DNA of 64,000 nt, from positions 1 through 64,000 of the IMG/VR virus record IMGVR_UViG_3300044681_000281, one strand, 5' to 3'. Under the pieces are notes generated by a model, which saw only the letters and a program-made list of their open reading frames with translations, had not been told where the DNA came from and made no database searches. The stretch comes from a virus. Positions 1-64,000 of the stretch are shown in pieces. The first letter of the stretch is position 1. Each line of letters starts with the position of its first letter. Made by a program: the position numbers and the translations under genes.

Positions 1-2365
1 CCGTTTCAAATTCAGGGAATACTTTCTGTGTAAACTCATTAGGTACGCACGGTTTGATGTAATCGAATTTTGATCTACCTAACTTGTGATTTTCAATAAT
101 ATTACCACCTGTCCATAATGTTGTGGCGGGGATGAACTGTTCAATAACCTGAACCCAATATGGACTCATTCTATTAATGAACTCACTAACCGTTGGGTTA
201 CTATAAGGGTTTGGTACTTTTTCTAAGTAACCTTTATAGACATCCTCTAACTGAATATAGGATTTTTGATACCTTACTGTGTGAGAATTTCTAATCTGTT
301 CATTAAGAACTTGGTCTAAGAATTCTGCGAAAGTTACTCCTGTTTGTGGAGGTAAGGTGTTTGTACCAAACTCAACTAATAATTTTCTCGATTGTCTGTA
401 AACATCATACTCTAACGCCTGTGCGGAGGAAAGATAAATCTGTATATTTTTTCTGTTAAGGATTCTACTATCCTCATCACCCAACATTTCAATTTTATCG
501 TTGTCAATGGTATTATGTAATTCATAACCATAATCCAAACCATAGAATTGTCTATATAAATCAAAGTAATCCTCACCATAAGTGAAGTCTTTGTTTTTGG
601 TTTTAATTATTTTCGGATTAACCGTAAAATCAGAATTTTCGAGATCTATTTCCAAAGATGATCTATGGTCCAAGGTGATGTCGTACCACCCCGCACCTTT
701 TTGAAAGAAAACATCATTAGTTTCACTCACAATAGGTTTTACATCACCATACTTAGTAACCCCCGTTAATACAATGGGGTATTCAGAATCGGCATATATA
801 GTACTACCTGTTGTGGTTGTATTTGTATAAGAGAAACCCGTAGTAACAAACTCCGCAACATTAAATGTTTTTTCTCCTTGAATCAGATCGTAGATATCCG
901 AATCAATATTCTCATCTAATTTCTTTACAGAATCGTAACGATAAACGTGTTCCTCAATTTTAATTAATGGTTCGGGTGCACCGATGAATCGTAGGAAAAA
1001 TTCCAACGCTTTTCTAGTACCCTTTGATTTGTATATGTGTACAAGGTTTATAACTAACCTACGGTAGAATTCAGTTTCCGCCTCTACCATATTCATACCA
1101 AGACCTACTCCGTCATATTGACTTTCAATCCTACTATATAAGGTGTCCTCTAAAGACTTTTCATCAAATAGATTTACACTGTCTAAACCGAGTGTGTTAG
1201 AGAGATTTTTAAGAAGTACTTCAGGAATATTTTTTATACCATCGTAACTTACATTTCTCATGTAAGCAACATTATCAATGAAGGTTTTAACCTTATCAAA
1301 TGCGGTACCGTATAATTGGAATACAGAAGACATTCTTTGGTCTTCAGTATCAAATTCATTAAGTGAAGCGGTGGTTAAAAATCTTACAATTAAGTTAGAT
1401 TTATAATCATCAATTTCTTCACCAACATCCTTAAGTTTTGTTAAATAATTAGAGTACTCTAAACCTGTAATTTTAATATTCCACCCATCCTTGAATATCG
1501 GCCACTTAACTTTAACTGTAGTAAGTTCTGTTTTAGTACCATCTAAAGAATCTTGGGGTAATCTAAAACTAGCAGTATACTTAGGATTTGTTTCTCTGTT
1601 TATTAAAACAGATTCCAAATCATCTAAATTGTTGTAGAATTCCTCAACAATCGAATCTATGGGTCTAATTAAAAAACTTTCAGAATATGTGGTAGTACTA
1701 AATGGTTTACCTTTTACTTCAACGGTTAATGTTGTTGTATTATCAGTATAACTTAAAATATCGTAAGTCTTACCATTTAATGATAACGTATACTTCGAAA
1801 AATTACTAAAGAAATTTTTAAATTCATTCTCAACAGTTGGTTGAGTATTACTCTTAGGTTTAGTAAAAACAACATCCAGGGGGTTGAATACTTTTGCTGC
1901 CTCGAAACTGAACGTGGTGACATTAGTTCTTCTATTATACGTGATATTGTTGGCACTATAGGGTGTTGAACCCACAGGAGTGTCATTATCAATGTAGAAC
2001 CCCGCAGGGAACTTCTTAATAATTCTTTGTACCGATACTGAAAGTCTTTCCTTTAAAGAACCGTAAAGTGATTTAGAACCATCTTGTTTTGATTCTTTAA
2101 ATACTACTTTGTTACTTCTTTCGGTTGTCTTCTTTGATTGGGTTTTTGGACCTTTAGTTTCTTCATTTAAATCATCTAAGGTTAAAAACTCTGAAAAGGG
2201 AACTGATTTAAATTTTTTAGTGTCTCTCTCAGGAATGGATTTATCGATAGAAAAGTTTGTCGCGGTCAATTGGCTTGACCCATCGGTAATTTGATTACCG
2301 ATCAAGTTGTCGTTAAAGGTTTCCCTTCCACTTGCCGCCTGACTTGGAACTTTTCTTTTTGCCAT
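1..2365 (-). CDS. Large baseplate/tail structural protein, C-terminus beyond window
   Basis: The frame opens with ATG at 2365 and stays open for 788 codons to the window edge, so the C-terminus is missing. The product looks like a phage tail or baseplate component. A segment around residues 430-470 (motif RRLVINLVHIYKSKGTRKAL, followed by FFLRFIGAPEP) resembles the 'short of chain, repeated unit' region seen in tail-protein-I-like and wedge-associated proteins, and YWVQVIEQFIPATTLW near residue 740 is a pattern I associate with baseplate-linked proteins. The first 110 residues are polar and Lys/Ser-rich. The start overlaps the stop of the upstream gene (TAATG), indicating translational coupling. 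The family call is an inference from motif resemblance and from the gp6/gp25 genes in the same block. Confidence 0.75.
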   Translation of the reverse strand, partial: MAKRKVPSQAASGRETFNDNLIGNQITDGSSQLTATNFSIDKSIPERDTKKFKSVPFSEFLTLDDLNEETKGPKTQSKKTTERSNKVVFKESKQDGSKSLYGSLKERLSVSVQRIIKKFPAGFYIDNDTPVGSTPYSANNITYNRRTNVTTFSFEAAKVFNPLDVVFTKPKSNTQPTVENEFKNFFSNFSKYTLSLNGKTYDILSYTDNTTTLTVEVKGKPFSTTTYSESFLIRPIDSIVEEFYNNLDDLESVLINRETNPKYTASFRLPQDSLDGTKTELTTVKVKWPIFKDGWNIKITGLEYSNYLTKLKDVGEEIDDYKSNLIVRFLTTASLNEFDTEDQRMSSVFQLYGTAFDKVKTFIDNVAYMRNVSYDGIKNIPEVLLKNLSNTLGLDSVNLFDEKSLEDTLYSRIESQYDGVGLGMNMVEAETEFYRRLVINLVHIYKSKGTRKALEFFLRFIGAPEPLIKIEEHVYRYDSVKKLDENIDSDIYDLIQGEKTFNVAEFVTTGFSYTNTTTTGSTIYADSEYPIVLTGVTKYGDVKPIVSETNDVFFQKGAGWYDITLDHRSSLEIDLENSDFTVNPKIIKTKNKDFTYGEDYFDLYRQFYGLDYGYELHNTIDNDKIEMLGDEDSRILNRKNIQIYLSSAQALEYDVYRQSRKLLVEFGTNTLPPQTGVTFAEFLDQVLNEQIRNSHTVRYQKSYIQLEDVYKGYLEKVPNPYSNPTVSEFINRMSPYWVQVIEQFIPATTLWTGGNIIENHKLGRSKFDYIKPCVPNEFTQKVFPEFET

Positions 2366-3282
2366 TATAATTGAGTGATGTCATCAAAATTTTTAGTTTC
2401 ATCGATGGTGTCCCTCTCTTCTCTAACTTCGTAAAGTGTTTCGTTGAACTCATCTTTGATTTCAAATAGGTTGAACTGTTTGTAGATGTTATTATCACCA
2501 GTGTAAATAGTGTAAATACCATCGGATACGGACTTACTTTGATTACCATAAAGTGCGTAGGCCAATGTGGTCTCATCGTGTTCAACCATCTCAACCTCAA
2601 TTGTTGTTGGGTTGAAGAATGTATTTGTTAAAATGATGTTCTGAGATGGTTCACCAATAAAGGGTACTGTGTTTGGTTTATTTGTTGGTGCGGAACTAGG
2701 GGTTACAGTCAAGAACAAAAGGTTTGTAGATTGATCTGTGTATTGATATCTAATCGCCTTCTGTGTGGTGCTTGTTAAATTAGACGTAATTGGGTTACAG
2801 TAAAAAGAAGATGTAACTACTCTATAGAAATTAGGGACTTTAGACCCGTCGGTGTTTAGATATTCAATCCTATAACCAACTAAACCTTGTGGGGTGAATT
2901 TATTTCTATCTTCTGATGGAACATTACTCAAATCAATAATGATACCTCTAACCGATGGAAGTGATGCTAGTACACCACAATCGGTAATTGATGTTCTTAT
3001 TTGTTTAGGACGCAAATGAAGGGTGTATACACCTAACTCATCAAAGTCAGCAGAATCTAATTTTAGATTATATAGTCCACCCAATAACTCAGTATCAACC
3101 GCATTAGTTGCATCCGTTGTTTCCGAATTGTGGTAAACGGGTGTTAAAACGTCTTCTGATGACAGTTTTTTAAACTGAACAGGAGCGTTAGATGTTCTTC
3201 CTGAGACATAATGAAAAAAGATTTCTACATCTGCGGGGGAGACATCTGCGGGTCTTACTGTGCCATAACTTCCTATTGCCAT
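2365..3282 (-). CDS. Virion-associated protein of unknown function (305 aa)
   Basis: I do not recognise the family. The protein is soluble, beta-rich in appearance, without signal peptide or membrane segment, and starts MAIGSYGTVRPADVSPADVE. Its last base overlaps the start of the partial baseplate protein (TAATG), and it lies in a run of same-strand late genes, so a structural role in baseplate or fibre attachment is likely. A 25-base AT-rich gap containing TATTTATT on the coding strand separates it from the gene upstream. Confidence 0.8.
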   Translation of the reverse strand: MAIGSYGTVRPADVSPADVEIFFHYVSGRTSNAPVQFKKLSSEDVLTPVYHNSETTDATNAVDTELLGGLYNLKLDSADFDELGVYTLHLRPKQIRTSITDCGVLASLPSVRGIIIDLSNVPSEDRNKFTPQGLVGYRIEYLNTDGSKVPNFYRVVTSSFYCNPITSNLTSTTQKAIRYQYTDQSTNLLFLTVTPSSAPTNKPNTVPFIGEPSQNIILTNTFFNPTTIEVEMVEHDETTLAYALYGNQSKSVSDGIYTIYTGDNNIYKQFNLFEIKDEFNETLYEVREERDTIDETKNFDDITQL

Positions 3283-3307
3283 ATTCTTTTAATTAATAAA
3301 TATTAAT

Positions 3308-4222
3308 CTATTGTTTTTTAACTTTAAAAAATCCGTTTCCGTAGGTATCTATTTCACCAACGCTATCGATTTCACCCAACCTCAAATTCATTTCTAAAAC
3401 ACCTTGTCGACCTCTTTCAACAAAGACATCCGAGTATATTACAGGTTGGTCCATGAATCCGATAAAGTGTTCATTCCTCGTTAACATCTGATTAAACACC
3501 TCTTCTTGATAAAAATTAGTGGTGGAACCTGTTATTGTGGTAGTCCCATTATCATAATCCTTATAAGAAAGATTGTCAATTGTATAACCCGTATACGATC
3601 CATTTTCGTCAGAACCTACTGTGGTTCCCTGATAAGAATTTTCACCATATTTTTTCAATTCACTCACTCTACTTCTTCCAACGGCAGCAAAATAAATCGT
3701 CGCATCAGAATTATTATTTGTATAATCTAAATTCTCAATGTAATCCTGTGTGATTGTGACATTGGTATATGGTATTGTAAACGGTCCAAATTCTCCATTT
3801 GGGTTAGAAACAGAAATGTCTTTCGGTACGGTTATTTTTTTACTTAATTTTCTCTCAGTCCATACATTATTTAGTTCTATAGTAACTTCATATGTACCGG
3901 CCGAAGGAAATGTATGTTGTACGTAAGAGAGATTTGTCCCCGTACTAACACCTATAGTTTGAGTATCACCATCACCCCAATTAATTGTGAAGGTTTCGTT
4001 TTTGATTACCTTTAAAACATCCCTATTAACCGTATTGTAAAAACGTATGGTGTTACCACCAGTGTGTTGATAATGGAAGTTGGTTATTTGTTCTACCTGC
4101 TCAATATCACCATCAAAACCAACCATACCACCCATTTCGTAGGCGGTAGAATCTAAGTAAACAGGTAAATTATATGTTGTACCTGTGGTTGTTTTTAATA
4201 TTTTATGGTAATTCTTTTTCAT
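3308..4222 (-). CDS. PKD-domain virion protein (304 aa)
   Basis: Residues about 75-120 form a PKD-like beta-sandwich signature: INWGDGDTQTI followed about 20 residues later by HTFPSAGTYEVTI. In PKD domains the WGDG turn and the final Y-x-V-T strand are hallmark positions. Such domains mediate protein or polysaccharide contacts on surfaces, so this is probably an exposed fibre or baseplate decoration protein. The rest of the protein is not recognised. One base separates it from the next upstream gene (4224-5468), and it is presumably cotranscribed with the baseplate block. Confidence 0.8.
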   Translation of the reverse strand: MKKNYHKILKTTTGTTYNLPVYLDSTAYEMGGMVGFDGDIEQVEQITNFHYQHTGGNTIRFYNTVNRDVLKVIKNETFTINWGDGDTQTIGVSTGTNLSYVQHTFPSAGTYEVTIELNNVWTERKLSKKITVPKDISVSNPNGEFGPFTIPYTNVTITQDYIENLDYTNNNSDATIYFAAVGRSRVSELKKYGENSYQGTTVGSDENGSYTGYTIDNLSYKDYDNGTTTITGSTTNFYQEEVFNQMLTRNEHFIGFMDQPVIYSDVFVERGRQGVLEMNLRLGEIDSVGEIDTYGNGFFKVKKQ

Positions 4223-4223
4223 T

Positions 4224-5468
4224 TTATTGATTACTTACTGAGGTTGAAATGACTCCAAACTGATTAGAACCAGTTATTGTTAATATTGATGTTATAGTGT
4301 ATGTATATGTTCCTGTTGGAACCGTAAGTGTTGATGGTAGACTTGTTGAGCTCTGATTACTCGGAACTGTCTGTGTTGATATGCTACCAACACCATTCAC
4401 CGAAATGGATCCATACCCTATATTGTCAAAACCCGTTTGGTGAGTTACGGTAATATATAGGTTAGCAGGACCGTTAGTTACTGTCAACGTTCCCGTGGTT
4501 GTTCCTGTAGATGGGTTATCACCGGGAAGTGTCTCACTATGATTCATTGAACTACCATTACTCCATGAAAGAGTTGTGGTTGTTGTAGAAGGTGTCGGGG
4601 TTAACACTACGGTAGATGATGGGGTTGGTGTGAGGACTGTTGTTGATGATGGGGTTGGTGTTGGGGTGTTACCACTTCCTACATTACCACCTATTTCATA
4701 GAATTTGATCGGTGATGATGTAGTCCCTCTTATTCCTCCCCTACCAAATGTTGAATATTCAGAAACCGTATAGTTAAAGGATGGAGATGTTGATCTGTCC
4801 ATCACAACCTCAAAATATAGGTCATCCCCTTCATTTAAGGTTGATGACATTACATTTGGTTTATTTACAAATTGAGTAATTGACCCGTCAACCCCATTAT
4901 AGAACTTAGCGGTCATGAAAAAGGTAAGACCCGTTAGAACAGATTCTTCTAAAACAGTATCATCCTCGAACCAAAAAAGATTCATACACTCCTTATTCTT
5001 AAGAGGTGTTCCCTTAAAAACAGGTACATATAATTTTTGTCCCGAATTTATCAATGATCTCTCACCAAAAACAGGGTTTAATGTCTTAGAAAAGACTAAT
5101 CTTCTATTACTCCTATCAGGTATCTCATTATCTGGTGTCTTGTAGAACTCTAACTTAAAAAAACACTTCTTTAAATCAGAAAGATTCTGATTAACGCCAA
5201 TTAGATTATAATCTAATCCATTCGTGTAGGTATTATTACCATCCACAAAATAAAAGTAGTACCATATATCCGACTGAGTTAATCCATTAGATGTGTAGGG
5301 TTTATGTATAAACCTACAAGTCTCATAGTTCTCAATTGGATTTATTAGTTCTTCAAGGATTTCTCTTTCATAGGTTTGGAACGCATTATTCCACCCCGCA
5401 TCAAGTTTGAAATTCTGATCCGAATTAATTGTTAATTGTTTTTCATTTCCGTCAAATCTTAATCTCAT
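4224..5468 (-). CDS. Virion protein with Thr-Pro linker and C-terminal beta domain
   Basis: The first roughly 265 residues form a folded-looking domain I cannot name. They are followed by a linker rich in TPTPSST repeats (about residues 270-300). The C-terminal domain of about 110 residues, rich in Thr/Ser/Gly with alternating hydrophobics, looks like an Ig-type beta-sandwich. The linker is of the same type as those in the fibre proteins near 50, 53 and 57 kb, suggesting a common module-joining element. It abuts the next gene with no spacing. A fibre or receptor-binding role is inference. Confidence 0.78.
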   Translation of the reverse strand: MRLRFDGNEKQLTINSDQNFKLDAGWNNAFQTYEREILEELINPIENYETCRFIHKPYTSNGLTQSDIWYYFYFVDGNNTYTNGLDYNLIGVNQNLSDLKKCFFKLEFYKTPDNEIPDRSNRRLVFSKTLNPVFGERSLINSGQKLYVPVFKGTPLKNKECMNLFWFEDDTVLEESVLTGLTFFMTAKFYNGVDGSITQFVNKPNVMSSTLNEGDDLYFEVVMDRSTSPSFNYTVSEYSTFGRGGIRGTTSSPIKFYEIGGNVGSGNTPTPTPSSTTVLTPTPSSTVVLTPTPSTTTTTLSWSNGSSMNHSETLPGDNPSTGTTTGTLTVTNGPANLYITVTHQTGFDNIGYGSISVNGVGSISTQTVPSNQSSTSLPSTLTVPTGTYTYTITSILTITGSNQFGVISTSVSNQ

Positions 5469-7235
5469 TTAACATAACGAATTCGGATCTTTTGTAAAGT
5501 TTTTGATACCATCGGTCTTATTCTTAAATGATACCTCATTCTTTAACAAAAAGTTTATGTCATTCTTGACGTAGTGTTGACCATTAGTAAATGGGTGATT
5601 GACACCATACCCATCCGGATCTATATAACCGTGATCGTATAGATCTCTCCATTTCCAAACCTTCTCCACCTCATCATAAATAGTATTTTCAGGTAAATTC
5701 ATGATGTCATTTGTTGGGTTTGTTTCAATATATGGTGATAGTTCTCTTAGTTTTATTTTATGATGTGTTTTATAAAATAAACCACATGGATTTGTTGTGG
5801 AAACCCCACTAAAAGTGTTCGTGTTTGTTTGTCCGTGATTGAATATTGTATATGGTAATGTGATTTTATGGTAGGTATCGGACAAAATTGTCTCTTTAAA
5901 TTCGACATTATTATACTCAACAAAATCCCCAATAATTTCAGTACCTACAGGTATTTCACTACCCACATTAAAATTCATAGAATCCTGAGTAAATGTGGTA
6001 TAAGGTAAGTTTGTGTTTGAGGATGCGAATGAGGTGTTAAATTGTTCATCAACCCACGTGTTGTGGAAGTTGAATCTCCAACCGAGTCTTGGTGGATAAT
6101 TAAAATACCCGTTACCGTTCCTAAAGACGGTTGTCAAATACACTTCTGTTGGTGTGTATCCTAAATTATTAGTTAAACCATTTATGTTTATGGGGGTCTT
6201 AAAGTGGTAAAGAACCGATTCCGGCCTATTCAATTCAACGTATACATTATCTCTAGCATCGGGAGTTTCAAATTGGAGTTTCCTTTCATTCTCAAATATT
6301 GGACTTTCAAATCCCGCACTTTCTAATATATAATCGTCAGCAGAAGTTATTGTCTTGTGTTTTCTTACATAATATATTGATGTAGTATTCTCAATATCAG
6401 TCTTATCCAAACATCTTCGACCAAAGACTACCCCCATGGTAGACATCATAGTTATTTGATTCTGACTAAAATTCGACTTACTTATGTTAATCACATATTT
6501 TTCCGAATTAAATGTTTCATCCCCCACTGAGTTAATTGGGAATACTCTATCCGCTCGACTATTTTGATTCATGGATGACCCTGATAACACAACATACTCT
6601 CCCTGAGACATATTGTGTGGACTTGGGCTAGTTAACTTAAATGAATCTCCATCATCGGTAATTCTAAATGGTATTCCCGTTTCTGCGGTAAAATTGTAAA
6701 CAGTACCACCAGATAACGTATACCTCATATTGTAAGTAGAATCTTTATCAAAAACATAGGTTAGGTAAAAATTCCAATTAACAAAGGGGGCGTCAGACTC
6801 AGTGAAATCAATATGACCACTTCCATTAGGAACAGTAATGTTAGGATTAAATTCCCCTATACTATTTGATGTTGCGTTTGATTGTTCGCCGACATAATCT
6901 CTCCTAATAAATGCAAACTCGTTATACTGCATAAAACCCTCATAATCGTTCGGATCATATGTGTCGGTGGAGAGATAAAGATTATTTAGAAGGGGTTCAT
7001 AAGGTGATGTTCCACCGTAAGTGTTTCTAAACACCATATTGACCTTACCGTATATTTTATATTTGGTACTTTCATTTCTCTCTTTAGAGAACTGTTCCGC
7101 AATATCTAAAATAATTGTCCTATCACCCTCTCTTAGAAGTTGTTCGTTGGAATCAAACCCAATTTTAACTGATAAATCTTCGGACTCCGCTTTTTTGTAT
7201 CTTTTTTCAGGATGAAGAATTTTTTTCTTTATCAT
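5469..7235 (-). CDS. Virion protein of unknown function (588 aa)
   Basis: No family recognised. The protein opens with a basic stretch (MIKKKILHPEKRYKKAES), has no membrane segment and is rich in Asn, Thr and aromatic residues, typical of phage tail-tip proteins. Near the C-terminus it contains GYGVNHPF, matching the GYGVNHPN core of the 47-residue repeats in the protein at 58753-59697. Its ATG overlaps the stop of the 1277-aa gene by four bases (ATGA), indicating translational coupling with that product. Confidence 0.78.
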   Translation of the reverse strand: MIKKKILHPEKRYKKAESEDLSVKIGFDSNEQLLREGDRTIILDIAEQFSKERNESTKYKIYGKVNMVFRNTYGGTSPYEPLLNNLYLSTDTYDPNDYEGFMQYNEFAFIRRDYVGEQSNATSNSIGEFNPNITVPNGSGHIDFTESDAPFVNWNFYLTYVFDKDSTYNMRYTLSGGTVYNFTAETGIPFRITDDGDSFKLTSPSPHNMSQGEYVVLSGSSMNQNSRADRVFPINSVGDETFNSEKYVINISKSNFSQNQITMMSTMGVVFGRRCLDKTDIENTTSIYYVRKHKTITSADDYILESAGFESPIFENERKLQFETPDARDNVYVELNRPESVLYHFKTPININGLTNNLGYTPTEVYLTTVFRNGNGYFNYPPRLGWRFNFHNTWVDEQFNTSFASSNTNLPYTTFTQDSMNFNVGSEIPVGTEIIGDFVEYNNVEFKETILSDTYHKITLPYTIFNHGQTNTNTFSGVSTTNPCGLFYKTHHKIKLRELSPYIETNPTNDIMNLPENTIYDEVEKVWKWRDLYDHGYIDPDGYGVNHPFTNGQHYVKNDINFLLKNEVSFKNKTDGIKNFTKDPNSLC

Positions 7236-10200
7236 AACGGACCAAAGTTTTTAATGAATTTATTCCACGAAGTCTTACCTGTTCTTAAACCAAAGTAGAA
7301 GAAGAAAGGACCCCCAATCGGGATCTCGGTCGCAGCGTAATTATCATCATTACAGTCCCTAATTGGAGGTAGTAGGGATCCGTCGTAATAATGACTATTA
7401 ATATTGTCTGTTGGACCTCCACCAGCCCCATTGTATGGGTCATTTTCCATTAATCCTACATAATTCCAACCTCCTTGGTATTTTGTAGAATAGATGGTGT
7501 TTAAATTCCAATCTTGATTTTCTGAAAGAGTACCGTTTGGTCCAAAACCATCACCTCTTTTATTCCACCTAAAGTATGGTACCTCTTGTGCCGTTTCGGT
7601 TAAGTTACCCGCCGAATTAATACATAACCTTAATAAAGTCCCATCTTTTTCTTTAATTACGGTATCCTCATCATCTTCAGAAAAAACAAAATCTAAACCA
7701 AGTGGACCCGCACCATCGAATATTGTTGATCCGGATGTGTAATACGGGCTTTCGGGATCTTCATCGTCATATCCGAATAATCCCATTTGTGAATTAAAGT
7801 TTAGTAATTGGGCGATATCACCGTCAATCTTACCCCCACTTCGTCTATCAAAAAGATCTTGTACTTCTAACCTACCCTGTTCTTTAACTTCTTTCGATGC
7901 GATAACATATTCCATTAAATCATTTATGTCTTGGTAGGATGTTGACCCAATACTCTTAGAAATAGAACAATTGACATCTAATTCAGGATCAACACATATT
8001 TCATTAATGTACATATTTCTAGGTCCTAAATCCATTACAGTCGTTGGGAAAAGTATTTCTCCATATGATCTTTCACCTACTTGTCCAATAAAATTACCAT
8101 TGTAATATGGGGTTGATCTGTAGTAGTAATGCACCCCCGTTTGATCCTCATTTCTATAAATTAGATCTTTACAGTATTTGGCGTTACTACCCCCTCTTCG
8201 TCTTCTAAACTGAAAGAAATATAATGAACCGTTTAACCAACTATTACTGAAGGTGTATGATGTAATACCACCACACATAAGTTTTCCAACCAATTTTCTT
8301 CTTGAGTAATTTAATATTAGTTCCCTATTCTTACCTGTGGCAGCAACTAAAGTGTATTGACCATCGCTGAATTCAGAGTACCCTGAAGCAGTTCCATCTG
8401 AGTCCCCATTATTGGCAACCCAACCTGACTTTAGACAAACTCGTCGCGGAAATTCTTTATTATCCTGACCACCCCACGTATTACTTACAAAATGGTTTTC
8501 CGCATATCTACTAAAACTTACTACAATATCTGTTGTAGGGGGTTGATAAGTACATGGGTTTTCACTTCCGGTTTGGAATATGTCGGGATAATCACCATAC
8601 TCATCAACATTATTGGTAAAGTAATTATAATCCTTAGAACCACTATCGTTTATATATGCCTTTAATGCCATGTCCCCGCCGGTCATTGTTGTACCATTTT
8701 GTGTGGCGGTTGAATCATAAATTATGTCATATTTCTCACATCCAGACTCGACATTTTGAACCCCTGAAGAAGTTTGTGTTAATTCTGAAACAAAGTAAAT
8801 TTCATATATTCTTATAGTGGTACTACTCTCTAATGCGGTTCCCGTAACTGATGATGGTAGTGTCCCTCCACCGGTTAGATTATTCGCCTCATAAACATCG
8901 TAATGTATATCCGACGCTATGGCGAGAATCTGACTTCCTGTAATAGGATATGCTGAACCATAACCAACGAATCTATACTCATATGTTTCGGGAGTAATTA
9001 CAATACCTTCCGCATCTAATTCTTCGGCAGTTAACACATATTTTATAATATAATTTCTTTCATCAGTAACATTTGGTATCGTCAATGATATTGTCTCATC
9101 GGGATTAGTATTGTTAGCCGCATTAGGATCATAACTATGTGTTGCGGCAACCATTGTGGCGATTGGTGTTAATGAGTTATTAGTTATATAACTTTCTTCT
9201 TGCCCGTGTGATACTGTTGTATATTCGTAAGTGTTACCGGTGTTACCTCCCGTAGATTCCCCCGTATTAACATCCTGACCACACTCATAACAATCGGGAT
9301 AATTAATCAACCCCAACCTTCTCATAGTTAATATCTGTATGGTTTTAGCGGTTTTAGCCAATCTAGTGGCCGGATCTTTAAATGGTCTCCAATCAATTAT
9401 GTGTTTTATATAAATTCTAAATCCATATAATATTTCTGCGATATCAAACAAAAATTCCGTAATAAAGTCGATTGCGAATTGTGTTACAATTAGATAGATC
9501 CTCTCTAAATAATTAAGAATCACAATAATTAGAAATTTGAATTTGAAATTACTTACAGCATCGTTAATGGGGAAATATTCATTATTATTAGAACAATCTT
9601 CTTCTTGGGAAGGTTGAATTTCTTTAATCCCAATAAAAGATTCGTTTTTATCTTTTACGAATAACGAGAAGTTCTTCTCCGCCCACGACTTGTTATAATA
9701 TTGATTTATAAAAGATGAAACAGTATAAATCCGATTGTATCTAAAGGAGTAAAAATAGTCATTAGCATAACCCCCATTATTGAGTCCGATAATGTCGTCG
9801 ATAGCGTCATCGGGATAATCATCTAAGTTAGTAGAAAACGCATATGATTTAGGGTCAGTATAATTGTTAGGTGCAGTACCTAATTGGTGTTCCTTTATTT
9901 GAGGGATAAGGTATTTTCCTCGATATTGTTTTTTGGCACCATTGTCGTTCTGTAATGATAACCTAAATCTATATGTTCCTCTTGTGGGTATTCCTTTTCT
10001 CGTATCCATTGTCTGAACTAAATCACCAAATTCATTAGTGATGTAGTAATTCATATTCATCGGTACTCTAAAAAAGAAATTACCATCCTCATCAATCTGT
10101 GAATCTAACTGAATCGATTCGAGTATTGGTCTACTGTAATTATCGGAACCGTTGGGGTTTTTTTCGTACCTACCACTGAACCTTATCGCCTCAATATCAC

Positions 10201-11065
10201 CAGTACCAGTGGTTAGATTACACTTCTCACCCATCTGGTTGTCGACATTACATCTTACTCGAACAGAATCTTTTCCCGAATCAGTAAAAGACCCACCCAT
10301 CATTATGGAATAGGGTTCTAACCTAATACCTCTCTCTTTTAAGTCAAAGTCGGTTCTTGTGATACCGATCTCACACAAATCTTCATTGCCCCAAAAAGGG
10401 TATACTTCAATGGTCTTCTCAAAAGATACAATTTGTGGTAATTCCTCTAAATTATTGGATGACCTAAATGTATAATTGTTCTCAAACTTTTCTTCAGAAA
10501 GACCCTCATAGATAAAATCATATGGTACCATAGATTGACAACCCATATCTGACAAATCAACATCGACATGTATTGTTTGGGACCCAACCGGAACCCCCCA
10601 TATCATAAAATCTCCCGAATCGTTGGTCTTAACAGTGTACTTATAATATTTTTCATATACCTCTAAGACCTCCTCTCTTGATAGAATGTCATTTTGGTCA
10701 GGAAATGTTCCTGTAGGAGTGTGTCCCGTATGTTGTTTTCTAGATGGTAGAAGATTATATCTATATCCATCATCATTTCTATCCGTAGTTAATGTATATG
10801 GATAAAGTGCACTAATAACAGGATCTTCACCATCCTCATCAGTTAAGGGTATGAAAATAGATACTCTAGCGTTAGAAACACCATAACCATCATTGACAGA
10901 AATGCGTCCACATACGACACCATAGTCCGCACAAAGGGAGGTATATATCTCCTTCTGAGTGAACTTAAGTGAAAGGATTTCTAAAAGATCATAATCCTGT
11001 TTTAATTCAACAGTTAATCTTTGATCTTTACCAATTTCTGTTCTTATACGATGCTTCTGTATCAT
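7232..11065 (-). CDS. Giant virion protein with transthyretin-like domain and hydrophobic core segment
   Basis: This 1277-aa protein has an N-terminal region (about residues 45-190) resembling a carboxypeptidase-regulatory/transthyretin-like fold: GRISVNDGYGVSNARVSIFIP, then GDFMIWGVPVGSQTIHVDVD. This is an extracellular beta-sandwich often found in surface proteins. Around residues 500-560 lies an unusually hydrophobic helical stretch (for example FLIIVILNYLERIYLIVTQF), followed by a CxxC pair (DCYECGQD, near 595). The remainder is Asn/Gly/Tyr-rich. Hydrophobic helices in a tail protein could insert into a host membrane during DNA delivery, but that is inference. A TATTTATA motif lies four bases ahead of the start codon. 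It lies next to the gp6-like wedge gene. Confidence 0.8.
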   Translation of the reverse strand: MIQKHRIRTEIGKDQRLTVELKQDYDLLEILSLKFTQKEIYTSLCADYGVVCGRISVNDGYGVSNARVSIFIPLTDEDGEDPVISALYPYTLTTDRNDDGYRYNLLPSRKQHTGHTPTGTFPDQNDILSREEVLEVYEKYYKYTVKTNDSGDFMIWGVPVGSQTIHVDVDLSDMGCQSMVPYDFIYEGLSEEKFENNYTFRSSNNLEELPQIVSFEKTIEVYPFWGNEDLCEIGITRTDFDLKERGIRLEPYSIMMGGSFTDSGKDSVRVRCNVDNQMGEKCNLTTGTGDIEAIRFSGRYEKNPNGSDNYSRPILESIQLDSQIDEDGNFFFRVPMNMNYYITNEFGDLVQTMDTRKGIPTRGTYRFRLSLQNDNGAKKQYRGKYLIPQIKEHQLGTAPNNYTDPKSYAFSTNLDDYPDDAIDDIIGLNNGGYANDYFYSFRYNRIYTVSSFINQYYNKSWAEKNFSLFVKDKNESFIGIKEIQPSQEEDCSNNNEYFPINDAVSNFKFKFLIIVILNYLERIYLIVTQFAIDFITEFLFDIAEILYGFRIYIKHIIDWRPFKDPATRLAKTAKTIQILTMRRLGLINYPDCYECGQDVNTGESTGGNTGNTYEYTTVSHGQEESYITNNSLTPIATMVAATHSYDPNAANNTNPDETISLTIPNVTDERNYIIKYVLTAEELDAEGIVITPETYEYRFVGYGSAYPITGSQILAIASDIHYDVYEANNLTGGGTLPSSVTGTALESSTTIRIYEIYFVSELTQTSSGVQNVESGCEKYDIIYDSTATQNGTTMTGGDMALKAYINDSGSKDYNYFTNNVDEYGDYPDIFQTGSENPCTYQPPTTDIVVSFSRYAENHFVSNTWGGQDNKEFPRRVCLKSGWVANNGDSDGTASGYSEFSDGQYTLVAATGKNRELILNYSRRKLVGKLMCGGITSYTFSNSWLNGSLYFFQFRRRRGGSNAKYCKDLIYRNEDQTGVHYYYRSTPYYNGNFIGQVGERSYGEILFPTTVMDLGPRNMYINEICVDPELDVNCSISKSIGSTSYQDINDLMEYVIASKEVKEQGRLEVQDLFDRRSGGKIDGDIAQLLNFNSQMGLFGYDDEDPESPYYTSGSTIFDGAGPLGLDFVFSEDDEDTVIKEKDGTLLRLCINSAGNLTETAQEVPYFRWNKRGDGFGPNGTLSENQDWNLNTIYSTKYQGGWNYVGLMENDPYNGAGGGPTDNINSHYYDGSLLPPIRDCNDDNYAATEIPIGGPFFFYFGLRTGKTSWNKFIKNFGPL

Positions 11066-11069
11066 ATCA

Positions 11070-11077
11070 TATAAATA
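11070..11077 (-). promoter_or_regulatory. TATTTATA upstream motif
   Basis: On the minus strand the octamer TATTTATA sits four bases ahead of the ATG of the 1277-aa virion protein. The same octamer precedes many structural genes on both strands. It may be a late promoter -10-like element or part of the A/T-rich initiation region; the spacing here is short for a promoter with a leader. Confidence 0.35.
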
Positions 11078-11124
11078 GATTAGAACCTATTTTCCTTAAT
11101 TAATAATAATACAGAAAAGAAAAA

Positions 11125-12957
11125 TTAAAATGTAGTGGAACCGAGAGTTTTGACCCTAACTTTAATATCTTTATTTGGGAATCTTACTTGGAAAATCTGA
11201 TTACTCTTCATAAAAATTGTTGAGTCAGATTGTGTTATTTGTTTTGTGGTTTCATCCGAATATCCTTGAGATACTTCCGCAACGGAATATTCACCACCTG
11301 TTTTACCAAAAACACGTATGTCAACTACGTTTACAATTCCAACAATATCAGATATGGTTTTTTGTAATTCACCAACGAATAGTGGATCGCCCATCTTTCT
11401 TTTACTGATGTCGAAAAATTCACCACTTTGTGTGATAACATCTTTTAGAATCTCAGATTGATTGATGTTCTTATCAACCAATAAATCAATTTCTAATCCA
11501 AAATCAACAACCTCACCACTTTGAATATCGATGTAGTCGTTGATCATTCTATAATTTGTTAGGTATCTTAAAATGTTGTTTTTGAGTGTGTTAGATACTG
11601 TATCGGTTAAATTACCCTGATCATCATAAGACAATAATTTAATCTTAACCTTATTATCTTCTTCCATGACATTAACCTTAGCTGGTGCACCAAATGTCGA
11701 TGGCATCGTCTCAATTAGAGACTTATAGTCGTTTAGGGTTACCGCTCTATTCTGTGCCGCAAAATTGTAACCAACCATATTTCTAATCTCCTCGATAGTG
11801 GGTTGGTCTGATCCACCAACCGCAGGGGTTACGTTTGTTACATTTAGTGATTGAACGACTTGGTTGTTTACGTTTGTAAGTGGTCCACTAACGTTGAATT
11901 CAACATTATCGACACTATTGATTACGTTTACACCTAAGTTTGTGTCTTTACCACCACCAACTCTATATTTTACAAAAAGTGTTGTGTTTGTTTTGGGTGT
12001 TGCACCTAACGAAAGGTTATTTAGATATGTTGCCAAATTAACCTTTAACGACCCATCATTAAATGAATCTAAGTTTTCCATTGGGTCAACCGCACCTGAA
12101 CCAAATGTTACTGACATAAAACCTTCGGGAGTATACTCACTGATAAATTTGTTTGTTACTCTTTTGTAATCTCCCGCAGTAAAGTTGGCAGTATCTGATG
12201 AGGATGTTTTATTTGGAATAAAAACCTTATCCTCCATTAAACTTTTTACTTCATACCATCTATTCGTTTCTGATGAAAACTCTGAAGATGTAGGGTTTGA
12301 TGTAAAATTGGTACCTTCTTTATGAATGATAGATGTTACACCCAAAACATTCTGTTCGGGTAAATAAATCTTAAAGAAAGGTTTCTGATCCTGTGTTGAG
12401 ATTACTCTTCTGAAAATTCTTGACACTCCATTCACCACCGCATCTCTTTTGGTGATTGTATAGGATATTAACTTATTGTTCGTGTCAAAATTTGGGATCT
12501 TTAATCTATTAGGTTCACCCTTGCTATTGAATGGATTTGAGAAGTCAATGTCTTCTATTGTTTCAAATGTTTGTCCTCCACCCGAAACTTGCGCACCCGC
12601 TTTAAGGATACCCAAATATCTTTCATCTTCTTTGTCACCTCTTACAGGGACATTAATAGAAAAATCACATAGAGATACCGAAGGTCTATTACCCGGTATT
12701 CTAATACCATAAGTTTTTGCGATATGGAAAAGAGATCTTCTTTGTTGGGCAAAGTCCAACATAGTTTCTTGCCAAACTCTATCAATATGATAATGTAGGT
12801 TGTCACCAATTGCTGCGTTAAGATCCAATAACACAGAATATATGGATGCGTCATTGGTATTCTTTATTAAATCAGGGTAGTAATCCTTAGTGAGATTAAC
12901 TAACTCTTGTCTTAGTCCCGCAAAATCTCTTTTAGCGTATGAAATCTTTTTTGCCAT
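11125..12957 (-). CDS. gp6: Baseplate wedge protein gp6-like (Baseplate_J family)
   Basis: At 610 aa it is close to T4 gp6 (660 aa). The N-terminus has the typical opening (YAKRDFAGLRQELVNLTKDY ... SIYSVLLDLNAAIGDNLHYHIDRVWQE) and the central region has the Baseplate_J hallmark AAQNRAVTLNDYKSLIETMP, followed by a long segment on partner contacts ending in a beta-rich tail. In T4, gp6 dimers form the iris-like inner ring that couples baseplate rearrangement to sheath contraction. The gp25-like gene lies directly upstream with a one-base gap, the same pairing as in T4-type phages. Confidence 0.92.
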   Translation of the reverse strand: MAKKISYAKRDFAGLRQELVNLTKDYYPDLIKNTNDASIYSVLLDLNAAIGDNLHYHIDRVWQETMLDFAQQRRSLFHIAKTYGIRIPGNRPSVSLCDFSINVPVRGDKEDERYLGILKAGAQVSGGGQTFETIEDIDFSNPFNSKGEPNRLKIPNFDTNNKLISYTITKRDAVVNGVSRIFRRVISTQDQKPFFKIYLPEQNVLGVTSIIHKEGTNFTSNPTSSEFSSETNRWYEVKSLMEDKVFIPNKTSSSDTANFTAGDYKRVTNKFISEYTPEGFMSVTFGSGAVDPMENLDSFNDGSLKVNLATYLNNLSLGATPKTNTTLFVKYRVGGGKDTNLGVNVINSVDNVEFNVSGPLTNVNNQVVQSLNVTNVTPAVGGSDQPTIEEIRNMVGYNFAAQNRAVTLNDYKSLIETMPSTFGAPAKVNVMEEDNKVKIKLLSYDDQGNLTDTVSNTLKNNILRYLTNYRMINDYIDIQSGEVVDFGLEIDLLVDKNINQSEILKDVITQSGEFFDISKRKMGDPLFVGELQKTISDIVGIVNVVDIRVFGKTGGEYSVAEVSQGYSDETTKQITQSDSTIFMKSNQIFQVRFPNKDIKVRVKTLGSTTF

Positions 12958-12958
12958 C

Positions 12959-13411
12959 TTATATGTTAATTATCACAAAATCCGATGATGAAAACGCACC
13001 GTTATTTACTGTATAGTCAATTTTGACCTTTGCCGTATATGGTTTAGTTGACGGATCGGCTAATCTATATAACCTCTCATCTTCGTCTTCATCAACCTTA
13101 CTCATTGTGTTGGTTTCTTCTTCTGCGGAAATAACCTTTATTGAGTTAATATCTAAGTTTGGGAGGTACTTTCTACAACCTTCTCTGATCTCCTCTTCAA
13201 TTAAATTAAAGGTGATCATATCACTCTGATCAAAGATGTATTCATAGATTCTTGTACCAAAATCTGGTAAGAAAAATCTACTCCCTTTTTTAGTTAAGAT
13301 TAAATGAATAAGATTCGCCCTAACCTCTCTTTCGGGAGTGGTCGTCATCTTCATATAATCTCCTGTTACACTTTCTCTAAATGGAAAGTCAATACCATAG
13401 GTTACTGCCAT
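12959..13411 (-). CDS. gp25: Baseplate wedge protein gp25-like
   Basis: The 150-aa product matches the GPW/gp25 family: a central EREVRANLIHLILTKKGSRF followed by FLPDFGTRIYEYIF, the signature loop of this small wedge protein that nucleates the sheath-baseplate contact. I chose the ATG at 13411 (MAVTYGIDFPF). The frame runs open upstream to 13498, but that extension would translate through a terminator hairpin and a hydrophobic stretch unlike gp25. A TATTTATT motif and a near-palindrome (CTAAT...ATTAG, 13413-13432) lie just ahead of the start. It begins the gp25-gp6 late unit. Confidence 0.92.
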   Translation of the reverse strand: MAVTYGIDFPFRESVTGDYMKMTTTPEREVRANLIHLILTKKGSRFFLPDFGTRIYEYIFDQSDMITFNLIEEEIREGCRKYLPNLDINSIKVISAEEETNTMSKVDEDEDERLYRLADPSTKPYTAKVKIDYTVNNGAFSSSDFVIINI

Positions 13412-13452
13412 ACTAATAAATATATTCATTAGTAAAATGAGTATAAATAAAA

Positions 13453-13474
13453 AACCCCTCAAAAAAGAGGGGTT
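13453..13474 (-). terminator. Rho-independent terminator after nrdA
   Basis: An eight-base-pair stem AACCCCTC/GAGGGGTT with a six-base A/T loop is followed, on the minus strand, by TTTTATTTATA. It lies 24 bases beyond the nrdA stop codon and 42 bases ahead of the gp25 start, so it should insulate the replication block from the late baseplate block. Confidence 0.85.
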
Positions 13475-13498
13475 AAAAAAATAAGTCAAAAAAAACAC

Positions 13499-15952
13499 TT
13501 ATGAACCACAACCTTCACACTCAAATGGTGAGTCGTCAGGTCTTATGGTTGGTTGTGATACCATTTCCAACACACTATTATCACTTAAAAGTGAATTAGA
13601 CGTTGGCATTGGGTTCTCTTTTTGTTCTGTAACCTCCTCAATAACTTGTTCGGGTTTTGGTTGAGATTTACTCGTATTAACACCTAAACCTTTCAGTGGG
13701 TCAACCGCCGAACGTGTTCTTAAGTAATACATACCTGTTTTCAAACCTAATTTCCATCCATGTAAATGTGCTGCCAATAATTTCGCCTTAGTAGCATTAC
13801 TAATGAATAAGTTTAGAGATTGTGATTGATCAATAAATACTGATCTTTTTGCCGCCATATTGAGTAATGTCTTCTGCGACATTTCCCAAACTGTTTTATA
13901 GATTTCTTTAATCTCTGTTGGGATTTCGGGAATGTTCTGAACCGAACCATTTTCCATGATAAGTTTGTCTTTAATCTCATCATTCCATAGTCCTGAATTC
14001 ATCAATTCTTTAACAAGGTGTTTATTAACTACAATAAACTCCCCACCCAATGTTCTTCTCGAATATAAATTAGTTGTGAATGGTTCAAATGCCTCGTTGT
14101 TACCTAAAATTTGTGCCGTAGATGCGGTCGGCATCGGAGCAAATAACAATGAATTTCTCACACCGAAATTAACAACCTCTTTTCTAAGAGACTTCCAATC
14201 CCATCTTCCTGATAAATCACCATCCTTAAGTCCCCACATTTGATATTGAAAAATACCCTTTTCAATTGGTGAACCTGAAATGCTCTCATATGGACCAACT
14301 TCTTTGGATAGGTCTTTTGAAGATGTCATTGCCGCAAAGTAGATAGTCTCAAAAATATCAGTCTGTAGTGTATCCGCCATATCACTTTCAAAAGGAATAC
14401 GTAATGTACAGAATACATCCGCCAATCCTTGAACACCTAAACCAATTGGTCTATGTCTAAAGTTAGATCTCTTAGTTTCTTCTGTTGGATAGAAGTTAAG
14501 GTCAATGACATTATTAAGGTTTCTAACTACTTGATATACATATTCATACAATAGTTGATGGTTGAATTCTCCATCAATGATATACTTAGGTAACGCAATT
14601 GATGCGAGATTACAAACCGCCTGTTCTGTTGGTGAACTGTATTCAATGATCTCAGTACATAAGTTGGACGATTTAATTGTACCCAAATTCTTTTGGTTAG
14701 ATTTAGCGTTAGCTGAATCCTTATACAACATATAAGGTGTACCAGTCTCAATCTGTGCGGTGAGAATCGCATCCATTAACTTTCTCGCCTTAACAACTCG
14801 TCTACCTCGACCCTCACTTTCATACTGTTCGTATAATTGGGTAAAGTCTTTACTCTCAGGTGAATCATATACATCTGATAATCCCGGTGCTTCGTTTGGT
14901 GAGAATAGTGTCCAATCCCCATCCTCTTCGACTCTTTTCATGAAGAGGTCCGGTGTCCACATCGCAAGGAACAAATCTCTTGCCCTCATTTCTTCTTTAC
15001 CGTGATTTTTTCTGAGTTCAATGAAGTCAAATACGTCGGCATGCCATGGTTCCAAATAAATCGCAAAGGAACCCTTTCTTTTACCCCCTTGGTTAATCCA
15101 TCGAGCAACCTCATTATAGGTTTTCATCATAGGGATGAGACCGTCTGATTCCCCTCCCGTACCTTTAATGTACGAACCTTTCGCTCTTACATCGTGAACG
15201 TGAAGTCCAATACCTCCCGCCCATTTAGAGATGTTCGCAACATCTTTAATGGTCTCAAACAAACCATTAATATCGTCACCCTTATTCCCAATTAAGAAAC
15301 AAGATGACATCTGTGCTCTTCTTGTTCCCGCATTAAACAGTGTTGGTGTTGCGTGTGTGTAGAAGTGTTGTGAGAGATCATCATAAATACGTAATCCCAT
15401 TTCAAGATCATTATTACAAATCCCTAATGCGACCCTCATATACATATACTGAGGTCTCTCAACAATATGGTCACTTATTCTAAGTAAGTAAGATCTCTCT
15501 AATGTTTTGAATCCGAAATAATCAAAATCAAAATCTCTTTCTTGTACAATTGCACCGTCAATAGCGGCACGGTTCTTCATAACAAACTCATATAGTTCGT
15601 CAGAAATTAATGAAGACTCAACACCTGTTCTCGGTTCAATAAAAGAATACAATTCCTTGATTCCTTGCGAAAACTTTTTAGGTGTTGTTTTATGTAAGTT
15701 AGTAACGGCAATACGTCCCGCTAATCTTGCATAGTCAGGATGTGTCGTTGTCATTGATGCTGCGGTCTCCGCAGCTAATGTGTCTAACTCTGTAGTTGAT
15801 ATTCCGTCATAGATACCTTGAGTTACTTTCAAAGTAATATATGTTGGGTCTACATATTCTAAATTTAAGTCAGAACACAAGGCAGAAATTCTCCTTGTGA
15901 TCTTATCATATCTCATTTCCTCTAAGGAACCGTCTCTCTTTTTTACCTTCAT
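13499..15952 (-). CDS. nrdA: Ribonucleoside-diphosphate reductase alpha subunit, class Ia
   Basis: The 817-aa large subunit reduces ribonucleoside diphosphates to deoxy forms with NrdB. An N-terminal ATP cone (residues about 1-95, KKRDGSLEEMRYDKITRRIS) gives allosteric control. Catalytic residues are visible: Cys218 in MSSCFLIG, Asn430-Cys432-Glu434 in SNLCTEIIEY, Cys447 as the redox partner, and the phosphate-binding PMPTASTAQILGNNEAFEP. A radical-transfer Tyr pair (GMYYLRTRSAVDP) lies near the C-terminus. The mobile C-terminal thiols are Cys812 and Cys815 in CEGCGS. It lies 15 bases downstream of nrdB and ends at a terminator. All key residues are present, so the enzyme should be active and boost host dNTP supply. 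Confidence 0.98.
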   Translation of the reverse strand: MKVKKRDGSLEEMRYDKITRRISALCSDLNLEYVDPTYITLKVTQGIYDGISTTELDTLAAETAASMTTTHPDYARLAGRIAVTNLHKTTPKKFSQGIKELYSFIEPRTGVESSLISDELYEFVMKNRAAIDGAIVQERDFDFDYFGFKTLERSYLLRISDHIVERPQYMYMRVALGICNNDLEMGLRIYDDLSQHFYTHATPTLFNAGTRRAQMSSCFLIGNKGDDINGLFETIKDVANISKWAGGIGLHVHDVRAKGSYIKGTGGESDGLIPMMKTYNEVARWINQGGKRKGSFAIYLEPWHADVFDFIELRKNHGKEEMRARDLFLAMWTPDLFMKRVEEDGDWTLFSPNEAPGLSDVYDSPESKDFTQLYEQYESEGRGRRVVKARKLMDAILTAQIETGTPYMLYKDSANAKSNQKNLGTIKSSNLCTEIIEYSSPTEQAVCNLASIALPKYIIDGEFNHQLLYEYVYQVVRNLNNVIDLNFYPTEETKRSNFRHRPIGLGVQGLADVFCTLRIPFESDMADTLQTDIFETIYFAAMTSSKDLSKEVGPYESISGSPIEKGIFQYQMWGLKDGDLSGRWDWKSLRKEVVNFGVRNSLLFAPMPTASTAQILGNNEAFEPFTTNLYSRRTLGGEFIVVNKHLVKELMNSGLWNDEIKDKLIMENGSVQNIPEIPTEIKEIYKTVWEMSQKTLLNMAAKRSVFIDQSQSLNLFISNATKAKLLAAHLHGWKLGLKTGMYYLRTRSAVDPLKGLGVNTSKSQPKPEQVIEEVTEQKENPMPTSNSLLSDNSVLEMVSQPTIRPDDSPFECEGCGS

Positions 15953-15967
15953 CGTTGTTCAAATATT

Positions 15968-16942
15968 TTAAAAGTCCATATCACCGAACGCAGAATCAAG
16001 GTCCTCCTCGGTTTCTTTATTCACACCCGCCTTTTGGTATTCAGCAACTCTCTTTTCAAAGAAGTTGGTTTTACCTTGAAGTGCTATGTTTTGCATGAAA
16101 TCAAATGGGTTCTCAGAATTGAAGTGTTTTGGAACACCTAAAGAATCCAACAATCTATCGGTCACAAACTCTAAGTATTGAGACATTAAATCGGAGTTCA
16201 TTCCAATCAATCTAACAGGTAATGCTTCGAGAATAAACTCTTTTTCGATTTCTAATGCCGATAAGATAATTTCCTTAATTCTCTTATGTGATAATTTTTT
16301 CTCAATGTGACTATTGTAAAGATGACAAGCAAAGTCACAGTGAAGACCCTCATCACGAGAGATAAGTTCATTAGAGAAGGTTAAACCTGGCATTAATCCT
16401 CTTTTCTTTAACCAAAAGATTGAACAGAAAGAACCAGAAAAGAAAATACCTTCAACCGCAGCAAATGCAATTAATCTTTCTGCGAACGAGTCAGACTCGA
16501 TCCAACGAAGTGCCCATGTTGCCTTTTTCTGAATTGCGGGAATCGTTTCAATTGCATTAAACAAATGATTTTGTTCTTCGGGATCTTTAATATAGGTATC
16601 TATCAACAAAGAATATGTCTCACTATGGATGTTCTCCATTGCGATTTGGAAACCATAGAAAAACTTCGCCTCAGTATATTGTACTTCATTTACGAAGTTC
16701 TCTGCGAGATTCTCATTAACAATACCATCAGACGCAGCAAAGAATGCCAAAACATGTTTGACGAAGTGTCTTTCATCGTCATTTAATTTGTTGGCCCAAT
16801 CACTAATGTCTTGCATTAGATCAATTTCTTCTGCGGTCCAAAAGGATGCTTCTTGTTGTTTATAGAACTTCCATATGTCATGGTGTTCGATAGGAAAGAG
16901 GACGAAACGTCCAGGATTTTCTTGTAAAATCTTCTCAGTCAT
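15968..16942 (-). CDS. nrdB: Ribonucleoside-diphosphate reductase beta subunit
   Basis: The 324-aa small subunit houses the di-iron tyrosyl-radical cofactor. Ligands can be placed: Asp41 ([10 protein letters not shown]), Glu103 and His106 (ENIHSETY), with radical Tyr110 seven residues after Glu103, then Glu in [11 protein letters not shown] and Glu/His in RDEGLHCDF. The block [19 protein letters not shown] closely resembles the R2 form common to eukaryotes and many Bacteroidetes, unlike the E. coli type. The Tyr radical site is intact, so this is class Ia. It is followed by nrdA in the same unit. Confidence 0.98.
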
Positions 16943-16964
16943 CTTTATAAATTTATTCTATTGA

Positions 16965-18356
16965 TTATTGAATGCCGTGTGTCTTTTTGTAAATGTCGGC
17001 CGCCCTATTTACACCAATCTCTTCTTTTCGTTTTTGGTGACCCAATAGAGTTTCTTGTTCAGTAACATCAATCTCTAAGTACTCATTGTCAAACTTACAA
17101 TTCACGAAGTTGACACCGTCTCTACCTATTCTTGATTTAACTAATGTTACGTTTGCGGTTTTGTTTTCTTTTTGTTCCAAACTTTTTGCGACAGAAATAA
17201 TCACGTGTGCGGATTGTGCCTTCTTGATAGACCCACCCATATCGTCAACATTTACAATATCTGCCGAGATAGAGTTTCTGTTACCTTGTGCTGCTGTCCA
17301 AATTGCGACATTAAGTTCCGCACACATAGACTCAACAGATCTAATAACACTACCTTCTCCTTTCCATTCCTCTCCAAAGACACCTTTATCTGATGAGACA
17401 CAATCAATGTAATCGATTACTATCATGTCAGGTTGAAATCCTTGGGATTCTAATTTCCTAAGTTTTCTTCTAATCTCACCAACCGTAGTTCTATCACTTT
17501 CCATTTTAATTAACTTAAGTGAACCAAAATTTGGTGATGATGTAACTTCCTCAACCTTACTTAATACATAGTCTTTGTTTTCCTGTGATTCTGTTTGCCA
17601 ATCACTTGGTTTACCTGACCAAATCGTATAGTGTTTCTTAATGATTTCAGATTGTCTATCCTCAAAGAAAATATGTACAACCTTAAAACCGCAGTTAGCC
17701 GCGGTATTGGCGAACTTTGTTAAGATTGTAGATTTACCTACACCGGTTGGTGCGATGACCATACCTAACTCTCCGTGACCTAAACCACCTTTTAAGAGGT
17801 CATCTAATCCACGAATACCTGTCGGTATCGGTGTTCTTGTATCCTTTTCTAAAGCGGATGCCATATCCTCTAAAATGTCTTTAATATCGTCATCGGTAGT
17901 ACCAACTTGAAGTGCCTCAACAATCATGTCTTGGATCTTCTCGTAGTTTTGGAACTCACCATTATGGGCGATATCATTAACCTTCTTTAGAGTTTTAATA
18001 AGGTTTTGTTGTTTACAGAAATTAAGTGCGGTGTCCTTCACATATGTTGGACCTACAATCGCATCCTCTAAGTTTTCAATCTCCATCAAAGTATCCGAGT
18101 GAAGTCTGCCCGCTATTGGGTTAGAGGCAGTATCCTCCATGATCTTCTGTTTTACCGTGACGTAATTTGGTATCTTTCTATATGTGTCCGTTAACTCTTT
18201 GATATTTTGTACAATATATTTGAATGAATTATTGTCAAAATACTTACTCTCCAATACCTCAATAATTTGTTCTCCGTACTTGGGATCTTCTATAATGGAC
18301 TTTATTAATACTTGTTGAAATTGATTACCTAGTTTATTAAAATTCTGTTCTGTCAT
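16965..18356 (-). CDS. gp41: Replicative DNA helicase, DnaB/gp41-like
   Basis: The 463-aa protein is a hexameric 5'-3' helicase of the DnaB/T4 gp41 kind. An N-terminal helical region (about 1-150) precedes a RecA-like motor domain: Walker A APTGVGKST (202-210), Walker B MIVIDYIDC (311-319), and a downstream QGNRNS followed by a GGSIKKAQSAHVII segment typical of the nucleotide-switch and arginine-finger region. It would unwind the fork ahead of the DNA polymerase coded at 46329-49223. No primase gene was recognised in the window. The gene sits between the 148-aa unknown and nrdB on one strand. Confidence 0.93.
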   Translation of the reverse strand: MTEQNFNKLGNQFQQVLIKSIIEDPKYGEQIIEVLESKYFDNNSFKYIVQNIKELTDTYRKIPNYVTVKQKIMEDTASNPIAGRLHSDTLMEIENLEDAIVGPTYVKDTALNFCKQQNLIKTLKKVNDIAHNGEFQNYEKIQDMIVEALQVGTTDDDIKDILEDMASALEKDTRTPIPTGIRGLDDLLKGGLGHGELGMVIAPTGVGKSTILTKFANTAANCGFKVVHIFFEDRQSEIIKKHYTIWSGKPSDWQTESQENKDYVLSKVEEVTSSPNFGSLKLIKMESDRTTVGEIRRKLRKLESQGFQPDMIVIDYIDCVSSDKGVFGEEWKGEGSVIRSVESMCAELNVAIWTAAQGNRNSISADIVNVDDMGGSIKKAQSAHVIISVAKSLEQKENKTANVTLVKSRIGRDGVNFVNCKFDNEYLEIDVTEQETLLGHQKRKEEIGVNRAADIYKKTHGIQ

Positions 18357-18387
18357 TGTTCAATATTTTACTTTCTTTTTGTTTTTT

Positions 18388-18834
18388 TTATAATTCGTAA
18401 TTGAGGTATTTTCTCTCTAATTTTGTTGAAGATAAGGTCTCACTGAGGGTACCTAAAATTCTTCTTAGTTGAGGACGGATGTCCACCGCATATCTAACTT
18501 TCGGATGAAAGATGTGTGCGGGGAATGTCCTTGAAATAAATACATCGTCATTCTGCTTAATCTCTAGTAAGAAGTACTCGTCAGGGTCCGGTCCTTCGTT
18601 GTTCGAAGGGTCGAAAACAGGAAAATAATTTTGATTGTCGTGTAGATATTCCAAAGTTTTTTCTTTCAAATTGAATGAAATTTCTTCACAAATATTTTTA
18701 ACATTGTCGTGAATGTCTAAAGATCGTCTCGCGTCAGGGTTGAAGTTTCTGACATTGAAGAATCTCTGTACAATAATGTTACCCTCGAGGGTTAACAAGA
18801 ATTCGCATTTGGTCGTGTCGTTATTAGTACTCAT
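18388..18834 (-). CDS. Unknown protein with internal duplication (148 aa)
   Basis: I do not recognise the family. The two halves seem related: LLTLEGNIIVQRFFNVRNF followed by NPDARRSLDI in the first half aligns with LLEIKQNDDVFISRTFPAHI followed by FHPKVRYAVDI in the second, each then continuing into a helix. This suggests a duplicated alpha/beta unit of about 65-70 residues. The start overlaps the 3' end of the exonuclease gene by 11 bases and the helicase gene follows, so a role in replication or repair is plausible but unproven. Start MSTNNDTTK is the only good ATG. Confidence 0.8.
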   Translation of the reverse strand: MSTNNDTTKCEFLLTLEGNIIVQRFFNVRNFNPDARRSLDIHDNVKNICEEISFNLKEKTLEYLHDNQNYFPVFDPSNNEGPDPDEYFLLEIKQNDDVFISRTFPAHIFHPKVRYAVDIRPQLRRILGTLSETLSSTKLERKYLNYEL

Positions 18835-19843
18835 CGCTTTTAAATTTTATTATTCTTTTATTTTTTTCCTTACGGGTTAATCGTAAGAAAGGGTTTAGGA
18901 AATTAACCCACGCATCATCAGACTTCGGTAGGACAGTAAAGAGTCCATCTTCCATCATCATCTTCATGGTGTTCTTATAGGATCTACCTTCAGGATCTAA
19001 ATCTTCGTGGATTAATGAGGTAATTGTTTCTGTTGCCTCTTCGGTTAAGAATGGGGAATCCAAACTCACTATACTTTCGTTTAATGAAAAAAATTCCTCA
19101 CCAAATACCCCATATTTTGTAACACCTGTTAATAAATTTTTAACCGTATTGTTATGTTTATCTTCTTCGAACATCTCGTTGGACTTATCAATAACATTTT
19201 GAATTGTCATTGGTCTTTCCTTAACCTCAGGGAACATTGAAATGAATTTTTTAATTCCCATGTTTTTTATCCCTGCGATGTTGTCAGAACGATCACCACA
19301 TATCATCTTGACGATTTTAACGTTCTGTATGTGGATATCTTCGTTATCATAAGGTATGATATCGTTTTGTTCATAAAGTCGTCTATGGGAGGGGTTATAG
19401 ACCTTCACATTGTCCGACACTAACTGTGTCAAATCACCATCTGAAGAATAAATTATACAATTCTCTTCTGTGTTTTGGACATAGTATGCAACACAGTCGT
19501 CTGTTTCACAAAATTCAAATTCTCCTTGTCTAACATAGAGTTCCTCCAAGTATTGTTGGACTCTTCTTCTTTGTTTAGTGTAGGATTGTTTTTCGTTATC
19601 AGACCGTACTCTTTCTCTACGATTTTCCTTGTAACGAGAATACATTTTTTTACGAGTAGCGGCACCATCCTCGCCATCCCAAAAAACCACAATCTTATCA
19701 AGTCTGTAGTTTTCAAATGATCTCCTTAGGGTATTAAGGAAGTGGTAGATTCCACCAATGTGTTCTCCCTTATAGAAGTAATTTTTTACCCCAAAAAAAC
19801 CGATAGTAAGTAAGTTATCTCCGTCTACTAATAAAACTGACAT
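18824..19843 (-). CDS. rnh: 5'-3' exonuclease / RNase H (T4 rnh-like, FLAP nuclease family)
   Basis: The 339-aa protein has the PIN-like architecture of flap nucleases. Asp7 and Asp9 (MSVLLVDGDNLL), Asp in VVFWDGEDG followed by the helical arch RKKMYSRYKENRRER, the acidic pair in FCETDDCVAYYV, Asp in YSSDGDLTQLV, and Asp residues with a helix-three-turn-helix in ICGDRSDNIAGIKNMGIKKF. In T4 the equivalent removes RNA primers from lagging-strand fragments. It lies between uvsX and the 148-aa unknown in the replication block. A 15-base palindrome (19848-19862) sits just ahead of its start. Confidence 0.9.
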   Translation of the reverse strand: MSVLLVDGDNLLTIGFFGVKNYFYKGEHIGGIYHFLNTLRRSFENYRLDKIVVFWDGEDGAATRKKMYSRYKENRRERVRSDNEKQSYTKQRRRVQQYLEELYVRQGEFEFCETDDCVAYYVQNTEENCIIYSSDGDLTQLVSDNVKVYNPSHRRLYEQNDIIPYDNEDIHIQNVKIVKMICGDRSDNIAGIKNMGIKKFISMFPEVKERPMTIQNVIDKSNEMFEEDKHNNTVKNLLTGVTKYGVFGEEFFSLNESIVSLDSPFLTEEATETITSLIHEDLDPEGRSYKNTMKMMMEDGLFTVLPKSDDAWVNFLNPFLRLTRKEKNKRIIKFKSDEY

Positions 19844-19847
19844 TATA

Positions 19848-19862
19848 AACCTTTTAAAGGTT
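19848..19862. repeat. 15-base palindrome ahead of the 5' exonuclease gene
   Basis: AACCTTTTAAAGGTT is a perfect seven-base inverted repeat about one central base. It lies between the uvsX stop and the exonuclease start (ATG at 19843). It could be a small hairpin limiting translation, or a protein-binding site; the sequence alone does not decide. Confidence 0.5.
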
Positions 19863-19872
19863 CAACATATTT

Positions 19873-20874
19873 TCAATCTCCGTCTTCCTCACGAATATCA
19901 AAGTCACCACCTTCACCAAGTTGGTTCTTCCAATAATCGGAGTATTCACTCTTGTATTGTTCTAACGATTTCTTCTCATCAGTCGCATCTTTTCCTTTAA
20001 GGAATCCATGTGCGGTGACGATAATTCTACCATCCTCGTAACCAAGACCATTTACGTGGTTTTTCATAATGGAAATCTTACTCTTAGTTGCGAACTTTAC
20101 TTTTCTACCACCTTTAACGGCTGAGATAGGATTAGTACCCGCATTTTTCTGATTCCCAAAACGGAAGACCAATGTAGAATTTAACCAAACCGACTCCCCA
20201 CCTTTTGCTTTAATCTTAGGTTGACCAAATGGATTGTCAGGTAATTCTACCCATGGTTGGTTTACAATAACCAATGTGTTCGTGTAAGGTGAGTCTGTAC
20301 GTCTTGAACCTGAAATTCTTTGGTTTAGACCCATTCCAATCTTATCAGATAATACTGATGCGTTGTGTTGTTTACCCCCTTTACCATCAAATGTCATTTT
20401 ACATGGAACGGAACCAACCGAATCCCACATAAACAACATATCATATTCGATTTCACCTTTCTTTTGTGCATCCAATAATTCATTGATATAATCCGTGATT
20501 TGTTCAATGTATTCGAATTGGTTGTTAAAAAGGAAGAATCCATCGTATTCAATTTCACCTGTTTCTTCATCGACCACTTCTTCAACTTCAAGACCCATCA
20601 ACTTTGCGTGAGGGAAGTCCCATTTTTGTTCTGTGATAATGAATACAGGTAAAATACCTTTCTTTTGTGCGTCGACCGCAGTTTTAACCAGTGCAGTTGT
20701 TTTTCCTGTATCAGAATGTCCTAAGAACATGTTGATGTGACCCATAGCGGGACCGGGTAAACCTGTGGCATCTAAGAACGCATCTCCTAAATCAAAAAAC
20801 TTATCAGACTTAAACTTCGCCTGAACTGAGAATTTTGATTTGATACTTTTAAAATCTTTTTTCTTGATTGCCAT
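19873..20874 (-). CDS. uvsX: RecA/UvsX-like recombinase
   Basis: The 333-aa protein has a RecA core. Walker A is GHSDTGKTT (52-60), Walker B is MLFMWDSVGS (about 146-155), and the segment KIGMGLNQRISGSRR with LVIVNQPWVELPD matches the L1/L2 area of UvsX-type proteins. An acidic C-terminus (FDIREEDGD) is typical of strand-exchange proteins. It forms filaments on ssDNA for recombination-dependent replication and repair, working with the SSB encoded upstream. The start lies only 16 bases after a complex RNA hairpin (20891-20970), which leaves no room for its own promoter and suggests control by read-through or RNA structure. Confidence 0.93.
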   Translation of the reverse strand: MAIKKKDFKSIKSKFSVQAKFKSDKFFDLGDAFLDATGLPGPAMGHINMFLGHSDTGKTTALVKTAVDAQKKGILPVFIITEQKWDFPHAKLMGLEVEEVVDEETGEIEYDGFFLFNNQFEYIEQITDYINELLDAQKKGEIEYDMLFMWDSVGSVPCKMTFDGKGGKQHNASVLSDKIGMGLNQRISGSRRTDSPYTNTLVIVNQPWVELPDNPFGQPKIKAKGGESVWLNSTLVFRFGNQKNAGTNPISAVKGGRKVKFATKSKISIMKNHVNGLGYEDGRIIVTAHGFLKGKDATDEKKSLEQYKSEYSDYWKNQLGEGGDFDIREEDGD

Positions 20875-20890
20875 AACTCTTATATAAAAA

Positions 20891-20970
20891 GGGTCCCCAA
20901 CCTCGGGGCCGACTGAGTCGGTTTAACTCCACCAGATGTTTCCATCAAATTTTTTGTGAGGTGGGGACCC
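20891..20970 (-). ncRNA. Structured RNA element between SSB and uvsX (terminator or leader)
   Basis: Read as minus-strand RNA, an outer stem of 13 base pairs (20958-20970 with 20891-20904, one bulge) encloses two further hairpins: GATG-GAAA-CATC with a GNRA tetraloop (20935-20946), and CCGACT-C-AGTCGG (20909-20921). The 3' side is followed by TTTTTATAT, as in a terminator. A shorter alternative, CCCC-GAGGTT-GGGG, competes with the outer stem. The element starts about 10 bases after the SSB stop and ends 16 bases before the uvsX ATG. It may be a partial terminator reducing uvsX relative to SSB, or a regulatory leader. Confidence 0.7.
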
Positions 20971-20980
20971 ATAGGTTTAA

Positions 20981-21835
20981 TTAAAATGGTAGATCATCAT
21001 CAACCTCTGAATCTGTTTGTGGGTCTTCTACTTCAACTGTTGGGTTTAACTTAGTTGTAGAACCACCAAAATCATTTTCAGATTCTGAGTTTGACACATA
21101 TTTTTTCGCTTCTGAATCCCAAACAGGTACTTCACCCATTGCGACCATCTCCAAGTACTCTAAAGGTTTAACTGAATAAACTTCTCTCCAAGTATCCTCA
21201 TCGTTGATCCATTCGTTTGCGATTTCAGGATCGGTATGTAAAGGAGACTTATCTTCTTGAATGATAGAGTTAATTGTGGTATACTCTCTACCGTTTGGTG
21301 CTTTGTTAAGAGTCAATGAAAGAATCAAATCACGACCTTCATTCAGATCAGTGATATCACCCTTACTTCTGATGATAGGAATGATTTTATCCAATGGTCC
21401 ATCACCTTTGTAGTTGTGTTTGAATCTCCAAAACTTAGGTCCGTCCGATTCGTTATCTCTATCGATAACTTTTACAATGTAGAACTTACGTGCTCTGTAG
21501 TTTCGTGCCAATACTTTGTCACTTTCTACCCCTGTAGATTCTAAAGATTTACGAACCTCATTTAGTGGAGATCTTTCCCCATCCTGTGCAGGATCGTAAA
21601 TTTTTAACCACTTACCATTCACTTGGATTTCATGGAAATCAACTTCTTTGAAACAAGAAGTCCCGTCGGTAGTTGGGAGGATTCTAATTCTCTTTTGTGC
21701 TGAGGTTGAACCTTTAGGTAAGATAGTTGTGAAGTACTTTTTTAGTCGATCTTCACTCGACATTTTGTTGCCGCTTGCGGCAGGTTGCGTGTTCTTCTGA
21801 TATTGAGAAAGAATCGCATCAATTGAATTTGTCAT
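20981..21835 (-). CDS. gp32: Single-stranded DNA-binding protein, gp32-like
   Basis: The 284-aa protein follows the gp32 plan: a basic, Ser-rich N-terminal arm with MSSEDRLKKYFTTILPKG, a central OB-fold-like core with many aromatics (FWRFKHNYKGDGPLDKIIPI), and an acidic tail ending DSEVDDDLPF like bacterial SSBs. The Cys/His cluster that binds zinc in T4 gp32 is not seen; there is a single Cys, so this version is probably zinc-free. The position directly before uvsX supports the call. A weak promoter (TTG-N20-TACCATTT, 21894 down to 21864) lies after the upstream terminator. Confidence 0.85.
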   Translation of the reverse strand: MTNSIDAILSQYQKNTQPAASGNKMSSEDRLKKYFTTILPKGSTSAQKRIRILPTTDGTSCFKEVDFHEIQVNGKWLKIYDPAQDGERSPLNEVRKSLESTGVESDKVLARNYRARKFYIVKVIDRDNESDGPKFWRFKHNYKGDGPLDKIIPIIRSKGDITDLNEGRDLILSLTLNKAPNGREYTTINSIIQEDKSPLHTDPEIANEWINDEDTWREVYSVKPLEYLEMVAMGEVPVWDSEAKKYVSNSESENDFGGSTTKLNPTVEVEDPQTDSEVDDDLPF

Positions 21836-21879
21836 GATATATAAATTATTTAATTGTGTATATAAATGGTACGAAAAAA

Positions 21880-21907
21880 AAGTCTAAAGGTCAAGGCCCT
21901 TAGACTT
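21880..21907 (-). terminator. Rho-independent terminator after the DUF5856-like gene
   Basis: On the minus strand an AAGTCTAA/TTAGACTT stem with a GC-rich inner part is followed by a run of eight T. It lies 27 bases beyond the stop of the 121-aa gene and 45 bases ahead of the SSB start, so it closes the upstream transcript. Confidence 0.85.
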
Positions 21908-21933
21908 CTTTAAGTAAAATATTTTGGGGGAAC

Positions 21934-22299
21934 TTACCTAAGTGTAAGTAAATAAGAGAGTTTGTTGATGGTTGCCAACATTTCATCCCTTATGTTTAGT
22001 AAGTCGCTGTCCGTTGGGCTGATCTCCATTCCCTGTAATGTTTGTCTCACAGTTTTGATCATACCTAATAAATCGACATCCGAAAGATTGTTAATCGTAA
22101 GTGTCTTATCCTCATCTTCGAGAATAAACCTACCGTGTAGACCCATACATGTTTCAACATAGGAATCTATGAGTCCATCCAATGATTCGTAAGCATCACC
22201 AATCGCCACGTGTTTTGCATGACTCTTGGTTTGCCAGTGTAATATCCTTAATTGTGATTGTAGTTCTAAAAAGAACTTTACATTACCATTCAACTTCAT
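21934..22299 (-). CDS. Small helical protein, DUF5856/Dps-like
   Basis: The 121-aa, all-helical protein has LRILHWQTKSHAKHVAIGDA followed by YESLDGLIDSYVETCMG. This pattern resembles the DUF5856 family of phage proteins and, more distantly, Dps/ferritin-like four-helix proteins, in which His/Asp/Glu on adjacent helices bind iron. Here His21, His28 and His31 with the Asp/Glu of the next helix could do so, but metal binding is unproven. Its start overlaps the 3' end of the Ala-Pro-repeat gene by 17 bases and a terminator follows, so it is the last gene of that unit. Confidence 0.8.
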   Translation of the reverse strand: MKLNGNVKFFLELQSQLRILHWQTKSHAKHVAIGDAYESLDGLIDSYVETCMGLHGRFILEDEDKTLTINNLSDVDLLGMIKTVRQTLQGMEISPTDSDLLNIRDEMLATINKLSYLLTLR

Positions 22300-22972
22300 T
22301 TTCTGCCTCAGGGTCTATCGTAAACGAACCTCTCATTTCTTTATCGTTATAATCCTCAACATCCTGTTTTGTGATTACATACTCGTTTTTACCACTCGCC
22401 TTCATGTCGAGTTGTTTCTGAGAAAAGAATTCAGATGGTTTTTGATTAAATGGATAAGAATCCAAAGACCTCATCTCTAATTTTTCTTGTGGAGTCGGTT
22501 CTTTCATCGTTTCAATCTTTTGACCTAACATATCGATCTTACCAATGACGTTGTCCATTTGTGAGATCTTAGACTCTAAATCATCTAATTTGGAAAATAG
22601 GTCACCCATTTTACCAACTATCTCGTCGTTCTCCCCTTGTTTATCATCTAACTGATTTTTGATGTTTTGAGTCATAGTCACCAAATCAGTAATGTCAATT
22701 TCTTCAACATCACCACCTGCGTCTGCCGGTGCGTCTCCTTCAGGTGCATCTCCTTCAGGTGCCGGTGCGTCCCCTACAGGTGCATCTCCTTCAGGTGCTG
22801 GTGCATCTCCTTCAGGTGCGTCCATGGGAACATCTTGGAATGGGTCTTCTTCTCCACCCCCACCAGGTAATGCGTCGGGTGCAACTTCTTGCTCCATAAT
22901 AAATGACTTACCGTAGTTATTAATACTACGATGTCTCATTAACTCTTCGTGTAACTTATCCTCTAATTTCAT
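22283..22972 (-). CDS. Virion or assembly protein with Ala-Pro-Glu-Gly-Asp repeats and coiled coil
   Basis: The 229-aa protein begins with a short helical segment (MKLEDKLHEELMRHRSINN). Residues about 45-80 are a tandem low-complexity array of the unit APEGD. A predicted coiled coil follows (about 95-165: LDDLESKISQMDNVIGKIDM). The C-terminal 60 residues are charged. The acidic, extended build recalls scaffold or core proteins, but no family is recognised. The neighbouring 67-aa gene lies two bases upstream. The DNA of the repeat (about 22729-22824) is itself repetitive, so length variation between relatives is likely. Confidence 0.78.
   Translation of the reverse strand: MKLEDKLHEELMRHRSINNYGKSFIMEQEVAPDALPGGGGEEDPFQDVPMDAPEGDAPAPEGDAPVGDAPAPEGDAPEGDAPADAGGDVEEIDITDLVTMTQNIKNQLDDKQGENDEIVGKMGDLFSKLDDLESKISQMDNVIGKIDMLGQKIETMKEPTPQEKLEMRSLDSYPFNQKPSEFFSQKQLDMKASGKNEYVITKQDVEDYNDKEMRGSFTIDPEAENEVEW
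22729..22824. repeat. Short tandem repeats coding APEGD units
   Basis: Imperfect tandem units built on CTCCTTCAGGTGC (plus strand) encode the Ala-Pro-Glu-Gly-Asp array of the minus-strand gene. It is a slippage-prone coding microsatellite, not a separate element. Confidence 0.75.
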
Positions 22973-22974
22973 GG

Positions 22975-23178
22975 TTAATCACTTAATAATTGTCTACCGT
23001 CCTCGGTAATGTATTTTTTATTAATTCTTTCAACAAGACCGTCTTTACTACGAATTACGTAGCATTCTCCTGTATTCAAATCACAAACCTCTTGTTCAGT
23101 ACCCTCCTCATTAAGGTTGGTAATTTTCTTTCCTCCTAAGAAGTTATCAATTGCGGAACCTACTTTAATATTATTCAT
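22975..23178 (-). CDS. Small unknown protein (67 aa)
   Basis: Short, charged, with no recognised family (begins MNNIKVGSAIDNFLGGKKIT; Cys32 and Cys39 in VCDLNTGECYVI). It has a good start preceded by AAGGAAGAAT and by a TATTTATT-type motif 15-25 bases upstream. It lies between the 1875-aa hub protein gene and the repeat protein gene on the same strand, and belongs to the late tail unit by position. Confidence 0.7.
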   Translation of the reverse strand: MNNIKVGSAIDNFLGGKKITNLNEEGTEQEVCDLNTGECYVIRSKDGLVERINKKYITEDGRQLLSD

Positions 23179-23216
23179 ATTCTTCCTTTTTATAATAAAT
23201 ATCTCTTTTTACTTAA

Positions 23217-26200
23217 TTATTCAATTTTAAAGTATACAACGTCACCATCTTTTAATCCTAAGTCTTTCATTAGTAGTTTTGATAGTGTTAAACCGTATAC
23301 CGATGTTTGTCCGTCTTTGTTGATGCTTCGTTCTCCCGAGTCCACCGGCCCATTAACATATCTTGTGCCATTGTCACTATTTAATTGCGAATCTGCGGTT
23401 ACTGTTTTGGACTTATTATTTAATGGGTTTAGAAACTGTGTGTTTGATGAGAACATTAACTCGTCCACAGTATTCGTACCCCATTTATCGACAAGGAATA
23501 GACAAGAATAGAAATACTTATTGCTATTTTTTATTTCTGACCATTCTAATTTAGACGGTTTAACTGTGTGGTTTTTAACTTTAGTGGGTAGGAACATTGA
23601 CATAGTATCTGTCATTCCCTCACCCATAGTAAAAACTCTAGACCTCAACCAAACATTACCCTTATACTTAACCTTTTGGATTGATTTGAAATTGTTATAT
23701 CCATTAAATGGTACCCCAACTCTTGTATATCCAACCTCATTCACCAATTCTTCACCCTCAATTTTAATTCCACCCCTATCTGTTGTGAAAGTACCTTCTG
23801 ATGTGGTGATAGTTTCTTCAGTAGACACCGAAGATGCCGAACTAATCTTAGCAACTGCCGAATTAAGTATTTTATCAAATAATACTCGGTAAGACGCGGT
23901 AAATGACTCTTTAGGGTCAGGTAACGAATCTTTAGGTATCCTAACACCTTTAAATCTTGTACTTACACTATTACCTTCTACTCTGTGTGATACTTCCGTA
24001 ATCCAATACGCACCTTTAAATAATGGAACGTTTTTGAGTTGGAAATACATTGTGGGTTGAATCATGACATTACCCATTGCTTCGACCTCACATGAGTAAG
24101 ATCTAGTTTCATAGATGTCATATAAACTAATATCAATTTGTCCCGTACCTGAACCCGATTCTGATCTACCTAACCTCTCAATCGCCAAATTACTCTCAAA
24201 GGTATTTCTGAATTGAGATTGGTCTAAGGAAACTGATTTGAATAGTCCTTGGTTTTGATCTCCAAATGCAACCTCGAAAGCAACAACTTTATTTGATTTA
24301 GATAATTCTGACGATTCAAAATACTTTGGGTTAGTAACAAGAAGAGGGTTAGACTGTGGGTCTTCAATATTAAATCCATCATCTAAATAGAAATACTCTT
24401 TATTAATGGAGTTTAGATCTAAATGCTTAGATGTTCTACCAACATATTGTAAGATAATTTTTGGTGTGGAGTATTCTAAGTCAACCTCTAAGTATTTTCC
24501 AAACATCACATTAGCAATGTCTTTGGAAGGTTTCACTCTGGTCTTATTATTATTGTTCGCATAGAAATTAACATATGCAGGTAATGCCCTAATATCTACA
24601 TTAGTACGAGCTAAAACCATGGATATGGCACCATATAATTCAAGTCCTTGATTCTCGGGTGCTTCCAATCCAATCAATTTTTTAAGATCGATAAAGAAAT
24701 CATTACCTATGTCTTTATTTGCCTTATCCAAGAACAGGAATTCCTCCATTAGTAATTTTTGACCTAATGAATTTCCCGCCACCCACTGATCATTAAATTG
24801 CTTAAACGTATTGTATAACTGTAACTTTAATGGGGTGTCACCATAATTACCGATAATCGATTGGTTATTATTCTCATCTTGATCTCTCTTAAGACCACTT
24901 AAACTACTCGTTATTTCTCTGAGTAGAAAATCATGTCTTGCTCGATGGGGGGTAATAATGTTAGTAAGCAGGTACTGTTGGAAGGAATCCCTATCGGCAG
25001 TTCCACCATTCTTTCTATACCCACCATAAATTTTAATTATGGATCTAAAATCATAGGCATTATCTTCAGATAACTCAATATCACTTATTTGGAAAAACTC
25101 TCCGTAGTATCCATCTATATCCTCACCAATAAAAAGTTCAATATATTTTGAATTTCCCACAACTTGATTCGGATTAAAACTTCCAAAATCTACCAACCGA
25201 TCTAATTCACGAGCATATGCACTTAAAATATGTGAGTCTAACTCTTTAGGGTTTGATATTGTTAGTTTCAAAAGATTATTTGTACCATATATCTCTTCAG
25301 TAATTTGTTCGTGACTTAGATTTTGTCTATTCGATATGTTTTTAATAACCGTATCTATATTAGTTAGGTCGTCCGAAGTTTCTTTCTTTACTGACGATAA
25401 CGCCCTAAGTAGATCTTGGAATTTATCGTAGGTCACTCCCTCGAATTGTTTATACTCACTGTAGGTCTCAACCTTTTCACTAGCGAAGTTTAAGAATGCA
25501 GTCTCAAAGGAGTCTAATATATCAGGACTAAATGTTCCGATTAAATCGATAACTTTTTTATTGTTGGTCCCCATATCAACGAAGTGTTCTCCGTATTGGG
25601 GTATGGTTTGTCCTGTTAGTGTGTATTCATTAATCTTGAAATTTTTAGAATTTCTAGACCAATTAGTTTTAAAATTAAAAAGAGAGGTATCCGTAAAATC
25701 TGATAGGTAATTAAACCTTAACATTCTATCATGTGACGGGAGGATAGTATACCTCTGGTCATTACTATCCCATCGACTATTATCGACAAATGAGTTATAG
25801 TATGTTCTATCATTACCTCCCGATGGTTTGAAACCATTTACATAAAGGTATTTGTTTGTAATTGCGGATTCAAATGTCCCACCTGTAGTATCGTTGGGGT
25901 CAAAGAATGTATAATCATTTAGTACCTGATGGTAAATGGAACTATAGTATGGGTATAAACCCACATGTTCATTTGACGCATATGTTATACCACTGTAAGA
26001 AACATTATTACTATTATCGAAAAATGTTTGAACATTTATATTTTGATCCGCACCGTCAATGATATCAACACCATCAATTAAAAACGTTTTGTATCTGTGG
26101 TATATGGATCCCCATTTTAGAATTAAATGATATGGAATATAATGAGACGCACCAACCTCGGTAAAGAGACTACTCATTCTGACCTCTTTACCATCTAACT

Positions 26201-28844
26201 TAATGTAGTGGGTTAGGTCTTTAAAATCCATAGAGTTCAATAGTAGGTAAGAAGAACCTTTGTATTTACCCTCTGCATTTGTATTATGAAAATCTTCGAA
26301 AATTTGTTTGTGGAAGTAAGGTGAATTTAGAATGTGTACATCTTCATCACCCACACCGATATTTCTTTCAAATAAATTTAAAAGGTTACCCCACGCCTTT
26401 GGTTCCACAGGTGAAGATATAAACCCTTCATTGGTGTTAATTTTAAATAAACCTCTTATATCGATTTCGTCCTTTGTAAACGACTCTTTAGCGATGTAAC
26501 CCAAATAGGTATCAGAAGTGTACGGGTAAATTTTAGTTCTGTACTCTTCATTTGTATAATTAAGAAGTTCCTCCTGTAATTTAGGGTACTCTTCATTTCT
26601 ATCGGGATTAACCGTAGATCCACCCTTATATGATTCTAATTTAAATGATGTACCTCTAAGGTCTTTTAAATAAGATGTGGTTGGTAGTTTATCCTGATAA
26701 TAAGGATACCTTTCGTAGGGTGAGAATGATCTCATTAAATCTCGTAAGGTATCATTACTATTAACCTGTGCCTTTAGAATATCAACAATGTAATAATCTT
26801 CTTTAACTAACTCTTGTAAAGTATCAAACTCTAACTTACCTAATTCACCTAACGTTCCCTCTGTGAATGTGTCGTATAGAGACACGACCTGTGTTCTCTC
26901 GTATATCTCGTACATAATAGACGCAAGGTTCTTATCCATGTACGGTATTGTACCATGAATCACTTTAGTCGTCGAAATAGGTTTTAGACTTTTCTGATCA
27001 ACATCGTTAGAATCGAACACAAAGACCGTTGAATTAAATGTCTTCTCTTTGTTCACGAGATTATCAACCTTCAACGTACTAACGGCATAATAATTCTCGA
27101 CAAAATCAACTTCGGGCCATAAAACCTTATTGTCTGAGTTTAACTTTCCAATTAAATCTTTCTCCCCCGGATACGCCAAAACCTTTGAGTTACCCTCACT
27201 CACCTTTTTAACTTCGGGCCATGGATAGATTGCATTCTTATTTGGTGTCTCACTCTCGAACCCAACTAATATATCCGCCCTTTCCTTACCTACATTGTGT
27301 GCTTGTAAGTGGGTACTCTTCATTAGTTTAATGTACGTATCCGCATTTGCGAGAATGATACCGAACACATTTCTAATTGTTGGTTCAAAACCAATACCCT
27401 TACTCTTATCTACGTAAAACTCATTCATTTTCTTTTCGACAGCATCTTGTAATTTCAACTTCTGTTCTAAGAATGCTTTGTTTACGTCTAATATTTGTGT
27501 AAGTAGTTTATTGATAGCAACTACGTACTTCCCACTTGATTTTGTATAATAAGGTTCAACTTTCTTTATTGGATTGGTAATACTAATACGTAAATCATTC
27601 TTAGTTTTACGATCCTGACCAGAATTGTTAACCTTATCAGATGCGGTTTTTAACGCTTTGGTTAACTTTTCATCATACGCCTTTATAATAGATTGTAAAG
27701 AACTTCCCGTATCACCAATGAGGAACTTATCAGTTGATCCATCACCTTTAGTCATATGAAAGTATTGTTCTCCGTTGTTCTCAGGAATTGTGGTATACTC
27801 CGCGGTTAGGTAACGTGTTTTCCATGCTTGGACCGCACCCCTATATTCTGTAAGAACATCTTCAATCGCCTTAACCTGTGCAAAAATTGACATGTCGGCA
27901 ACTTCGGAAAATATCATTCTTTCTAATTCAACATCTAAGGATTTTGCTTTGGTAATCAACTCCCTAAGAGTCGGATTTACGTCGTCAGGGATATCGATTA
28001 AACCCTTTCTTCTATATTCTTGATAAACAGATTTAAGTGTTTGATATCCTCGTGATGATTTAGATAGTTTAACTTTAACCTCTCCCGTGGATTCATTAAC
28101 CTCTCTTTTTTCGGGTTTCTCAATACCGAACATATAGGGAGCATTTAACACGGCGGTTAAGGGTATATGATTTAAAAATGCATATGTTGAACCAACGAAT
28201 TTTGTGGTAATCTCAAAATTACCGTTAGAGGCATTGAAGGTTGAATTGAAACTGACTAAATGTAGTCTGTACTTAATCGCCTTACCATAGTAACCCTTAA
28301 TTGTTAAATAGAATATTGGCCATGGTTGATGGAAGAAGGCATTGTATGGTGAACTTTTATGAGATTCAAATAACACCTTCCCTCTTACATCAACAAAATT
28401 TATTGTAACTGAAGGAATGAAGTTTGTACCTCTGACCTCAACCGCAACACTTGTTATCCCAAATGACTGACCACTAGAATCCTGATTAGGTACATATGTG
28501 TCTTTTATGGGTTTACCTTCTTTATTTAATGCATTACTTGGTTGGTTAGTATAGACATCTGTCCAACTTGTATCTAAGTAATCACTATTTTTATTTTGAA
28601 GGAGGTTAAGGACACCACTGGCTACGGAAGTAAGAGTACCTCCACCATCATTTGAACTATTTAGTACTGATCTCGGCACCAAATCTGCCTCTAAATTCAA
28701 ATAAGTAACAAAGTTCTCTGCGTTAGTCCCTCTCGGTTCGACGATACCGTTATTTACAACACTATTGGGGTCGATATAAATAAGATTATTTTGATCGACC
28801 TTAATAAGAATATTTTCGTTGTTATTTAAATCATTCGTCGCCAT
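23217..28844 (-). CDS. Giant baseplate hub-type protein (1875 aa)
   Basis: This is the longest gene in the window. N-terminal residues about 100-240 (VAVEVRGTNFIPSVTINFVD ... YLTIKGYYGKAIKYRLHLV) look like a tail-hub beta domain, and the C-terminal part (about 1620-1740: YSCEVEAMGNVMIQPTMYFQ ... YWITEVSHRVEGNSVSTRF) matches the 'late control D/gp27-like' hub pattern of a ring protein that positions the spike. Two long helical stretches lie between them. It is far longer than T4 gp27 (391 aa), so it is probably a fusion of hub functions. The gp53-like gene overlaps its start by 14 bases. Confidence 0.8.
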   Translation of the reverse strand: MATNDLNNNENILIKVDQNNLIYIDPNSVVNNGIVEPRGTNAENFVTYLNLEADLVPRSVLNSSNDGGGTLTSVASGVLNLLQNKNSDYLDTSWTDVYTNQPSNALNKEGKPIKDTYVPNQDSSGQSFGITSVAVEVRGTNFIPSVTINFVDVRGKVLFESHKSSPYNAFFHQPWPIFYLTIKGYYGKAIKYRLHLVSFNSTFNASNGNFEITTKFVGSTYAFLNHIPLTAVLNAPYMFGIEKPEKREVNESTGEVKVKLSKSSRGYQTLKSVYQEYRRKGLIDIPDDVNPTLRELITKAKSLDVELERMIFSEVADMSIFAQVKAIEDVLTEYRGAVQAWKTRYLTAEYTTIPENNGEQYFHMTKGDGSTDKFLIGDTGSSLQSIIKAYDEKLTKALKTASDKVNNSGQDRKTKNDLRISITNPIKKVEPYYTKSSGKYVVAINKLLTQILDVNKAFLEQKLKLQDAVEKKMNEFYVDKSKGIGFEPTIRNVFGIILANADTYIKLMKSTHLQAHNVGKERADILVGFESETPNKNAIYPWPEVKKVSEGNSKVLAYPGEKDLIGKLNSDNKVLWPEVDFVENYYAVSTLKVDNLVNKEKTFNSTVFVFDSNDVDQKSLKPISTTKVIHGTIPYMDKNLASIMYEIYERTQVVSLYDTFTEGTLGELGKLEFDTLQELVKEDYYIVDILKAQVNSNDTLRDLMRSFSPYERYPYYQDKLPTTSYLKDLRGTSFKLESYKGGSTVNPDRNEEYPKLQEELLNYTNEEYRTKIYPYTSDTYLGYIAKESFTKDEIDIRGLFKINTNEGFISSPVEPKAWGNLLNLFERNIGVGDEDVHILNSPYFHKQIFEDFHNTNAEGKYKGSSYLLLNSMDFKDLTHYIKLDGKEVRMSSLFTEVGASHYIPYHLILKWGSIYHRYKTFLIDGVDIIDGADQNINVQTFFDNSNNVSYSGITYASNEHVGLYPYYSSIYHQVLNDYTFFDPNDTTGGTFESAITNKYLYVNGFKPSGGNDRTYYNSFVDNSRWDSNDQRYTILPSHDRMLRFNYLSDFTDTSLFNFKTNWSRNSKNFKINEYTLTGQTIPQYGEHFVDMGTNNKKVIDLIGTFSPDILDSFETAFLNFASEKVETYSEYKQFEGVTYDKFQDLLRALSSVKKETSDDLTNIDTVIKNISNRQNLSHEQITEEIYGTNNLLKLTISNPKELDSHILSAYARELDRLVDFGSFNPNQVVGNSKYIELFIGEDIDGYYGEFFQISDIELSEDNAYDFRSIIKIYGGYRKNGGTADRDSFQQYLLTNIITPHRARHDFLLREITSSLSGLKRDQDENNNQSIIGNYGDTPLKLQLYNTFKQFNDQWVAGNSLGQKLLMEEFLFLDKANKDIGNDFFIDLKKLIGLEAPENQGLELYGAISMVLARTNVDIRALPAYVNFYANNNNKTRVKPSKDIANVMFGKYLEVDLEYSTPKIILQYVGRTSKHLDLNSINKEYFYLDDGFNIEDPQSNPLLVTNPKYFESSELSKSNKVVAFEVAFGDQNQGLFKSVSLDQSQFRNTFESNLAIERLGRSESGSGTGQIDISLYDIYETRSYSCEVEAMGNVMIQPTMYFQLKNVPLFKGAYWITEVSHRVEGNSVSTRFKGVRIPKDSLPDPKESFTASYRVLFDKILNSAVAKISSASSVSTEETITTSEGTFTTDRGGIKIEGEELVNEVGYTRVGVPFNGYNNFKSIQKVKYKGNVWLRSRVFTMGEGMTDTMSMFLPTKVKNHTVKPSKLEWSEIKNSNKYFYSCLFLVDKWGTNTVDELMFSSNTQFLNPLNNKSKTVTADSQLNSDNGTRYVNGPVDSGERSINKDGQTSVYGLTLSKLLMKDLGLKDGDVVYFKIE

Positions 28845-29157
28845 AATACAAGTTGTACAAATCTACCCCTCTCTTATAGTCTTGTAGGGCACTTATCAAA
28901 GGAAATGGTATTCTTAAAATAAAATTATCAGGTATATCAAATTCGAGACTTCCCGCACTTGGATTCGCTTGTAAAATCAACCAACCAAAAACAGGTGTGT
29001 TATAATATTCCTGTGAAATTTTATCTAACCTATCTCTACCTCTTTTGAACTGTACATACTTGTCTGTCGACTTTATTGGAATCTCAATTCCTGGCACTAT
29101 TTTAAAATCTCCATCCTGTTCAAAGAAGTCATACCTATTGAAATATTCTCTACTCAT
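28831..29157 (-). CDS. gp53: Baseplate wedge gp53-like / LysM-fold protein
   Basis: The 108-aa protein has a LysM-like signature: YVQFKRGRDRLDKISQEYYN, then FGWLILQANPSAGSLEFDIP and a final ILRIPFP strand. This is the pattern of T4 gp53 and of tail protein X, small factors that staple wedges or the hub. Its start overlaps the end of the 1569-aa gene by four bases (ATGA) and its end overlaps the start of the 1875-aa gene by 14, so the three are tightly coupled. Assignment to gp53 rather than another LysM tail protein is by size and context. Confidence 0.72.
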   Translation of the reverse strand: MSREYFNRYDFFEQDGDFKIVPGIEIPIKSTDKYVQFKRGRDRLDKISQEYYNTPVFGWLILQANPSAGSLEFDIPDNFILRIPFPLISALQDYKRGVDLYNLYYGDE

Positions 29158-32100
29158 GGTTTATAGAAATTTAATGTGGTGCCCAATTCAACTTTAGATG
29201 ATTGAACTTTGCTTAATTCATCCAATTGTGATTGATCTGTTATATCGGCCGTTGATAAAATTGTAAATGGATCCATCTTATCTGTTTTTCTAACGGGGTC
29301 CTTAGATATTCTAATTTCCTTTTCCTTAGTTTCTTCAAAGAAGGAATCTACTTTATCATCAATTTTCTTTTTAATTGTTTCATTAAACAATGTCTTATCC
29401 TCCAAGTAGATGTCTTTAATTGCCTGTTTATTTTCATATAATAATACAGATAAAATATCACTAAGTACAGTTAGATCTACAGATAAAGAATTAAAGTTGA
29501 GGGACGTATCTAATTTCTTTGTGAAATTATCAGAGTTTTTATTTATGTATTTAATACACTCGTCATAATGATCGTATAGAGTTTCAGATGTAAATCCTTC
29601 TAAAGTTGCATCTGTACCCGAACCATCCTTCACTTTACCGTCCGCAAAGTATTTTGTTAAGTAGTTTAACTTATCTAACTCTAAAGTTAAAAGGTTTCTT
29701 TTTGATGAAACTTCTTTTATAGAAGAATCACTTATTAATTCGTCTAATTTGTTTTCCACCAATTCTTGTAACTTAGGTCTGAGTATTTTGTTAGATCTAT
29801 CTATGATGTCTGTGGACATAAATCTATCAAACCTCATCATTGTGGAAACATCCTCACTTAAGATAGATGCCACCAATTTTGCTTTAAGGTCGAAGACAAA
29901 CTTATCGAAACTATTCACCTTACTGAATTCACCAAAGAACAATAAATCCGAGGACCCACCACTTGGTCCTTCCACAGTATATGTCGTTACAGTTCTATAC
30001 TGAGGATCAAAAATCAAAGAATGTACTTGTGGTCCATACTTTTTTAGTGTAGTACCATATGTTGATTGTAATGTTCTAAAATAATTTTTGGTGTTTTCGA
30101 AAACAGAATCAATTATCTTATCATAAGTAAGTTGGGTCTTCTCATCATCCGCAAAATCACCGATGTAAGATTCCGATATGGTGTTACCCGCAACTTCACC
30201 TTCAGGTTCTGACGGTTCTGTTGTTCCTGTTTTTTGTAATTGTTCTAAAAACTCCTTAGTAAACTCTTCTGCGGTTTTACCGTCAATGGTAGACGTGTTT
30301 ATAGATCGTGGATCATACATTTCAGTGTTTGCGAAGAAGTTAGATGATAACGCATTCTGTAATCTCTCCACAGGTTTTGAAAGTCCTTGACCACCAATAA
30401 AGTTTACCTGAAGGGTAACATTAGCAATCATGGGTTGTACCCCGATTCCCTCAGGATTTAAATCCCACACCCCTTCATCGTATGTTATGTTAACGTCCCT
30501 AATAACCACCTTAGAGTGATAAAAATCACCCACCCTAATTACACAAATTGGTGGTGGTCCAAATGAGGTGTTCCTTGCTCTAATATCCAAGTCTGAAGAC
30601 ACCCCTTTAATTGGTATGGTATCACCAGGTCTAACACACTGAAGAAGAAACGTCAACCTTGAATTGAGTCCTTCGGGTGTTGTTGAGTGGAACGCAGGTT
30701 GGAAATATCTTAATTTTTCCTTTAAACTACTGAACTGTACAGGAGACTCCTCCTCCAACACCTTAAAGTAATAACACTCAGAAAGGGTCTTCATGATGAT
30801 ACGTTTCATCTCATCAATAGGTGGTTTCTTTACTGTTGGGGGTTGATATGTTCCGTCAGGATCTAAGAAGTATTTGGTATCCGGTTTTGGTTTTTCTGGT
30901 TGTTTATCTACGGGGGTGTGTTTAAACATCACCGTACTTTGTCTACAGTAAAATGTTGCGGGGGCGGTTCTTTTTATTGCCTTACTTGAGAGGAGTTCTC
31001 CTCCATGACAGTCGACATTTACTTCTCCACCACCTAAGGTGTTTGCATCGATTTTATTATTCTCACCAATACTATCTGTTTTTATAATTAATTCACCCTC
31101 AATACCCTCGTACCCCAATTCTTTGAACGTAATTTTATTATCACGAGCAACACTTGTCGTTCCATCAGAAGGTACAGTGGTCGACCAACCTATATCATTC
31201 CTACCACTTTTTGAAATTTTAGTTACTACGTCTAATAATATACTATGGGTTCTTCTTAGAGATAACTTAACGTTATAGTCATCATCGGCAACTGAAGAGG
31301 TACTAGATACTACATTAACTTCTAATTGTTTAATTTCCCCCGCCTCAATTTTAGTTTTCAATTCTTCAATATGATTTTTATAACCCTCAAAGTTTTGTTT
31401 TAATTTTTCAAAACCTTTTTTGGCTCTTTCCATAACCATATCTTTATCTTCTTGGGTACCGGTAACATCTGTCCTGCCGTAGATAACCTGTTTGTCGTTT
31501 TTCTTTGCTGCGGTTTCCGTACCACTAAACAAAATATTCAACCCATCACTCAAATCTTTCATATAGGTCCCATCACTAGGATTAGTGGTAGAACCCGATG
31601 TATCAATATACGTATTGTACAGATCCTCATATAAGTGTTCGGACTGTACCTTTGGATTTACCTTTGGGTAATCGTTTCTAAAATATAATGTTACCGTTTC
31701 AGTAATAGGTTCTTGATTTATTGGGGATGGGTCGGGTTTATCAATTATCTCAGTCTCGGTTCTTATTTTATATTTTTTAATAACCTCAGGATCTGTACCA
31801 CCCTCTAAATAATCTTTAATTCTATCAATATCCTCTCTTGTCAGTGTTGTATATGTTCTAATTAATGAATAGAAGTCGATTTCTTCACAACCCGCGAAAA
31901 ACGCATTAATGTAATTGTCCGCCTCTTCATCTGACATATTTTTGAATGCCTTTTGTACTAAAAGATTTAATACACTTGGGTGGTCAACAACAACCTTAAA
32001 TGATATTTGACCTGATCTAGATGTATTTTGATATGTGTAGATTGGTTCAGGTCTTCCAATGAAGTTGTTTTCATCCCACCTAGCGTTGTTCTGTTCAGAT

Positions 32101-33863
32101 ACTTTCAAATCATACGGTGGGAACCACATAACACGTCCACCGTTATTTCCTCTTTCACAATATGGTAAGTCACTATATGTAAAACCAGGTGTGTTAGATG
32201 TTTTCCACGCCAAATTTTCAATAGAGAACATATATTTTTTTGCGTAGTACCCGTCACCACCTTTAAAGATGTTGGTCGAACCTTCGAATGAACCTTCCCC
32301 ATTAGACATGGGAGCAATATTCAGGTTCCACGGAGTACTCATAACACTGTCGTCGTACTTTCTAATATTACCCGTTCTCTTCATGGTATCGGACATGTTC
32401 ATATAACCTCTGTCCTTAGTCCATACACGACAATATTCCACACCTGTCTCACCACCATACTGATCAACATACTTTATCGCAGAACCTCTCGATAACATAA
32501 CGTCACCCTCTTTAAAGATTCTACTTGTTTGATCAATGGCGTTAGCAACGTGTGTTCTTGATGCACCACCATCGGATGGCATAGATTCTAACAATTCTTG
32601 GGTTTTACCCATTATAGAATCGGATCTAAAATTATATCTATTGGAAAGTGATTCCTCTAACTGTGATCTTTCTGAGTTGTATTCTTGGTTATTTGCACCT
32701 AATTTGTTTTTAGATTGAGTACTATACCACGTAAGTTTACCTCCAATTTGACCACCCTCACTAATATTTCGTTGTTTCTGAAATAGTTCTGTTTGTGCGG
32801 AATCAAACATCAACGACATGTAATATGAACTTCTAACGAGATTATCGTTAAAGTCACCCATCGCATACTTCACATCCTCACCCCTATCGTCACCTATATA
32901 TGCACCTTGAGTCGGTGCCCCTATTCCAAGTACATCATTGATTGCATCTCCAATTACATTAGGGAAATTAAAGAGTTTTGATGATTGTTGTGACCTTGCC
33001 GATTTAGAGTAATCAGGAGCATACTTTGAGTATCTTAGATTATCAAATAACACATCTTTCTGTCCTGACCCCATATAATCGATCATTAGGTCAGATGGTT
33101 TAGCACTCAACTTAGGTCTTCTTTGGATACCTATTAAGGACCCCAATACTCCCGTAACGTCTTGTAATATTTGACCCGCGGTTGTTTGTGCCTCAGGTCT
33201 ATAGTTGATTGGATTCGCAGGATTACTTAAATAATCCCCAGGTATCTCGCTCCATGGAAATTCAACACCCGCAACTGTTTGTATAAAATCAATCGCCTTA
33301 CCTGGAAGGGTTTTGGCGACCGTTATTTTATAATTCTTTTCGATAAGACTTTCCCTACCCGTAACGAGATTAACCGCAGTTGCCAAATTACCCTCTAACG
33401 CATCTATGAGTCTTACTCTACCATAGGTCGCAGCAACTAAATTTTGTGTGATTCTCGATAAAACAGGACCTTGTGGGTTATTCTTAATATGAGATGCAGC
33501 AAACCTCATAAGTCTAGACTCAGAATCGTATTGATCCGTAGTCATAATACTTACAAAATTATTGTAACTGCCTTGTGTAAAATATGGGTATAAACCTAAA
33601 TCCTCTAAACGAGTTAACTGTCTTAAACTTTCTACTGTTTGTAAAATATCAGGGGTGAAAGTGTTTTGTGTGTCAGGTATCGCTAAGTAGGTTGAGAGAT
33701 TTGTTTCAACGTCACCCGGATCCACATTCGATTGATCATTTAGATTCTGTACAGAATAAGATGCATCCGTAAAGGTCTGAGGACCATCAGGATGTTGTAG
33801 GGTTCTCGATATGAGATAATCCCTAAAATGTTGAGTACTATTAAAATCTAAATAACTTGGCAT
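29154..33863 (-). CDS. Giant baseplate hub-type protein with OmpA-like segments (1569 aa)
   Basis: The N-terminal 200 residues are helical and polar. Around 600-640 sits a hub-like stretch (YTYQNTSRSGQISFKVVVDH). Around 1180-1240 another beta-rich segment (VVIRDVNITYDEGVWDLNPE) resembles baseplate hub proteins. Between them, about residues 780-930, are two segments similar to the OmpA/MotB C-terminal fold: YGRTDVTGTQEDKDMVMERA and SSVADDDYNVKLSLRRTHS. That fold binds peptidoglycan, which would suit a tail tip that crosses the cell wall. The C-terminal 300 residues are coiled-coil-like. The TATAAATA just ahead of its ATG is in the opposite orientation to the TATTTATA motif of other genes. Confidence 0.78.
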   Translation of the reverse strand: MPSYLDFNSTQHFRDYLISRTLQHPDGPQTFTDASYSVQNLNDQSNVDPGDVETNLSTYLAIPDTQNTFTPDILQTVESLRQLTRLEDLGLYPYFTQGSYNNFVSIMTTDQYDSESRLMRFAASHIKNNPQGPVLSRITQNLVAATYGRVRLIDALEGNLATAVNLVTGRESLIEKNYKITVAKTLPGKAIDFIQTVAGVEFPWSEIPGDYLSNPANPINYRPEAQTTAGQILQDVTGVLGSLIGIQRRPKLSAKPSDLMIDYMGSGQKDVLFDNLRYSKYAPDYSKSARSQQSSKLFNFPNVIGDAINDVLGIGAPTQGAYIGDDRGEDVKYAMGDFNDNLVRSSYYMSLMFDSAQTELFQKQRNISEGGQIGGKLTWYSTQSKNKLGANNQEYNSERSQLEESLSNRYNFRSDSIMGKTQELLESMPSDGGASRTHVANAIDQTSRIFKEGDVMLSRGSAIKYVDQYGGETGVEYCRVWTKDRGYMNMSDTMKRTGNIRKYDDSVMSTPWNLNIAPMSNGEGSFEGSTNIFKGGDGYYAKKYMFSIENLAWKTSNTPGFTYSDLPYCERGNNGGRVMWFPPYDLKVSEQNNARWDENNFIGRPEPIYTYQNTSRSGQISFKVVVDHPSVLNLLVQKAFKNMSDEEADNYINAFFAGCEEIDFYSLIRTYTTLTREDIDRIKDYLEGGTDPEVIKKYKIRTETEIIDKPDPSPINQEPITETVTLYFRNDYPKVNPKVQSEHLYEDLYNTYIDTSGSTTNPSDGTYMKDLSDGLNILFSGTETAAKKNDKQVIYGRTDVTGTQEDKDMVMERAKKGFEKLKQNFEGYKNHIEELKTKIEAGEIKQLEVNVVSSTSSVADDDYNVKLSLRRTHSILLDVVTKISKSGRNDIGWSTTVPSDGTTSVARDNKITFKELGYEGIEGELIIKTDSIGENNKIDANTLGGGEVNVDCHGGELLSSKAIKRTAPATFYCRQSTVMFKHTPVDKQPEKPKPDTKYFLDPDGTYQPPTVKKPPIDEMKRIIMKTLSECYYFKVLEEESPVQFSSLKEKLRYFQPAFHSTTPEGLNSRLTFLLQCVRPGDTIPIKGVSSDLDIRARNTSFGPPPICVIRVGDFYHSKVVIRDVNITYDEGVWDLNPEGIGVQPMIANVTLQVNFIGGQGLSKPVERLQNALSSNFFANTEMYDPRSINTSTIDGKTAEEFTKEFLEQLQKTGTTEPSEPEGEVAGNTISESYIGDFADDEKTQLTYDKIIDSVFENTKNYFRTLQSTYGTTLKKYGPQVHSLIFDPQYRTVTTYTVEGPSGGSSDLLFFGEFSKVNSFDKFVFDLKAKLVASILSEDVSTMMRFDRFMSTDIIDRSNKILRPKLQELVENKLDELISDSSIKEVSSKRNLLTLELDKLNYLTKYFADGKVKDGSGTDATLEGFTSETLYDHYDECIKYINKNSDNFTKKLDTSLNFNSLSVDLTVLSDILSVLLYENKQAIKDIYLEDKTLFNETIKKKIDDKVDSFFEETKEKEIRISKDPVRKTDKMDPFTILSTADITDQSQLDELSKVQSSKVELGTTLNFYKP

Positions 33864-33902
33864 CTTTTATTTATAGATAAATAGATAGTTTATCATTTCT
33901 TA

Positions 33903-35693
33903 TTACAATGTAAATGATGTATTGAGTAAATCTCTTTTACCCAAGTTTAACCCTTCGGACCACGTTTCAGGACTCTTCATCATCGCCTTTTCAACCGCCC
34001 CTAAAACAGAACTATTCGCAGTTAAATTCACATTTACATTACCACTTACATTTTGATTGGTTGTTTGTGTGTTGCTCGTGTTATCATTCTTTTTATTTGC
34101 ATCTGTAAGGGTTTTAATCTGTTCTCTCACCTGACTACCCATATCTTTTGCATAGGCGGCCACTTTTTCTGTCATTTCATCCGCCGATTTACTTAATGAT
34201 TGACCAATACTCTTACTATCCTCCCCAATCGCAGCTTGAACCGCCGCATCGGTAGCCTTACCTGCCTCTAATCTTGCTAGTGTAACAAGATATTGTAAAT
34301 CCCTTTGGATGTTTTCTGTGAGAGTTACCTGTTTTCTAACTAAATCACTCTCTGACATTTCTTTAAAATCGTCTTGGTATTTGAGTAGGGTTTCTGCCGT
34401 GGCGGAATCAATATTCTCAAGTGCGATTGCTGTTGCACCTCCGAACTTCTCTTGTAATTCAGGTGTCATTAATTCGATGGACATCTTACCATCTTTCATT
34501 CTAGCGATGTTGGTTAAAAATTCTTCCTGTTTTTCTGACAAACCAAGACCCTCCATTGCGGTTGCTGCTGCCATTCTTTCTTGAGACGCGACCGCCGCGT
34601 TGGTTAATTCTTTAAGGTCAATACCCATTTGTTTTGCCAACTCCCTTGCCTGTCTAAGATTCGCACCCGTCACTTCAAAACCACCCGTTTCAACGTTGTA
34701 AGTTGCTAAATTTTGTGCCACACCCTCAATTGCTCCTTGGAGTCCTTCAACCTCGTTGGTTGCCATATACATGAGTCGTAATGGGTCGTTAAATTCACCG
34801 AACGCACCACCCAATACTTGTAGGTTAGCCGATAATTCTAATGCCCCTTCAGGATCAAAAACTTTGTCCGCAACTGAGAAAACACTATTAAGACTCATCC
34901 TAACCTCAGTTGCCCTTCTAACCATTTTTTCAAGACCTTCTACCCCATTTTGGAAACCATAGGCATTTAGTTTATCAATGTTTTCGGTGATACCCTTAAT
35001 GGTTGTTTTTGATTGGAGACCGACTTCTAATGATCTTTTACCGGCATCAGCGATCGCCTCTTGTGCTTGTGACGCACCTATACCAACTTTTTCAAATTCC
35101 GCGTATGACCCAACAACTTCTGACATGTCCATTCCGTACGCCTGTGCAATTTCACCCGCACGTACCAACATATCAGATCCAACCAACGCAAATCTACCTG
35201 TGGTGTCAACTAATTTTTTTGCGGAATCAGTTAGTTCATCGAAACTAATACCTAACTTTAAAAGTGCGGGCTGTGCTTCACTAATCTGTTCTCTAAAATC
35301 TTCGGATAGTTCACCTGTTAATCCTAAATCTTCATTGATCGCCTTTAAGAGAAAGGATTGTTCTTTGTAATATGATTCTAAACTATTTTCTGCTATTTGC
35401 CCAACAGTTTTTAATAATGCCATGATTGGACTCGTGTCCTCTTTAGCCCTCTCTGTTCGATAGGTGGCCATGGCATCCTCTAAACTCAACTGTTCTCTCG
35501 GAGCATACTCTTGTCTCGTAGACGCGGCAACTATTTTAGCGATTATACCCGCCTCTGTAGATGGGGGTTTAGGCGCATTCTTATTACTTTCATTCTTCGC
35601 TTGACGCAACTCGTCTTCGTACTTTCTACGCTCCTCAGGACTCGTGGCATTATCGATTTTTTCCTGTAATAACTTTATATAGTTTTCGTTCAT
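33903..35693 (-). CDS. Tail length tape measure protein
   Basis: The 596-aa protein is almost entirely helical. It starts with a charged helical segment (residues 1-35, KLLQEKIDNATSPEERRKYE) and continues with long Ala/Glu/Leu-rich helices. It includes MDMSEVVGSYAEFEKVGIGA and LGLSEKQEEFLTNIARM, a pattern common in tape measure proteins, and ends in an Asn/Thr-rich, NVNLTANSS-type tail. Position is decisive: immediately downstream of the frameshifted chaperone gene and in the tail operon between tube and hub genes. At about 1.5 angstrom per residue of helix it would specify a tube of roughly 90 nm, comparable with T4. Confidence 0.82.
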   Translation of the reverse strand: MNENYIKLLQEKIDNATSPEERRKYEDELRQAKNESNKNAPKPPSTEAGIIAKIVAASTRQEYAPREQLSLEDAMATYRTERAKEDTSPIMALLKTVGQIAENSLESYYKEQSFLLKAINEDLGLTGELSEDFREQISEAQPALLKLGISFDELTDSAKKLVDTTGRFALVGSDMLVRAGEIAQAYGMDMSEVVGSYAEFEKVGIGASQAQEAIADAGKRSLEVGLQSKTTIKGITENIDKLNAYGFQNGVEGLEKMVRRATEVRMSLNSVFSVADKVFDPEGALELSANLQVLGGAFGEFNDPLRLMYMATNEVEGLQGAIEGVAQNLATYNVETGGFEVTGANLRQARELAKQMGIDLKELTNAAVASQERMAAATAMEGLGLSEKQEEFLTNIARMKDGKMSIELMTPELQEKFGGATAIALENIDSATAETLLKYQDDFKEMSESDLVRKQVTLTENIQRDLQYLVTLARLEAGKATDAAVQAAIGEDSKSIGQSLSKSADEMTEKVAAYAKDMGSQVREQIKTLTDANKKNDNTSNTQTTNQNVSGNVNVNLTANSSVLGAVEKAMMKSPETWSEGLNLGKRDLLNTSFTL

Positions 35694-35697
35694 ACTA

Positions 35698-35705
35698 TAT
35701 AAATA
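35698..35705 (-). promoter_or_regulatory. TATTTATA upstream motif (tape measure)
   Basis: On the minus strand TATTTATA lies four bases ahead of the tape measure ATG at 35693 and directly after the stop of the frameshifted chaperone extension. It could help initiate translation or transcription; the close spacing makes a promoter use uncertain. Confidence 0.3.
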
Positions 35706-35861
35706 TTATTTCGAGGGGTTTTCTAACTCAATAATTTTCTCGATATAATATCTTCTTAAATAGATGGGCATCTCCAACACATCCCTGTGGGAGAACCCTC
35801 TTTTTACGAGGTAAATCGTTTCTAAGTATTGTGAGGTCTTAGACTCCGTAGAAAGGCCGAA
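35706..35861 (-). CDS. Tail assembly chaperone extension reached by +1 frameshift
   Basis: After the T-run at 35865-35860 (GAG TTT TTT CGG in the upstream frame) a second frame, +1 relative to it, stays open for 51 codons to TAA at 35708-35706. It has no ATG, only a remote TTG, and no obvious ribosome-binding site. The product looks like a real protein: helical, charged, with RGFSHRDVLEMPIYLRRYYI, a pattern of small tail chaperones. Slippage of Phe-tRNA from UUU to UUC at UUU UUU C would fuse it to the first 238 residues of the 245-aa protein, giving about 289 aa. The place, just ahead of the tape measure gene, is where tailed phages use such shifts. Confidence 0.7.
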   Translation of the reverse strand, partial: FGLSTESKTSQYLETIYLVKRGFSHRDVLEMPIYLRRYYIEKIIELENPSK

Positions 35862-36576
35862 AAAACTCCACCCCAAAGTCGATATTGAATGTGACTTTTT
35901 CTCCTGATGGGGCGATTGTGGTTTGTGTCAGATCGACACCGGGTTTAACTTTATTGACATATTTTCTGAAATTTTGAGAGTCTACAATTGGTAAAGTCTC
36001 TATAAAATTTCTAATGTTCATTGGATCGGGATTACCTTCCACTGATTTAATTAATTTCTCTAATCTTTTTGTAACGATTGGTGCGGTTCCTATACCATTC
36101 CAACTTTTATTGATTTGGTCGATTTCAATTTCATCTTTCTGTGTTAAAAAGTTGAATGTGATATGTTTCTTAGACTTCTCCATAAAATACGGATAGTTAC
36201 CATTCTCATCTTCTTTTAAATCAAATTCTTTATATGACAATTCTGACAAATCAACCGTATAATCAAAAAATTCATCTGTTTTTGGGTCCACGATCCTCAT
36301 GTTAAGGTCAGAACCAAACGCAGTGTTTCTTAAGAAAATAAGGATTGCTTGTCTATCCTCCAATGTTAAGTCCTCAACGGCTATCTCTTTTGTTAGAATT
36401 TTCCTTTTAAGGAGTTCATCAATTACATTACCACTCGCAACTAAGTTGGGTGAAGTTAGAATATTCTCATCTGATGCCGTTAAGTATGCAACTTTAACCG
36501 CCTTAGTTTTATTTGGGTAAAGAATACCCCTACTTGGTAGTTCTACTACATCATATTGTATTGTTGGATCTATCAT
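35839..36576 (-). CDS. Tail assembly chaperone / baseplate hub chaperone, gp26-like
   Basis: The 245-aa protein opens with VVELPSRGILYPNKTKAVKV, then YLTASDENILTSPNLVASGN, typical of the T4-type gp26/gp51-related hub chaperones, which are small assembly factors. The position between the tail tube gene and the tape measure gene is that of lambda G in other phages. In-frame termination occurs at 35839. An overlapping +1 frame (35706-35861) provides a longer alternative C-terminus. I am sure it is coding and fairly sure of the chaperone role; the exact T4 counterpart is uncertain. Confidence 0.78.
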   Translation of the reverse strand: MIDPTIQYDVVELPSRGILYPNKTKAVKVAYLTASDENILTSPNLVASGNVIDELLKRKILTKEIAVEDLTLEDRQAILIFLRNTAFGSDLNMRIVDPKTDEFFDYTVDLSELSYKEFDLKEDENGNYPYFMEKSKKHITFNFLTQKDEIEIDQINKSWNGIGTAPIVTKRLEKLIKSVEGNPDPMNIRNFIETLPIVDSQNFRKYVNKVKPGVDLTQTTIAPSGEKVTFNIDFGVEFFRPFYGV

Positions 36577-36643
36577 ACTTTTTACTATAACATTTAAATT
36601 TAAAGAAATACCATTGGAAAGTAAAGGTTATTTCATAAAAAAA

Positions 36644-36660
36644 GGGACCACAAGGGTCCC
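36644..36660 (-). terminator. Rho-independent terminator after tail tube gene
   Basis: On the minus strand GGGACC/GGTCCC with a five-base loop is followed by seven T. It lies 27 bases beyond the tail tube stop. It should make the abundant tube message end before the chaperone gene, at least in part. Confidence 0.87.
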
Positions 36661-36686
36661 CTATAAATACTAGACAGATTTTTTTA

Positions 36687-37175
36687 TTAGTAAACTTGGA
36701 TACATCTATCCATTCTCAATGAACAGTCAATAGTTGCCAAGGCATCGTTGTTGTAATCTAATTCGTTGAAGTTCAAATCAGTGATAAATGTTCCTTGTAG
36801 GATCCATTTTTCAACTACAACACCTGTTGGGTCTAACATCTCTAATTCGATATCTTTTTTATATCCCGCGGCGTAACCCATTCTACCTGTTACGGATTCT
36901 GCGTGTAATCTGAACCACTCCATCAACGCTTGTGATGCAGAAGGTCCAATTGGATCTTTGAATTTAACTCTTAGTTCATTCCATGTGAATCTACCAGCAA
37001 CATAAGTTGAAGTGTTCAAGAAAGGAATTTCAACACTGTTAATCTTCGCGCTAGGTCTAGCGGCCGATGTAACATACCACTCATTGATTCCCAATGAAGA
37101 AGGGAATCTAACAATGAATCGGTTAACTCTTTTCGGTTCGTAAGGAACCGGCATTTTCATTAATAAATCTGCCAT
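36687..37175 (-). CDS. gp19: Tail tube protein gp19-like
   Basis: The 162-aa size matches T4 gp19 (163 aa). It starts MADLLMKMPVPYEPKRVNRF with IVRFPSSLGI, and has the internal SVEIPFLNTSTYVAG and FTWNELRVKFKDPIGPSASQ, typical of the stacked-hexamer inner tube; the C-terminal beta strand ends RMDRCIQVY. In T4-type phages it forms the tube through which DNA passes. The order tube, then sheath upstream, is the conserved 18-19 arrangement. A TATTTATA motif lies 33 bases ahead of the start and a strong terminator follows the stop. Confidence 0.95.
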   Translation of the reverse strand: MADLLMKMPVPYEPKRVNRFIVRFPSSLGINEWYVTSAARPSAKINSVEIPFLNTSTYVAGRFTWNELRVKFKDPIGPSASQALMEWFRLHAESVTGRMGYAAGYKKDIELEMLDPTGVVVEKWILQGTFITDLNFNELDYNNDALATIDCSLRMDRCIQVY

Positions 37176-37208
37176 GTCTGTATATTTGTTATCTCAGTTA
37201 TTCTTTAT

Positions 37209-37216
37209 TATAAATA
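37209..37216 (-). promoter_or_regulatory. TATTTATA upstream motif (tail tube), probable late promoter
   Basis: On the minus strand CAAAGAGATATATTTATA ends in the recurrent octamer, 33 bases ahead of the tail tube ATG. The spacing leaves room for a short leader, so this is one of the better candidates for a late promoter. The almost identical arrangement precedes the sheath gene. Confidence 0.5.
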
Positions 37217-37258
37217 TATCTCTTTGAGAAATATTTTTTTATTTGTTTGGAAACTCGC

Positions 37259-37289
37259 TTGACATTGTCAAAAAATTTCCGTAAGTTTT
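37259..37289 (+). promoter_or_regulatory. Plus-strand promoter, TTG-N20-TAAGTTTT
   Basis: TTGACA at 37259-37264 is followed, exactly 20 bases after the TTG, by TAAGTTTT (37282-37289). Element content and spacing match the Bacteroidetes -33/-7 promoter and the promoters at 45181-45212 and 49288-49319 in this window. No plus-strand gene follows; the transcript would run into the hairpins at 37294-37413. Confidence 0.55.
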
Positions 37290-37293
37290 ATTT

Positions 37294-37417
37294 ACCCAGT
37301 AAATACTAGAATAAATAATATTAGAAATTAATAATCTAGTATAAAATAACCAGTATAATACTGGGTGTCATCTCAATTTTTACTTTTGGATTGGGGGAGT
37401 CGTGAGACTCCCCTTTT
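37294..37417 (+). ncRNA. Putative small RNA between tail tube and tail sheath genes
   Basis: A plus-strand promoter at 37259-37289 would start transcription near 37296. The RNA can form nested stems: ACCCAGTA (37294-37301) with TACTGGGT (37359-37366), and ATACTAG (37303-37309) with CTAGTAT (37336-37342). An alternative hairpin is CCAGTAT/ATACTGG (37350-37364). It then meets a perfect terminator. No open reading frame of note is present. It is convergent to the sheath gene, whose message would cross it in antisense. Function unknown. Confidence 0.5.
37394..37413 (+). terminator. Terminator hairpin with plus-strand T-run
   Basis: GGGGAGTC-GTGA-GACTCCCC is an eight-base-pair perfect stem with a four-base loop. 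On the plus strand it is followed by TTTTCCTTTTT; on the minus strand it is followed by AATCCAAAAG and so is not a T-run terminator. It therefore most likely ends a plus-strand transcript, though the stem may also stabilise the 3' end of the sheath message, whose stop is 20 bases away. Confidence 0.7.
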
Positions 37418-37432
37418 CCTTTTTATCATCTA

Positions 37433-40243
37433 TTAGATATTCTCAAATGATGCTCCTGTTGGAGTAATTAAGAATTCAACATCAATGAATTCCAATGCTC
37501 TTGTTGGTTTGATGTAAATCTTACCTCTTAAAGTATTTGCATCGATATCCTCTGGATCATTAGATACCGTTACACGGAACTCATATAAACCTCTTTCTTT
37601 CTTGATTGATTCCAAAATAGGATTAACCAATCTTAAGAATTCATTTCTTACTTGCTCGTCATTTTGTTCAAATAACAATCTCACGGCAACTGCCGAAATA
37701 AGTTTTCTTGCTCTTAACAACAATCTTCTTACGTTAATTCTATCAAGTGCGGATTCTCTAACCTGTAAGGTCTTGTTACCCCAAATGATTGTACCCGTAT
37801 CAGAGAATGTTGCGATTGGGTTAATTCTTGCTTTGTATAAATCATCTCTGTTATCCAAAGTAAGTTTTTTCTTCGCTTTAATTGCGTTTACTAAACCTCT
37901 TTGGTATCCTGCTACTGCGAACCAAGGATATGATACATTATCGGTCAACGCAATATTCTTAACAACCTCACCTGTTGGTGGAATGTATAATTGAGTTGCG
38001 TTATCCCCATCTCTTACTTGGATCCATGGCCAATATGTTGCGGTATAGTTGGTGTCCAAATCTACAGTATCCAATTGGTCAATGATTTCATCAACATTGT
38101 CAGTGTTAGGTGCGTTTACAATATAAAGTGAATCCGCTCTATCACCCTCAATCATATCGATTGTTTGATTTACCAAAGAACTGTGATTGTAGAAATCAAG
38201 ACCTGGAGTTGCGAAAATGTTAATATCAACCGACTCAGGATTAGAGAATGTCTCAATTGCCTGTAAGAACGCGTAGTAGTCAGAATTTCCAACTGAAGTA
38301 CTGAATACCCCACCATTAGTGGTTGTACCACTCACATATGTATTCTTACCGAAGATATAACCATCTCCATTCGTTCTGGTTCCTCTATAAATGTCCCATC
38401 CGTCAAAACCACCACATACTGCGAATGTGAATTTTCTGAATGATTTACTATCTAATTTTCCTTTATCATTTCCTTCCAAATCATAAGGTGTTGTTTTAAA
38501 CCCTAATGAAGATGCATTTGATGATAAGTGGAATCCGTGTGATGCAACATTTGCACTCACCCCTTTAAATTGGAATAAGTCAGAATCGAAACCAATTTGA
38601 GATGAAAGACCTAAAGAAACCTTTCTAACTTTATCTCCATTGGTTAATTCAGGATTTCCTAATGAGTCAAAGGCAATAGTATCACCCGCATCAAAATATT
38701 GGGTTTTATATAGAACATTACCAATTTTAGAACCGACACCTAAACTATCGGCAGTAAAACCTTTGAATCCCGCAGGAAATGCATCGATTGGGTGTTCTTC
38801 AGCCATGTTCAACATAACATATTTAGAACGTAACTCATATTCACCGTCTGAAGTACCGATTTTTCTTGCGATATAACCAGGTAGGTCAGGGTTCATAGAA
38901 CATCTGGAAAATTTCTCTAAAACAACAACATTATCGTCTGAATCATTAAAGTCTCTAACGATCACATCAAATTCACCCGTTTCAATGTCAATGTTTTGAA
39001 TCATTAACTTAACCTGTGTGTTTGCGGCATTACCATCAGAGATACTAATAACACTAAATAAGTCTGAAACTGCACCACCTCTCACTTCAGATACAACCGT
39101 TGGAGATGCTGGGGTTTCCCACTGACTTAAGAAGTCGTTTGAAACATTATGATATACAAGATCAGTACTTAAACCTCTAACTAAACCTAAAGAATATAAA
39201 GATTTTAATAAGTTAGGGTACTCCTCAAATACGTAGACAGGGAAATCGGATCTTTTCTTATCGAAAACATCCCCACCCAATACCTTGGTGATGTACTTTG
39301 TGGATGTCATATCCATTGTACATGTAAATGATTTAACACCACTAGTTGATCCATTTGCACTTATTACAAATTCACCCATTGGGTTAGAAGCGATAGTAGA
39401 AGAAGAAAGGGTTAAATCACCATTATTAGTTATTTCTAAATCTAAGGTCTCACCACTATACGCACCTCTAGATCTTAGGGCCGCGATAACAATACCATCG
39501 TAATCCTCATTCACTTCGGCAACGTACTCAAATTGAGTGATTGTCCAACCTGTGGAGGTTCCGTCGTAAACGAACAGATATGAATAGACACCGTCGATTA
39601 CACCCAACCCATTTTCTTTAAAGTAGAAATTGTACCAATTATTCTCCACATTGGAACCAATAGGACCTGTTTCTTCTAAAGAATCATTTAAAGGTGCTGT
39701 AGTGTTAGGGTCAACGTAACCAATTGTAAACCACGTTCCATCTTGTACCGTGATTGAATTGATATAGTCAGGAACTGAATTACCGTCAGTTGCGGTTTTA
39801 TTATTTAAATCACCAATGAATGATGATGTTGAGATGTTAGTAGTCGCACCGGTTAACGTTTCAGTGATACCTGTAACCAAATTAGTGGTATCTACAGTGA
39901 TACCCCCCAAAGTCTTTATTGCGAAAGTCTTTAAAGGCTTGTATCCTGTTAAACCTAAAACTCTCGTCACAAAAAGTTGATTTGATTCTTGTAAGTATGA
40001 TTTTGCCACGTAACCTAACTCATACTTAGGATTACCATCCGAGTATTTCGCAGGTGAAGTAGGACCAAAATATGTTTTGAACTCATCAAAATTTCTTATT
40101 AAAATAGGTTCGAATGCGGGACCTTGAATAGTCTCACCCGCCAAACCTAGTGTAGTTACACCCACACTTTGCGCTACGAACGTTAAATCCTTCTCTGATG
40201 TGTAGACACCTGGAGAAACGAATACTCTGTTTGAATTTGCCAT
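37433..40243 (-). CDS. gp18: Tail sheath protein gp18-like (936 aa)
   Basis: The N-terminus MANSNRVFVSPGVYTSEKDL and the following VGVTTLGLAGETIQGPAFEP are the classic opening of contractile sheath proteins. The C-terminal domain (about 700-936: QIDLDTNYTATYWP-like, then RLVNPILESIKKERGLYEFR and DIDANTLRGKIYIKPTRALE) is the conserved interlocking core. It is about 275 residues longer than T4 gp18 (659 aa); the extra is in the middle (about residues 120-620), which in sheath proteins projects outward. It drives contraction during infection. A TATTTATA motif lies 35 bases ahead of the start. Confidence 0.96.
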   Translation of the reverse strand: MANSNRVFVSPGVYTSEKDLTFVAQSVGVTTLGLAGETIQGPAFEPILIRNFDEFKTYFGPTSPAKYSDGNPKYELGYVAKSYLQESNQLFVTRVLGLTGYKPLKTFAIKTLGGITVDTTNLVTGITETLTGATTNISTSSFIGDLNNKTATDGNSVPDYINSITVQDGTWFTIGYVDPNTTAPLNDSLEETGPIGSNVENNWYNFYFKENGLGVIDGVYSYLFVYDGTSTGWTITQFEYVAEVNEDYDGIVIAALRSRGAYSGETLDLEITNNGDLTLSSSTIASNPMGEFVISANGSTSGVKSFTCTMDMTSTKYITKVLGGDVFDKKRSDFPVYVFEEYPNLLKSLYSLGLVRGLSTDLVYHNVSNDFLSQWETPASPTVVSEVRGGAVSDLFSVISISDGNAANTQVKLMIQNIDIETGEFDVIVRDFNDSDDNVVVLEKFSRCSMNPDLPGYIARKIGTSDGEYELRSKYVMLNMAEEHPIDAFPAGFKGFTADSLGVGSKIGNVLYKTQYFDAGDTIAFDSLGNPELTNGDKVRKVSLGLSSQIGFDSDLFQFKGVSANVASHGFHLSSNASSLGFKTTPYDLEGNDKGKLDSKSFRKFTFAVCGGFDGWDIYRGTRTNGDGYIFGKNTYVSGTTTNGGVFSTSVGNSDYYAFLQAIETFSNPESVDINIFATPGLDFYNHSSLVNQTIDMIEGDRADSLYIVNAPNTDNVDEIIDQLDTVDLDTNYTATYWPWIQVRDGDNATQLYIPPTGEVVKNIALTDNVSYPWFAVAGYQRGLVNAIKAKKKLTLDNRDDLYKARINPIATFSDTGTIIWGNKTLQVRESALDRINVRRLLLRARKLISAVAVRLLFEQNDEQVRNEFLRLVNPILESIKKERGLYEFRVTVSNDPEDIDANTLRGKIYIKPTRALEFIDVEFLITPTGASFENI

Positions 40244-40278
40244 CGATTACTTTAGTTATTATTTTTTTATTGTTTTAC

Positions 40279-40286
40279 TATAAATA
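40279..40286 (-). promoter_or_regulatory. TATTTATA upstream motif (tail sheath), probable late promoter
   Basis: On the minus strand CAAAGATATTTATA lies 35 bases ahead of the sheath ATG, nearly the same sequence and spacing as ahead of the tail tube gene. Its complement overlaps a perfect plus-strand -7 element, TATCTTTG (40285-40292), which may serve the divergent small gene. Confidence 0.5.
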
Positions 40287-40364
40287 TCTTTGTTTTTATG
40301 AAAGATTTCGGGACTTTTTTATTTCGGAATATTTAAAGATCTTTTTTTATCCATATTTATCTTT

Positions 40365-40523
40365 ATGGATAATACGAAAACCAAAAACGTTAAAATCAGT
40401 GTTAAACACCATGAAAAGTTGAAATCCTATTGTGATGACAATGGATTTAAATTATATAAGGTGATAGAAAAGTGGATTGATCAGAATTGTACTGACAGAA
40501 AACGTAACCTCTATAATGAATAG
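40365..40523 (+). CDS. Small ribbon-helix-helix-like DNA-binding protein (52 aa)
   Basis: ATG at 40365 to TAG at 40523 gives 52 residues, starting MDNTKTKNVKISVKHHEKLK and continuing through SYCDDNGFKLYKVIEKWI. A basic beta strand (VKISV), a helix (HHEKLKSYCDDNG), a turn and a second helix (KLYKVIEKWIDQ) match the ribbon-helix-helix (Arc/MetJ/ParG-like) plan used by small dimeric repressors. It is divergent from the tail sheath gene and ends six bases before the convergent 410-aa gene. A -7 element TATCTTTG (40285-40292) lies upstream. It may regulate its own or late transcription; that is inference. Confidence 0.7.
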   Translation: MDNTKTKNVKISVKHHEKLKSYCDDNGFKLYKVIEKWIDQNCTDRKRNLYNE

Positions 40524-40529
40524 GAAACC

Positions 40530-41762
40530 TTAGAAAAGGTATGTAACACCAATTCTCGCACCGACTCTTGGTGTACCCTCTAGTTTGATTTGTGTACCAC
40601 CTGGAATTGTAAAATCTTGTCCCTCTTGTTGTATAAGACCATTCACATCTAAACTAACAACACTATCGATATTGTTCAAAGTAGTGAAGATTAGACTCGA
40701 ACCATCATATGTGAAGTATTCAGTACCAACCTGTCTAACATTACCTTCAGAATCAATGAAAACGCTTGATCTACCTTTGTAGTAAGTAATAGTTACGGTG
40801 GATCCCTCTCTCGGGGGTTCAACGAACGTAATCTTAGATGTTAGTGATACATGATAGAAATCAACATCTCTTTCTTGTACTAGACCGTTAATCGACACAT
40901 TAAATAAAATACCGATAGTTTCACCAACACTAAATACCGTTTGTAATCCGTCTGCGGTAAATGTTGCGACAGATATCTCTAAATTTTTAGTTAGATACTT
41001 CTTCTCAAAGTTATTACTTTGAATAAATTCATTCATTAAAAAGAACCTACTGACTGCGGGTTTTACTTCAAACTCCTCCTCATCAATTATAAAACCTAGC
41101 AAGGTGAAGTTATAGGTTTGGATATAAAACCTACGATTATCCAAATCCACAGGGGAATTATCAGTTATCGCATCTAAAACAATAGGGACGTAATGTCCTT
41201 TTACAGTTGTATATGCCTGTCTCGAAGAGAATTTCTGCATAACAATCTGATTAAACTTATTTAAATCTCTAAATTTTGTACAGACGATCGTTACCTCATA
41301 CCCAATATCAATTGCCACGGGTTGAGGTATCTTATAGATATCCGCACCCATTTGTGTGCCATCCCATGTTGGAACTGATGCATAGTGAAATTGCTGTCTG
41401 TCAGGTATTGTTCTCTGTAAACTTGGATTTGTTCCTGGTTGAACATCAGGTTTCCTAATGACTCCAATGAAGGGAAGTTTAATATTACCATCTAAATCTG
41501 AGAAGTTCCATGTGTTAGTGAATTCCCCCCAACGTTGCATGGTTAAAATTTTAGGGATCATGGGTACCTGTTCCCCATCTGAAACAATCTTAAAATTATT
41601 TCTAACGAAATCTAACATCCCTAAATCTAAATCGTCATGCAATACAGAGTCAGGAAGATAAGAATCTGACTTAGTAATTCTATCTAAGAGTTCTTGTCTC
41701 CTTTCCACCAATTGATTTCCTTGGTAGACACTAATGTTATTTTTCTTTTTTGGGTAACCCAT
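40530..41762 (-). CDS. Neck/tail-completion structural protein (410 aa)
   Basis: The first 260 residues (for example MQRWGEFTNTWNFSDLDGNI and IDIGYEVTIVCTKFRDLNKF) resemble T4-type neck or tail-stabilising proteins (gp14/gp15 group), but I cannot assign one with certainty. The C-terminal 150 residues hold two copies of a beta domain: FTADGLQTVFSVGETIGILF through NGLVQERDVDFY, and FTYDGSSLIFTTLNNIDSVV through NGLIQQEGQDFT, each ending in a TYY/TYL strand. The domain is common in phage fibre and collar proteins. Its ATG overlaps the stop of the upstream gene by one base. It lies just upstream of the sheath gene, as gp15 does in T4. Confidence 0.72.
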   Translation of the reverse strand: MGYPKKKNNISVYQGNQLVERRQELLDRITKSDSYLPDSVLHDDLDLGMLDFVRNNFKIVSDGEQVPMIPKILTMQRWGEFTNTWNFSDLDGNIKLPFIGVIRKPDVQPGTNPSLQRTIPDRQQFHYASVPTWDGTQMGADIYKIPQPVAIDIGYEVTIVCTKFRDLNKFNQIVMQKFSSRQAYTTVKGHYVPIVLDAITDNSPVDLDNRRFYIQTYNFTLLGFIIDEEEFEVKPAVSRFFLMNEFIQSNNFEKKYLTKNLEISVATFTADGLQTVFSVGETIGILFNVSINGLVQERDVDFYHVSLTSKITFVEPPREGSTVTITYYKGRSSVFIDSEGNVRQVGTEYFTYDGSSLIFTTLNNIDSVVSLDVNGLIQQEGQDFTIPGGTQIKLEGTPRVGARIGVTYLF

Positions 41763-42274
41763 TATATTCCTCTAAATTCGGTTTCCTGTGCGGGAACACA
41801 AGTTATTGTTCTGTAATATGGTTTATACCCAAACATATTGTGGGTATTATCTGATGTTACTCTACCATCATTACTTACAGTATAGTATCTTATTCTATCC
41901 TCAGTTTCAGGATAACCAATAAAATCACCATACCTAATATCAATGTTTAAATCTTTTAGGTGTTTTAAATAAACAGATAGAATTAAGTTACCTGGTTCGA
42001 GATATCTTACATTTCCTTTTGTATATGAACTATTCTTGGGTTGTTCCACCTTTACTAATGCATTAAACTCTACAGGGGGGAAAAATTTGATCTGATCTTT
42101 ACCAACCTCGGCATAAACTGAATCAGTATCTGTAGATTCCCTATCCACACGATAAAGTACTAATTTCATGTTCAAATCACCATGAAGATATTCCTGACCT
42201 AATTGAACATTAAAATCAAAATCCTCATTAGCGAAGAACTTACTAAGTCTTGTGATAGGTACTTTCTTATTCAT
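41762..42274 (-). CDS. Probable head-tail connector/neck protein (170 aa)
   Basis: I take the start at ATG 42274 (MNKKVPITRLSKFFANEDFD); the frame extends 23 codons upstream into AT-rich leader. The C-terminal half has IRYGDFIGYPETEDRIRYYT and HNMFGYKPYYRTITCVP, a compact beta barrel-like pattern of connector or stopper proteins. The family is not identified. It is coupled (one-base overlap) with the 410-aa gene and divergent from the SNF2 gene. TATTTATT lies close ahead of the start. Confidence 0.7.
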   Translation of the reverse strand: MNKKVPITRLSKFFANEDFDFNVQLGQEYLHGDLNMKLVLYRVDRESTDTDSVYAEVGKDQIKFFPPVEFNALVKVEQPKNSSYTKGNVRYLEPGNLILSVYLKHLKDLNIDIRYGDFIGYPETEDRIRYYTVSNDGRVTSDNTHNMFGYKPYYRTITCVPAQETEFRGI

Positions 42275-42329
42275 ATACAATAAATAGTTTAAATATTGAT
42301 TTGATTTCTTTATATTTAAAGTATTGAAT

Positions 42330-44081
42330 ATGGGAAATAACATACCTGAAATAGAGGCAAGAGAAATAGTGACAGGTTATACGGGTTTTAATAACCAAAT
42401 CCTTGAATGGAAGAGGAAATTTGAAACTGTCAAAAATTTTGGTCTTACTCGACCACAATCCGATTATGTACTAAAATATTGGCAAACCGAACCTAAAGTT
42501 GCGAGGAAATACCTTTCTATCGCAAAACATTTTGGTGCCAAGTTACAGGAAGAGAGACTCTTAATGAAACCCGTAGAAGAGGTTTGGGTTGAAAAGTTAC
42601 TTTGTGAAAGTGATAAGGCATATCATATATGGGGAAACCTAACTAAAGAGATGAAACCCATCCCTATGTGGTTACCAAAGGCATCCATAATTCAAGAGGA
42701 GAAAACATTAGATAGGGTAATAGATTACACTCCATATTCTAAAAGACCTCCTATGGAGCACCAAAAGATTGCGATCGAAAAATTATTGGCTAACGATAGG
42801 TTTATCCTCGCAGACGACATGGGACTTGGTAAAACAACTAGTACAGTCATTGCATCTATGGAAAGTGGTGCAAAGAAAGTGTTGATTGTTTGTCCTGCGT
42901 CACTTAAAATCAATTGGAAAAGAGAGATTGAGAATTACTCTGATGACTACATTCTCGTAGTTGAAGGTAAGAAATGGGGATCCACCTTCAAATACTACAT
43001 AATTAACTACGATATCCTTAAAAATTTCCATACTACAGAGAATAGTGAGGAAAGTGAAGCGTATCAGATTATAGTCAACGAAGGGTTCGATCTTGCGATT
43101 GTGGATGAGGCACATTATATTTCTAATAGTCAGGCACAAAGAACCAAACTATTAAATGATATACTTGCCAAAATTCCTAAAGTTTGGTTACTCACAGGGA
43201 CACCAATGACTTCGAGACCTATAAACTACTACAACCTTCTTAAAATCGTAAACTCCCCATTAACCCTAAATTGGAAAAGTTATGTAATGAGGTATTGTAA
43301 GGGATACCAATTCAGGGTTGGAGGTAGAAAGATATGGAACACGAGTGGTGCAAGTAATTTGGATGAACTAAGGGAACAAACTAAAGGTATTGTTCTAAGG
43401 AGATTAAAAACCGATATTTTAGATCTTCCTGAAAAAATAATCTCCCCAATATGGTTAGAACTTAAAAACTCATTCTACGATGACGAATTGACCGAATTCT
43501 TAAGGTTAAGTGAAGAAAATAAAGATAAGGAGAGTATAACGGTTACCCTTAATAGATTAATGAAGTTACGTCAATTAATCGCGATCGAAAAGGTTGAACA
43601 CACCTGTGAACTAATTGATAAAGTATTGGAACAAGACAGAAAGGTAATCGTCTTTACTAATTTCACCATGTCTTTAGACATGTTACACGAACGTTACAAG
43701 AAGAAATCCGTTGTCTTAGATGGAAGAATGTCTAAGGACAGAAGACAAGAGTCGGTAGATAGATTTCAAAACGAGGATAAGGTTAAAATATTTATCGGAA
43801 ACATTAAAGCTGCGGGTGTGGGAATCACCTTAACCGCAGCAGATACCGTTATAATGAATGACTTATCATTTGTACCCGCAGATCATTCCCAAGCGGAAGA
43901 TAGGGCATATAGATATGGTCAAAAAAATAGTGTTCTTGTTTACTACCCTGTGTTTGAAAACACAATAGAAATGACAATATATAACATCCTACAAAAGAAG
44001 AAGGATGTGATCGATCAAGTTATGGGTGATGGTGAGTACTCAGAAAGTTTCGCGAGTGAGTTAGTCAAAAGTATTAAGTAA
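42330..44081 (+). CDS. SNF2-family DNA helicase/translocase
   Basis: Two RecA-like domains of superfamily 2, SNF2 type: DDMGLGKTT (about 162-170), DEAH (259-262), TGTP, then the C-terminal half with VIVFTNFTMSLDML, VLDGRMSKDRRQESVDRFQN and the arginine motif QAEDRAYRYGQ. The lack of extra domains and the compact 583 aa recall SMARCAL1/HARP-like annealing helicases, which remodel forks; in T4 that work is done by UvsW. Start ATG at 42330 is preferred to a TTG six bases earlier. The 3' end overlaps the convergent nuclease-like gene by 21 bases. Confidence 0.93.
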   Translation: MGNNIPEIEAREIVTGYTGFNNQILEWKRKFETVKNFGLTRPQSDYVLKYWQTEPKVARKYLSIAKHFGAKLQEERLLMKPVEEVWVEKLLCESDKAYHIWGNLTKEMKPIPMWLPKASIIQEEKTLDRVIDYTPYSKRPPMEHQKIAIEKLLANDRFILADDMGLGKTTSTVIASMESGAKKVLIVCPASLKINWKREIENYSDDYILVVEGKKWGSTFKYYIINYDILKNFHTTENSEESEAYQIIVNEGFDLAIVDEAHYISNSQAQRTKLLNDILAKIPKVWLLTGTPMTSRPINYYNLLKIVNSPLTLNWKSYVMRYCKGYQFRVGGRKIWNTSGASNLDELREQTKGIVLRRLKTDILDLPEKIISPIWLELKNSFYDDELTEFLRLSEENKDKESITVTLNRLMKLRQLIAIEKVEHTCELIDKVLEQDRKVIVFTNFTMSLDMLHERYKKKSVVLDGRMSKDRRQESVDRFQNEDKVKIFIGNIKAAGVGITLTAADTVIMNDLSFVPADHSQAEDRAYRYGQKNSVLVYYPVFENTIEMTIYNILQKKKDVIDQVMGDGEYSESFASELVKSIK

Positions 44082-45158
44082 CTCTTCCAAACAAGTTCTC
44101 AGTTCCTTTTCAATGGACTCCAAGTCGACATTATTAAAACCAATGAGAACTTCCTTCTTTTCCTTATTAAATTGTACGTAAGGTTCATAAGAATCAAAAA
44201 TCTCAAACGAATACTCCAATTTTATACACCGATAGAATATGGACATTAAAATTTCAGTATTCTCGTCTATAACCTTATCATAAACGTTTTCTAATCTTTC
44301 ATTAGGGATGATTGTCTGAGACCCCTCAACAATTATAGTTTCGTCCTCATTAATACCATCGATATTAAACTCGTAAATCGTCCCGTTATTCTCCACAATT
44401 AAGTAGTTAATAGTCGAGTGTTTACGTTTGTTTATTTCAATAGGTATAATAACCGTATCATTTTCATCATCTAAAACGACTCTTTGGACATAGTCTTTAT
44501 TATCGTTACATCGTTTGTGTTGATACGTGTATTCGATACCGTCCTTTTTTATAATGAAGTCAACACCCTTATTATAGTCGTCACCATCACCCCTATCCTT
44601 ACCATAAAGGGTTTCATAAGGTTTATCCTTAATAACATATCTAACATAGGATAATTCTGAAAAGATTGAACCGTACCATGTCTGTGCCGTTGCGACAGAA
44701 AGTTTACGTGATAATTCTGTCGACTCATAAAGACCAAAAACCCTATCGAAATACTTGTCGATAAAGTCCATAAGTCTATCACAACTTTCATTAAAAAAAT
44801 TACTTAGACTGTGATAGGTCAATAATTCACCCGTTATTCTCCCCTTTTTAATTAAGTCGTTATAGAAATTCAATAAAACTAAAATGGCGCTTTGGTTGGT
44901 TTCAATGGTGTTTATGTAGGACCATTTCCATTCACCATTTATATTTTGCCATACCCCCCATTTAGGTCTCCTATTGTAAAAATCCCAAACACCCTCGTTT
45001 TCATCAAATTTAAAATTCACCCCATCATATTGGTACTTTGAGATGATTTTGTTTAACGATGTGATGAAATAACCCTTATTCGTTTTATCATTAAGGAAAA
45101 TCAATTTAACCTGACCGAGATCTAATTTAATATTTCTTTTTAATTTCTGTATATCCAT
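44061..45158 (-). CDS. Putative PD-(D/E)XK/Mrr-like nuclease (365 aa)
   Basis: The product is not confidently assigned. Residues 160-220 contain a nuclease-like core: Glu168 in a helix, Asp200 in NKGVDFIIKKDG, and Gln213-His-Lys215 in YTYQHKRC. The order Glu, Asp, Gln-x-Lys is that of Mrr-type endonucleases of the PD-(D/E)XK fold. The N-terminal 150 residues are helical and Trp-rich and could bind DNA; the C-terminal part is acidic. It is preceded by a strong host-type promoter (45181-45212) and converges on the SNF2 gene. A restriction-like, homing or recombination nuclease are all possible. Confidence 0.75.
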   Translation of the reverse strand: MDIQKLKRNIKLDLGQVKLIFLNDKTNKGYFITSLNKIISKYQYDGVNFKFDENEGVWDFYNRRPKWGVWQNINGEWKWSYINTIETNQSAILVLLNFYNDLIKKGRITGELLTYHSLSNFFNESCDRLMDFIDKYFDRVFGLYESTELSRKLSVATAQTWYGSIFSELSYVRYVIKDKPYETLYGKDRGDGDDYNKGVDFIIKKDGIEYTYQHKRCNDNKDYVQRVVLDDENDTVIIPIEINKRKHSTINYLIVENNGTIYEFNIDGINEDETIIVEGSQTIIPNERLENVYDKVIDENTEILMSIFYRCIKLEYSFEIFDSYEPYVQFNKEKKEVLIGFNNVDLESIEKELRTCLEELLNTFD

Positions 45159-45180
45159 GTAAATACATCTTCGGTTTTCC

Positions 45181-45212
45181 CAAATATAAACTATTTATAG
45201 TAATAAATCAAG
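45181..45212 (-). promoter_or_regulatory. Host-type promoter of the nuclease-like gene
   Basis: On the minus strand CTTG (45212-45209) is followed after 20 bases by TATATTTG (45188-45181), a perfect match to the Bacteroidetes -7 element. It lies 22 bases ahead of the nuclease-like gene start, so transcription would begin close to the start codon. It overlaps the plus-strand TATTTATA at 45192-45199. Confidence 0.72.
45192..45199 (+). promoter_or_regulatory. TATTTATA upstream motif (gp13), probable late promoter
   Basis: TATTTATA on the plus strand, 14 bases ahead of the gp13 ATG at 45214. The same motif and 15-base distance occur ahead of the plus-strand gene at 57537. It lies inside the opposite-facing host-type promoter. 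Confidence 0.5.
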
Positions 45213-45213
45213 T

Positions 45214-46332
45214 ATGGCAAGTACAATCATCACACCAACGAATAAGGATAAGTTATATTCTCAGGTTTATCATCTGTTAGGGATGCCTATTAGGTCAGTT
45301 GAACTGACTGAGGAACAGATGGATACATTCCTCGAGTTAGCCCTCGATGAATATGAACAATATGTAAGTGATTGGTTAATTGAGTCACAATGGTCGTCTT
45401 TAGCTGGGTTAGACGTTGACACCCAATCCCTAACAAGGGCATTCACGACAAGGTCGTTAGACTATGAGACACAATATTCTCACGCTTATTCGAAAATAGT
45501 TGGTTTACAGGCAGGTGGAGATTCAATACTTAAAAAGGATAAGATAGAACTTATACCTAATCAACAAGTTTATGAAATCCCCGCGGGTCGTGAAATCAAT
45601 GAACTACTTTGGTTTACGAGAGCCGAACTTACTGATTCTATTGTTGATCCATTTTTAGGTGGATTTGGTGGTCTTGGTGGTGTAGGTTTTGGTGGTGTGG
45701 GAGGTTTTGCACAGATGGGGACATCTGGTTCATACTTTATGTTACCCGCGTATGATCTTTTAGCACGTATGCAGGATAGAAACATTAAGAACCGATTAAT
45801 CGGTGGTGAGTTGACTTACCGTGTAACGGCAGGTCCTGAAGGTAAAAAATACGTTCACCTTTACAACGTACCCGGAGGTAGATTTGATTTCGGTTCCATC
45901 CAACAACACAACCATTATGTATGGTATTGGTATTATGACACATTGGATAGGGACGATTGTTTAGAAAAAAATAAAGATGTTGTAAAGTTACCTTCAGACA
46001 TTGCTACCGAAGAATTGACATGGGAAACACTTAACAAACCCGCACAGAATTGGGTGAGAAAGTATCTTATTGCTTATTCTAAGGAGGGGTTAGGTAGAAT
46101 CTATTCTAAATTCTCGGGTGACCTACAAGTACCTGATAGTCAGGTTAAATTAGATTATAGTTCCCTTTTAACAGAAGGTAAAGATGAGAAATTAAAACTT
46201 ATTGAGGAGTTAACTCAAAGGTTAGAAAGATTACGTCCTGATAAGATGTTAGAGAGAAAAGGAAACGAGGCCGAAAATTTAAACAAATCTTTAAAGTATC
46301 GACCTATACAGTCACCTTTTAATATGATCTAA
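45214..46332 (+). CDS. gp13: Neck protein gp13-like
   Basis: The 372-aa protein has the gp13-type N-terminus: LLGMPIRSVELTEEQMDTFL, then ALDEYEQYVSDWLIESQW, a helical connector motif. Mid-protein there is a Gly/Phe-rich stretch (FLGGFGGLGGVGFGGVGGFA, around 148-167) and then a beta part with YVHLYNVPGGRFDFG. The C-terminal helices carry ELTQRLERLRPDKML. Gp13 closes the DNA-filled head and receives the tail. T4 gp13 is 309 aa; the Gly-rich loop accounts for some of the extra length. Its last four bases overlap the end of the convergent DNA polymerase gene. Confidence 0.85.
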   Translation: MASTIITPTNKDKLYSQVYHLLGMPIRSVELTEEQMDTFLELALDEYEQYVSDWLIESQWSSLAGLDVDTQSLTRAFTTRSLDYETQYSHAYSKIVGLQAGGDSILKKDKIELIPNQQVYEIPAGREINELLWFTRAELTDSIVDPFLGGFGGLGGVGFGGVGGFAQMGTSGSYFMLPAYDLLARMQDRNIKNRLIGGELTYRVTAGPEGKKYVHLYNVPGGRFDFGSIQQHNHYVWYWYYDTLDRDDCLEKNKDVVKLPSDIATEELTWETLNKPAQNWVRKYLIAYSKEGLGRIYSKFSGDLQVPDSQVKLDYSSLLTEGKDEKLKLIEELTQRLERLRPDKMLERKGNEAENLNKSLKYRPIQSPFNMI

Positions 46333-49223
46333 TAATCTCTATCATCTGTGTGATAGGCAAAATCCCTACCGTTAGTTTCAATTATTTCATCACTATTGGA
46401 TATTGTTGATGGTTTTTTAAATTCCACAACTTCTCTATTGGTTTGGACCCAATAAGGGTCAACATAATTGATACTATCCTCTAAATACATGAAGTAAGGG
46501 TCCCTCTTTACCTTATTCCAAAAAAGAACTTCACTGTCCGATAAGGTCATAACCTCATCATACTTATCTTGTCCATCTTCCTTCATTGGGAAACCCGATA
46601 CCAAATCACACTGACTTTTAGTAAAGAATGGTCTGTTTGCGGGATCCTCAATTAAAATCTCATTACGTATTTCGGGGTGGAACACCACCAACAACGGTTC
46701 AATCCTTTTATTAAAGGTGTTGATGTAACGAGCAACATTATAATCCCCCTTCATATCGGGGTTCTCTTCTAATTCTTTCTCGGTCACCATAAAACAATTG
46801 ATTTTTACATAATCAGGAGGAATGGGTACTCCGTGTTCCTGAAAATACTCTTCTTGTTGTTTTTTGGTTGGTTTGGTGATCTTTTGCACATCACCATCAC
46901 TTTTCTTTTCACCATTATTGACATAGTAGATCGTTTCCCCTAAACCCGCAGGATAATCATTCAACATGATTAATTCCATGTGTGCTTGTCGAGACATAAG
47001 AGAACCACTTTTAGTTCTCTTTTTCATGTGTTTCTTATAGTCCTCAACACTTTGTTTAACCCTCGATTTATTAGCGATCTTAGATAATGGGATTTGTTTG
47101 TTAAAGATGAGGTCGATATATCTATAATATACCTCTAAAAATTCCTGTCCCTTACCATCGAGTAATAATTCTAACCCCTCATCAAAAAAGTCAACAATAT
47201 AACCATGTAAGTTCTTTGATTTAATGGTGTTACCTGTCAACTTTAATCCACCACTTGGTTTTTTAAGGACGTAGTTTTTACGTGCGAAGTTAACCGTCGC
47301 GGGTGCGACGTAATCAATATCTAACCCCATCTCATTTCTCATGAATATGTCGTTAAATTCGGCAGTATCCGCCTCGGCACCCGTGTAAACTTTACCCTCT
47401 TCGACCAACTCATTTAAACCCTTACCGATATATTGACGCTCATCGACATTTTCGGGACACGAGAAATTCACACCATCCGTATCCATAACCAATGGTTTGT
47501 ATCCGCGTTCTTTAAAGAACATGATCATCATACGTAAACATTGTCTACCCACACATGTGATTGTTTCACCCATATCCATATCACCCCATGGAAAGACTTG
47601 TGGTGCGGATAAGGAACCGAAATATGCGTTAATAAAGATTTTAATGGGTAATTGTTTACGATCGTATTTCTCCGATAACTCAGGATCACTTTTCTTGTAT
47701 TGACCCGCCAACTTCTTATACTTAATACGAACATCACGGAAATACTTCAACATCGACTTTTGTACCCCCATAACATCACAATCAGGGAATACATCATAAA
47801 CCAACTGAATGGATGGGTAAAGAGAAGAATAGTCAAACTTAACTACATTAGTCGAATACCCAACAGTAAGAAGTCGTGATAATCCACCTGTAATTGCTCG
47901 TCTATCCTGTTTCTCAGGTACCGCTAAACCGTGTTTATATGACCACGCCAACATAATAAGTTTCCAAAGAGTAGCTGTACCCATGGTGGATATACGTTCG
48001 TAAGTGGTTGGTACCAACTTAGAAAGTAAGAAAGTTGATTGTGAGAATGAATCATCGACAACCATAGTTTCATACAAGTCATCGTCAAGATACTGTTCCA
48101 CAATCTTACGACCTGTCCAAACTTCGAACTTACCCGGATACCTCTCTAATAATCCTTCGGTCCCTTTCTCACCTATTTTTTTATAGTTACCTGTCTTTGG
48201 ATTGACATAATAACTTTCATTCTCGAGATATATTTTAGAAATCCATGCACCATCCACATAAACTCGATTCTCTTTCTCCGCACCTAAGTACTTGGTAATG
48301 TACTTCAACCCCCAAGACTTAATCTCTGAATTGATGGCTTGTGCCCTACGGACGGCATGTGCAATATCGAGAATGTTCATACCCCATATCATGTGTTGAG
48401 TGTAGTCCTCAATTTCATTGGCGAGTTTAAGAATACCCTCTCGTTGTTTCATACCTTGATCTACAAAGACCTTAGTGTGTTCTTCAACATTAATACCTAA
48501 TATTTCGGCACGCTTTAAAATAAATGGGAAGTCAAAGAACGCGGAGTTGTATCCCGCAAAAATCGTTGGTTTTAATTCTTTAACATATTCAAAGAATTCT
48601 ATAATACAATTCTTCTCACCATCCTCCCCAAATGCACTGATAATCTTTATAAAATCACGATTATCCTTCATTCCAATAAGAATAATCTTGTCGGTTTCAG
48701 GATCCAAACCAGTGGTCTCGATATCGAATACTAAACGATGTACATCCTCATATTCTTCAATACCCTTAAAAAGACGTTTTTCTTTTTGGATTAGGTATTG
48801 TTCTTTAGGGTTCAGTAAGATAAAATGATGTTTTACTTTATCATCCCACGGATTTATTCCTCCTTGTCTAAAAAAACCTAAAAGTTCTTTATAACCTTTA
48901 GTACTCTTTACTAGGTAGTTAAAACCATTAGATAAACGTTCATTACCCTGATCTTCTAATTTTTCGATTATAATACCGTACTCCAACATTTTCTTCTTTT
49001 GGAGTGCTTTACTACCGTTATAAAAATTTAATTCTGTAATATCATCAACCCACAGGAATGGGGTTAACTTATCTGACCGAATGATTTTACCCTTCTCGGG
49101 GTGTTGAATAATTTTGTAGATGGTATTAGAACTATATTCGTATTCAATACCTGTTATGTACTCTTCGGGATCCGCACCATTAAGGAACTCCTCAATGACC
49201 TCTTGGGAAATTATTTCTCTCAT
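46329..49223 (-). CDS. gp43: DNA polymerase family B, gp43-like
   Basis: The 964-aa enzyme carries a 3'-5' exonuclease (DIETTGL, 167-173, with later exonuclease residues around AGYNSAFFDFP) and a family B polymerase domain: motif A DYSSLYPSI (464-472), motif B KQLPIKIFINAYFGSLS (523-539) and motif C DTDGV (581-585). All catalytic Asp residues are present. It should replicate the phage genome with the helicase and SSB coded at 17-22 kb. A perfect host-type promoter lies upstream and its leader contains a small hairpin (49254-49270), where T4 gene 43 has an autoregulatory operator. The gene ends overlapping gp13. Confidence 0.97.
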   Translation of the reverse strand: MREIISQEVIEEFLNGADPEEYITGIEYEYSSNTIYKIIQHPEKGKIIRSDKLTPFLWVDDITELNFYNGSKALQKKKMLEYGIIIEKLEDQGNERLSNGFNYLVKSTKGYKELLGFFRQGGINPWDDKVKHHFILLNPKEQYLIQKEKRLFKGIEEYEDVHRLVFDIETTGLDPETDKIILIGMKDNRDFIKIISAFGEDGEKNCIIEFFEYVKELKPTIFAGYNSAFFDFPFILKRAEILGINVEEHTKVFVDQGMKQREGILKLANEIEDYTQHMIWGMNILDIAHAVRRAQAINSEIKSWGLKYITKYLGAEKENRVYVDGAWISKIYLENESYYVNPKTGNYKKIGEKGTEGLLERYPGKFEVWTGRKIVEQYLDDDLYETMVVDDSFSQSTFLLSKLVPTTYERISTMGTATLWKLIMLAWSYKHGLAVPEKQDRRAITGGLSRLLTVGYSTNVVKFDYSSLYPSIQLVYDVFPDCDVMGVQKSMLKYFRDVRIKYKKLAGQYKKSDPELSEKYDRKQLPIKIFINAYFGSLSAPQVFPWGDMDMGETITCVGRQCLRMMIMFFKERGYKPLVMDTDGVNFSCPENVDERQYIGKGLNELVEEGKVYTGAEADTAEFNDIFMRNEMGLDIDYVAPATVNFARKNYVLKKPSGGLKLTGNTIKSKNLHGYIVDFFDEGLELLLDGKGQEFLEVYYRYIDLIFNKQIPLSKIANKSRVKQSVEDYKKHMKKRTKSGSLMSRQAHMELIMLNDYPAGLGETIYYVNNGEKKSDGDVQKITKPTKKQQEEYFQEHGVPIPPDYVKINCFMVTEKELEENPDMKGDYNVARYINTFNKRIEPLLVVFHPEIRNEILIEDPANRPFFTKSQCDLVSGFPMKEDGQDKYDEVMTLSDSEVLFWNKVKRDPYFMYLEDSINYVDPYWVQTNREVVEFKKPSTISNSDEIIETNGRDFAYHTDDRDY

Positions 49224-49253
49224 TATTCATAAAATATAGGTGACACATTAGCT

Positions 49254-49270
49254 TACCTATTGGATAGGTA
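49254..49270 (-). promoter_or_regulatory. Leader hairpin of the DNA polymerase gene
   Basis: TACCTAT-CCA-ATAGGTA forms a seven-base-pair hairpin, 30 bases ahead of the polymerase ATG, in a leader of about 58 bases. T4 and RB69 DNA polymerases repress their own message by binding a leader hairpin; whether this one does is unknown. Confidence 0.4.
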
Positions 49271-49287
49271 GTTAGTCTTAATCTATA

Positions 49288-49319
49288 CAAATATAAGAAA
49301 AAATAATGAAAATATCAAA
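49288..49319 (-). promoter_or_regulatory. Host-type promoter of DNA polymerase
   Basis: On the minus strand TTTG (49319-49316), 20 bases, then TATATTTG (49295-49288): a perfect match to the Bacteroidetes TTTG-N19-21-TAnnTTTG promoter. The start of transcription is expected near 49281. Confidence 0.8.
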
Positions 49320-49326
49320 TGACGAG

Positions 49327-49695
49327 TTAGATTATGTTGATGAATAACTTCTCTTTGATAGGTACGATCAATTTGTTCGTGGGTTGTAAGTTAGTGTCTC
49401 TAAACTGAACATTTATAATACCCTCATACTTACCTGATTCCGATGTTTGACTCTCGGTGAACCTATAGGTGATATAATACTCGTCAGTGGTCTGATCGTA
49501 TTTTTTTGTTCTTGTGGTTAGATAACATTGTCCACCTAATATGTGAGGTATTTCGGTTTCTACTTCATACATATCAATCGTGATATCGGCATTTTCTAAT
49601 AAATCATTCAAAGACGATTTATCATTTCTACCATCATCAACCAATCTCATTTTTAACATGGGGTCTGTCGCCCCTTTTCGTATAAAGAATTCCAT
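49327..49695 (-). CDS. Small virion protein, baseplate-upper-protein-like (122 aa)
   Basis: The protein starts MEFFIRKGATDPMLKMRLVD, then LLENADITIDMYEVET. This resembles the N-terminal domain of BppU-type baseplate proteins (a short beta sandwich that anchors receptor-binding proteins), where a 'f-x-i-r-q-g-d-t' strand and a following helix-poor region are typical. The rest is beta-rich. It lies next to the protease-fibre gene on the same strand with a 25-base gap. The match is from pattern memory and moderate only. Confidence 0.68.
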   Translation of the reverse strand: MEFFIRKGATDPMLKMRLVDDGRNDKSSLNDLLENADITIDMYEVETEIPHILGGQCYLTTRTKKYDQTTDEYYITYRFTESQTSESGKYEGIINVQFRDTNLQPTNKLIVPIKEKLFINII

Positions 49696-49720
49696 ATTAA
49701 TAAATATCTAACCCATATTT

Positions 49721-51910
49721 TTATAATCCACCTATCGCAATAAAGTGACCCGTAATTGTATGGTTACTATCGGGTAGTAAATAACCTTGGTTATTTGTTC
49801 CTGTAAGTGCTTCCGATGTTGTTCTAGTAACACCATCCACTACCGATCTTACTCTTGTGTCCTCATTCACACATCCTGCACCACCACCACCTTGTGAAAA
49901 TGATTTAACGTAAACAGTGTCTGATTGTGTGAATGTCACGCTTGATGTGTTCCATGATGCTGATGTCTGAGTCTGAGTTTTTGTCATTCTCGCAACTTCA
50001 GTACCATTCTTTTCTATATAGATATAACCTTTAGCACATTCTCCCCCCGTTGCATTTTGTAATGTGAGTGTGTAGGTTGGTGCGGGTGTTGCCGTTGGAA
50101 CCAGACTATTTTCCATTACGATAACAAAATTCGGATTAACACCTTGCTGTACTGTGTACGAATATGTTGCGTAGTTTTGTGTATCAAAATTTGTTGAACC
50201 CACACTCACCCCATTCAACTCTAACCTTGTACTTGGTGCGGTATATGTTTGTGTACATGGGAACGTCAGGTTAAACGGTCTATACTTAATTAAAATTTGA
50301 TCTCCGGGGTAAACCACCGCAACTCTAAGGTTACCATTACCTGTACTTCCTTGAGTTAGGTTCATCGTTGTACCGTCTTGTACACCATTATAATAAATTT
50401 CACTAACCGATGTTGTACAACTATTGGTGTGCTCATAACCGTAAATTAATGTAAATGGTTGTGGTGTTGACGTTGACGTTGGATTTGGAGTGGCGGCCGG
50501 TGTTGACGTTGGGTTAGGTGTCGGATCATTGGTTGGATTAGGGGTTGATGTGGGAACCGGAGTCGCCTGATTGGTGGGAACTGGTGTAGATGTCGGGTAT
50601 TCCGAATCAACCACAAGACCCATCTGCCAATATTTCTCCCCATCAATAATTAAAAATTTATCAGATGAACTTGCCTGAGTAACATAGGTTTTGGCACGAC
50701 TATTATTTGAAAAGGCAATGCCGTTAAGTGTACCATCCCACGCCCTTATGTTTAAAGCATCTGATACATTATCAATCCTATTACAAAGTGTCGCTGTTGG
50801 TATAAATGAATCAGAAACAGGATCATAAGTTGATCTACCACCATATAATAAACCGACAATAACCCACTCGCTTCCTCTATCGGTCTCTAACTCACACAAA
50901 ATTGCCGATCCCGAATCACCCGCATTCGATGGGTAGTAACACCAATCCCCTTGTTGGGTTGTAGAACCACTCGCCTGTAATTCGAACGTATCATCCATAT
51001 AAACACCAACCTGACTACCCTGTTTTTCATATTCAAGGTATGCTGAGGTGGAATATGCGGTACAAAAAAGTTTAGTATCTCCTTCTCCTTTAGCCCCCGT
51101 TGTTCTACCGGCACTATAATAAATCTGTTCAGGATTTTCAAATATGGCATCTAATTCCTCCGTTGTCGCAAATCTTGGAGCACTAGTCATTCCTGTAATA
51201 CCGAACTGATTCCACGAGACTGATATGTCTATAGTTTGTTGTTCTTCGGGATCAATAAATTCAAGGGAGATCGCAGCACAATCTACCTTATTAGATGCCG
51301 GTACATCTAACAAGGGTTGGTACTTTTTAACGATACCAATAGTATTAGATAAACCATAATCACCCACTTCATTAGGCTGTGTAACACTATGACCACTTGG
51401 AGTGAAGACGTTTGTCTTAACACCACTTAAATTTCTTTCTGTGGTAAAAAATGCGTCATCACATAACACGTGATTATTACTAATCGCAACCAAGGAATTC
51501 GTATCATTATCAACAGCAATAAAACCTAATGTACCAACGTAATTACCTAATGCAGTAAAATTCGTCACAGAGATCCCACCTATTAGGGGTCTATGTTTGG
51601 CTCTGTTTTCTGGTGGGGTACTCTGCCAATCATAGAAACTCGGATCACAGTACCCGAAGGCGAAAGGGGAGTTGGTCCCCTCTATAACGTCAGTACTAAA
51701 TGTCTCACCGTCAATTGTTATTTGAGATGGTATTCTCTCATTTTCAGGTATTTCAGACAATGGTTTCTTTCTAATGACAGTAAAAACAATTGTTCTCTCA
51801 TTAGTTGATTTTCCATTAATGGTCTTAAATCCATACCCAACCCCAACAATTTCATCGGAGGTTGACCTATTTAATTCCGCGGTTATTTCTTTTAATCTAT
51901 CGTTCGTCAT
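49721..51910 (-). CDS. Trypsin-like serine protease fused to a fibre module (729 aa)
   Basis: Residues about 100-370 form a chymotrypsin-fold protease: His147 in AISNNHVLCDD, Asp210 in SNKVDCAAISLE, and Ser333 in NAGDSGSAILCE, with the strand YSAGRTTG between them. The catalytic triad is complete. Next comes a Thr-Pro/Asn-rich linker (about 438-488), and then roughly 240 residues of Gly/Thr/aromatic beta domains as in fibre tips. There is no signal peptide, so the protein likely works in the virion, where it could cut a host surface protein or another virion protein. Similar linkers occur in the genes next to it, and 37 bases are shared with 55708-57483. Confidence 0.88.
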   Translation of the reverse strand: MTNDRLKEITAELNRSTSDEIVGVGYGFKTINGKSTNERTIVFTVIRKKPLSEIPENERIPSQITIDGETFSTDVIEGTNSPFAFGYCDPSFYDWQSTPPENRAKHRPLIGGISVTNFTALGNYVGTLGFIAVDNDTNSLVAISNNHVLCDDAFFTTERNLSGVKTNVFTPSGHSVTQPNEVGDYGLSNTIGIVKKYQPLLDVPASNKVDCAAISLEFIDPEEQQTIDISVSWNQFGITGMTSAPRFATTEELDAIFENPEQIYYSAGRTTGAKGEGDTKLFCTAYSTSAYLEYEKQGSQVGVYMDDTFELQASGSTTQQGDWCYYPSNAGDSGSAILCELETDRGSEWVIVGLLYGGRSTYDPVSDSFIPTATLCNRIDNVSDALNIRAWDGTLNGIAFSNNSRAKTYVTQASSSDKFLIIDGEKYWQMGLVVDSEYPTSTPVPTNQATPVPTSTPNPTNDPTPNPTSTPAATPNPTSTSTPQPFTLIYGYEHTNSCTTSVSEIYYNGVQDGTTMNLTQGSTGNGNLRVAVVYPGDQILIKYRPFNLTFPCTQTYTAPSTRLELNGVSVGSTNFDTQNYATYSYTVQQGVNPNFVIVMENSLVPTATPAPTYTLTLQNATGGECAKGYIYIEKNGTEVARMTKTQTQTSASWNTSSVTFTQSDTVYVKSFSQGGGGAGCVNEDTRVRSVVDGVTRTTSEALTGTNNQGYLLPDSNHTITGHFIAIGGL
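50515..50551. repeat. 37-base sequence shared with 56982-57018
   Basis: A 37-base stretch encoding part of the Thr-Pro linker (around TPNPTNDPTPNP) is identical to 56982-57018 in another fibre gene 6.5 kb away. Read on the plus strand both start TAGGTGTCGGATCATTGG and end GGTTGATGT. Confidence 0.8.
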
Positions 51911-51918
51911 TGTCTTTA

Positions 51919-54612
51919 TTAATTTGGTATATGAACAAATAATGTGTTAGCTGATCCACTTTGAGTTGATGTTGGTGTTGGTTGTGGTGTTGCCGTTGGG
52001 TTTGGTGTCGGGTTAGGCGTTGGATTTGGTGTGGATGATGGCGTTGGTTGTGGTGTTGCCGTTGGGTTTGGAGTTGCCGTAGGATTCTCCGTTGCTGTTG
52101 GATTAGGGGTCGGATCCGGAGTTGCCGTTGGGTTTGGAGTTGCCGTAGGATTCTCCGTTACTGTTGGTTCAGGTGTAGGATTTGGAGTTGCCGTTGGATT
52201 TGGTGTCGCAGTTGGATTCTCCGTTGCCGTTGGGTTTGGCGTTGGATTTGGTGTTGCGGTAGGATTAGGTGTAGCCGTCGGTAATTCTGTGGCAGTTGGT
52301 TGTGGTGTTGGATTTGGTGTGGCGGTAGGATTAGGTGTAGCGGTTGGTAACTCGGTTGCTGTTGGGTTAGGGGTTGGATTAGGGGTAGATGTTGGCACCG
52401 GTGTCGCTGTTGGATTCTCCGTCGCCGTTGGGTTAGGTGTTGCCTGAGGTGTAGATGTTGGATTAGGTGTCGCATCAGGTGTCGGTCCGGGAGTTGCCGT
52501 TGGGTCCGGTGTTGGGTTGGGGGTTGCCGATGGGTTAGGTGTTGCCGTCGGTAATTCAGTTGCCGTTGGGTTTGGGGTTGGCTCTACAGTTGCGGTAGGA
52601 TTAGGAGTACTTGTTGGGTTCTCCGTTGCCGTTGGGTTTGGTGTAGAATCCGGTGTTGCCGATGGATTAGGGGTTGGTGTTGGATTTTCAGTAGCGGTCG
52701 GTTGTGGGGTTGGTTCTGAAGTTGCCGTTGGGTTAGGTGTCGCAGTTGGTAACTCAGTGGCGGTTGGGTTAGGTGTTGCCTGCGGAGTTGCCGATGGGTT
52801 CGGGGTTGACGTTGGGTTTTCCGTGGCGGTTGGTACTGGTGTAGGTTGTTCAGTCGCCGTCGGATTAGGAGTTGCGGTAGGATTTTCTGTCGCAGTTGGA
52901 TTAGGTGTTTCTGTCGGTAATGGTGTTGAACCATCAGTCGGTACAGGTGTTGCCGTTGGATTTGCCGTTGGATTTGGTGTGTTTGTCGGTTCGGGTGAAG
53001 GTGGTGGTGTTGCTGGCAATGTTGAGGTTGCCGTAGGTTCGGGGGTTGGGTTTTGAGTGGCTCCAGGTGTTGATGTCGGATTAGGTGAAGGTGGTGGTGT
53101 CGGAGTCGCAGTTGACTCAGGGGTAGATGGAGGTGTGGCAGGTGGTGTTTGTGTCGGCAATTCAGTTGCGGTCGGTTCAGGTGTACTAGTTCCTGTTGGT
53201 TCGGGTGAAGGTGGTGGTGTTTGTGTTGGTAATTCAGTGGCGGTTGGGTTTGGAGTTGATGGTGGTGTTGCCGATGGATTAGGAGTTGGTTCCGCGGTTG
53301 GTTCTGGTGTAGATGATGGTGTTGGATTTGGTGTGGCCGATGGAGTTGCCGTTGGTAATTCAGTGGCAGTTGGTTCGGGTGAAGGTGGTGGTGTTGCTGT
53401 TGGGAATTGTGTTGCTGTTGGATCAGGTGTTGGATTTGGTGTCGCAGTAGGATTCGGAGTTGCCGTCGGTGGGTAACAACACTCAATTAAACCTGATAAA
53501 ATATTCTCGATCCTTTCATTAAATGATGCGGAGATAATTAAAAACGACGCAGTGAAGTCGTTAAAATCAGATCTTATTGATCCACTCTCAATCTCTAAAG
53601 AATCTAAACGACCTTCAATAGTTGTTAAAACCACTGGTGTCGCGGTTGGTTGTGGTGTTGGGTACGGAGGAATATCACCTAACGTTATCCATGAACCACT
53701 TTTATTATCTAATACTTCCCACCTACCATCATTAGATGATGTGTATGTATTAAAGTCAGTTCTAACACTAACACTCTCAGTTTCTAAAGAACTAACCCTT
53801 CCATTTAATGAAGATGTGGTTAACTCAATTGATTCAAATTTAGAATCTGCTGACGACGTGTGTTGGTTGAAATCGGAACGAATTGATCCTGTCTCCGATT
53901 CAATTGCACCAAATCTATTATTTGATTCCAACACGTATGTCGCAAATGCATTATCATTTTCGGTATCAACACTATTAATTAAATCTACAATTTCTTTAAA
54001 CGAATCTTTATCAGCATCTGATGAGAACAAAATGGCATCTATTCTACCCCTCTCAATCTCAATTTCAGAACTAAGAGAACCTGTAGTTATTTCTATAGAA
54101 TTAAGTCTACCATCAATCGTTTGTATGTCGGTCTCAATACTTGAGGTGGTAATTTCAATAGAATTTAATCTACCATTTACAACATCTAAATCCGTCTCAA
54201 TACTCGCGGTTGCGTTTTCTAATGCGTCTAATCTTCCATTCTGTTCTGTGTTAACATAATTGTTTGAGGAAGTATATGTGTTGAAATACTCTCTTAATTC
54301 TTGAACTTCGTAATCGGTAGCAAATCCATCGTCTAAAGATCCTGTAAATGATTCGATAGAATCAAGTCTTTCCTTAGCGGATGATGAGAAGACATTTAAC
54401 TCACTAATTGAAGATGTAGATGAGTTTAATGAAGACGTAAATGAGTTAAATGAGGAACTCAAAACAAATGCAGATGATAGATCATCCGAAATTTGACCCT
54501 TAATTGTGTCTAATGAAGTTCCATAGGTTTTCCCGTCCTGTGAGATAGGGATAATACCACTCCCACTTGGGGTTAAACTTGAACTTAGATCCGAAATTCT
54601 TCTAAATGCCAT
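51919..54612 (-). CDS. Tail fibre protein with coiled coil and very long Thr-Pro-rich stalk (897 aa)
   Basis: After a short N-terminal domain (ISDLSSSLTPSGSGIIPIS) come repeating coiled-coil heptads of the type NGRLNSIEITTSSIETD (about residues 90-330), typical of trimeric phage fibres. Residues about 377-884 are an almost unbroken array of Thr-Pro-Asn-Pro-Thr-Ala-type units, a likely extended polyproline stalk, ending in a small tip. The stalk DNA (51965-53475) is repetitive. The fibre needs no globular receptor domain at the end, so it may act as a spacer or be glycosylated. It is in a run of fibre genes and its start follows a TATTTATA motif. Confidence 0.82.
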   Translation of the reverse strand: MAFRRISDLSSSLTPSGSGIIPISQDGKTYGTSLDTIKGQISDDLSSAFVLSSSFNSFTSSLNSSTSSISELNVFSSSAKERLDSIESFTGSLDDGFATDYEVQELREYFNTYTSSNNYVNTEQNGRLDALENATASIETDLDVVNGRLNSIEITTSSIETDIQTIDGRLNSIEITTGSLSSEIEIERGRIDAILFSSDADKDSFKEIVDLINSVDTENDNAFATYVLESNNRFGAIESETGSIRSDFNQHTSSADSKFESIELTTSSLNGRVSSLETESVSVRTDFNTYTSSNDGRWEVLDNKSGSWITLGDIPPYPTPQPTATPVVLTTIEGRLDSLEIESGSIRSDFNDFTASFLIISASFNERIENILSGLIECCYPPTATPNPTATPNPTPDPTATQFPTATPPPSPEPTATELPTATPSATPNPTPSSTPEPTAEPTPNPSATPPSTPNPTATELPTQTPPPSPEPTGTSTPEPTATELPTQTPPATPPSTPESTATPTPPPSPNPTSTPGATQNPTPEPTATSTLPATPPPSPEPTNTPNPTANPTATPVPTDGSTPLPTETPNPTATENPTATPNPTATEQPTPVPTATENPTSTPNPSATPQATPNPTATELPTATPNPTATSEPTPQPTATENPTPTPNPSATPDSTPNPTATENPTSTPNPTATVEPTPNPTATELPTATPNPSATPNPTPDPTATPGPTPDATPNPTSTPQATPNPTATENPTATPVPTSTPNPTPNPTATELPTATPNPTATPNPTPQPTATELPTATPNPTATPNPTPNPTATENPTATPNPTATPNPTPEPTVTENPTATPNPTATPDPTPNPTATENPTATPNPTATPQPTPSSTPNPTPNPTPNPTATPQPTPTSTQSGSANTLFVHIPN
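51965..53475. repeat. Long repeat tract coding the Thr-Pro stalk
   Basis: About 1.5 kb of degenerate short units built on GTTGCCGTTGGGTTTGGTGT-like sequence (plus strand), coding PTATPNP-type repeats on minus. The opposite strand is free of stop codons only because of this composition. Confidence 0.9.
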
Positions 54613-54615
54613 TCT

Positions 54616-54623
54616 TATAAATA
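54616..54623 (-). promoter_or_regulatory. TATTTATA upstream motif (Thr-Pro fibre)
   Basis: On the minus strand the octamer lies three bases ahead of the ATG at 54612. If it were a promoter the message would be leaderless; otherwise it is part of the initiation region. Confidence 0.3.
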
Positions 54624-54625
54624 TT

Positions 54626-55648
54626 TTAATAAATTAGTACGTCACCTGTCTCGGTGTAAATAACATCTTTTTGTCCATCCGAATCTATATCACCCTCAAA
54701 AGTGATCGTATTGTCGTTATATGGGACAATATCTTTTTCTTCACACGGACTTGTACACTCGTTTATTAGGAAAAAAGGTTTGGTTGAAACCAAATAATGA
54801 TGTCTTACCTCCAATGCGTTAAGTGGAGATTCAATATATTTTATTCTTTTAAGGTTGAATTGTGTAATTCCTTCATGAATTCCACCCGAACCCGAAGCAC
54901 CACCACCCCACGATTGCACGAAGGGTTGGAAACCTCTTATCGAGGGAATAATTTCCTCCCAATTATCTTTTTTATAAATGGGCCATCCATTAAGATATAT
55001 TTTTAAAATACCTAAACGAGCATACCTCTCATCGTTCCAATCCTTATTAAGTTCTTCCGTATAACTCGTTTGTTCGGTCGCGCCTGATAGAACCACATCC
55101 ATAGGGTTTGTAATAGTATCACCTGTAATTAGATCATTCCAACCCCCCGCATTTTCTATCTCACATTCTGTATGTCTAAGGTGTCTATCAAACACTACCG
55201 TAATGTTAAAATCCTTTGTGGTTCCGTTAAAACATAAAACAGGTGTTCTTCCCGAATCAACATAAAAGGATTCTTGGTAAACCTCGTTTATACATTCACC
55301 TGAATATCTATAGGATTTCCATTCAATACGACCGTCAGGAGTGAAACCAAATGACAAGTTATTGTCTGCGTATAAGTTTGGGTCGTGTTCATCTCGAACA
55401 CCAAAAAAATAAAAGACACTACCTAATGTCCATGGGAGATTTTCCCTATTAAAAACAAAATCTAACGTCCACCCTTTTTCAGGTCTTCGTTTAATTAGGA
55501 AGTCGCAGTTATCTATACCACCGTGAGTATTAAATTGATAGGCCCATGGTCTCACATCTAAAGTGGGATCAATAGGACAACAATCACCCGATAAACTTGA
55601 CTGACATTCAATTAAATTGGTGGTAAAACCTGATATCTCCAATGACAT
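54626..55648 (-). CDS. Virion protein with concanavalin-like fold and C-terminal Ca-binding-like motif
   Basis: The middle (about residues 60-270) is a jelly-roll pattern of a LamG/concanavalin-type lectin: WTLDFVFNRENLPWTLGSVF, LSFGFTPDGRIEWKSYRYSG and LKIYLNGWPIYKKDNW. The C-terminus carries DIDSDGQKDVIYTETGD, a DxDxDG calcium-binding-like loop seen in FG-GAP and dockerin repeats. Paired Cys residues (Cys15, Cys23, Cys24) lie near the N-terminus. A carbohydrate-binding surface role is plausible. It lies between the stalk fibre and another linker-containing fibre gene, and has a TATTTATA motif 13 bases ahead of the start. Confidence 0.75.
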   Translation of the reverse strand: MSLEISGFTTNLIECQSSLSGDCCPIDPTLDVRPWAYQFNTHGGIDNCDFLIKRRPEKGWTLDFVFNRENLPWTLGSVFYFFGVRDEHDPNLYADNNLSFGFTPDGRIEWKSYRYSGECINEVYQESFYVDSGRTPVLCFNGTTKDFNITVVFDRHLRHTECEIENAGGWNDLITGDTITNPMDVVLSGATEQTSYTEELNKDWNDERYARLGILKIYLNGWPIYKKDNWEEIIPSIRGFQPFVQSWGGGASGSGGIHEGITQFNLKRIKYIESPLNALEVRHHYLVSTKPFFLINECTSPCEEKDIVPYNDNTITFEGDIDSDGQKDVIYTETGDVLIY

Positions 55649-55661
55649 TTTTACTTTTCTA

Positions 55662-55669
55662 TATAAATA
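55662..55669 (-). promoter_or_regulatory. TATTTATA upstream motif (lectin-like gene)
   Basis: On the minus strand TATTTATA lies 13 bases ahead of the ATG at 55648, about the same spacing as for the plus-strand genes at 45214 and 57537. Confidence 0.4.
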
Positions 55670-55707
55670 GTAAAAACATCAGTTATTTTTGGTCTGGCAG
55701 GTAATTT

Positions 55708-57483
55708 TTAGAACGTACCACTAAATTTATAAACTCTCCCCATTTCTAATCCGTACCCACTGGATTCTACTATAGTAAAATTCCTTATTGTACAAATTGA
55801 ACCATTATATGATGGTGCAGATGTTAATTGTATTTTAACACTGTTTCCTGTAGAGTCATATCCCGCACTTGGGTTGTAAGGGTTAGATGGCATCCCCACT
55901 AATTCGATTGTTGATGACGTTGTCAATGATTGCCATAAACCTTCCCCATCTATTACACCCGCATTATATGGTATTATCCCATAAACGTTTTCACTATTTG
56001 GTCCTAACACCATTTGACGATTAAATTGTAATTCGTAGATATCCTCCCATGCAGTTGACGTTCCAAAAGTGTTCGCGGGACCTTCAACACGGATGACCGA
56101 AAGATCGTAAGCATTATTGTTTACTTGATAGAATGGTATAATTGGTAATGTTACGGTTGGTGTTGGAGTAGGGGTTGGGGTCTCGGTACTTGTAGGTATT
56201 GGTGTGTTTGTTGGTGTAGGTGTACATTGAACGATAAAAGGTTCATATCTTACAACAACACCATTCACATCGGTTTCAATTATATATTCTGTGGAACCAA
56301 CTACCCATAAAAGTCCTTGGGGTGTCCCATAGTACTGATTTGTAACCCAAAATTGATTACTATCTTGACCATTTGGATTTGTAAACTGAGTACCCAAACC
56401 TAATGTGTTACCATAATAAGTTTGAGTTTGGTAATTGGCGGCAAGAGCACTACAAGTTGCATCACCTAATTCACTTGTTGTCATTCCACTAAAAGACAAC
56501 GATCCCATACCAAGACTATAGACATACGCCAATGTAATTGAATTTATAACTTCAGTGGCCGTAGGTGAAGGTGTCTCAGTAGGTGTGGGTAAAGAACTAC
56601 AATCAACGATTTCGGTCACCACACCATCAACGACTTTATATGCCGCGTTTAAGGATGGGTCTGAAATGTTGTAGTTAACAAAGTACGTACCTCCCCACCA
56701 TGTATTTGAATTTGCCTGTATAGTTAATCCGGAATTTAAATAAACTATGTCACCTACTTGAGGTGTTGGGTTATTAAAATAGACGGTGGTAGTGTTGGAT
56801 GCGAAACATGACACACCTAAACAATCCAACGCCTGACACGTTAAATAACTACTATTATAAATGGTTCCAATACCTCCCACACCCCAAACAAACATTGACG
56901 AGTAGGATGATGATGTTGCTGTCGGAGCGGGTGTTGATGTGGGTTCAGGTGTACCTGTAGGTGTTGGAGTTTCTGTTGGGGTAGGTGTCGGATCATTGGT
57001 TGGATTAGGGGTTGATGTTGGTTCTGAAGTTGACGTAGGTTCGGGGGTTGATGTTGGAGGTATAAGAGGGTATTCACATATTCTAAAATAATGAATTTCA
57101 TTTGTATAACCCGTATATGTAAAAACATCATTATTTAAAATGAAATCTTCATAATCATGTAAAATATTACCCTCCTCATCTCTTATATTGAAATGATTGG
57201 TAAACTCATCATAGTCAAAAATTTGTTCTAAACCATAGTATAAGTAATTAGGATCATTTGGTCGGTTATCGATTTCACATAATTTAATTAATGGTCGATC
57301 TGTTCTATCATTACGTAAATCATTTAATACACCCACAGGTAAAACCAATGGGTTACTAAAATCTAAAACTTTGGGGTCAAAATCATTATCAAACCCCGCA
57401 ATTTCATAGTCGTAAGTTTCGGAATTATCCAATTCCAAATCAAACCCTATCCTTAAATTCCTTAAAATGTCCTGACTATTCAT
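55708..57483 (-). CDS. Fibre protein with Thr-Pro linkers (591 aa)
   Basis: The N-terminal 145 residues are folded (begins MNSQDILRNLRIGFDLELDN). A Thr-Pro linker (about 149-193: STPEPTSTSEPTSTPNPTND and more) is followed by a beta domain, a second short linker (around TPTNTPIPTSTETPTP), and a C-terminal domain of about 125 residues. It is a three-domain bead-on-string fibre, with the same linker code as other fibres. No enzyme motif seen. The last gene before the strand switch at 57483, it is divergent from the gene at 57537, and both have the same TATTTATA motif. Confidence 0.78.
   Translation of the reverse strand: MNSQDILRNLRIGFDLELDNSETYDYEIAGFDNDFDPKVLDFSNPLVLPVGVLNDLRNDRTDRPLIKLCEIDNRPNDPNYLYYGLEQIFDYDEFTNHFNIRDEEGNILHDYEDFILNNDVFTYTGYTNEIHYFRICEYPLIPPTSTPEPTSTSEPTSTPNPTNDPTPTPTETPTPTGTPEPTSTPAPTATSSSYSSMFVWGVGGIGTIYNSSYLTCQALDCLGVSCFASNTTTVYFNNPTPQVGDIVYLNSGLTIQANSNTWWGGTYFVNYNISDPSLNAAYKVVDGVVTEIVDCSSLPTPTETPSPTATEVINSITLAYVYSLGMGSLSFSGMTTSELGDATCSALAANYQTQTYYGNTLGLGTQFTNPNGQDSNQFWVTNQYYGTPQGLLWVVGSTEYIIETDVNGVVVRYEPFIVQCTPTPTNTPIPTSTETPTPTPTPTVTLPIIPFYQVNNNAYDLSVIRVEGPANTFGTSTAWEDIYELQFNRQMVLGPNSENVYGIIPYNAGVIDGEGLWQSLTTSSTIELVGMPSNPYNPSAGYDSTGNSVKIQLTSAPSYNGSICTIRNFTIVESSGYGLEMGRVYKFSGTF
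56982..57018. repeat. 37-base sequence shared with 50515-50551
   Basis: The second copy of the 37-base linker-coding sequence, in the divergent-region fibre gene; see the entry at 50515. Confidence 0.8.
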
Positions 57484-57488
57484 ACTAT

Positions 57489-57496
57489 TATAAATA
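57489..57496 (-). promoter_or_regulatory. TATTTATA upstream motif (591-aa fibre)
   Basis: On the minus strand GAAAGATATTTATA ends in the octamer five bases ahead of the ATG at 57483. It forms a back-to-back pair with the plus-strand copy at 57514-57521. Confidence 0.35.
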
Positions 57497-57513
57497 TCTT
57501 TCTTAACATTTGA

Positions 57514-57521
57514 TATTTATA
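57514..57521 (+). promoter_or_regulatory. TATTTATA upstream motif (start of plus-strand late unit)
   Basis: The octamer lies 15 bases ahead of the ATG at 57537, matching the 14-base spacing at gp13. It probably drives the coupled genes from 57537 to 60377. Confidence 0.5.
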
Positions 57522-57536
57522 ATAAAACTAGTTTCT

Positions 57537-58271
57537 ATGAATAATTTCGTAAAACAGGTCATTGAGGAGAAATTTGCGTCAAAAGCACAACAAAGATTCT
57601 TCTATGCGAAGGCCAATGAAAAGGGTTCAAGTAAGAAGGAAAAGAAGAAATGGTCTAAATGGGCTAAGGAGTTTTCTTCTGACACAGATTTCGATGAGAT
57701 TCCCGATAAAGTTGCGTCCGAAGAGAAAGAGGTAGATGAAATTGTCGATTCAAAGGGTAATATTAAAAGAGGTGAAAAACCAACAGACTTACCTAAGAAA
57801 GGAATAACATCAAAAAGTACCTCAGACAAGGCGGCAAAGACATTTGGTGGTTCAATGGGAACACATGGTGTTCACGGTACCCACACTTCTTTAAGATATT
57901 GGGCAGAATCTGACATGAGTAAATCATTAGGGTACGACGACACTTTAGGTGATGACGATTCATTTAAGGAGGCGTATCGTCACTTTACTAAAACTTTAGG
58001 ATTGACACATGATGATGCGATGGAAAGACTCGAATCTATGGGATATGACGAAAAGTTACCCGATGATAAAGTTAGATTGGTTGAAAATCCTAAGAAATTT
58101 ATGAGAGATTACGTTGAGACTGTACTTTCTAAGAAAACCACAGATTCAGAGTTAGTTAAATCGGGGGAAACTAAAGAAATTCCACCAATAATCATGAGAC
58201 AAATTAATTCTCTTAAAAATTCATTGGAGAATAATGGATTATCTCTAAATGATGTGAAAGACTTATTCTAA
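57537..58271 (+). CDS. Basic/acidic virion or assembly protein (244 aa)
   Basis: I take ATG 57537 (MNNFVKQVIEEKFASKAQQR); an upstream in-frame ATG lies inside the promoter-like motif. The opening has SKAQQRFFYAKANEKGSS, a pattern of small phage proteins (DUF3008-like), then a charged segment, a Gly/His-rich patch (GGSMGTHGVHGTHTS) and helical parts. No enzymatic motif. Stop and next start overlap as TAATG. It leads the plus-strand unit of coupled genes, so a head or tail assembly function is inferred. Confidence 0.75.
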   Translation: MNNFVKQVIEEKFASKAQQRFFYAKANEKGSSKKEKKKWSKWAKEFSSDTDFDEIPDKVASEEKEVDEIVDSKGNIKRGEKPTDLPKKGITSKSTSDKAAKTFGGSMGTHGVHGTHTSLRYWAESDMSKSLGYDDTLGDDDSFKEAYRHFTKTLGLTHDDAMERLESMGYDEKLPDDKVRLVENPKKFMRDYVETVLSKKTTDSELVKSGETKEIPPIIMRQINSLKNSLENNGLSLNDVKDLF

Positions 58272-58753
58272 TGAATGGTAGATTAAAAAATAGAGTTTTT
58301 CAGATTCCCCAAAACGTATGTGACTATGTACAAAAAGTCTTTTCGTCTTTGGAGGATAAATCTATTGATGGAACTCAAAGAGCAAAGAATTTACTAAAAA
58401 ATAAGAACGTCACATATGGTCAATTGAAGAGGATTCTTCACGATTTAGAATCAGGTACCCTCCCTCTTATTCAATACAACTTAGCGGGTGGGGATCTCAT
58501 GAAAGAATGGGGTAGGACCTTCTTAGATGGTGAAAGAGACTTAATTGAGAAAAATAAGAAATCACAACAAAGATCAAATAATATTGGTCAAATAGATAGA
58601 AAAAATGCATTCCTTAAAACTCACACAAAAAAATCAAACGATCATAGAATCGGTGGTAATATGTTAAAGTCTAATTCAGATAAAACATCAGTAACCCCAA
58701 TATCGTCTTTAGGTGTTTTTGAGGAAATAAAGAGAATCAAAGAATTATTATAA
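58271..58753 (+). CDS. Unknown protein with C-terminal KRIKELL tag (160 aa)
   Basis: A helical, basic protein of no known family. It ends VFEEIKRIKELL, and the nearby protein at 59697-60377 ends LKRIKELLYY, so the two share an exposed C-terminal helix. Start and stop overlap the neighbours as TAATG. By position a virion or assembly protein. Confidence 0.75.
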   Translation: MNGRLKNRVFQIPQNVCDYVQKVFSSLEDKSIDGTQRAKNLLKNKNVTYGQLKRILHDLESGTLPLIQYNLAGGDLMKEWGRTFLDGERDLIEKNKKSQQRSNNIGQIDRKNAFLKTHTKKSNDHRIGGNMLKSNSDKTSVTPISSLGVFEEIKRIKELL

Positions 58754-59697
58754 TGGCAAGTCAAATAGATTTAATATCCGATAAGTTTAGAGATGAGGCG
58801 TTGGCAAGAAACTCATACAAAACAGATAATAGGTACGATTCAAACCATGTAAACGCAATCTCTAACGGAGATGAAAAAGGTAAAGGTGAGAATGGTTCCT
58901 ATGTTGGTTCTTCTGTGGATATCAATAATCGAATTGACTCCATGGGTAGAAATAAATACGGACCTGATTTTGGTTATGGTGTTGAGAACCCCAATGCGGT
59001 TTCTGATGGTGACGAATACGGAAGAGGTGAAAATATGGGTCAGATTGGGACATTTACCGATCTCAACCAAAGAAGAGAACACCTACTAAGAAATGAGTAT
59101 AACGAAAATAATGGGTATGGTGTAAATCATCCAAACGCATTGTCAGATGGTGATGAAGAAGGAAAGGGCGAAAACAATGGAAAAGTCGGAGGTTTAACCG
59201 ACATCAACACTCGAATTGACAACGTGGGTAGAAACTTTTACAATCCTCAAAATGGTTATGGAGTAACCCATCCAAATGCATTATCTGATGGTGATGAAAA
59301 AGGTAAAGGCGAAAACAGTCAAAGTATTGGTTCACTAACAGATATTAATACAAGAATAGATAGTCTTAATAGAAATATCTATAAAGAGAATAGTGGATAT
59401 GGGGTGAACCACCCTAATGCACTCTCAAGTGGAGACGAACCTGGTAAGGGAGAACTTAGTGGTCAGGTTGGTGGATTAACCGACATTAATTCAAGGACTG
59501 ACAACCAAAGTAGAAACATATATACACCGACAAATGGCTATGGTGTTGTTCACCCAAATGCAATCTCCGATGGAGATGAAAAAGGAAGAGGTGAGGGTAC
59601 CGCCAAAAAAGTGGGTACACGAACCGATATAAATGAACGCAATCAACACATTGGTAGGAACCAATATAGTTCTAATCAAGGATATCCCGACTTTTAA
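58753..59697 (+). CDS. 47-residue repeat protein (314 aa)
   Basis: Apart from a short N-terminal cap and a GYPDF end, the protein consists of six repeats of 47-48 residues: core GYGVNHPNALSDGDEKGKGE, then VGGLTDINTRID and a final RNxY. The SDGDEKGKGE segment is acidic and could bind Ca2+, and the other part is a short helix or turn. The first copy is divergent. Copy-to-copy identity is high at protein level, but codons differ, so the array is old rather than recently expanded. Role unknown; repeat proteins of this sort can be tail decoration or an adaptor. Confidence 0.8.
   Translation: MASQIDLISDKFRDEALARNSYKTDNRYDSNHVNAISNGDEKGKGENGSYVGSSVDINNRIDSMGRNKYGPDFGYGVENPNAVSDGDEYGRGENMGQIGTFTDLNQRREHLLRNEYNENNGYGVNHPNALSDGDEEGKGENNGKVGGLTDINTRIDNVGRNFYNPQNGYGVTHPNALSDGDEKGKGENSQSIGSLTDINTRIDSLNRNIYKENSGYGVNHPNALSSGDEPGKGELSGQVGGLTDINSRTDNQSRNIYTPTNGYGVVHPNAISDGDEKGRGEGTAKKVGTRTDINERNQHIGRNQYSSNQGYPDF
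58831..59679. repeat. Six coding repeats of about 141 bases
   Basis: Six units of 141-144 bases code the 47-48-residue repeats. They are diverged in DNA but conserved in protein, so selection maintains the structure. Confidence 0.8.
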
Positions 59698-60377
59698 TGA
59701 AACTTTTAAAGGACATATATAACTTTTTATTAGGTGAACAATCTGAACCTAAATTGGCGAGTAGACCAAGATCTCTTGCGGATGCGATAAAAAAGAGACA
59801 CCCTGTTAGTTTTTTTTATAACGGACCAAGAGGAAAGGTACAAGCGGGAAGAAGAGTAAAAGCGGAAATGGTTGCTTTAGGTCTTTCTAAAAAAGGTAAT
59901 ATGATCGTAAGAGCGTGGGTTGAACCACCATCCAGATCTAAGACCGGTTTTGAAAAGGGTCATTGGAGAACTTTTATGGTGGGTAGAATGAATCAAATCG
60001 AAATATTTGATCAGGAGACCTTTGACCAAAAACGTCCAGGATACAAAGAAGGTGATGATAACTCAATGACTGTTACTTACGTTACACCTGATTGGTCATC
60101 GACTCCATCACCACAACAACCTGAAACACAACCACAAGAACCAACCCCACAAGAACCTACCCAACCTGAACCTCAGGACACAACACCCACTGAACCTGAA
60201 CAGTCAATCGAACCTCAGAGTGTGGATTTACCACAACCTGAACCTGAAAATACTCCAAGTATTGAACCACCACAAGTGGATGATAATGAGGATGATGACG
60301 AAACAGAGGATGAACCAAATAATAGTGAGGAGTTAAATGAAACCCTCAAAAGAATAAAGGAATTACTTTATTATTAA
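59697..60377 (+). CDS. WYL-like domain protein with acidic Pro-rich tail and KRIKELL end
   Basis: Residues about 25-105 resemble a WYL domain: SLADAIKKRHPVSFFYNGPR, KAEMVALGLSKKGNMIVRAW and a final WRTFMVGRMNQIEIF. In bacteria, WYL domains sense ligands (often nucleic acids) and control transcription or defence. No DNA-binding helix-turn-helix is seen here. The rest is a Pro/Glu/Gln-rich, acidic linker (about 130-210), ending LKRIKELLYY. It is coupled by TAATG to the repeat protein gene. Function unresolved: either a regulatory factor or a repurposed structural domain. Confidence 0.72.
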   Translation: MKLLKDIYNFLLGEQSEPKLASRPRSLADAIKKRHPVSFFYNGPRGKVQAGRRVKAEMVALGLSKKGNMIVRAWVEPPSRSKTGFEKGHWRTFMVGRMNQIEIFDQETFDQKRPGYKEGDDNSMTVTYVTPDWSSTPSPQQPETQPQEPTPQEPTQPEPQDTTPTEPEQSIEPQSVDLPQPEPENTPSIEPPQVDDNEDDDETEDEPNNSEELNETLKRIKELLYY

Positions 60378-60413
60378 GAAATAATTTTTTATATTTTATA
60401 AAGTTTAAACAAT

Positions 60414-61019
60414 ATGTCACAGCAAGGTACAGGAACTATTAACGAGAACGATTTAATGAAAAAACTCGTCAACGCAAAGAAAGTAATGAATGCGGTTGAC
60501 GGAGGTAATTATACTACGGGTAATATTAACCCCGCATCCATTATGGAATCACCAGATGAATTAATGTCGTCGAATTCGCCCATTAAACCAAGATCAGTAT
60601 CCACACCTGTTGTGAACGAAGATAGAATTAAAAACTCTAAATTACCCGACTCAATTAAACAGGCAATGATTAACAACCCAATCCCTACAATGGAACAAAT
60701 TTCTTTAAGTGATGGGTTGGATATGAATTTTATTGAAGGTGCTAAGAAGTTAATGGAAAGGGAGGGTTTATCAAAACCCCAACCCGCAACAGTGTCATTA
60801 CCAAAACAGGTTTCTATTCCAACATCGTCATATTCAAATGATGATCTTAAGTCCTTAATTAAAGAAACAATAAAGGATACCTTAGAGGAGATTGTGGAAA
60901 GGAAATTAAATTTAATCCTCACCGCACAACAAACCGCATCAATCAACGAAAATCTCGTACTAAAAGTGGGTGATTCCGTATTCAAAGGAAAGATTACTGG
61001 CGTAAATAAAGCCAAGTAA
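60414..61019 (+). CDS. Virion/prohead-core-like protein (201 aa)
   Basis: A polar N-terminal region (TGTINENDLMKKLVNAKKV), a Ser/Pro-rich middle, a helical Glu/Lys-rich segment (KSLIKETIKDTLEEIVERKL) and the C-terminus ENLVLKVGDSVFKGKITG. The last part looks like a conserved tail of head-core proteins of T4-like phages of Bacteroidetes; this rests on memory of a pattern only. The gene has a short leader containing TTTATATTTTATAA. Confidence 0.65.
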   Translation: MSQQGTGTINENDLMKKLVNAKKVMNAVDGGNYTTGNINPASIMESPDELMSSNSPIKPRSVSTPVVNEDRIKNSKLPDSIKQAMINNPIPTMEQISLSDGLDMNFIEGAKKLMEREGLSKPQPATVSLPKQVSIPTSSYSNDDLKSLIKETIKDTLEEIVERKLNLILTAQQTASINENLVLKVGDSVFKGKITGVNKAK

Positions 61020-61022
61020 GGA

Positions 61023-61054
61023 TTGATTTCATCACTTTTTTTTCTTATATTTTG
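61023..61054 (+). promoter_or_regulatory. Host-type promoter of the glycosyltransferase gene
   Basis: TTG (61023-61025), 20 bases, then TATATTTTG (61046-61054), one base longer than the consensus. Spacing matches the polymerase and nuclease promoters. The ATG follows 17 bases later. Confidence 0.5.
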
Positions 61055-61071
61055 ATATATAACAAAAATAT

Positions 61072-62301
61072 ATGTCAAAAGTTAGAGTACTTGCCGTTCC
61101 GTCCGATTCGCACGGTGTCGGTAAATTCAGAATGATAGATCCATTTACCTACATTGGAGATAATTTCTCAGACGAGGTACATGTTGATATCGTTTTTGAT
61201 GTACCTAATGAAGATTCCTATTTCCACAACTACGATATTGTGGTCTTCCATTCTTTCATACATAAATTAAGTCACGAAGAAAATATCGAAAGAATTAAGT
61301 GGTTAAAAACGAATGGAATTAAGGTTGTAGTAGATACCGACGACTTTTGGAAAATTGATCATCGTCACCCCAATTACGAGACATTTAAAAAAATCGAGTT
61401 ACCAAGAAGAAGGGCGGAACTAATTAAGTTGGCCGATTATGTGACAACTACAACCGAAGTTTATTCGAACACAATTAAAACTCTTCTAAATAGAAGTAAT
61501 GTTTTTGTCTTCCCCAATGCAGTTAACGAAAAAGAATCTCAGTTTCAACCCAAACCAATTAAATCGGATAAAATTAGGTTCGGTTGGTTAGGGGGATCCT
61601 CTCATTATCATGATTTGGATCTTATTAGAGGGGGGATAAATTTGATTCAAAATCAGTATCCTGATAAGTCTCAATTTGTTCTATGTGGTTTTGATCTTAG
61701 AGGTAATATGAGAGAGATTAATAAAATTACCGGTGAGATAAAAGAAAGACCAATTAGACCCGAAGAAACCGTATGGGTTAAATACGAGGAGATTTTTACA
61801 CAAAATTACAGATCTTTAGACACTGATTATATTAATCACCTAAAGTCATTCACCCCAAACCCACATCCCGACGAACTTAATAAACCATATGTTCGTAGAT
61901 GGACTATGGATATTAACAAATATGCAACTAACTACAACTATTTTGATGTTTCATTGGCACCATTAGTGAATAGTGATTTCAATAAAAATAAATCACAGTT
62001 AAAGGTTATTGAGGCGGGGTTCCATAAAAAGGCAATAATCGCCACGGCGGAAAATCCTTACCTATTAGATTTGGTTAGTGGGTATGAAAATGGTAAATTC
62101 ACAGATAATGGAAATGGTCTTTTAGTGCAATCATCTAAAAACCATAAACAGTGGCATCAACACATGAAAAGATTAATTGATAATCCTTCATTAATTGAAG
62201 ATTTGGGTAATCGATTATATGAAACGGTAAAAGACAAGTATTCCCTCTCTACCGTTTCCAAAAATAGAGTGGAATTCTTAAAATCAATCATTAATAATTA
62301 A
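61072..62301 (+). CDS. GT-B fold glycosyltransferase (GT4-like)
   Basis: The 409-aa protein has a GT-B plan: an N-terminal Rossmann-like domain (SHGVGKFRMIDPFTYI, VVFHSFIH, VVVDTDDFW) and a C-terminal domain (IRFGWLGGSSHYHDLDLIRG, ... SQLKVIEAGFHKKAIIATAEN) with the conserved Glu of GT4 nucleotide-sugar binding. It transfers a sugar from a nucleotide donor to an unknown acceptor: modified phage DNA, a virion protein (the long Thr-rich stalk is a candidate) or a host polymer. A host-type promoter suggests expression before the late genes. Confidence 0.85.
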   Translation: MSKVRVLAVPSDSHGVGKFRMIDPFTYIGDNFSDEVHVDIVFDVPNEDSYFHNYDIVVFHSFIHKLSHEENIERIKWLKTNGIKVVVDTDDFWKIDHRHPNYETFKKIELPRRRAELIKLADYVTTTTEVYSNTIKTLLNRSNVFVFPNAVNEKESQFQPKPIKSDKIRFGWLGGSSHYHDLDLIRGGINLIQNQYPDKSQFVLCGFDLRGNMREINKITGEIKERPIRPEETVWVKYEEIFTQNYRSLDTDYINHLKSFTPNPHPDELNKPYVRRWTMDINKYATNYNYFDVSLAPLVNSDFNKNKSQLKVIEAGFHKKAIIATAENPYLLDLVSGYENGKFTDNGNGLLVQSSKNHKQWHQHMKRLIDNPSLIEDLGNRLYETVKDKYSLSTVSKNRVEFLKSIINN

Positions 62302-62312
62302 AACAAAAAGTT

Positions 62313-62546
62313 ATGTATTATTTAGCAACCGTAGGTTATGAATTGGAACAATTGGATAGAGCAGGTAATCCAAGGGTTCAGAAAGTTAAGTATGTTGTCG
62401 AAGCAGAATCTGTTGAAGAGGCAACGATCGTCCTATCTAGATATCGTGCGGAGGACATGAGGTCAAGCGAAAGTATTTCAATTGCGAAAATGCCAATTGA
62501 GTGTGTACTTGATTCTAAGATCACTCCCGAATATTATAAAGGTTAA
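62313..62546 (+). CDS. Small DUF4494-like protein (77 aa)
   Basis: MYYLATVGYELEQLDRAGNP, then YVVEAESVEEATIVLSRYRA resembles the DUF4494 family, small single-domain proteins common in Bacteroidetes and their phages; function not known. It has the family's extended beta-helix-beta pattern. It is 11 bases after the glycosyltransferase and six before the HD-like gene, so cotranscribed. Confidence 0.75.
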   Translation: MYYLATVGYELEQLDRAGNPRVQKVKYVVEAESVEEATIVLSRYRAEDMRSSESISIAKMPIECVLDSKITPEYYKG

Positions 62547-62551
62547 TTATC

Positions 62552-63112
62552 ATGTTAAATAAAGAACAAATAGAAAAAAATAAATCGAAGTTACTTGAGA
62601 CCTCAGAAAAGTATGGGGTCTTAAGTGATTCTCTTTTAGAATTTTTAGGTGACGATCTGTTTGTTGCTCCCGCATCTACTTCGTTAGATATGTACGGTGC
62701 ATATCCAGGTGGTTTGGTTGAACACATCTTTGTTGCATCTAAATACGCGGTGAAGGTCAACAGTCTATTACCTGAGAAACTCCAACAGGACGTTTCATCA
62801 ATCCTAAAATGTACCATTCTCTCTCAGATTGGTAAGGTGTTCTTATTTGTACCTAACGAAAGTGAGTGGCATAGGAATAAATTAGGTAAGATGTACGAAT
62901 TTAATGATCAGTTAGTTTCAATGAAGGTGGGTGAAAGGTCCACATACTACTGTTCAAAATATGGAGTACAATTAAACGAGGAGGAGTATCAAACAATACT
63001 TAACTCTGATAAAGGAGATGATGACTTACAAGCTAAGTATCATTCGACACCATTAGCCCAAGTTGTAAAACAAGGGTTTGAGTTAGCGATTTTTGAACAG
63101 AAACATGGATGA
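62552..63112 (+). CDS. Degenerate HD-domain-like protein (186 aa)
   Basis: YGAYPGGLVEHIFVASKYAV resembles the first His motif of HD phosphohydrolases (His58). Where active enzymes have the His-Asp pair (HDIGK), this protein reads SQIGKV (Ser91-Gln92), and the later His/Asp positions also seem lost. It is thus probably a catalytically inactive relative, perhaps an inhibitor, a binding protein or a diverged enzyme. The gene ends with TGA overlapping the dUTPase start by eight bases, indicating coupling. Confidence 0.72.
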   Translation: MLNKEQIEKNKSKLLETSEKYGVLSDSLLEFLGDDLFVAPASTSLDMYGAYPGGLVEHIFVASKYAVKVNSLLPEKLQQDVSSILKCTILSQIGKVFLFVPNESEWHRNKLGKMYEFNDQLVSMKVGERSTYYCSKYGVQLNEEEYQTILNSDKGDDDLQAKYHSTPLAQVVKQGFELAIFEQKHG

Positions 63113-63713
63113 GAGAACAATAAAAGAATATATTGAAAAATTAGAATCTTTTGAGAAAACATTGTCTGAAAATGAGGACTCTGTTGACGAATCTTACATT
63201 GGTGAAATTGAGTCAGTTTTAAGACAACTATCTTTAGATGCGTCAAATGAGGTTGGTGAGTATCAACCTCAAACTTTTTCTCAGGAGTTTATTTGTAGAC
63301 TGAAACGAACCCACCCTGATGCGGTAGTACCAACTTATTCTAAAGATGGTGATGCGGGAATGGACATCACCGCGGTAAGTATCGTTACAAATACACCAAC
63401 CCAAGTAACCTACGGAACAGGAATATCCGTTGAGATACCAAAAAATTACGTGGGTTTGGTTTTTCCAAGATCATCGATTAGAAAATACGAATTAGAACTA
63501 AGTAATTCCGTTGGAGTAATCGACAGTGGGTATCGTGGGGAAATACAGGCAACATTTAATAAAACAAATGGTTTAGATTCAATCATTTACAATGTGGGTG
63601 ATAGAATTTGCCAAATAATGATTATACCATATCCAAAAATCACTTTTCATGAGGTTGATGAATTATCTGACACAGAAAGAGGTGAAGGTGGTTTTGGGTC
63701 TACAGGTGAATAA
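63105..63713 (+). CDS. dut: Deoxyuridine triphosphate nucleotidohydrolase
   Basis: Hydrolyses dUTP to dUMP and diphosphate, which keeps uracil out of DNA and supplies thymidylate synthesis. All five dUTPase motifs are visible: DAGMDITA (83-90), PRSS (121-124), GVIDSGYRGEI (137-147), GDRICQIMIIP, and GEGGFGSTG at the C-terminus. The N-terminal 65 residues are an extra helical extension. The start ATG 63105 (MDERTIKEY) is chosen over an upstream ATG four codons earlier, because it overlaps the previous stop in the usual way. Length 202 aa is longer than typical (about 150) because of the extension. Confidence 0.95.
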   Translation: MDERTIKEYIEKLESFEKTLSENEDSVDESYIGEIESVLRQLSLDASNEVGEYQPQTFSQEFICRLKRTHPDAVVPTYSKDGDAGMDITAVSIVTNTPTQVTYGTGISVEIPKNYVGLVFPRSSIRKYELELSNSVGVIDSGYRGEIQATFNKTNGLDSIIYNVGDRICQIMIIPYPKITFHEVDELSDTERGEGGFGSTGE

Positions 63714-63736
63714 ATTTATAATACACAAAAATATTA

Positions 63737-64000
63737 ATGGCCCAAAGAAGGACTACAGAACGAAGACAAACTCATAAGGAAAGAATTAGAGAGATCTTTA
63801 AAAAACCGAGAGAAAAGTTTTTAACCGAATCCCAAAAAGAATATTGGGATGTCTTAGATAAGAACGAAATAACACTATGTTTTGGACCCGCAGGTGTGGG
63901 TAAATCATATATCGCAATGAAAAAGGCGGTTGATTTACTTCATGATGACGACAACAAATATGAAAAAATTATAATTGTTCGTCCGGCGGTGGAAGCCGAA
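63737..64000 (+). CDS. phoH: PhoH-like ATPase, N-terminal part only
   Basis: ATG at 63737 opens a frame of 88 codons that runs off the window. The basic N-terminus (MAQRRTTERRQTHKERIREI) is followed by GPAGVGKSYIAMKKAVDLL (Walker A with Lys) and IIIVRPAVEAE, a PhoH signature. PhoH proteins are P-loop ATPases, common in phages and linked to RNA metabolism. It is 23 bases after the dUTPase. Confidence 0.88.
   Translation, partial: MAQRRTTERRQTHKERIREIFKKPREKFLTESQKEYWDVLDKNEITLCFGPAGVGKSYIAMKKAVDLLHDDDNKYEKIIIVRPAVEAE

Follow-up and report, generated by a model that had tools for sequence, protein, structure and literature searches.

The tail assembly chaperone gene of this virus very likely undergoes programmed +1 frameshifting on UUU_CGN, by which two chaperones would be made from one start codon, a short form of 245 aa and a long form of 289 aa. 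Most ribosomes would stop at the TAA codon and release the short form, TAC-N. On a minority, the rarity of the following codon, CGG, would cause a halt while Phe-tRNA occupies the second UUU (35862-35860). The slow CGN codon in the A-site would supply the pause, and the conserved C after UUU would let Phe-tRNA re-pair on UUC. The long form would add a 50-aa helical T-domain to the short form. By analogy with gpG and gpGT of lambda, the short form may coat the tape measure protein, and a few long copies may recruit tail-tube subunits. That the site is conserved, that the extension is under selection as a protein, that both parts have homologs and that the gene order is shared can be read directly from the sequences; the occurrence of the shift, its efficiency, the tRNA that slips and the role of each product are what we infer. 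We favour a +1 over a -2 shift, slippage on the second Phe codon, and a part for the rare CGN codon in the signal, again judging from the sequences.

The 64,000-nucleotide stretch that was analyzed, termed here the window, comes from a virus record of 75,130 bases. The features discussed below are the following.

37433 to 40243, minus strand: tail sheath protein, from family matches
36687 to 37175, minus strand: tail tube protein of the gp19 type (phrog_4542, E 2.4e-24)
35839 to 36576, minus strand: 0-frame gene for the short chaperone form (TAC-N, or 'G'), 245 aa; matches to PF12322 (T4_baseplate) and phrog_150; structure model with pLDDT 89 and pTM 0.82
35872 to 35874, minus strand: GGG (Gly235), possible cis element, kept as GGG without an amino-acid reason
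35860 to 35865, minus strand: slippery run TTT TTT, codons 238-239, conserved in homologs
35862 to 35860, minus strand: second TTT, the putative P-site codon
35857 to 35859, minus strand: A-site codon CGG (Arg240), always CGN in the homologs from the codon-neutral scan
35842 to 35858, minus strand: stretch read in two frames (0: CGG CCT TTC TAC GGA GTC; +1: GGC CTT TCT ACG GAG), strongly constrained
35706 to 35858, minus strand: +1-frame extension (T-domain), 50 codons plus stop; open frame, three predicted helices, pLDDT 90.7
33903 to 35693, minus strand: probable tape measure protein, 596 aa; weak match to PF10145 and synteny with annotated tape measure genes

The chaperone gene and its slippery site

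The 0-frame gene ends in GGG GTG GAG TTT TTT CGG CCT TTC TAC GGA GTC TAA, with the stop codon at 35841-35839 (minus strand). This confirms the sequence given in the original prediction, in which a 245-aa gene ending in GAG TTT TTT CGG ... TAA precedes the tape measure gene. In a profile search, the 245-aa protein matches PF12322 with 28.8 bits, against a curated cut-off of 24.5 (E 1.3e-6); it also matches phrog_150 (E 1.3e-10). T4 gp26 and T4 gp51 both match PF12322, and the 245-aa protein is a tail chaperone of the T4 gp26 type. The genes in the window are arranged in the order sheath, gp19-type tube, 245-aa gene, extension and then the probable tape measure gene, whose ATG lies 12 nt past the stop codon of the extension. 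The order of sheath, tube, chaperone and tape measure genes is repeated in annotated relatives. A tail-chaperone homolog is thus found in the expected place, between the major tail protein and tape measure genes, as in G/GT-type pairs.

The short form and the extension were modelled apart, the short form from 56 homologs. When the short-form model is compared with solved structures, it matches the HK97 tail assembly chaperone (2ob9, Z 5.3), YqbN (3klu, Z 5.1) and a phage-satellite protein (5ir0, Z 4.0), and the next match is at 2.1. These three are the only clear matches, and the best of them is to the known chaperone type, but the scores are modest (Z about 5 at the top), and values below 8 do not decide the fold. 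Among predicted viral structures, gp26-type hub chaperones are widely matched by the model. A search for plasmid-borne relatives found none.

Because searching with the slippery site itself would bias the codon counts, viral contigs were scanned for DNA encoding the peptide GV(E/D)FFRPF(Y/F)G with every synonymous codon allowed, and a long upstream ORF was required. The second Phe is TTT and the Arg is CGN in 115/115 homologs, which share ancestry, so that the counts are not independent events. The first Phe is TTT in 113 of the 115, and the other two read TTC TTT CGN. All 115 carry the extension, which a contig end cuts short in four. The same is seen in 34 non-redundant close homologs: codons 238-239 are TTT TTT in every one, and Arg240 is always CGN. 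Elsewhere in the chaperone gene, TTT makes up 77% of the Phe codons, and AGR makes up 86% of the other Arg codons. CCT TTC TAC GGA, which follows the slippery site, is nearly frozen in the 34 homologs, which fits a stretch that codes in two frames. Protein similarity added 80 homologs with 41-76% identity, and nearly all of these have TTT TTT CGN or TTT TTT TGG at the site. Under the window's own codon usage, Phe-Phe-Arg would be spelled TTT TTT CGN 7% of the time. From these comparisons, the site is conserved beyond chance and is under selection.

Codon use in the window points to the same site. TTT_CGN occurs once in 35 window genes, at the shift site, where 3.8 occurrences are expected. CGG is used 6 times in the 18,175 codons of these genes. 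UUU_C is also avoided in the window genes: a codon starting with C follows TTT in 28/520 cases and follows TTC in 63/325.

The -1 (+2) frame closes 17 nt past the 0-frame stop in the window, so soon that the product of a canonical -1 site (X_XXY_YYZ) is excluded there. The frame of the extension could also be reached by a -2 shift, in which Phe-tRNA would move from the second UUU two bases backwards, again onto UUU, so that the junction reads EFFFG instead of EFFG. Re-pairing of this kind is perfect on TTT TTT, and -2 shifting is known in phage Mu and arteriviruses (PMC5009743). However, four relatives with TTC TTT CGN (L121, L171, L175 and Streptococcus phage GXN1) keep the extension, and in these a -2 shift would re-pair on UCU with a mismatch in the middle. 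LR756508, which has TTT CTA at the site and also keeps the extension, fits a +1 shift only. Nor would a -2 shift account for the conservation of the C in CGN. We consider it very unlikely, so that of the '+1 (or -2)' originally proposed, the first is favoured and the second disfavoured by the TTC TTT CGN variants. These variants, and LR756508, also make it unlikely that the first Phe codon is where the slip takes place.

The extension in the +1 frame

Past the T-run, the +1 frame stays open for 50 codons plus a stop, with no ATG near the junction, as had been noted originally. The first codon is GGC (35858-35856), the last is AAA (35711-35709), and the stop is TAA (35708-35706), all on the minus strand; the frame is open across the junction, and the read-through product is 289 aa long. 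The +1 frame is also open in nearly all homologs found by tblastn, down to about 40% identity and including several distant phages. Alignment of relatives, suggested as a check on the original prediction, shows both the T-run and the extension conserved over a very wide range. No member of the clade shows the pattern named in advance as a refutation, an extension that persists although the slippery run is absent. What comes closest is TTC TTT CGN and the TTT CTT TGG of a distant phage, Flavobacterium phage immuto; the exact motif is not universal.

Two measures show that the +1 frame is the only one in which the extension evolves as a protein. In a set of 69 non-redundant sequences, median omega is 0.21 in the +1 frame and 1.06 and 1.48 in the other two, values to be taken as a signature and not as a rate, since many pairs are saturated. 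Between close pairs, the differences fall on +1 codon positions 1/2/3 in the proportion 233/117/606. The AlphaFold2 model of the extension consists of three helices (pLDDT 90.7). For the extension alone, comparison with solved structures gave nothing above noise. A profile of the extension aligns with the T4 gp51 C-termini, KVP40.0327 and cyanophage Bellamy gp11 (hhalign Prob 92, E 5.8e-7). On a smaller scale, this comparison scores 26.5 against a shuffle maximum of 17.1, beating 100/100 column shuffles. DUF6760 (PF20546) is matched by 20/65 members of the extension family, with a best E of 6.3e-5; the extension in the window reaches 13.8 bits, below the curated cut-off of 27 bits, which makes it a remote relative of DUF6760 and not a filed member. 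On profile evidence, the extension is a T-domain and shares ancestry with the piece by which long forms in other systems exceed the short ones. The frameshifted, longer tail chaperone that was predicted is therefore supported by the joint conservation of T-run and extension and by the identity of the extension as a real domain.

Within the +1 extension, the public records of immuto (L001 3827-3937), SP-15 (L007 3740-3859) and Mel-JY01 (L002 3728-3964) list ORFs that are truncated or begin at an alternative start. In Bacillus phage SP-15 the site reads TTT TTT CAC. A homolog from a Bacteroidaceae MAG (L183, 2983-3699) counts against the reading, as it has no T-domain, and the tape measure gene overlaps its stop.

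The T-domain could instead be a separate small protein, for which ribosomes start internally or re-initiate once they have passed the TAA. In cyanophages and KVP40 the equivalent ORF has an ATG and is annotated as a gene, and the window has an in-frame TTG (35876) upstream of the run; the other possible +1-frame starts, GTG, TTG and ATG, lie late in the extension. Against a separate start, no start codon in the extension frame is conserved across homologs, and 12 dereplicated lineages have no +1-frame ATG, GTG or TTG up to residue 26 (the search pattern behind this count required TTT and C, and its counts were not used for the invariance of TTT and C). In some relatives, such as L056, a +1-frame TAG stands directly before AGT TTT TTC, and the FFxLSTxY residues, which overlap the 0-frame, are conserved upstream of any start. 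A separate start also leaves the conservation of TTT TTT CGN unexplained, and we regard it as highly improbable. An ATG-started gene in relatives had been named in advance as the finding that would speak against the shift; no close relative has one. In the distant KVP40 and cyanophages a separate ATG gene is indeed annotated, but even these have a canonical slippery heptamer from which the -1 frame runs across the Phe-Phe junction with no stop. Transcriptional slippage on the run of six T, giving mRNAs with one base fewer or two more, is of a known kind but extremely unlikely here, as six T is a short run for it, the TTC TTT variants keep the extension with a run of only three, and it makes no difference to a polymerase whether Arg is written with a rare codon (CGN).

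The junction in other branches and the conserved GGG

The same Phe-Phe junction is found in other branches of the family. In 79 distinct cyanophage-type sequences, T_TTT_TTC is found there, and the -1 frame is open into a gp51-like ORF with no stop. KVP40 gp26 has the same U_UUU_UUC heptamer at the junction, and the KVP40 record notes its short gene as similar to the gp51 C-terminus. The T_TTT_TTC ends of gp26 in cyanophage-type sequences and KVP40 are located at L099 6650-6720, in L306-L385 and at L100 5800-5840; two of the cyanophage-type sequences, L361 and L374, have no ATG between the heptamer and the gp51-like ORF. Stenotrophomonas phage RAS14, with T_TTT_TTT (L006 3730-3820), and the uncultured phage LR756511, with T_TTT_TTC (L005 3676-3750), look like -1 versions; in RAS14 the T-domain is annotated as a separate TTG-started gene. 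In T4, PF12322 is represented by two separate genes, the short gp26 and the long gp51.

In two Bacteroidota loci (L304 871-1626 and L305 871-1626), PF12322 and DUF6760 form one in-frame protein of 251 aa, joined at ...QSFF, the same junction that the +1 shift would create (...VEFF). Tube-like and sheath-like neighbour genes make these loci look like contractile injection systems. The in-frame fusions suggest that DUF6760 is a chaperone T-domain. A further locus of this type may hold another frameshift: at L303 640-840, DUF6760 lies in the -1 frame relative to the PF12322 gene that it overlaps, at TCG GGG GAA, and has no obvious start codon. No DUF6760 was found in the control genomes or in the two MAGs first tried.

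Upstream of the slippery run, Gly235 is GGG in 34/34 non-redundant close homologs, compared with 11% of Gly codons elsewhere, and in 113/131 dereplicated homologs, compared with 11-13% elsewhere. The codon is kept also in homologs with a +1-frame stop between it and the run, so coding in the +1 frame does not explain it. A Shine-Dalgarno stimulator of the prfB type was considered and seems unlikely: GGG lies 8 nt from the P-site codon, too far away, in a genome mostly without Shine-Dalgarno sequences at gene starts. The prfB stimulator is spaced about 3 nt from the P-site codon. A downstream RNA structure was rejected; for 16 homologs, RNAalifold predicted nothing beyond a hairpin of 7 pairs that spans the slippery site, and no compensatory changes support it.

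Most of the 35 window gene starts tested (genes of at least 148 aa) have AT-rich leaders with no Shine-Dalgarno-like sequence. It is true, as stated originally, that the extension has no close ribosome-binding site, but in such a genome its absence is uninformative. The leaders, together with Flavobacterium phage immuto as the nearest isolate, suggest a Bacteroidota host.

A bolder reading, which we hold to be less likely than not, is that GGG N6 UUU UUU CGN is a clade-wide +1 signal undescribed in phages. Its origin would lie at the conserved Phe-Phe junction, which in other branches of the chaperone family would serve for -1 shifting, for fusion in frame or for duplication of the gene. The conserved GGG would then stimulate the shift in a novel way, on ribosomes that start genes without the help of Shine-Dalgarno sequences.

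Comparison with known systems

Chaperone genes of T4-like phages have been treated before. Vladimirov, Gautam and Davidson (2022, Virology 566:9) identified the tail chaperone genes, and the title of their paper suggests a mechanism other than frameshifting; a 2025 paper (PMC12846349) refers to it as the source for -1 sites on T-runs in T4-like phages. As far as this citation goes, the original statement that no clear case is known in T4-like phages does not hold, and the relation of the T4-like chaperones and the -1 cases are already published and not new. In the literature searched, in which Vladimirov et al. 2022 is represented by its title and citation, we found no report of a +1 UUU_CGN site in the T4 gp26-type chaperone family, and this version appears to be unreported.

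If the reading is correct, a large group of uncultured, mostly aquatic myoviruses, together with some isolates in whose records the extension is wrongly annotated or omitted, make a tail protein that is missing from annotation, the extension being missed by gene finders. One essential pair of short and long chaperones would be made in four ways (+1 shift, -1 shift, in-frame fusion and gene duplication) at the same protein junction, and homologous genes could then be used to study what decides the direction of a frameshift.

The locus resembles the gpG/gpGT system of lambda (also found in HK97, P2 and Mu) in its placement between tube and tape measure genes, its short and predicted C-terminally extended forms, and the conserved slippery site at the 3' end that opens a conserved extension in another frame. 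It differs in the shift, which is -1 in lambda, P2 and most others and -2 in Mu (PMC5009743), whereas in the window it would be +1 on UUU_CGN, in a T4 gp26-type protein. G-T frameshifting is described as conserved in long-tailed phages except T4 (PMC5009743). T4 gp26 and gp51 belong to the same PF12322 family, and the C-terminal piece of gp51 resembles the window extension; T4, however, uses two genes, cyanophage-type sequences carry U_UUU_UUC, a putative -1 site, and the window clade would use +1. In the injection systems with PF12322 and DUF6760, the G and T parts are likewise joined at Phe-Phe, but in one continuous reading frame. The haloarchaeal myovirus HSTV-2 also has a contractile tail and a tail chaperone for which a +1 shift is considered likely (PMC5009743), a likeness drawn from a prediction in the literature.

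The skip site itself, shared by more than a hundred relatives, is closer to that of influenza virus than to the known phage sites at chaperone genes. UUU_CGN is the demonstrated type of +1 site in PA-X of influenza A (UCC_UUU_CGU), where comparative data favour CGN in the A-site (PMC3498833). Both have UUU_C in the P-site followed by a slow, rarely used CGN codon in the A-site. They differ in the E-site, which is UCC in PA-X and UUU, rarely UUC, here. If the shift occurs as proposed, bacterial ribosomes also use this flu-type +1 site. Ribosome, gene and purpose are unrelated in the two cases, and the likeness is therefore one of mechanism and not of descent.
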